IMG/VR virus record: IMGVR_UViG_3300035698_003736
Location: 1 to 24,014 of that record
Origin: a virus
Length of the DNA stretch: 24,014 nucleotides
Reading direction: 5' to 3' (one strand)
Below are positions 1 to 24,014 of this stretch, piece after piece (position 1 is the first letter of the stretch; each line of letters begins with the position of its first letter). The notes below the pieces were generated by a model, which worked only from the letters and a program-made list of their open reading frames with translations, did no database searches and was not told the origin of the DNA. The position numbers were made by a program, and so were the translations under genes.

Positions 1-2
1 CT

Positions 3-410
3 GATTATAATAGTTCTGAACTAAGTAAATGTTATGATTCTATTATGTTATCTAAAGCATGGTTAGGTAAAGTACTTGGAGAACTAAGTGAGAATACTCC
101 TTATACTAATGATGGCAAAAGAAAAACTGTAGAAGATATAGAAGATGTTGCTGATGTTTGGGTTACTAAAAAAAATAGTTTTATTAGAATAGATTTATTA
201 CTAGAAACTCGTATACAGAGAATAGACTATTTAAGACAAGAACTTAAAAAATTATCAGAGGATAGTATGTATGAAGTGTTTAATTTAGATCCTAAAGATG
301 TACTTAAAAGACATTGTTTTATGATAGAATCTTATATGCATTTAATTAATGCTAGAATTTGGTTAGGATTTGAACTTGGTAGAATTAAAGAAAAAACAAA
401 AAACAATTAA
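3..410 (+). CDS. Hypothetical protein, 5' end cut by the window edge
   Basis: The frame is open from the first complete codon at position 3, so the true start lies to the left; the first in-frame ATG (45) is probably internal. At least 135 residues are visible. The protein looks alpha-helical and charged, with no signal peptide or membrane segment. An N-terminal stretch (KAWLGKVLGEL followed by PYTNDGKRK) looks conserved, and a second similar stretch (RIWLGFELGRIKE) lies at the C-terminus, perhaps an internal duplication of a WLG-x-x-LG motif. I recall similar small helical proteins upstream of replication or structural genes in Bacteroidota phages but know no function. The next gene starts one base after this stop codon, suggesting co-transcription. 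The reading frame is secure; the function is unknown. Confidence 0.7.
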   Translation, partial: DYNSSELSKCYDSIMLSKAWLGKVLGELSENTPYTNDGKRKTVEDIEDVADVWVTKKNSFIRIDLLLETRIQRIDYLRQELKKLSEDSMYEVFNLDPKDVLKRHCFMIESYMHLINARIWLGFELGRIKEKTKNN

Positions 411-411
411 T

Positions 412-693
412 ATGAATCCAATTTATTTAGAACTTGAAGTGCAAATAGCAACAGAAGAATCCTTGAGAAATGATGAACTGTTTAACATAGAAATTAAAGA
501 GGAAGATAAGTTATGGATGCCTACTAGAATAAATTTAGAAAAAATTTGTTACTATGAAAAAAGTATAAAGTACAAAGGCTGTACTTGTATAAATTTAGGA
601 ACTGAATTAGGTATCTTTAAAATTTCACCAGATCAATTAAGCTTGATTATAAAAGATTATTTGGGAGGTACAGTGATTAAATATGTTAAATAA
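412..693 (+). CDS. Hypothetical small acidic protein (93 aa)
   Basis: I chose ATG 412, one base after the TAA of the preceding gene; an upstream TTG at 370 would extend it into that gene by 42 bases and is less likely. The 93-residue product has alternating hydrophobic and charged residues that predict beta strands (IYLELEVQIATEE, FNIEIKEEDKLWMPTRI), a Cys-x-Cys pair near residue 70, and a helical C-terminal third. The segment LWMPTRINLEKICYYE looks like part of a small beta-barrel or immunity-type fold, but I do not recognise a family. It overlaps the tiny ORF that follows by 11 bases. No function is assigned. Confidence 0.6.
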   Translation: MNPIYLELEVQIATEESLRNDELFNIEIKEEDKLWMPTRINLEKICYYEKSIKYKGCTCINLGTELGIFKISPDQLSLIIKDYLGGTVIKYVK

Positions 694-778
694 AAAAGAA
701 GTTCTGCAAATAATAAAGATACAGGAACAAAAAGAAAAAGAAGCAAAAAGAAAAAGCACCTACCCTTTTACTTGGTGA
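683..778 (+). CDS. Tiny Lys/Glu-rich ORF, possibly the 5' half of a frameshifted gene
   Basis: ATG 683 overlaps the preceding gene by 11 bases and reads 31 codons to TGA at 776-778. The product is very rich in Lys and Glu and predicts a helix. After the A-rich stretch near 741-756, the +1 frame (codons at 717, 720 and so on) reads a plausible peptide, LLLGDGAYYDRIGITSLE, to TAA 819-821 with no start codon of its own. This looks like one small gene broken by a single-base change in an A-run, or a recoded one. It may also be chance in AT-rich DNA. Confidence in translation is low. Confidence 0.3.
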   Translation: MLNKKEVLQIIKIQEQKEKEAKRKSTYPFTW

Positions 779-802
779 TGGCGCTTACTATGATAGAATA
801 GG

Positions 803-906
803 AATAACTTCGTTAGAATAACGCAAAGTTATTAAAAATAATTGATAAAGTCAAGTAGCCAATGTGTATATAGCTAGCTTTCAATGAGTTTCTTTTCAAT
901 TATTTT
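803..906 (+). other. Structured intergenic segment, candidate small RNA or regulatory leader
   Basis: This lies in the only gap above 300 bases (694-1055). Three stems are visible. (1) AATAACTT (803-810) pairs with AAGTTATT (826-833), and inside it CGTTA (811-815) pairs with TAACG (819-823) around a GAA loop, with CA bulged. (2) AAAATAATTGA (835-845) pairs perfectly with TCAATTATTTT (896-906). (3) Inside that, AAGTAGC (853-859) pairs with GCTAGCTT (873-880), leaving one bulged base. No T-run follows the first stem, so it is not a classical terminator. No tRNA or named riboswitch signature is recognised. The rest of the gap holds the tiny ORFs at 683 and 962 and nothing else I can support. Confidence 0.35.
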
Positions 907-961
907 CTAAAAGCTTGTTTGCTAATATGTTGACCCTATAAAAAAATTAATTTGAATCATT

Positions 962-1054
962 ATGAACTTTACAAAGATTTATAATTATGGTTTGCCTACT
1001 TTTGCAAGTAACAAAGACAATAATTTTTATGAAAACTATTTAATCAATACATAA
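962..1054 (+). CDS. Tiny ORF (30 aa) directly upstream of the HTH-like gene
   Basis: ATG 962 reads 30 codons to TAA 1052-1054, and the next gene begins at 1056, one base later. Such tight packing fits translational coupling or a leader peptide. The product begins MNFTKIYNYGLPTFASNKD and is rich in Asn, Tyr and Phe, with no membrane segment. The AT-rich DNA upstream (918-954) contains TTTG and TTAATTTG boxes loosely like a Bacteroidota promoter, but their spacing is wrong for the consensus, so I do not call one. I recognise no family. Confidence 0.35.
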   Translation: MNFTKIYNYGLPTFASNKDNNFYENYLINT

Positions 1055-1055
1055 A

Positions 1056-1475
1056 ATGAGCGAGGGAAAAAAATCTTTGCGGATAAAATGTACTTCAATT
1101 GATGATGATAATGCATTAAACAACTATAAGCTAACCGCTGAGAATACTTTTTATATTAGATTTTGCTCAGTTCTTGAAGGGATATTACCTTTAACTAAGC
1201 AAGAAAGAAATGTGCTAGCTGAGATACTGTATATGAATTATATGTTCAGAGATAAAATTGAAGATGATGCGCATAGATGGGCTTATATATTAAGCAATAA
1301 ATGTAGGAAAGATATGGTAGATAAATTAAATTTATCTTATAGTAGCTTCAGTAATCATCTAAGTAATTTTAGAAAAGCAAATATATTAAAGAATGATAGA
1401 GTTATAGACAACTTAGTTATATATCCAGTTGATAATGCTTTTTCTTTAACTTTCAATTTTGAGATTATAAAATGA
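1056..1475 (+). CDS. Putative winged-helix/HTH DNA-binding protein (139 aa)
   Basis: The start ATG 1056 follows an A-rich leader. Residues 46-66 (LTKQERNVLAEILY and onward) resemble the first helix of a winged-helix domain. Residues 84-112 contain CRKDMVDKLNLSYSSFSNHL followed by SNFRKANIL, the pattern of a helix-turn-helix whose recognition helix is followed by 'L..L.KA.IL' and a short beta wing (RVIDNLVIYP). This layout is typical of phage or plasmid regulators and RepL-like proteins. The N-terminal 40 residues are not recognised. The next gene overlaps its stop by four bases (ATGA), so the two are probably translated together. A regulatory or DNA-transaction role is inferred from the fold only. 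Confidence 0.6.
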   Translation: MSEGKKSLRIKCTSIDDDNALNNYKLTAENTFYIRFCSVLEGILPLTKQERNVLAEILYMNYMFRDKIEDDAHRWAYILSNKCRKDMVDKLNLSYSSFSNHLSNFRKANILKNDRVIDNLVIYPVDNAFSLTFNFEIIK

Positions 1476-1720
1476 AAGATAATAAGGGTATAGGGAGAAA
1501 AAGAGATCCTAGATTTGTAGAAGAACTTAGACAAATAGCTAAGAAACATAATATAAGTATTGATATAGTTAATAGCGTAGCAATTAGTCAATTTAAATTA
1601 GTTAAAATTGCTATGAATAAAAAGCTTAATATTAGACTATTTAAGCTAACTATGTTTTATAACAGGCAAAGAAAAAATCCAGATTATTTAGAAATGAAAA
1701 AGTTAGAACATGAAAGCTGA
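1472..1720 (+). CDS. Conserved-looking small basic protein (82 aa)
   Basis: ATG 1472 overlaps the preceding TGA. The product is basic and helical. It contains DPRFVEELRQIAKKHNISID, then a stretch around SQFKLVKIAMNK, then FKLTMFYNRQRK. The order 'SQFK-hydrophobic-x-x-x-M ... F-x-L-x-x-F' resembles a short family I recall from Bacteroidota and other large phages, in which the end reads like 'YFGKF'; no function is known to me. Its basic charge would fit nucleic-acid or capsid contact. It lies inside a run of overlapping genes, so co-translation is likely. The ORF is convincing because of the overlaps on both sides; the function is not. Confidence 0.55.
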   Translation: MKDNKGIGRKRDPRFVEELRQIAKKHNISIDIVNSVAISQFKLVKIAMNKKLNIRLFKLTMFYNRQRKNPDYLEMKKLEHES

Positions 1721-2270
1721 AAGAATAAGGGCTGAAAAGACAGAAGAATTCAAAGAGGTTCTTAAATCTAAAGGTATAGACCCTGATAGTAAAGATATAG
1801 AACAACAGGGAAGATACATTTGTAAAATACACCTTATAGATGGAGAAGAACAGTTAATAGCTTTTACACATAATCCTGCTAGAATTGTTGAAAAGGATTT
1901 TGTAGAAACATATCAAGCTTATAGATATAGAAGAACTTTATTACAAGCTGTTTTGAAGCAAAAAAGACAAAAAGGCTATAAATATTGGGAATCAGAAATA
2001 TTAGGAACTCTTAATAAAAAGAAGTTACAAGATGAACAACATCAAGAAGATTCTAAAAAACTATACGATGAATTAATTGCTTCTGGAAAAATGGAAGAAC
2101 ATCTTCAAGAAATAGCTCAAATAGAAAGTAAAGAAGGAAGGAATTCAAAAATTGCAAGTATCTCTAAAAAAATGAAAAGAGAGTTGGAAGAACTAAATGA
2201 AGAAAGAGATGAAGAATCTATTGAACAATATAAAAGAGAACAAGAAAAAAAATACAATAAAGAAATATGA
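1710..2270 (+). CDS. Hypothetical charged coiled-coil protein (186 aa)
   Basis: ATG 1710 lies 11 bases inside the preceding gene. Residues 1-30 form a charged helix. Residues 35-75 (RYICKIHLIDGEEQLIAFTH, then NPARIVEKDFVETYQAYRYR) look like a small beta-alpha unit. From about residue 80 the protein is almost entirely helical and highly charged, with long Lys/Glu-rich heptad-like stretches to the C-terminus, predicting a coiled coil. There is no membrane segment. Its place ahead of the chaperonin and terminase block suggests an accessory or assembly role, but nothing identifies it. The stop overlaps the next start by four bases. Confidence 0.6.
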   Translation: MKAERIRAEKTEEFKEVLKSKGIDPDSKDIEQQGRYICKIHLIDGEEQLIAFTHNPARIVEKDFVETYQAYRYRRTLLQAVLKQKRQKGYKYWESEILGTLNKKKLQDEQHQEDSKKLYDELIASGKMEEHLQEIAQIESKEGRNSKIASISKKMKRELEELNEERDEESIEQYKREQEKKYNKEI

Positions 2271-2533
2271 TAACTGAATTACGAAAAAAAACAATTAATG
2301 GTAGAGATATTGAATATCTCGATGTAATACACTACAAAACAAGAACTAAGTTCAAAATGTGGGATAGGATTAAGATTTTGTTCGGCAAAGAAGTTGTAAC
2401 ATATAGTGAATTATATACTGGGCATGAAAAATGTATAATTGTATCTTCAAGTGCTAAATGTTATGTACCAGAATTCTTTCCTAAAAAAAGAAATTCGTAT
2501 GATGGAGGATCTTTTAATGTTAAACAAAAATAA
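2267..2533 (+). CDS. Hypothetical small protein (88 aa)
   Basis: ATG 2267 overlaps the preceding TGA (ATGA). The core FKMWDRIKILFGKEVVTYSELYTGHEKCIIV resembles a short motif ('W.R.KILFG....v.se.y') that I recall from small proteins of Bacteroidota phages, usually of unknown role. It predicts one amphipathic helix followed by beta strands; two cysteines lie near residues 58 and 66. The C-terminus is Gly/Ser/Lys-rich and probably disordered. Six bases separate it from the co-chaperonin-like gene, so it may belong to the same transcript. No function is assigned. Confidence 0.55.
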   Translation: MITELRKKTINGRDIEYLDVIHYKTRTKFKMWDRIKILFGKEVVTYSELYTGHEKCIIVSSSAKCYVPEFFPKKRNSYDGGSFNVKQK

Positions 2534-2539
2534 AGAAAT

Positions 2540-2863
2540 ATGAAAACAATTAAAGAGTATATACCAGTAGGAAACTTTGTTTTACTTACTGCTGAGTACA
2601 CAATGAATGGGGCAGATGAAATATTAGGAGATAAAGGCACAAGAGCTGTTAATAGATTTCAAAAAGTAATTAGTGTTGGGCCTGATGTAGTTAAGGATGC
2701 TATTTTTGTAGGAGATATTGTAGATATTGACGTGGAAGCATTTGATCCTGTTAAGCATCTTGTAATAATGTTAGAGCATCCTGAAGATCCTGAACAAACT
2801 ATTTTTAATATCAAATACCCTTTATACTTGATAAAAGGTGTTGTAACTTTTAATGAACAATAA
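2540..2863 (+). CDS. GroES-like co-chaperonin (Cpn10), phage-encoded
   Basis: The 107-residue product fits the GroES fold: an N-terminal strand (YIPVGNFVLL, 7-16), a flexible polar loop (19-38), then QKVISVGPDV (41-50) matching the GroES 'G-V-x-A-V-G' strand, FVGDIVDIDV (56-65) matching 'VGDIV', and a C-terminal strand near 94-104 (PLYLIKGVVTF) matching 'ESDILAIVE'. The loop holds EIL at 27-29, in the place of the Ile-Val-Leu that GroES uses to bind GroEL. It is longer than E. coli GroES (97) and close to phage T4 gp31 (111). The chaperonin gene starts three bases after its stop, the usual groES-groEL order. Overall identity to GroES is low, so the neighbour strengthens the call. It would cap the folding chamber in the host cytoplasm. 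Confidence 0.8.
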   Translation: MKTIKEYIPVGNFVLLTAEYTMNGADEILGDKGTRAVNRFQKVISVGPDVVKDAIFVGDIVDIDVEAFDPVKHLVIMLEHPEDPEQTIFNIKYPLYLIKGVVTFNEQ

Positions 2864-2866
2864 GAT

Positions 2867-4459
2867 ATGTCTAAAGAATTAATTGGTGGAACGATAGCTC
2901 GTGCAAGATTAGTAGCAGGAGTTAATAAATTATCATTTGCTGTGTGCTCTACACTAGGGCCATTTGGTAAAAATGTAGTTTTGAAGAGGCATTATAATGC
3001 TCCAAAAATAACTAAAGATGGAGTTACAGTAGGTAGAGATTTAAGACTTAAAGATCAAATAGAAGATATTGGCTGTCTTTTAGCTAGGCAAGCATCTAGC
3101 CAGACAGCAGATAGTTCTGGAGATGGCACTACTACCTCTACTTTATTAACTAGCGAATTGCTGAATCATGCGATGGTTATATTAAAAGATAATCCCGAAG
3201 CCTTTGGGAATATCTCTGATAGTAAAGAAATATTTAAACATTGGGTATTAAATATTTTTAAATTCATTAAGGAAAATGAAATACCTTATGAAGATAAAAA
3301 AGCTATGATTAATCATGTAGCTCGTATTTCTACAAATAATGACCCTGAATTATATAATCTTATAGCTAATTGTTTAATAGAATTAGATGGTGGTTTAGAA
3401 ATTGTACTTAATGAATCTGCCTCAAAAGAATCTCATTATGAAATTCATAAAGGAATGTATTTTGAAGGGGGATTTATGAGTAAAGAATTTATCACAGATA
3501 CTCGAAGTAATATATGTGAATTGGATGATGTCCTTATATTAATTACTGATATTGAATTAAATTACCCAGAACAAATAAGAGATTTTGCTAGAAAAATACT
3601 TGGACAAAAGAAAAAATTACTTATCATTGCACCTAAGGTCAGCGGAATGGTTTTGGAAATGCTTGCAAAAGCAGCTATAGTATCTAAAGACTTATGTGTT
3701 ATTAAGTCTCCAGGGATTAATATTCGTAGAGAAGAAATGCTTGAAGATATAGCTTGCTTTACTAATGGTACTGTTTTAAGAACTATTAAAGGACATAGAA
3801 TTGAAGAGATTACTCATTATACAGGAATTTTAGGAGTAGCAGATAAAGTAGTAATTAAGAATGATAGTACTACAATTATATCTCATGCTGGCCAAAGTGA
3901 TAGATTAAAAGAGAGAATTGAAATTATAGAAGAGACTATTCTTAAAACAATAGATCCTACTTTAAGAGCTAGGTACGAAAATAGGTTAAGTAATTTAACA
4001 GGTGGAGTAGGTATCATATATGTAGGCGCTTACACTGAGCCTGAATTAAAAGAGAAAAAAGACAGACTAGACGATGCTAAATGCGCAGTTAAATCTGCTT
4101 TATCTGAAGGAGTTGTTCTTGGTGGTGGATACATATTTAATAAATACGCTGATACTTTTAAAGATCAGTTACAACAAAGTCCAGAAGGAAAAATTATTTA
4201 TCATGCATTAAAACAACCTATGAGATTTATATGGGAAGTTAATGGTAAAAAGAAAGTCCCTGAAAACTATTTAGAATACTTAACAGCAAACAATGTAATA
4301 GATCCTATTATGGTTCTTAAAGATTGCATCAAGAACTCCATTAGTGTTGCTCACTCCATATTAAGCACAGATGTAGTAATTATAGATGATGAAGAATCAA
4401 ATGAAAATCTTGGAGATATGCCCTGCATAGAAGATTTAATCGCAGATAAAAATGAATGA
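2867..4459 (+). CDS. GroEL-like chaperonin (Cpn60), phage-encoded
   Basis: The 530-residue protein is a full-length group I chaperonin, an ATP-driven folding ring. It has TLGPFG (29-34), ITKDGVTVGRD with D51, GDGTTT (85-90) with the ATP/Mg residue D86, EIHKGMYFEGGFMSKEFI (192-209) in the apical hinge, RLDDA with D403 (the E. coli D398 catalytic position), GVVLGGG (415-421), and NVIDP with D479 (E. coli D495). The ATPase site is therefore intact. It lacks the Gly-Gly-Met C-terminal tail and ends in an acidic stretch. The apical domain (about 190-375) is the least familiar part, so substrate and cap preference may differ from the host ring. It follows the GroES-like gene by three bases and overlaps the next gene by eight. 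Codon use matches the phage genes around it, suggesting long residence. Likely clients are capsid or other abundant virion proteins (inference). Confidence 0.95.
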   Translation: MSKELIGGTIARARLVAGVNKLSFAVCSTLGPFGKNVVLKRHYNAPKITKDGVTVGRDLRLKDQIEDIGCLLARQASSQTADSSGDGTTTSTLLTSELLNHAMVILKDNPEAFGNISDSKEIFKHWVLNIFKFIKENEIPYEDKKAMINHVARISTNNDPELYNLIANCLIELDGGLEIVLNESASKESHYEIHKGMYFEGGFMSKEFITDTRSNICELDDVLILITDIELNYPEQIRDFARKILGQKKKLLIIAPKVSGMVLEMLAKAAIVSKDLCVIKSPGINIRREEMLEDIACFTNGTVLRTIKGHRIEEITHYTGILGVADKVVIKNDSTTIISHAGQSDRLKERIEIIEETILKTIDPTLRARYENRLSNLTGGVGIIYVGAYTEPELKEKKDRLDDAKCAVKSALSEGVVLGGGYIFNKYADTFKDQLQQSPEGKIIYHALKQPMRFIWEVNGKKKVPENYLEYLTANNVIDPIMVLKDCIKNSISVAHSILSTDVVIIDDEESNENLGDMPCIEDLIADKNE

Positions 4460-5000
4460 TTTGTTAGAGATAAAAGATAACAGAATAGTTTTTGCTCCAC
4501 AAGCCCTAAGCCTTAAACCGTTTAGGGCTTTGTGGGATAGGGATGATACTATTAATAAAGATAGAGCTACTAAAGAATTATGTTTTATATATTATTACTC
4601 TCATTTTAAATCGGAATTTTCTGATTTATTAGATGATCAAGAACGTAAAGAAGCCATACTGGAAGTTATTCCTGAAGTAGTTGTAGATGAATTAGTTTTA
4701 GATGCTTGTGATTTTTTTGAAGAAAGACAATCAACTACTAATTTACAGATGTTAAAGTCAGCTAAGAAAGCAGCTAATAAAATAAAAGATTATTACGACA
4801 ACGTAGATTTAGAAAAGCTTGATACTAAAACTAATAAACCTGTATGGGACGTTACTAAATTACAAAATTCAATTAAAGATTTAGCTAATACTATTAAAGG
4901 TCTTAATGATTTAGAAGCTGAAGTTAAAAAAGAAATAGAGAATAAAAGTAATATGAAAGGGTCAAGATCTAAAAAATTACTAGAAGATGGTTTGTTGTAA
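4452..5000 (+). CDS. Helical protein upstream of TerL; candidate terminase small subunit
   Basis: ATG 4452 overlaps the chaperonin stop by eight bases, and the gene overlaps the terminase start by 14. The 182-residue product is helical. Near the N-terminus PFRALWDRDDT and KELCFIYYYSHFKSEF follow a pattern I recall in proteins just upstream of the large terminase in Bacteroidota phages ('F..lWdRDk....A.keL.yIyf'). Residues 95-170 predict a long helix or coiled coil (KKAANKIKDYYDNV, TKLQNSIKDLANTIKGLNDL), and the end is basic (KGSRSKK). Position, size and coiled coil suit a small terminase subunit, but no clear HTH is visible, so this is inference. An unusually strong hairpin lies in codons 16-28. 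Confidence 0.6.
   Translation: MNDLLEIKDNRIVFAPQALSLKPFRALWDRDDTINKDRATKELCFIYYYSHFKSEFSDLLDDQERKEAILEVIPEVVVDELVLDACDFFEERQSTTNLQMLKSAKKAANKIKDYYDNVDLEKLDTKTNKPVWDVTKLQNSIKDLANTIKGLNDLEAEVKKEIENKSNMKGSRSKKLLEDGLL
4497..4535 (+). other. Strong GC-rich hairpin near the start of the pre-terminase gene
   Basis: CCAC-AAGCCCTAA (4497-4509) pairs with TTAGGGCTT-T-GTGG (4522-4535): 13 base pairs with one bulged T (4531) and a 12-base loop. The arms are far richer in GC than the surrounding DNA. No T-run follows, so it is not a standard terminator. It starts 45 bases after ATG 4452. It could be a pac-type site, an mRNA processing or stability element, or a translation control. Confidence 0.5.
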
Positions 5001-7353
5001 TGAAGTAAATACTTCTTTATCAGCAGAAACTTTTAATAGTTTTTCTGAAAATATAAAATATGAATTATCTGATGTATTAGATAAAATTATTCTTGTACAA
5101 AGAATGATAGATCCTAATAGAGAAAAAGCAATAGACAAAGAAAAAGATAATTTAGGCAGAGTAATAGTAGATATAACTAATCCACATATATTAGAAAATA
5201 TGGATTATTTTAGATTACCTGCTATACATTTTAAAGAATTTGGTAAATTTACTAACGCATATCCAAATCAGCATCCTAATTCTGATTACGTTAAATTTTG
5301 GAAACAAGAAACTAGGTATTGTATAGACGGTAAAGTAAGAAATAGTGATGGCGAGTGGGTAACTGGTTATCACTATTTCTATTTAAATTTTTCTCCAATA
5401 CAACTTACGGAAGATAAACTAGCTCCGTCACAGAAAAAAACATCTAAAAATACACAAGCTGACAGAGTACAAGATTTTCCTGCTATATGGGATGGCGATT
5501 ATCTTTATTATCATTATTTAGAGAAAGCTGAAAACAATGGAGAATACGGAACAGTTTTAAAGACTAGAGGTAGAGGATTCTCATTTAAAGGAGGATCAAT
5601 GACTGGTAGAAATATGGAATGTATAAAACAATCTAAAACTTTCTTAATGGCATCTGAAACTGAATATTTAAATAAAGATGGTATATGGAATAAATTTAAT
5701 GACGTACTAGATTTTTGTGCAGAGCATACAGAGTGGCCTACTGGTAGATTAAAGGATGATCAAAATAAAATGCATATCCGTTTAGGATATAAACATTCTG
5801 AAACTTCTAATCCTACTGGTGTAAAATCAGAAGCTTTTGGAGTAACACTAAAAGATGCTCCACAAAAAGCAAGGGGAAAAAGAGGTAAGTTAATACAATG
5901 GGAAGAGGCAGGTAAATTTCCTGGCTTGCTAAAAGCATGGTCTATTGCAAGAATGTCCTTAGAAGATGGACGATCTGTATTTGGATTGATGGTTGCTTTT
6001 GGTACAGGAGGAACTGTGGGAGCTGACTTTGAAGCATTAGAAAAGTTATTTTACAGCCCAAGAGGTTACAGGGTACATGCTTTACCAAATGTATTTGATA
6101 AAGTAGCTGGTAAAGGTGAATGTGCTTTCTTTTTTCCAGAGTATCTTAATAGAAAACATTGCTATGATAAAGACGGCAATTCTGATGTTATTAAAGCTCT
6201 TATAGAAATACTTGAAGATAGAGAGGACATTAGAAAAGGTACAGATGATCCAACTGCGTTAACTCAAGAGAAAGCAGATAGACCTATTACTCCCCAAGAA
6301 GCAGTAATGCGTACTGAGGGTAATAAATTTCCTGTAACTCAATTGAAAGATTATTTAGAAGATATAATGCCTACTATAGATGTATTTTGGGCAGAGCATT
6401 TATATGGTCAATTAATTCAAACAGGAGAAAGAGAAGTAGTATTAAAACAAGATGTAGGACACGTTATTAGAGAGTTCCCTATAAAAGATAAAACTAGAGT
6501 AGCTGGGGCAACTGAAATATTTGAGTTACCAAAGAAAGTAAAGAAATCAGATGGATCAGAATATACTCCTAGTGGTAGGTATATAGGAGGGATAGACACT
6601 TATGACGATGATACAGGAACGTCTTTAGGATCTATATTTATATTAGATTTATGGACTGATAGAATTGTAGCTGAATATACAGGACGACCTAATACAGCAG
6701 ATGACTTTTATGAAACATGCGCTAACTTGTTATTGTTTTATAGAGCAACTGCTAATTATGAAAATAATAAAAAAGGTCTTTTTGGATGGTTTAGAAATCA
6801 TCATTTACTTCATCTATTATGTGATACTCCTCAGATATTAAAAGACATGGACTTAGTTAAAGCGCAAGAAGCTTTTGGTAACAAAGCTAAAGGAACTAAC
6901 GCTACTTTGCCTATAAATAATTGGGCTTTAAATCTTCAAGTAGGGTGGATGAAAGGTAATGCATACACTGAAGAAGCTTTAGAACAAATAGAAGAATTAG
7001 ATGAAAGTGCCGATTTAAAAGAAATACTACTTCCTAAAAGATTAAGAACGATCAGAAGTGTACCTTACATTAAAGAATGTATAGCATTCAATGAAGATGG
7101 TAATTTTGACAGAATTTCTGCTATGGGAATGTTAATGATTTATAGAGAAGATAGGCAATTATATATAGGATCACACACTGGTCAAGAAGAAGATGATTTA
7201 ACAAATGATGAGTTCTTCAATAGAAACTACGAAGTTAGTAATGAAGCTGGAGAAAATTATTTTGATAGAACAGATTATTCTGACAAAAAATCAAATAATA
7301 TTTCTACTTTCGTAGACATTGATCAATTCAACTTAGAAGATTACTTAAACTAA
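4987..7353 (+). CDS. terL: Terminase large subunit (TerL), DNA-packaging ATPase and nuclease
   Basis: The 788-residue protein carries both terminase domains. ATPase: KTRGRGFSFKG (192-202) occupies the Walker A place, LIQWEEAG (302-309) is Walker B with the catalytic Glu, and VAFGTGG (336-342) fits the coupling motif. Nuclease (RNase H-like): D537 in GGIDTYDDDTG, E592 in ANYENN and D708 in NFDRISAMGM are the expected metal-binding acids. It powers DNA packaging through the portal and cuts the concatemer. Walker A lacks the usual GK[ST]. The length exceeds that of many TerL proteins but fits those I recall from crAss-like phages. ATG 4987 lies 14 bases inside the previous gene; an out-of-frame ATG at 5000 stops after two codons and is rejected. 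Order TerL-portal-scaffold-capsid is standard. Confidence 0.93.
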   Translation: MVCCNEVNTSLSAETFNSFSENIKYELSDVLDKIILVQRMIDPNREKAIDKEKDNLGRVIVDITNPHILENMDYFRLPAIHFKEFGKFTNAYPNQHPNSDYVKFWKQETRYCIDGKVRNSDGEWVTGYHYFYLNFSPIQLTEDKLAPSQKKTSKNTQADRVQDFPAIWDGDYLYYHYLEKAENNGEYGTVLKTRGRGFSFKGGSMTGRNMECIKQSKTFLMASETEYLNKDGIWNKFNDVLDFCAEHTEWPTGRLKDDQNKMHIRLGYKHSETSNPTGVKSEAFGVTLKDAPQKARGKRGKLIQWEEAGKFPGLLKAWSIARMSLEDGRSVFGLMVAFGTGGTVGADFEALEKLFYSPRGYRVHALPNVFDKVAGKGECAFFFPEYLNRKHCYDKDGNSDVIKALIEILEDREDIRKGTDDPTALTQEKADRPITPQEAVMRTEGNKFPVTQLKDYLEDIMPTIDVFWAEHLYGQLIQTGEREVVLKQDVGHVIREFPIKDKTRVAGATEIFELPKKVKKSDGSEYTPSGRYIGGIDTYDDDTGTSLGSIFILDLWTDRIVAEYTGRPNTADDFYETCANLLLFYRATANYENNKKGLFGWFRNHHLLHLLCDTPQILKDMDLVKAQEAFGNKAKGTNATLPINNWALNLQVGWMKGNAYTEEALEQIEELDESADLKEILLPKRLRTIRSVPYIKECIAFNEDGNFDRISAMGMLMIYREDRQLYIGSHTGQEEDDLTNDEFFNRNYEVSNEAGENYFDRTDYSDKKSNNISTFVDIDQFNLEDYLN

Positions 7354-7361
7354 ATTATAAG

Positions 7362-9782
7362 ATGCAATACTTTCCTAAACAAAAAATAAGCAATACCGCA
7401 AAAACCCTTGCTTGGGCAAAAGAATGTGGAGAAGCTGCTATAGGTTTATGTTCAGTAGAAAACCCTAGAATAAGAAGTTCTAGGAGAGATAAAATAATTA
7501 ATTTTAATTTAGCTAATGATATATTAGATGATAGAGATGTAAGAAGGATAGGTAATCCTTTTAATATTAAAGGACTTTCTTTCCCAGCTAAGATGCAGAA
7601 TTATCCTATTAGTATGCCTAAAATAGATCTACTAACGGGAGAAGAATCAAAAAGAAAGTTTGAAATAAATGTAGTCGCTTTATCAAGAGATGCTATTGAA
7701 GCTAAAAGTAAAAAGAAAATTGAATACGTAAGAGAAAGAATAACTCAGTTAATAAAACAAGATGGAGCTTTAAATGAAAACAAAGTTTCTAATGAATTAA
7801 GAAAGTTAATTGATTATGCTAATTATGAAATAAAAGACTTTAGGGAAATAGCAGGTAATTTAATACTGAATCATTATAAGAAAGAATTAAATTTTGATAA
7901 GACTTTTAATGATGGGATGCAAGAATTACTTCTTGTAGCAGAAGAAAGTTATTGTATTGATATAGAAGCTAATGAACCTATTTTAAGAAAATGTAACCCT
8001 TTAAGTTTAGAAAGTTATAGAACAGGTAACTCTCCTTGGTTACAAGATGCTGATATTATAAAAGAATGTGATTACTTGCCTATAGGAAAAGTTATTGACA
8101 GATATAATGATTACTTAAAACCTGGTGAAATAGATCAAATAGAAAGTAGAAATTTTTCAGAAGGTGGAGATAGTATTTTAAAAATAAGACCTGATAGTGA
8201 TTTTACTACTTTACCAAGAGATACTTTTGGGCCAACTGGTAATGCAGTGTTTGACTTTGGGGGAGGTGATTTATATAATCCAAATGGATTAGATGCAACT
8301 AATAGTTTTGGTACTTCTTTTGATATGGAAGGAAATATATTAGTAACAAGAGTAGTTTGGAGATCTATGCGTAAAGTAGGTTTTCTTACTTATTTTGATG
8401 AAGATGGTAGACCTCAAAAAGAAGTAGTAGATGAACGCTTTAAAGCAAATAGTAACTTAGGGCAAGTTGTTAGTTGGAGATGGATTAATGAATGGTGGGA
8501 AATTACTAAATTAGGAGCAGGTGAAGATGCTATATATATTAAAGCAAGACGTAGACCCGTTCAATTTAGAAAATCTGGAAACCCATCAATTTGCCATTCT
8601 GGCTACGTAGGCTTAGCATATAATATTAATACTAGCAAAGCTATAAGTTTATTAGATAGAATGAAGCCATTGCAGTATATGTATAACGTATTAATGTATA
8701 GGACAGAATTAGCTTTCGCTAAATCTCATGGTAAAATTATGAGACTTCCATTACATGAAATTCCAGATAAATGGAGTATAGATAAATACCTTGCATTTGC
8801 TTTTGGTCAAAACATAGCACCTTATGATGCATTTAAAGAAATTAAAAAAGGGCCAGCTACAGGTAAATTAGCAGGTAATATGCAACAAAATAACCATGTT
8901 ATTGATATGGAAATGAGTGCCTATATTCAACAACATGTAGACTTCATGATGTATATTAAAGAAGAGATAGGAGAAATAAGTGGAGTATCTAAATCTAGGC
9001 AAGGACAAATTCACCAAAGACAAGCTGTAGGAAATTCAAGAACTGAAATCACTCAATCAAGTCATATAACAGAAAGATGGTTTATGCTACATGATCTTGT
9101 TAAAAAGATGGTATATGAAACTTTCTTAGATACTGCTATAGTAGCTTTAAAAGATAATAAACATAAAGCACAGATTATATTAGGTGAATTTATGGAAGAG
9201 AATATTGATCTTACCATGAATGGTCTTACTCAATGTGAATTAGGACTAGCAACTTCCAACGCTACTGATGATATGGAATTATTACAAATGTTGAAGGAAA
9301 CTAGTAGAGAAGCAGTAGCTGCAAAGCAAATAGATTTTATAGAATTAACTCATATATATGGATCTAAAAGTATATCTGAAATTACTCGTAAATTAGAATC
9401 TAGCCACCAAGCTAAAATAGCAAGGGAACAAGCTCAAGCTGATGATCAGAATGAAACTATTAAAGCAGTTAGTCAAGCTGAAACAGAATGGGAAAAAGAG
9501 AAGCATTATAGTGAACAAGAGTTAAAGAAATATCAAATAGATTATGATAATCTAATAAAAGAAAAAGCTCTTTTAGCCAATTCAGATCAAGAAAATGGAT
9601 TAATGGAAAGAACTGTTACTTTAGAAACTCTTAAACAAAATCATAGAAAAATAGAAGATGCTTATAATGTTAATATGAAAAAAATAACATTAGATAAAGA
9701 AAAATTAGACGAAACAATAAGATCTAATAAAAGTAAGGAACAAATAGCTAAGATGAAACCCAAAGCAATCACAAGTAAGTAA
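7362..9782 (+). CDS. Portal protein
   Basis: The 806-residue protein follows TerL by eight bases, the usual portal position and about the size of crAss-like portals. The N-terminus (WAKECGEAAI, then PRIRSSRRDKIINFNLANDIL at about 36-55, then NPF and FPAKMQNYPISMPKIDLLTGEE at 65-95) follows the pattern I know from Bacteroidota phage portals ('R.sR..k..Ny.L.ngil', 'f....P.l..LiGEE'). The middle holds a mixed clip/stem-like region, and GVSKSRQGQIHQRQAVGN near 547-564 looks like a conserved portal stem segment. From about residue 680 to the end it is a long charged coiled coil, probably the internal barrel or crown. The protein forms the twelve-fold DNA channel at one capsid vertex and docks TerL. 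It has an A-rich leader with no Shine-Dalgarno sequence. Confidence 0.88.
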   Translation: MQYFPKQKISNTAKTLAWAKECGEAAIGLCSVENPRIRSSRRDKIINFNLANDILDDRDVRRIGNPFNIKGLSFPAKMQNYPISMPKIDLLTGEESKRKFEINVVALSRDAIEAKSKKKIEYVRERITQLIKQDGALNENKVSNELRKLIDYANYEIKDFREIAGNLILNHYKKELNFDKTFNDGMQELLLVAEESYCIDIEANEPILRKCNPLSLESYRTGNSPWLQDADIIKECDYLPIGKVIDRYNDYLKPGEIDQIESRNFSEGGDSILKIRPDSDFTTLPRDTFGPTGNAVFDFGGGDLYNPNGLDATNSFGTSFDMEGNILVTRVVWRSMRKVGFLTYFDEDGRPQKEVVDERFKANSNLGQVVSWRWINEWWEITKLGAGEDAIYIKARRRPVQFRKSGNPSICHSGYVGLAYNINTSKAISLLDRMKPLQYMYNVLMYRTELAFAKSHGKIMRLPLHEIPDKWSIDKYLAFAFGQNIAPYDAFKEIKKGPATGKLAGNMQQNNHVIDMEMSAYIQQHVDFMMYIKEEIGEISGVSKSRQGQIHQRQAVGNSRTEITQSSHITERWFMLHDLVKKMVYETFLDTAIVALKDNKHKAQIILGEFMEENIDLTMNGLTQCELGLATSNATDDMELLQMLKETSREAVAAKQIDFIELTHIYGSKSISEITRKLESSHQAKIAREQAQADDQNETIKAVSQAETEWEKEKHYSEQELKKYQIDYDNLIKEKALLANSDQENGLMERTVTLETLKQNHRKIEDAYNVNMKKITLDKEKLDETIRSNKSKEQIAKMKPKAITSK

Positions 9783-9830
9783 ACATATTAGTAATGGATT
9801 TTATTAATTTAGATGATTTTTCTTGCCAGT

Positions 9831-9846
9831 AATAAATTAATTTATT
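9831..9846. repeat. AT-rich 16-base perfect palindrome between portal and scaffold genes
   Basis: AATAAATTAATTTATT reads the same on both strands, inside the 89-base gap 9783-9871. It may be a weak terminator arm or an operator, or chance in very AT-rich DNA. The same gap ends in the A-rich leader TTGTACTTAAACTAAATAAA directly before ATG 9872. A 12-codon ATG frame at 9794 seems too short to call. Confidence 0.3.
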
Positions 9847-9871
9847 AAAATTGTACTTAAACTAAATAAAA

Positions 9872-11035
9872 ATGCCAAGCGAATTTGACATGTTTTCTTT
9901 TGATGATGAAGATAATGGGGTTAATAACCTAGATTCTTCTACTAGTAATATAGTTAAAACAGTAGGAGATGATCCTAATGTACAAAAAGTAGAAAATGCT
10001 CCAAAGAAAATAGAAGAAACCGATAATAATACAGAAGCTACAGAAGATGTTTCTTTTCAGCTTTTCGATCTTGATGATGAGAATATAGAGTACAAATTAA
10101 ATACTGCTCAAGGAAATCAACAAGATGCACCTAAAATAAATGACAAAGTACTTCAAGCTCTTATTAAAGATTTAGTAGAAGAAGGAGTACTTGATGCAGA
10201 TGATGATGCTGTTGCTGCTATTAAATCTACTGATGATATTAAATCTTTAATGCAAAAAAACATTGCAAGTAAAGAACTTTCAGATTTAAATGATGATCAA
10301 AAACAATATTTAGAATTATTAAGAGCAGGAGTATCTGATGCAGTTGCAAAGCAGTATCAAAGTAATGTATCTAATCTTAATAATGTTACTGATCAAGAAC
10401 TGGAAACTGAAGAAGTTGCAGAATTGCTTTATAAAACTCTTTTAAAAGTAAAAGGTTTTGATGAAGTAAAAATTGGTAAATACGTTGAAAGAGCTAGGGA
10501 AACAAATACTTTAATTGAAGAAGGTAAAGATTCTTTAGCTGAGTTAAAAACAATAGAGAACGTAAATATTACTAAACAAAAAGAACAAGTTTCTGCTGAT
10601 AAAGTAGAGAAGCAAAAAAGAATTAATGAAGATTTAGTTAAAGTAAAAAATACTTTAGAAACTAAGAATCTTGAATTAATTCCTGGAATTAAAGTAACTG
10701 ATATAGAAAAAAAGCAATTGCTTAAAAACTTAACTCAGCCTGTATCACAAGATGCTTCAGGAAGAAAGTTAGACTTTGTTCAAGAGCTTTCTAAAAAAGA
10801 CCCAGTTAATTTTAAACTTAAACTACATTATTTAGCTTTAAAAGGATTTTTTGACACTAAGAGTGACTTATCATTTTTAGGAAATATAAATAACTCTAGG
10901 AAAGTAAATAACTTAGAAAAGGTATTAGCTAGTAGCAGCGATGGTGGTTTCTCTAGTGGCGGTTACAATGTTAATAACAATAACGATCCAGTATTGCCTA
11001 TGCAAGATATTCTGGATGGTATAAGAAATATGTAA
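9872..11035 (+). CDS. Probable scaffolding protein (387 aa)
   Basis: It lies between portal and capsid genes, the standard place for a scaffold or capsid protease. The N-terminal 90 residues are highly acidic and low-complexity (FDMFSFDDEDNG, many Asp/Glu/Asn) and probably disordered. Residues 90-160 contain VLQALIKDLVEEGVLDADDD, helical. Residues 170-275 are charged heptad-like helix (KTIENVNITKQKEQV, then KVEKQKRINEDLVKVKN), predicting a coiled coil. The end is Gly/Ser/Asn-rich followed by a short hydrophobic-acidic helix (LPMQDILDGIRNM), like capsid-binding tails of scaffolds. No Ser-His-Asp or other protease signature is seen. The role is inferred from position, acidity and helical make-up. 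It would direct prohead assembly and then leave or be cleaved. Confidence 0.65.
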   Translation: MPSEFDMFSFDDEDNGVNNLDSSTSNIVKTVGDDPNVQKVENAPKKIEETDNNTEATEDVSFQLFDLDDENIEYKLNTAQGNQQDAPKINDKVLQALIKDLVEEGVLDADDDAVAAIKSTDDIKSLMQKNIASKELSDLNDDQKQYLELLRAGVSDAVAKQYQSNVSNLNNVTDQELETEEVAELLYKTLLKVKGFDEVKIGKYVERARETNTLIEEGKDSLAELKTIENVNITKQKEQVSADKVEKQKRINEDLVKVKNTLETKNLELIPGIKVTDIEKKQLLKNLTQPVSQDASGRKLDFVQELSKKDPVNFKLKLHYLALKGFFDTKSDLSFLGNINNSRKVNNLEKVLASSSDGGFSSGGYNVNNNNDPVLPMQDILDGIRNM

Positions 11036-11050
11036 CCCCTTATAATAAAT

Positions 11051-11079
11051 ATATATAAACTTAAACAAAAACTAAAACA
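11051..11079 (+). promoter_or_regulatory. A-rich leader of the capsid gene, shared late motif
   Basis: The gap 11036-11079 contains ATATATAAACTTAAAC and then ACTAAAACAA running into ATG 11080. Related strings precede other virion genes: TTGTACTTAAACTAAATAAA (9851-9870), ATATAACTAAAACAA (15546-15560) and ACATATAACTTAAAAAA (16838-16854). It may be a late promoter element, a Bacteroidota-style A-rich translation enhancer, or both. No Shine-Dalgarno sequence is present. Confidence 0.35.
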
Positions 11080-12552
11080 ATGAACAAACTATCACCGTTA
11101 CAAATGACTGAAGCTATTAGCTGGTCTGGTATGGGAACAAAAGCCCACCTTAATAAAATCTATGCTACATCTCCTCAGATAGCTAGTAAGATAATTACTA
11201 AAATCTATGCCGCTAACTTTGGTATGACTACTGACGCTTATATGAGCGAAACAGGCGCAGTACTTACTTTGGACTCGGATGATGATTACACTTGGAGACT
11301 TATGGGTTCCTCTAAAAAGAATCTACCTCTTGTAGAAGCTCGTATTAATGGTTCTCCTATTACACCTATTTCGCGTTGTGGACAGAACCATGGTGAATTT
11401 GAGCTTGTATTTAGTGAGTTTTATTTTCATGACCAGCAATTAATTGTAGGACATAAAAATGAAATTTACTCTATGCAAATTTTATCTGACCCAATTAAAG
11501 AGGGAACTAATTTTGTATATCGTTTAAGGTTGCTTACAGGAGATCAGACACTATTTGTTCCTTTTGAAGAATTAGTAGCTGGTAAAAGGTTTAGTAAAGA
11601 TTGGACACCTGTTGAGCAAACACTGTCTAAAAAAGGTAGCCCTGTTGACTTTACTTCATCTTACGATATGCGTAATGCATTCACTATGATTCGTAAAGAA
11701 CAAACTTACCCCGGTAATACTAAAAACCGACCTATTGGTACTGCACTTAAAGATTCAAAAGGTAATAAGTTTATTTTGTGGGAGCAATATGTTTCTTATG
11801 AATTAACTCAACAATTGAACCAAGAAAAGAATCATGCTTTAGTTTTTGCTACAGCTAACCGTTCACAAGATGGTACTTACAAAAATCAAGGTCTTTCTGG
11901 TAACATGGTTGTTCAAGGTGCTGGCTTACGTCAACAATCTGAATGTTCAAATACTGAATTTTACACAGACTTCAATATTGACTTACCTACTAATATGCTA
12001 GTAGATCTTTCTGAAGGTAAACTGACTTCAGATAAGCGAAAGTTTATCATGAAAACAGGAGAAAGAGGAATGATTAAATTCCATAAAGCATTAGAAGATA
12101 AAGTACATTTGTACACTCCTAATGAAGATAGTTCACGTTTATATGGCGTAGCTAAATCTGGAGTTGAAATGGGTAAAGGTTATGGTGGACAGTTTATAGA
12201 ATATAAAGGGCCAAATGGTGTAGTTATTTCTATTGAAGCTGATTCAAGTTATGACAACAGAGTTCGTAACAAAATCTACCACTTTGGTGGAGGAGTTGCT
12301 GAGTCTCACCGATTTGACTTGTTTGATATTGGAACTACAAATGCTGAACCTAATGTTCGTAAAGTAGTACCAAAAGGTTTAGAGTTATTTATGGGAATTA
12401 TTCCTGGTTTGAGAGATCCAAGAGATGCCAGTGATAATAAAATTATGGCCACTGGTGTAGATGGTTGGACAGAACACAAAGGTTGTTATATTTCAGGTAT
12501 GATAACTGACCCAACTAAAACAGCATCTTTAATTCCTGATGTGTTATCTTAA
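11080..12552 (+). CDS. Probable major capsid protein (HK97-type)
   Basis: It follows the scaffold candidate and has the size (490 residues) I expect for crAss-like and related capsid proteins. The N-terminus (GTKAHLNKIYATSPQIASKI) and LDSDDDYTWRLMGSSKKNLP with LVEARI (about 65-90) match the pattern I recall from capsid proteins of Bacteroidota phages. MKTGERGMIKFHKALED (near 324-340) resembles the G-x-x-G and long helix of the HK97 fold. Arginine codon choice differs sharply from the neighbours: by my reading 13 of 20 Arg codons are CGT/CGA, where TerL uses almost only AGA, as expected of a very highly expressed gene. The A-rich leader fits too. An alternative abundant virion protein cannot be excluded without a structure search. 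Confidence 0.75.
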   Translation: MNKLSPLQMTEAISWSGMGTKAHLNKIYATSPQIASKIITKIYAANFGMTTDAYMSETGAVLTLDSDDDYTWRLMGSSKKNLPLVEARINGSPITPISRCGQNHGEFELVFSEFYFHDQQLIVGHKNEIYSMQILSDPIKEGTNFVYRLRLLTGDQTLFVPFEELVAGKRFSKDWTPVEQTLSKKGSPVDFTSSYDMRNAFTMIRKEQTYPGNTKNRPIGTALKDSKGNKFILWEQYVSYELTQQLNQEKNHALVFATANRSQDGTYKNQGLSGNMVVQGAGLRQQSECSNTEFYTDFNIDLPTNMLVDLSEGKLTSDKRKFIMKTGERGMIKFHKALEDKVHLYTPNEDSSRLYGVAKSGVEMGKGYGGQFIEYKGPNGVVISIEADSSYDNRVRNKIYHFGGGVAESHRFDLFDIGTTNAEPNVRKVVPKGLELFMGIIPGLRDPRDASDNKIMATGVDGWTEHKGCYISGMITDPTKTASLIPDVLS

Positions 12553-12567
12553 TTAATTAAACAAATA

Positions 12568-13464
12568 ATGACTGAAATAAAATCACAGTTATCCCCCGTT
12601 CAAAGAAAGGACGGGGGTTATACTCCCCCAAATGTTACTTATAAAGTTTCTCCTATTTTAAGAGCTAGAAAAGGAGTACCTGTAAGCCATGAAACTAATT
12701 TCTTATTTGAAGATAGTACCAATTCTTTTGGTCTACCTGTATTAGAAGACCGAGTAAGACTTAGACGAGTTAATCCTTTTAAGAGTGAAGAGGAACAAAA
12801 ATGGATCGAAGCCAAATTAGGAGAAGATTTAAATATTAATAAAACAGAAAATAACTTCTTTGCTAATTATAGAGTTATTATAGGATCATCAGGTGTTCCT
12901 TATAATTTAAGTGATCCTAATGATTTATTAGCTGTTAGAGTATTAGAAGCTAATATTGACAAAATATGTACAGATCCTAAGTTATCTATAAAAGATATGA
13001 AAATTACATATCTTTATACTTTAGGGCTAGAATCAGAAGAGTTTGATATGACCTTACAAGAAGCTGATGTAGAAGAAGGTAATATGGCATTTTGGAGTAA
13101 GTTTAAAATGGATACTAATGCTTTAAGAGCTGTTTTATCTTTACTAAATACATACGCTCCTCAAACATCTAATTTAAAATTCTTGCAAAAAGAAGTTTAT
13201 CAATTAATGAAAGCAGATCCATTTAGCTTTTATCAAATGGTAAATGATCCTGATAAAAAATATAAAATACTGTATGATCAGGCTTTAGAAAGTCGTAGTG
13301 TATACCATACTAAAGATGGTTACGTTATTAAAGGCCAAACTATTCCTATTGCACAAAGTAAGATGGAACTTATTAACTTCTTTAAATCTGATAAATATTC
13401 AGAAGATGTTAATAAAATAAAAGCGTATACTAAAGAATATTACGACTCTGTTCATAAAGAATAA
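12568..13464 (+). CDS. Virion protein after the capsid gene, head-completion candidate (298 aa)
   Basis: ATG 12568 follows the capsid stop by 15 bases. Segments NPFKSEEEQKWIEAKLG, NINKTENNFFANYRVIIG and LSDPNDLLAVRVLEANIDKI (about 67-133) follow a layout I recall from structural proteins next to the capsid in Bacteroidota phages ('LdlsdP.dyi.y.vLkankd.iaps'). Residues 160-250 are helical. There is no membrane segment and no enzymatic motif. It is probably a minor head or internal protein, from position. Codons 9-21 carry a C5/G5/C5 hairpin element that is striking in this AT-rich DNA. The next gene starts three bases after its stop. Confidence 0.6.
   Translation: MTEIKSQLSPVQRKDGGYTPPNVTYKVSPILRARKGVPVSHETNFLFEDSTNSFGLPVLEDRVRLRRVNPFKSEEEQKWIEAKLGEDLNINKTENNFFANYRVIIGSSGVPYNLSDPNDLLAVRVLEANIDKICTDPKLSIKDMKITYLYTLGLESEEFDMTLQEADVEEGNMAFWSKFKMDTNALRAVLSLLNTYAPQTSNLKFLQKEVYQLMKADPFSFYQMVNDPDKKYKILYDQALESRSVYHTKDGYVIKGQTIPIAQSKMELINFFKSDKYSEDVNKIKAYTKEYYDSVHKE
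12593..12629 (+). other. C5-G5-C5 hairpin, potentially switchable, in early codons
   Basis: CCCCCGTTC (12593-12601) pairs with GGACGGGGG (12609-12617) around the loop AAAGAAA (nine pairs, one of them T-G). A second C5 run (12625-12629) could instead pair with the same G5 across a seven-base loop, giving two exclusive structures. It begins 25 bases after ATG 12568. Runs of five C or G are very rare elsewhere in the window. No T-run follows, so it is not a standard terminator. Confidence 0.45.
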
Positions 13465-13467
13465 GAT

Positions 13468-14223
13468 ATGACTGCTAATGAAATGATGTCTGAATTAGAA
13501 AAGCAATTAGATGCAGCTGGATCTGATGATGCTCCTTATATTCCAGATGAACAAGGTTCTACATTTATTAATGATGCTATAACTTCCTTAATTAAAAAAG
13601 TGATTTTTGAAGGTGTAGAAGCAAATGAATATAATAGAGGATTTATTGCTCCTTTAAAAAGAAATAGTGGAACTAGTAATTTTGTTAGTACTAAAGTAAC
13701 ATCTAATTTATTGACTCAAGCTCATGATCATGGCGAAATGTGGACACTCCCTGATAATCTTTATTACATATTACAAGAAGATTGTCTTATAGATAAAAGG
13801 GATTGTTTTACAGGAGAGTTAGCTACCTTAAACATTTTACCAGTTTCAGAAGATTATTATAACTTAAATATAAAGAATTTTGAAAAGAAACCATATTTTA
13901 ATGGTGCTGATCGAGATGGTTTAATTTGGAGACTTTACTACAACAATAATATTTCAGAAACACCTTCATTTATTAATAATAAAATTTCTGAACTTATATC
14001 AGATAAAACTTTTAATATTACTCAATATAATTTTAGATATTTGATCAAGCCTAGAAATGTTGTAATTAATAGAGATAACCCTGCATTACAAGGCAATTCT
14101 GAAATATGGGATCAGTTCCATTTCGATATTGTAAATAGAGCAACTTTAATTGCAATAGATAATTTAAGGTTAGTAAATAGATTTCAAACCAAAGGAACTT
14201 TAAACGCACAACAAAATCTTTAA
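13468..14223 (+). CDS. Head-tail connector-type virion protein (251 aa)
   Basis: The layout fits a family I recall just after the capsid genes of Bacteroidota phages: an N-terminal helical start (MTANEMMSELEKQLDA), a helix that binds neighbours (FINDAITSLIKKVIFEGVEA), a strand with LPDNLYYILQEDCLID (94-109), LPVSEDYYNLNIKNFEKKPY (128-147), and YNFRYLIKPRNVVINRD followed by IWDQFHFDIVNRATLIAI near the end. In related proteins these read 'P.dv..i..E', 'PVthDey.r...NPfk.P', 'Y..rYikrP.piiL' and 'H..IV..A..la'. This suggests a ring or adaptor protein below the portal; the exact ring is unclear. It is preceded by a three-base gap and followed by a 30-base A/T-rich leader. Confidence 0.65.
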   Translation: MTANEMMSELEKQLDAAGSDDAPYIPDEQGSTFINDAITSLIKKVIFEGVEANEYNRGFIAPLKRNSGTSNFVSTKVTSNLLTQAHDHGEMWTLPDNLYYILQEDCLIDKRDCFTGELATLNILPVSEDYYNLNIKNFEKKPYFNGADRDGLIWRLYYNNNISETPSFINNKISELISDKTFNITQYNFRYLIKPRNVVINRDNPALQGNSEIWDQFHFDIVNRATLIAIDNLRLVNRFQTKGTLNAQQNL

Positions 14224-14253
14224 CAAACAATATAACCTTATAAAACTTATATT

Positions 14254-15531
14254 ATGTTTAATTTAAATGACGTAGAATATTCATTAGTTGGTGCTAGTCC
14301 TGTTGCTCTAACCACGAGTTTAGGAATTTCACCCGATACGTTAAATTCAGGAGAAATAGGATTATTTACTCCATCTAACGTTAGAATATTAGGAGCTAAT
14401 GCTGCTGGTATTAAAAGTTTTAAATTTGCTCAAAATAACAACGGAAGCGTTATTATATCTGATGCCATTGAAACTTCTAAAATTACTCAGCTAGTTCCTA
14501 AAGTAGGAAGTGCGCCAGTAGTTCAAATAGATTATTTGGGCTTCAATGGTAGTACTGGAGATATTGAAGAAATTGCAGACAATAACTACATAGTAACTGT
14601 TTATTATGAAGAACTTTTTACTGCTACTAAAGATGCTATGTATAACAAGCATTTTAGAGCTAGTACTAAAGCAGCTCCAGATAAACATGCAGTAGCAGAA
14701 CAATTAGTAAGAGATGCTATTCGAAATCTTGGATTGTTAGCTAGAGATCCTAATCCTTTATTTAGGGCAGAATTAGTATCTGCTGGTGCTAGTTCTACTG
14801 TAGCCACTGGTGCTGATGATTTCGTATTTACTAAAGGGTCTAAGTTTTTTACTGCTACTGATATTGATAATGCAGTAGGTGGTAATGCACTCCTTGTAGG
14901 CGGTTTTATTAGAATTGGTACAGCTCTTACTAGTCCTATTTATAAAGTTGTAGCTATTGATACTGTAAATAACATTGGTACTTTAGACACAATTTATCAA
15001 GGAAATACAGCAACCATTGCTGATACAGCTTTAAGACAAGTTACTGCTGCTGCTTTTAATGGAGGTGCTGTAGGAGTTAAAATGACAGGTTACGAAATTC
15101 GTTACGATTTTAATCGAGTTGGAAGAATTCGATTTAATATTAACATTTGGAATGTTGGCCTTTCTGAATTTGGTTCTACTTTGTACACACAAGCACAAGG
15201 GGCAACTAGAGGAGTCAACGCTAGTCCTTCTGTAGCAGAAATTGAATACTTTACTCAAAATTCTGAATTTGGAGATAATAAATATGAAGTAGATAATGGA
15301 CGACCAGTATTATTTTCTAATCGTCAATTGGTTAGCCCTGTTTACTCTTTTTATAATTCTATTCATTTACGTTTTGAGCAAGATAATATATCAGGTTTCA
15401 GAAAAGATATTTCTTCTAAACAATTAAGTATCTTTACACCAAGTTCTGACCCTGCGTTTATGAGTACTGCAACTAATGGAGTAAGAGCTGTATTAGCTAC
15501 AATTACAGGAATTGCAGTTCCTAATCCATAA
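14254..15531 (+). CDS. Abundant virion protein with inserted beta domain (tail tube-like candidate)
   Basis: The 425-residue protein is rich in beta strands, Ala, Ser, Thr and Asn, with no signal peptide. Residues about 172-255 (SKFFTATDIDNAVGG, GGFIRIGTALTSPIYKVVAI, GTLDTIYQGNT) follow the common phage decoration pattern 'l..Gd.i.ig...YkV..v.s.t.l.l...y.G.t'. Flanking halves (PVVQIDYLGFNG and YNKHFRAST; YEIRYDFNRVGRIRFNINIW) would form one domain interrupted by this insert. Arg codons are enriched in CGT/CGA in its second half, as in the capsid gene, and a strong terminator follows, both fitting high expression. It could be a tail tube, a ring or muzzle part of a podovirus, or a capsid decoration protein. 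A virion role is likely; which part is open. Confidence 0.6.
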   Translation: MFNLNDVEYSLVGASPVALTTSLGISPDTLNSGEIGLFTPSNVRILGANAAGIKSFKFAQNNNGSVIISDAIETSKITQLVPKVGSAPVVQIDYLGFNGSTGDIEEIADNNYIVTVYYEELFTATKDAMYNKHFRASTKAAPDKHAVAEQLVRDAIRNLGLLARDPNPLFRAELVSAGASSTVATGADDFVFTKGSKFFTATDIDNAVGGNALLVGGFIRIGTALTSPIYKVVAIDTVNNIGTLDTIYQGNTATIADTALRQVTAAAFNGGAVGVKMTGYEIRYDFNRVGRIRFNINIWNVGLSEFGSTLYTQAQGATRGVNASPSVAEIEYFTQNSEFGDNKYEVDNGRPVLFSNRQLVSPVYSFYNSIHLRFEQDNISGFRKDISSKQLSIFTPSSDPAFMSTATNGVRAVLATITGIAVPNP

Positions 15532-15558
15532 TAAAAGAGTTTTATATATAACTAAAAC

Positions 15559-15592
15559 AAAAGGGGAGAGAATTTTTATTCCTCCCTTTTTT
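15559..15592 (+). terminator. Rho-independent terminator after the 425-aa virion gene
   Basis: AAAAGGGGAGAGAAT (15559-15573) pairs with ATTCCTCCCTTTT (15578-15590) with two bases unpaired in the 5' arm; the loop is TTTT and a run of six T follows the C-rich arm (15587-15592). It lies in the 74-base gap before the next gene and separates the head block from the fibre block. Read on the other strand it would also have a T-run, so it could act in both directions. Confidence 0.85.
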
Positions 15593-15605
15593 AATAACTT
15601 TAATT

Positions 15606-16175
15606 ATGCCTCTTATACTAAAAACAAGTATACATAAGACTGATGAGGGTATTTTCATTAAGGATATTTCTGGGATATATAATGCCTCGACTAATTTAAC
15701 AGGTTGGGGAGATCCTAATTTAGAAATTGCTAACGTAGTTACTGCAAACACTGTAGTAACTAATCTTTTTGATGATACTACAGCTAATTTTATTCTAAAC
15801 TACTCTACTATGACTTTGAGTAATAGCATGGTATTTGGCCCTTTTACAAACACTTTTAAAGATGGTATTTTAAAAGCAGAAACAACTGTAAACACACAAA
15901 TAACTGTTGATGAACTTCCAGTATTGCAAAGTCTTACTAATTGCGTTCAAAAGTTTTTTATGTGCCATGCAGATTGTTGCGTTGATAAATACTTATTATC
16001 TTCTTTAGATTACAATAGTATTAATGATCATATTATAATCAATAATATTATGCAAGCTGAAGCTATTAGACGAACATTAAAATACGCTGCTCATAGTATG
16101 AGCATGTCTAAAATCAAATATTTTTTAGAACTATTAAATAATTTCTGTCAATTATGTGCATGTCCTGCGGAATAA
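15606..16175 (+). CDS. Small virion-associated protein with C-terminal Cys clusters (189 aa)
   Basis: The N-terminal part (FIKDISGIYNASTNLTGWGD, 17-36) matches a pattern I recall from small proteins in the tail region of Bacteroidota phages ('dtTg.Y...Np.GWG.pN'). Residues 40-110 predict beta strands. The C-terminal 80 residues are helical and hold seven cysteines: C113, C120, C124, C125, C181, C184 and C186 (CQLCACPAE at the end). This may bind a metal or form disulfides. The next gene begins 22 bases inside it and encodes a protein whose first 12 residues hold four more cysteines, hinting at a partnered or shared metal site. It is the first gene after the terminator. No enzyme signature is seen; exact role unknown. 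Confidence 0.6.
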   Translation: MPLILKTSIHKTDEGIFIKDISGIYNASTNLTGWGDPNLEIANVVTANTVVTNLFDDTTANFILNYSTMTLSNSMVFGPFTNTFKDGILKAETTVNTQITVDELPVLQSLTNCVQKFFMCHADCCVDKYLLSSLDYNSINDHIIINNIMQAEAIRRTLKYAAHSMSMSKIKYFLELLNNFCQLCACPAE

Positions 16176-16819
16176 ACAGTTGTGATTGTTCAGGTTTTCC
16201 TCTCACTGTACCAGAGGATTTTAATCCTGCAACAATTAGCGGAATACAATATAATGCAAATGGTACTATAACTATTACGCTAAGTAATAATCAAACTTAT
16301 ACCACTAGCAATAGCATAACTTTTCCACAACCTGTTAGAGAAGCTTATGTTCTTTTCAATAGATCAGGAAATAATGCTGGCCCTTCTGACGCTTCTTTTA
16401 ATAAAGCCATATTTACAATACCTGCTAATACTTTACAGCTAGTTTCAGGGGTTTCTCCCATAGTTATTATAGAATTTGCAGCACAAATGCTTGTAAATGA
16501 AGGTTTCAATTTTACACTAAAAGCAGGAAGTAATACGGATATATCTTTCCCTATATCAAATTACTTGGTAAATGAAATGGAATTATCTGGTAGAATAACT
16601 ATAGTTAATAGAGGGGGATTTCCATTTTATAAAACAGATTTACATTTAGGAAGAATAAATCAATCTGGCGCTACTTATGGAAGAGATAATGTATTTAGTA
16701 TAGATGATAGTAATAATCCTATAACTTCAGATATTTTAATTACTTTGAGTAACACAAATCTAGCAAGCGAATTTGCTAATTTTTATTATACAGTAGTTAC
16801 AGTGATAAAGCCATTTTAA
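16154..16819 (+). CDS. Beta-rich virion/fibre-associated protein with N-terminal Cys motif (221 aa)
   Basis: ATG 16154 overlaps the previous gene by 22 bases; ATG 16160 in the same frame is an alternative that would remove C2. The N-terminus MCMSCGINSCDC has C2, C5, C10 and C12 (C-x2-C-x4-C-x-C) and no other cysteine follows. Residues 25-60 contain ISGIQYNANGTITITLSNNQ, a repeat-like strand pair common in fibre proteins. The rest is beta-rich (IPANTLQLVSGVSPIVIIEF, then ITIVNRGGFPFYKTDLHLGR), suggesting a jelly-roll-like domain of the kind that decorates tails or spikes. No catalytic motif is recognised. A role in the tail tip or fibre base is inferred from position. Confidence 0.6.
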   Translation: MCMSCGINSCDCSGFPLTVPEDFNPATISGIQYNANGTITITLSNNQTYTTSNSITFPQPVREAYVLFNRSGNNAGPSDASFNKAIFTIPANTLQLVSGVSPIVIIEFAAQMLVNEGFNFTLKAGSNTDISFPISNYLVNEMELSGRITIVNRGGFPFYKTDLHLGRINQSGATYGRDNVFSIDDSNNPITSDILITLSNTNLASEFANFYYTVVTVIKPF

Positions 16820-16853
16820 ACATTAGTAATTGTTTAACATATAACTTAAAAAA

Positions 16854-17612
16854 ATGAGAGCAAATAAAATAGATTTACCTTTAGATAGAGATTTAGAAAT
16901 AGAATTAGAATCTGCTGAAACCTTTTTTATAGAAGCTACTTCTACATTAACTACTGATGTATCTATTTTTGTAGCAACACCTGCTAATAATGCAGTAGTA
17001 ACTATATATTATTTAGGCAGCGGAGTAGTTTTAAATGGAAATAACTTACTTATTTTAGGGTTAAACATAAATGAATATGCGAATCAAAATATTAAGATAG
17101 AAGGATTTTATTCTAATTCAGCATGGAAAATAGTTTTATCTACTGCTAATGTTTTTTCTATACCAGATAATAGTATAGCAGCAATTAAATTAGCTGCTAA
17201 TAGTGTACAAACTGCAAAAGTAGTTGATGGAGCTATTACAGTAGCTAAACAATCAACAATAGGAAGAACTTATGTAGTTACTTTAAGAAAAGATTTAACT
17301 GCTGTTTTAAAGGACAGAACTGAAAAAATAAGAATACCTCACAATTTTACAGTTAAGCAATATTTTTACAATGTACTAGAAACTATAGAAGCTTCAAATT
17401 CTTTAACTGTAACTTTAAAAATAGGACTTACTACTATTGACACTTTTGTAATTGCTGCTGCAACTGCTGCGGATACTGCAAGTACTAGAAACATTGATCC
17501 TGCTGCTACACCTCCAGGAACTCCTCAATGGTTAAATTTAGAAACATCTAAAACTACTGCGGGTGGCATTGTATTATTTACTTTTGTGATAGAAAAGCTT
17601 GAAAATGACTAA
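16854..17612 (+). CDS. Tail fibre-like protein with short trimer-type repeats (252 aa)
   Basis: Residues 1-100 are beta-rich (IFVATPANNAVVTIYYLG, then NLLILGLNINEYANQNIKI), possibly a head or tail attachment domain. Residues 103-136 (PDNSIAAIKLAANSVQTAKV, then VDGAITVAKQS) contain the 'dgSv...Kla.gsVt..Kv' repeat typical of trimeric phage fibres. The C-terminal part (140-252) predicts another beta domain (RIPHNFTVKQYFYNVLE, SLTVTLKIGLTTIDTFVI) that could bind a receptor or tip partner. It has an A-rich leader (16838-16853) and overlaps the next gene by eight bases. It is probably a short fibre or fibre-linker subunit. Confidence 0.65.
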   Translation: MRANKIDLPLDRDLEIELESAETFFIEATSTLTTDVSIFVATPANNAVVTIYYLGSGVVLNGNNLLILGLNINEYANQNIKIEGFYSNSAWKIVLSTANVFSIPDNSIAAIKLAANSVQTAKVVDGAITVAKQSTIGRTYVVTLRKDLTAVLKDRTEKIRIPHNFTVKQYFYNVLETIEASNSLTVTLKIGLTTIDTFVIAAATAADTASTRNIDPAATPPGTPQWLNLETSKTTAGGIVLFTFVIEKLEND

Positions 17613-18084
17613 AGCATTAGCAATAGGTTGGATAATACATTTTCAGACTAGGATAATTTTAAGTAAATTACCTAATCCTATTCACGTAATCTATTTAGAT
17701 CTATTAATTAGATACGCATGTGAATTAACATGTAAAGATATTAAAGATAAGATATGCGAAGTTATTAAGTACTTAGATATTGAATTGCCTATGAAATGTA
17801 AACCTACAGTTAATATGGCTGATCCAGAAGTATTTTTAATAGGTTGCAATTTTTATCAATTAGAGATAAGAATATTTTATTTTTTAACTGAAGTTATTAA
17901 AAATGAAAGTGATTTAAAATTTGAAAATGGTAAATATTATTTAGACATAAATAAGCTATTAAAAGAATCTGTACCTCAACCTTTCTGGACAACTACAATA
18001 GCTTTTCAAATTAGAGTAAAATATAATTTTAATGATAATTGGGTTAATTTATACCCATTACAAAATATAGTTATACAACCTTAA
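17605..18084 (+). CDS. Hypothetical protein (159 aa)
   Basis: ATG 17605 overlaps the previous stop by eight bases; a TTG two codons upstream is less likely. The N-terminal 60 residues are helical and fairly hydrophobic (ALAIGWIIHFQTRIILSKL, then IHVIYLDLLIRYACELTC), with no clear membrane topology. Five cysteines are spread through the chain. The C-terminus (FWTTTIAFQIRVKYNFNDNW) predicts beta strands. I do not recognise the family. Its place between a fibre-like gene and a possible holin suggests a tail or lysis accessory protein, but nothing shows which. Translation is well supported by the overlap and the long open frame. Confidence 0.55.
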   Translation: MTKALAIGWIIHFQTRIILSKLPNPIHVIYLDLLIRYACELTCKDIKDKICEVIKYLDIELPMKCKPTVNMADPEVFLIGCNFYQLEIRIFYFLTEVIKNESDLKFENGKYYLDINKLLKESVPQPFWTTTIAFQIRVKYNFNDNWVNLYPLQNIVIQP

Positions 18085-18112
18085 AGTTTTAAACAGTATT
18101 AAAGTTAAATTA

Positions 18113-18388
18113 ATGACCAATAAATTTTATGACATAACAGGTATAATAGGATTTACCAGTACTATGATTAGTTCTTGGGTAACAAATATAGAATTAATTG
18201 GAAAGGTTTTGGGAATAGTGGGAGGACTTGTTTTACTAATATTTAGTATAGTTCATAAAATTCTTGAGATAAGGCACCAAAGTTCAGTAATGAAGAAGTA
18301 TAGAAAAGATATTTTACATTCAGTTGAAGAAACAGTTAAGAGTTCAATAACTGAAGCAATTGATAATTTACCTGAATTAAATAAATAA
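18113..18388 (+). CDS. Small membrane protein, holin candidate (91 aa)
   Basis: A moderately hydrophobic stretch (8-24, ITGIIGFTSTMISSWVT) is followed by a strong membrane segment (27-49, LIGKVLGIVGGLVLLIFSIV), then a basic, helical cytoplasmic tail (KYRKDILHSVEETVKSSI). Size, one or two membrane helices and a charged tail fit a class II/III-like phage holin, which would permeabilise the inner membrane at lysis. No endolysin is in the window, so the lysis role is inference; a membrane anchor for another role is possible. It sits between fibre-region genes, with a 28-base leader, and the fibre gene starts three bases after its stop. Confidence 0.55.
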   Translation: MTNKFYDITGIIGFTSTMISSWVTNIELIGKVLGIVGGLVLLIFSIVHKILEIRHQSSVMKKYRKDILHSVEETVKSSITEAIDNLPELNK

Positions 18389-18391
18389 GTA

Positions 18392-20977
18392 ATGAGATTA
18401 ATTGAACAAATAAATAAATCATATCACATTAGATTAAAAGATCAACTTGAAAGAGATGATGTAAATATCAAGGTAGAGGATTTTGTTAAATTTCTAAGTA
18501 ATGTATTTGTTGAAACAGCAAATGATAATGGTGGCCCTATCTTTCAAACAACCACTGGGTTTGATCAAGTTATATGGGTAAGCACAACAGGAAACGATAG
18601 TACAGGAACACCAAATGATGTGCTGCTTCCTTATTTAACAATTAAAGCAGGTATCAATGCAGCTAATACTCAAAGAGTAAAAATTATCATTGCTGTAGGC
18701 AACTATGTTGAAGAAGCAGATTTATTGGAGTCACTTTCACTTTTTGTTAACGAATTGTATATTGAAAGCTCGGCAACTTTGATTACGTCAGACCGAATGA
18801 TCTGGATAAGATCACCACAAAATCTAAGGATATTTTCATTTTTTGGCCCAGCCACTGATTTTATAGGGTCTGCAAGTGCAATGGTTGAACATTCAAGCGC
18901 AAATCTTGAGAGGTTTATTTTTATTGCAAATTCTGGTTCTCACACACTTGTAAATTCTCTTGTTTATGCTGCCCTTAGTCTTAATTGTCATTCTACAGTT
19001 GTATTTAATGGAGATATTACGGGAAGCATTGCGATTAGAGGAGGTTATAAACAAGAAGTGTTTGTTAGGGGAAACATAATAAATTCAGGCAGTAATCAAT
19101 GGGGATTCTGTATAGAATTAAGAGCAATAACAGGTGATGTTTATATTAAGGTATTTGGTAAACTTATTAACACTGGCCAGACAGACAATAGAGGAAAAAT
19201 AATCTTTATTCAGGGAGTAACCTGTCCAAACGCTAGAGTTATTGTAGAAGGGGATATAGAATCAGCAAAAAATAATACAGAAGGTTTAATCAGATTTGAA
19301 GCAGGTACTAGAATTGGGGAATTTACTTATAAAGGTACAGTAAATTCAACAGTAGGGGGTATATTTATTCCAGTAATTGGTTCCCATCCTCATTCATTTA
19401 TTTGCAATATTCATGCATCTGGTTACATTAATGGAGGTAAAATTTTGTCATTTGCTTCTGCGTCGTTAGTAAATAGAGCAACTTTTAATTTTTCTGGACA
19501 GTTACTTTGCAATACTCCAAATTCTCTATTTTCTTTGAACGGGTTGTTTACTTTGAATCTTAGTAATTTTGATATTAAACAATTAGGTTCAGGATCTTTA
19601 TTTCAATTTCCAGCTACTACAGCATTAACTGTAGATGATAATATAATAGCAACTGATAACTTTCAGCTTAATTATGGTACACCTACTGGCCCTACATTAA
19701 TTACTCCACCAACAGTTAGTTCTGGAGTGTATGTTATTAAATCAATAGGTACATTCCGAAGCAATATTGTTGATGATTCATTACCCAGTTATGTTACATT
19801 GGTTTATGATCGTGATTTAACAACTAGATTACTTGGTAATGGAGATATAATGTCAGATGGCAGTGTAGATTTCGTTGCACCTCAAGTTGGTGTTCCGGCT
19901 GTTAATCAAAATCAGTTGGTTACGCTATCTCAAATTACCAAACAAGTAAATCAAACTGATTGGACTTATGTAAATGTTGAATTTAGTCAATGGCGTTCAA
20001 TAACAACAATAAACAACAGAGTTGTAGCGGTAGCAGATAATGGTACAAATCGAGTAATGTACTCAGATAATTTTGGAGTAACATGGACTTATGTAGCTGT
20101 GCAACCCAGTCAATGGCAGCAAATAACATCTATAAATAACACAAGATTAGTAGCGGTAGCATCTTTTGGCACAAATCAAGTAATGTACTCGGACGACTTC
20201 GGTGCAACATGGACTTTCGTAAATGTTCAAGCTAGTGTTTGGGTTTCAATAACTGCAATAAATAATAGACTAGTAGCGGTTGCTAATAGTGGCACGAATC
20301 GAGTAATGTACTCAGATAATTTTGGAGTAACATGGACTTATGTAAATGTTCAAGCTAGTGTTTGGACTTCAATAACTGCAATAAATAATAGATTAGTTGC
20401 AATAGGACTAAACGGCACAAATCGAGTAATGTATTCAGATGATTTTGGGGCAACATGGACTTATGTAGCCGTACAAGACAGTATTTGGATGTCAATAACA
20501 AAAATAAACAATAGATTAGTAGTTGTTGCACAGGCTGGTACAAATCGAGTAATGTATTCTGATGATTTTGGAGTAACTTGGAGCTATATAGCTGTTCAAA
20601 ATAGTAGTTGGTGGTCAATAACTTCTATCAACAATAGATTAGTAGCGGTAGCTGGTTTTGGTTCAAATCGAGTAATGTACTCAGACGACTTCGGAGTAAC
20701 GTGGACTTTTGTAAATGTGCAAGACAGTAGTTGGTTGTCAATAACAACAATAAACAACAGACTTGTAGCGGTAGCAGATAATGGTACAAATCGAGTAATG
20801 TACTCCGATGTTACAGAAATTTCACTTCCATTTTTAAATCAAGTTGCTTTAAAAGTTTCAGCAAATGATTTAGAAATCACTGATACTCTTAAAGGAGTAA
20901 TAATAACGTCTCCTAACGCTACAAGATATAGAGTAACAGTAGATAATTCAGGAGTGTTAATAGTAACAGCAGTATAA
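18392..20977 (+). CDS. Tail spike/fibre: beta-helix-like domain plus seven-repeat Asp-box propeller
   Basis: The 861-residue protein has four parts. Residues 1-55: helical attachment region. About 60-420: VIWVSTTGNDSTGT, LPYLTIKAGINAA, IIIAVGNYVEEAD match the start of a pectate-lyase-like parallel beta-helix ('V.tTGnD.tG...PyaTi..Ai...'), a fold common in host-polysaccharide-binding spikes. 489-515: a linker shared with the next protein (GVPAVNQNQLVTLSQI). 524-806: seven repeats of about 41 residues ending in MYSDDFGATW-type Asp-boxes (S-x-D-x-G-x-T-W), as in sialidase-type propellers; the last copy lacks the box. 831-861: a C-terminal tip (GVIITSPNATRYRVTV) like those I recall from Bacteroidota phage fibres. 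No catalytic residues are identified. Its likely job is receptor binding. Confidence 0.82.
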   Translation: MRLIEQINKSYHIRLKDQLERDDVNIKVEDFVKFLSNVFVETANDNGGPIFQTTTGFDQVIWVSTTGNDSTGTPNDVLLPYLTIKAGINAANTQRVKIIIAVGNYVEEADLLESLSLFVNELYIESSATLITSDRMIWIRSPQNLRIFSFFGPATDFIGSASAMVEHSSANLERFIFIANSGSHTLVNSLVYAALSLNCHSTVVFNGDITGSIAIRGGYKQEVFVRGNIINSGSNQWGFCIELRAITGDVYIKVFGKLINTGQTDNRGKIIFIQGVTCPNARVIVEGDIESAKNNTEGLIRFEAGTRIGEFTYKGTVNSTVGGIFIPVIGSHPHSFICNIHASGYINGGKILSFASASLVNRATFNFSGQLLCNTPNSLFSLNGLFTLNLSNFDIKQLGSGSLFQFPATTALTVDDNIIATDNFQLNYGTPTGPTLITPPTVSSGVYVIKSIGTFRSNIVDDSLPSYVTLVYDRDLTTRLLGNGDIMSDGSVDFVAPQVGVPAVNQNQLVTLSQITKQVNQTDWTYVNVEFSQWRSITTINNRVVAVADNGTNRVMYSDNFGVTWTYVAVQPSQWQQITSINNTRLVAVASFGTNQVMYSDDFGATWTFVNVQASVWVSITAINNRLVAVANSGTNRVMYSDNFGVTWTYVNVQASVWTSITAINNRLVAIGLNGTNRVMYSDDFGATWTYVAVQDSIWMSITKINNRLVVVAQAGTNRVMYSDDFGVTWSYIAVQNSSWWSITSINNRLVAVAGFGSNRVMYSDDFGVTWTFVNVQDSSWLSITTINNRLVAVADNGTNRVMYSDVTEISLPFLNQVALKVSANDLEITDTLKGVIITSPNATRYRVTVDNSGVLIVTAV
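19856..19936 (+). repeat. 81-base linker module, copy 1 (shared by both fibres)
   Basis: This segment encodes 27 residues ending NQLVTLSQI. It matches 21191-21271 in the next gene with 20 of 27 residues identical and no gap; the last 25 bases differ at one position. It joins the beta-helix part to the propeller here. Confidence 0.8.
19961..20809 (+). repeat. Seven tandem Asp-box propeller repeats (about 123 bases each)
   Basis: Seven in-frame units (41, 42, 41, 41, 41, 41 and 36 residues) share W[TS]-[YF]-[VI]-x-V-x-x-S-x-W-x-x-I-T-x-I-N-N-x-R-[LV]-V-x, then G-[TS]-N-x-V-M-Y-S-D. Units 3 and 4 are nearly identical in DNA, pointing to recent duplication or conversion. Variable positions cluster after the first V-Q and around V-A-x-x-G. 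Confidence 0.9.
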
Positions 20978-20983
20978 TAAGAC

Positions 20984-23347
20984 ATGTCCACCATTGATGA
21001 TAAATTTAATAAGATAACTAAACGTCAATTAAATCGCTTAGATTTATTTGAGTTAAAAAAGTTTATAGGTGGTAAATATGTTGTTAGATATATTGCTTAC
21101 AAAGACTTATTAGCTGATTCGGTAATTGCATTGCTTAATTTAGCAAATAGCGCATTACAGCCGTCTGCACTTACGCCTTTTGTGAAGAAAGACGGAAGTA
21201 CACCATTTCTTGCACCGCAGCAAGGGCTTCCTGCTATAAATGGAAATCAGTTGGTTACGTTATCTCAAATTCCCGCAGCCGTAATACCTAATTTGCAACA
21301 AGTTTTAACCGCAGGTTCATCAGCAGATATTTTAAATAAATTTAGAGTTGGTGTATCTACAAATAATGGAGAGCCAGTACTAATTAGTTCCTTTTTTTCA
21401 GGCAAATCTATGTTTTTGCGTTTTTCAACTACTGAAAGTGTTCAGCTTGCTTTTCAACAGGGAGCTGTAAATAGTAGCATACAAATTGCAGGTGACATTA
21501 TTGTAATAACAGCAGATGGAGCGAGAATTACAGTTACCAAAGTTGGTTTAAACAATATTTATCAATTTAGGAAAGCTGACGGTAATCAATTTGGAATTAG
21601 AGTTGATGCAATATTACAAAATAGAACTTTATGGGCTGGTGATTTTGATTTGGATTTTAGAGCAGGAACTATTGGTCAAGCATTTATAAGAACGTCTAAT
21701 GGGGCAGAATGGCAAACTATTCCAACGGGTGGTTTGGTAGACTCAGTGAATGGACAAACTGGTGTTGTCGTATTAGATGCAGATGATATTAGCGATGCAA
21801 CGACAACCAATAAATTTGTCACTGCTGCTGAAAAAACTAAACTTGCTAATACTTCTGGTACAAATACAGGAGATCAAAATATTTCTGGCATAACTACAAA
21901 TGCAAATGCAATTGCCGCTTTAGCTATTGTAGCTTCTTCTGGAGATTATAATGATTTATCTAATAGACCTAATTTATCTGCATTTGATAATGTGGATAGT
22001 TATGCAGATGAAGCTGCTTTTCCAGCAACAGGTGTTGCTGATGTATTTTACATATCTAATGCAACTGGTGAAGTATTTAGATGGACAGGTAGTGCTTATG
22101 CAGTTATTTCCGGTGGTCTTTCTCTTGGTGATACTTCATCTACAGCTTATCGTGGAGATCGAGGAAAAATAGCTTATGATCATTCACAAGTAGCAAGTGG
22201 AAATCCTCATTCAGTTACAAAAACAGAAATAGGACTTTCAAATGTAGATAATACAAGTGATCTTGATAAACCAGTATCAAATGATCATCAAACAGCACTT
22301 AATCTTAAACAAAACATTCTTTCAGAAGGTGCTTTTGTAAATGGAGACAAAACAAAATTAGATACTTATAGTGAAACAGATCAAACAAATAACAATGCGA
22401 AATTAACTTACCCTTCAGCAGATGCTACCAAAGTAGCTCACATTACAGTTTCACAACGTGTTGATTTAGACACAATAGAATCTGATACAGTTACTAATAA
22501 CGCAAAATTAAGCTACACAGATGCAGCTGGTGTTGCAGCAAATACAACTAAAATTAGTTATCCAACAGGAGACTCAATAAAAGTTGGACATATAACTGTT
22601 ACTCAACCAGTAGACTTAGACGTTATTGAAGCAGACACAGTTGTAAACAATGCAAAAGTAGGTATTACAACAGGACAGGCAAATGATATAACCACAAACA
22701 ACGCTAAAGTCACAAATGCTACACACACAGGTGATGTAACAGGTGCAGGAACATTGACCATTGCAGACAATGTTGTGAGTAATCTTAAATTAACAAATAT
22801 TGCCAGCCGATCAATAAAAGGTAGAGTTACATCAGGTTCAGGAGAAGTTGAAGATTTAACAGCAGCAGACGTTCGAACTATTATATCATTAGCCAGTAAT
22901 GGAACATCGTTTCCACTTACTCCATTCGATGGACAGGAATTCAAGCGCACCGACCTTGAGAATAAACGATATTACTGGGATGCTGACCGTGCGAAATGGT
23001 TAGGGGTGAATGCTCTTTTTTACACATGTGGATTAACAATCAATACTCAAACGACAGCAGTTCTTTCAACGGTTAATTCAAATAGCGGAATAGTAATCGG
23101 TGAAGATCATTGTTTAATTCGTGCAAGAGTTTTTGGTAACAATGTGTCTAGTGTTGGAAATTTTGAGGTTAGAAGAGCAACAACGGTAATAACAACCTTA
23201 ACAGTTATTGCTGGTGATGCTGGAATGACAGTAGCAAATCTAAATGATACATATACAGGGGGAGCATTTATAGATGTAAAACTTAATTTTTCAGTAGCAA
23301 TTAACCGACCAGCCGCATATCTGGAATTTAGGGAAATTGCAGTATAA
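20984..23347 (+). CDS. Long tail fibre protein (787 aa)
   Basis: Residues 1-60 form a helical N-terminal attachment region (NRLDLFELKKFIGG). Residues 70-96 carry the linker shared with the upstream spike. About 100-250 are beta-rich (QIAGDIIVITADGARITV). Typical fibre-shaft motifs follow: SVNGQTGVVVLDADDIS (254-270), GDYNDLSNRPNLS, STAYRGDRGKIAYDHSQ with NPHSVTKTEIGLSNVDNTSD (about 385-430), a diverged 50-residue tandem repeat (about 476-560), and THTGDVTGAGTLTIADNVV with SNLKL near 583-606. These are signs of a trimeric fibre. The C-terminal ~90 residues (from about LFYTCGLTINTQ) form a separate beta-rich tip for receptor contact. ATG 20984 is six bases after the previous stop. It should work with the 861-residue protein in host recognition. 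Confidence 0.85.
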   Translation: MSTIDDKFNKITKRQLNRLDLFELKKFIGGKYVVRYIAYKDLLADSVIALLNLANSALQPSALTPFVKKDGSTPFLAPQQGLPAINGNQLVTLSQIPAAVIPNLQQVLTAGSSADILNKFRVGVSTNNGEPVLISSFFSGKSMFLRFSTTESVQLAFQQGAVNSSIQIAGDIIVITADGARITVTKVGLNNIYQFRKADGNQFGIRVDAILQNRTLWAGDFDLDFRAGTIGQAFIRTSNGAEWQTIPTGGLVDSVNGQTGVVVLDADDISDATTTNKFVTAAEKTKLANTSGTNTGDQNISGITTNANAIAALAIVASSGDYNDLSNRPNLSAFDNVDSYADEAAFPATGVADVFYISNATGEVFRWTGSAYAVISGGLSLGDTSSTAYRGDRGKIAYDHSQVASGNPHSVTKTEIGLSNVDNTSDLDKPVSNDHQTALNLKQNILSEGAFVNGDKTKLDTYSETDQTNNNAKLTYPSADATKVAHITVSQRVDLDTIESDTVTNNAKLSYTDAAGVAANTTKISYPTGDSIKVGHITVTQPVDLDVIEADTVVNNAKVGITTGQANDITTNNAKVTNATHTGDVTGAGTLTIADNVVSNLKLTNIASRSIKGRVTSGSGEVEDLTAADVRTIISLASNGTSFPLTPFDGQEFKRTDLENKRYYWDADRAKWLGVNALFYTCGLTINTQTTAVLSTVNSNSGIVIGEDHCLIRARVFGNNVSSVGNFEVRRATTVITTLTVIAGDAGMTVANLNDTYTGGAFIDVKLNFSVAINRPAAYLEFREIAV
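21191..21271 (+). repeat. 81-base linker module, copy 2
   Basis: This encodes DGSTPFLAPQQGLPAINGN then QLVTLSQI. It aligns without gaps to 19856-19936. It probably marks an exchangeable boundary used to swap fibre domains. Confidence 0.8.
22409..22665 (+). repeat. Diverged 150-base tandem repeat in the fibre shaft
   Basis: Copy 1 (22409-22558) begins YPSADATKVAHITVSQRVDL and copy 2 (from 22559) begins YPTGDSIKVGHITVTQPVDL, a period of 50 codons. Similarity fades after 22665. The two copies differ widely at the DNA level, so this duplication is old, unlike the propeller repeats. Confidence 0.7.
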
Positions 23348-23407
23348 ACATTTTTTCTTAATATTTTAACAAGTTAAAAATAAAACACAAATTAAAAATC
23401 AATAAAA

Positions 23408-24014
23408 ATGAAGCCTCAATTAATAGTCAACACAATGTTAGTCCACACTCGAAACAGGTGGGCCATGATTAGCCCGACCTTTCCAGATAGCATCACACAC
23501 CTCAGACCTCTAGGAGGTTCAAGCGGAATGTGGACATTCATGGAGGGTAAGATGCCACCAGAAGCCCAAACAAACCCTGAGCTTGCTAAAAGGCTAGATA
23601 TAATCACAGATAGCCAAGTTACCGACTATTGCAACTTTGTCAAAGAAAAAAGCATAGCAACTTGCTACATGCTCAACACTAATGACACCGTCGAAAATTC
23701 GATTAAGTTACTTACGAAATTTATAGAGGCGGGGGCTAATATCACTCATATTGAAGTCGGCCAAGAACTTTATCTGCCCAAATTCAAGAAGCTTAATGGC
23801 CCTATTGCACCGGGTTACGTGCGACAGTTTTTATTCGGCGATTACTTGCATTACTGTACTGAAATAATTCCACTAATTAGGGTGCTATTACCTGAGGTAA
23901 AAATACTTCTGAACATCTGTTATGAAAACGGGATGCCTCAAAGAGCAAAGTGGAACTCTGATATTCAGGCGGTTGTTAAAGCCAGTCCTAATGCTATAGA
24001 CGGCCTTGTGATGC
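23408..24014 (+). CDS. Putative TIM-barrel glycoside hydrolase, 3' end cut by the window
   Basis: ATG 23408 follows an A-rich leader and the frame stays open to the edge (202 codons visible). HLRPLGGSSGMWTF (31-44) resembles the early 'lR.PGGs....W' strand and IEVGQELYLP (115-124) resembles the 'E-x-G-N-E' strand that carries the acid/base Glu in clan GH-A enzymes of the GH39/51/79 type, making E120 the candidate acid/base. LPEVKILLNICYENG (161-175) fits a following barrel strand. The nucleophile would lie beyond the edge. There is no signal peptide, so it could be a virion depolymerase or a separate lysis or sugar-modifying enzyme. GC is near 43% in lines I counted (53%, 38%, 38%), against about 28% in a portal line, suggesting recent transfer. 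The family is uncertain. Confidence 0.6.
   Translation, partial: MKPQLIVNTMLVHTRNRWAMISPTFPDSITHLRPLGGSSGMWTFMEGKMPPEAQTNPELAKRLDIITDSQVTDYCNFVKEKSIATCYMLNTNDTVENSIKLLTKFIEAGANITHIEVGQELYLPKFKKLNGPIAPGYVRQFLFGDYLHYCTEIIPLIRVLLPEVKILLNICYENGMPQRAKWNSDIQAVVKASPNAIDGLVM

What the first reader, a model, noticed from the sequence alone, without database searches (positions are those of the whole stretch)
2540..4459. Phage-encoded GroES/GroEL pair at the head of the packaging and capsid block
The sequence shows a co-chaperonin-like gene and a chaperonin gene with intact ATPase residues (D51, D86, D403, D479) directly upstream of the terminase genes, in the bacterial order. Known phage cases are usually a lone cap (T4 gp31, which borrows host GroEL) or a lone ring (such as Pseudomonas phage EL). 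A complete matched pair in a Bacteroidota phage with divergent apical domain, an EIL loop on the cap and no Gly-Gly-Met tail suggests a private folding machine for a virion protein the host ring cannot handle.
Basis: partly seen in the sequence, partly recalled or inferred. Interest (0 to 1): 0.75.

Follow-up and report, generated by a model that had tools for sequence, protein, structure and literature searches.

The report
Crass-like phage's own chaperonin pair
This crass-like phage carries both the lid and the barrel of a protein-folding machine just ahead of its DNA-packaging genes; such phage pairs are already known, but this barrel belongs to an old crass-phage lineage that has lost a piece present in ordinary bacterial barrels.

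Summary
2867-4459 is a Cpn60 (group I chaperonin) gene with all catalytic residues; 2540-2863 is a distant GroES/gp31-type cap. Both lie in one operon with TerS and TerL of a Steigviridae-like crass phage. The claimed novelty does not hold: phages with both GroES and GroEL are documented (PMC7185714) and include named Bacteroidota phages (Immuto, Elemo, Calle, DAC16, cr111_1); 55 of 74 IMG/VR ring loci with room have a cap immediately upstream. The cap is no new pickup: it is the homologue of crAss001 Gp15 ('putative 10kDa chaperonin'), which sits just upstream of TerS in 78 of 80 related contigs, none with a ring in the fetched flank. The ring is the variable part: a 100/100 clade (window, L009, L010), with further rings in phi14:2, cr108_1, cr111_1 and L016. 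All seven lack roughly 17-32 residues of the equatorial domain, where E. coli GroEL has adenine and inter-ring contacts; about 195 comparison rings keep this segment. Best reading: a phage lid that usually works on host GroEL was joined, in some lineages, by a phage ring, to fold virion proteins. Cap-ring partnership and substrate are inferred. New variant of a known kind.

The parts
1056..1475 (+). 139-aa gene at the position of the crAss001 VpsT-like regulator; opens the syntenic block
   Evidence: blastp to L009 (6.5e-26), phi14:2 g098 (1.6e-10), cr108_1 VpsT-like (3e-8), small database
1472..1720 (+). 82-aa gene at the position of crAss001 'HU'; conserved in L009
   Evidence: 46% identity over 82 aa to L009 4798-5046; no detectable similarity to crAss001 Gp14
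2540..2863 (+). Cap: 107-aa distant GroES/gp31-like co-chaperonin, homologue of crAss001 Gp15
   Evidence: phrog_931 3.7e-4; PDB gp31 E 0.015; HMM of other Steigviridae caps 5e-8; Foldseek gp31; hhalign chain
2867..4459 (+). Ring: 530-aa Cpn60 subunit with intact ATPase residues and a shortened equatorial domain
   Evidence: Pfam 3e-39, model pLDDT 89.3, residue table, segment length
4452..5000 (+). TerS-like 182-aa gene, start overlaps the ring stop
   Evidence: phrog_16390 2.6e-13; model of TerS-position genes found directly before TerL in relatives; TerS by position only
4987..7353 (+). Terminase large subunit
   Evidence: phrog_6681 1.3e-103; tblastn to Steigviridae
11080..12552 (+). Crass major capsid protein, the first candidate substrate (inferred)
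   Evidence: PF23898 6.5e-130

Best explanation
A phage-encoded group I chaperonin pair. The cap is an old Steigviridae GroES/gp31-like lid kept in the packaging operon. In most relatives it is the only phage chaperonin part, so it presumably caps host GroEL, as T4 gp31 does. In this lineage a Cpn60 ring stands between cap and TerS and has long been resident there. The 3-base cap-ring gap and overlapping stop/start codons ensure co-expression with packaging genes. Rings of the phage subunit would take up unfolded virion proteins (most likely the 490-aa capsid protein or another large structural protein) and be closed by the phage lid in an ATP-driven cycle. Shown: gene identities, order, catalytic residues, lineage, synteny, equatorial deletion. 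Inferred: that cap and ring act on each other, ring number, substrate.
For: Cpn60 with all catalytic residues and a confident GroEL fold. Cap linked to GroES and gp31. Same order cap-ring-TerS-TerL in L009, ring 52% identical. Cap just upstream of TerS in 78 of 80 contigs. GroES-binding positions altered in window, L009, L010: Y203 to E/H/E, V264 to K/K/R. Ring GC and codon usage like virion genes.
Against: The window cap is too divergent for direct GroES detection (window+L009 vs GroES only 37.6%) and its model is weak (pLDDT 60.6). The equatorial deletion touches ATP and inter-ring contacts, so a normal cycle is not assured. Ringless relatives carry homologous packaging genes, so the ring is not needed for crass capsids in general.
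Confidence: 0.68

Rival explanations
1. Neighbours but not partners: the cap serves host GroEL, as in ringless relatives, while the ring works with host GroES or without any cap, like the phage EL, OBP and AR9 chaperonins.
For: The cap occurs without a ring in most Steigviridae; phage chaperonins that need no cap exist (PMC9598537).
Against: In L009 and the window the two genes are adjacent and kept together; ring positions that bind GroES in E. coli are changed; EL lacks the deletion seen here.
Confidence: 0.2
2. The ring no longer works as a folding chamber: the equatorial deletion has turned it into a non-cycling holdase or a protein with another role in infection.
For: Segment G416-D495 is 48-63 residues in seven Steigviridae-type rings against 73 or more in all complete comparison rings; N479/A480 and E461/S463/V464 positions are lost.
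Against: All catalytic residues are invariant across the seven rings; a full GroEL fold is predicted with confidence; the ring is kept in several lineages.
Confidence: 0.08
3. Recent, incidental pickup of a host groEL without phage function.
For: Patchy ring presence on the TerL tree, five changes.
Against: Best cellular identity about 35%; 100/100 clade with two other crass contigs; GC and codon usage of a resident gene.
Confidence: 0.04

Closest known systems
crAss001 Gp15 family, 'putative 10kDa chaperonin' of Steigviridae
   Same: Homologous cap at the same place, just upstream of TerS
   Different: crAss001 and most relatives have no ring; the window cap is shorter and divergent
Chaperonins of Cellulophaga phage phi14:2, cr108_1, cr111_1 (Steigviridae) and contig L016
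   Same: Cpn60 with the same equatorial shortening, upstream of cap and TerS
   Different: 26-33% identical to the window ring; ring separated from the cap by several genes instead of lying between cap and TerS
GroES-GroEL pairs of Immuto, Elemo, Calle/phi38:1 and DAC16 phages of Bacteroidota
   Same: Phage-encoded cap and ring side by side or one gene apart
   Different: Full-length equatorial domain; caps recognised as ordinary GroES; not in the packaging block where context was read
T4 gp31 with host GroEL
   Same: Virus-specific GroES-type lid; nearest solved relative of the cap
   Different: T4 brings no ring of its own
Phage EL gp146 (OBP, AR9) chaperonins
   Same: Phage-encoded Cpn60
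   Different: No cap known; EL keeps the long equatorial segment (92 vs 59 residues); OBP and AR9 not compared here

Membership tests
Cpn60 / group I chaperonin (PF00118) | Family profile above cut-off over the three-domain fold | tested here: met
   3e-39, 135.5 bits vs cut-off 34.3; fold TM 0.85 to GroEL
Cpn60 / group I chaperonin (PF00118) | Catalytic residues D52, D87, T89-91, D398, D495 (E. coli) | tested here: met
Cpn60 / group I chaperonin (PF00118) | Complete equatorial domain with inter-ring and adenine-contact segment | tested here: not met
   59 vs 80 residues between G416 and D495
GroEL equivalog (TIGR02348) | Score above the equivalog cut-off | tested here: not met
   341.2 vs 582.1 bits; subfamily NF009487 just passed, 356.4 vs 352
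GroES / Cpn10 (PF00166) | Direct Pfam match above cut-off | tested here: not met
   no hit for the window protein; crAss001 Gp15 itself 17.7 vs 21.1 bits
GroES / Cpn10 (PF00166) | GroES fold and profile homology | tested here: inconclusive
   Through the Steigviridae caps strong (97.9% and 96.1%), direct only 37.6%; Foldseek gp31/GroES top but TM 0.38 on a weak model
crAss001 Gp15 cap family | Profile match and place directly upstream in the TerS-TerL block | tested here: met
   HMM built without it, E 5e-8; position as in crAss001 apart from the inserted ring
Crassvirales, Steigviridae-like | Crass capsid, portal and TerL | tested here: met
   PF23898 6.5e-130, phrog_6547, TerL nearest to Asinivirinae; family rank not formally assigned
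Working GroES-GroEL pair | Cap binds ring and drives ATP-dependent folding | not testable with these tools
   needs purified proteins

The most novel reading that the evidence does not exclude
Steigviridae rings are a distinct structural class of group I chaperonin: a shared equatorial deletion removes the usual inter-ring contacts and the adenine-contact loop, so they act as single rings or with a new interface, matched only to their own gp31-like cap and not to host GroES, and the ring was gained or lost at least four times on a background where the cap is nearly always kept.
Probability: 0.3. Interest if true: 0.62.

Novelty: new variant of a known kind. Interest (0 to 1): 0.45.

Why it matters
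Crass phages are among the most abundant human gut viruses, and I found no experimental work on how their capsid proteins fold. Relatives with cap only and with cap plus ring share the same packaging block, which makes a natural comparison for asking why a virus would carry its own folding chamber. The shortened ring would show which parts of GroEL are dispensable for a working cycle.

Tried and rejected
The AU test of 'window trio + Bacteroidota as one clade' was rejected (p 0.0006), but the control, Bacteroidota alone, was rejected too (p 0.011), so it is uninformative. Nesting with host-like rings (p 0.19) or with Immuto-type phage rings (p 0.34) is not rejected: the deep origin is unresolved. 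One origin of all seven Steigviridae-type rings is not rejected (p 0.44). The genes directly upstream of the ring in phi14:2 and cr108_1 were examined as caps and are not; their caps lie just before TerS. MT835992.1, labelled 'Bacteriophage sp.', looks like a bacterial contig with an ordinary groES-groEL operon beside metabolic genes and is not used as phage evidence. Single-ring phage chaperonins as an explanation of the deletion: EL does not share it. No dedicated analysis of crass chaperonins was found in the paper library; the study cited in PMC7185714 for phages with both genes (Marine et al.) was not held.

Full report
WHAT IS THERE. The window is a 24,014-base virus record. Its major capsid protein hits Pfam Crass_capsid at 6.5e-130, portal and TerL hit crass PHROGs, and TerL is about 38-42% identical to Steigviridae/Asinivirinae. 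Genes run on one strand: 1056-1475, 1472-1720, 1710-2270, 2267-2533, cap 2540-2863, ring 2867-4459, TerS-like 4452-5000, TerL 4987-7353, portal 7362-9782. The cap-ring gap is 3 bases and the ring stop overlaps the TerS start, so co-expression with packaging genes is very likely (inference from the sequence).

THE RING. It is a Cpn60 (Pfam 3e-39; NCBIfam NF009487 just passed, TIGR02348 equivalog not passed). AlphaFold gives pLDDT 89.3 and Foldseek TM 0.85 to GroEL. Against E. coli GroEL, D52, D87, T89-91, D398 and D495 are all kept. Divergence from Bacteroidota is even over the domains (apical 35%, equatorial 36%); between the window and its sister L009 the apical domain varies most (45% vs 59%).

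EQUATORIAL DELETION. Counted from E. coli G416 to D495, the stretch is 80 residues in E. coli, 80-81 in 30 Bacteroidota, 75-88 in 75 other cellular rings, 74-88 in 78 other viral rings and 73-92 in eleven further named phage rings including EL. It is 59, 59, 56, 57, 48, 54 and 63 in window, L009, L010, phi14:2, cr108_1, L016 and cr111_1. By alignment the missing part covers N479/A480 (adenine contact) and E461/S463/V464 (inter-ring contacts); these roles are from general knowledge of GroEL. A more distant crass ring, L098, keeps the full length (78) and is 47% identical to Bacteroidota GroEL. The deletion is thus shared by the Steigviridae-type rings, though the tree neither shows nor rejects their single origin (AU p 0.44).

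THE CAP. Pfam and NCBIfam find no GroES in it. But phrog_931 hits at 3.7e-4 and is the T4 gp31 family (gp31 itself 3.7e-50); T4 gp31 is the best PDB sequence hit (E 0.015) and the best fold hit (prob 0.99, E 0.03, then GroES chains), on a model of pLDDT 60.6 whose C-terminal third is unreliable. An HMM from ten Steigviridae caps without the window finds it at 5e-8. Those caps match phage GroES at 97.9% and window+L009 at 96.1% probability, while window+L009 directly against GroES gives only 37.6%; column-shuffled controls reach at most 1.4%. It is a distant GroES-type protein, linked through the crass family.

SYNTENY. In crAss001 the order is VpsT-like, HU, 'putative 10kDa chaperonin' (Gp15), Gp16 (matches the TerS model), two small genes, TerL. 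cr85_1, cr126_1, DAC15, cr112_1 and cr116_1 are similar. The window has the VpsT-position gene (homologous to phi14:2 g098 and the cr108_1 gene), small genes, cap, then the ring, then TerS. Of 80 IMG/VR contigs found through the cap, 78 have TerS downstream and none has a ring in the fetched flank. The tallies of phage records that match the ring leave no room for crAss001, DAC15, cr85_1, cr126_1, cr112_1, cr116_1 or cr128_1. The cap is the constant, the ring the variable: on a TerL tree ring presence needs five changes, at least four forced by well-supported branches. Absence in contig fragments means only 'not in the fetched stretch'. The nearest ringless relative, L011, has neither a recognisable cap nor a ring in its upstream 7 kb.

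PAIRS ARE NOT NEW. [quoted passage not shown] Annotated or readable pairs: Immuto, Elemo, Calle and phi38:1, DAC16, cr111_1. In IMG/VR, 55 of 74 ring loci with room have a GroES-like gene immediately upstream (some of these contigs may be host DNA).

AGE AND ORIGIN. Window, L009 and L010 rings form a 100/100 clade. No cellular ring found exceeds about 37% in the apical domain or about 35% overall. Ring GC is 31.2% against 31.3% for the window, and its codon usage is at least as close to portal+MCP as that of TerL. A recent host pickup is disfavoured; the deep branching is unresolved.

HOW IT LIKELY WORKS. By analogy with T4 gp31, the cap alone can redirect host GroEL to a virion protein; that would serve the ringless relatives. 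In this lineage a ring sits beside it, and ring positions that bind GroES in E. coli (general knowledge) are changed: Y203 to E/H/E and V264 to K/K/R in window, L009 and L010. This fits a matched pair better than use of host GroES. The substrate is unknown; the 490-aa capsid protein is the first candidate by size, abundance and location, but ringless relatives manage theirs without a phage ring. Identity of both genes: high confidence. That they act on each other: about 0.7. Capsid protein as main substrate: about 0.4.

Noticed in passing
window 18392-20977 (repeats 19961-20810): 861-aa putative fibre/tail protein with about seven 41-residue repeats, each with an Asp-box (SDDFGxTW); Pfam BNR 2.5e-12.
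   Followed up: partly
L098 3494-5484 (IMGVR_UViG_3300047666_000417): A more distant crass contig also has a ring right before TerS, full-length and 47% like Bacteroidota GroEL, preceded by a 124-aa ORF weakly like the crass caps (13.5 bits): possibly an independent ring gain at the same site.
   Followed up: partly
L286 2724-4623 (Bacteroides phage DAC16): An adjacent GroES-GroEL pair annotated as two hypothetical proteins.
   Followed up: partly
L016 6447-9596: TerS and TerL matches are split over several ORFs, which suggests introns or frameshifts in a crass contig that also has ring and cap.
   Followed up: no
L005 (MT835992.1): GenBank 'Bacteriophage sp.' record that reads like a bacterial chromosome fragment with an ordinary groES-groEL operon; such records inflate counts of phage chaperonins.
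   Followed up: no
window 13468-14223: Crass tail ring protein 3/4 (Pfam PF25710, 6.5e-13).
   Followed up: no
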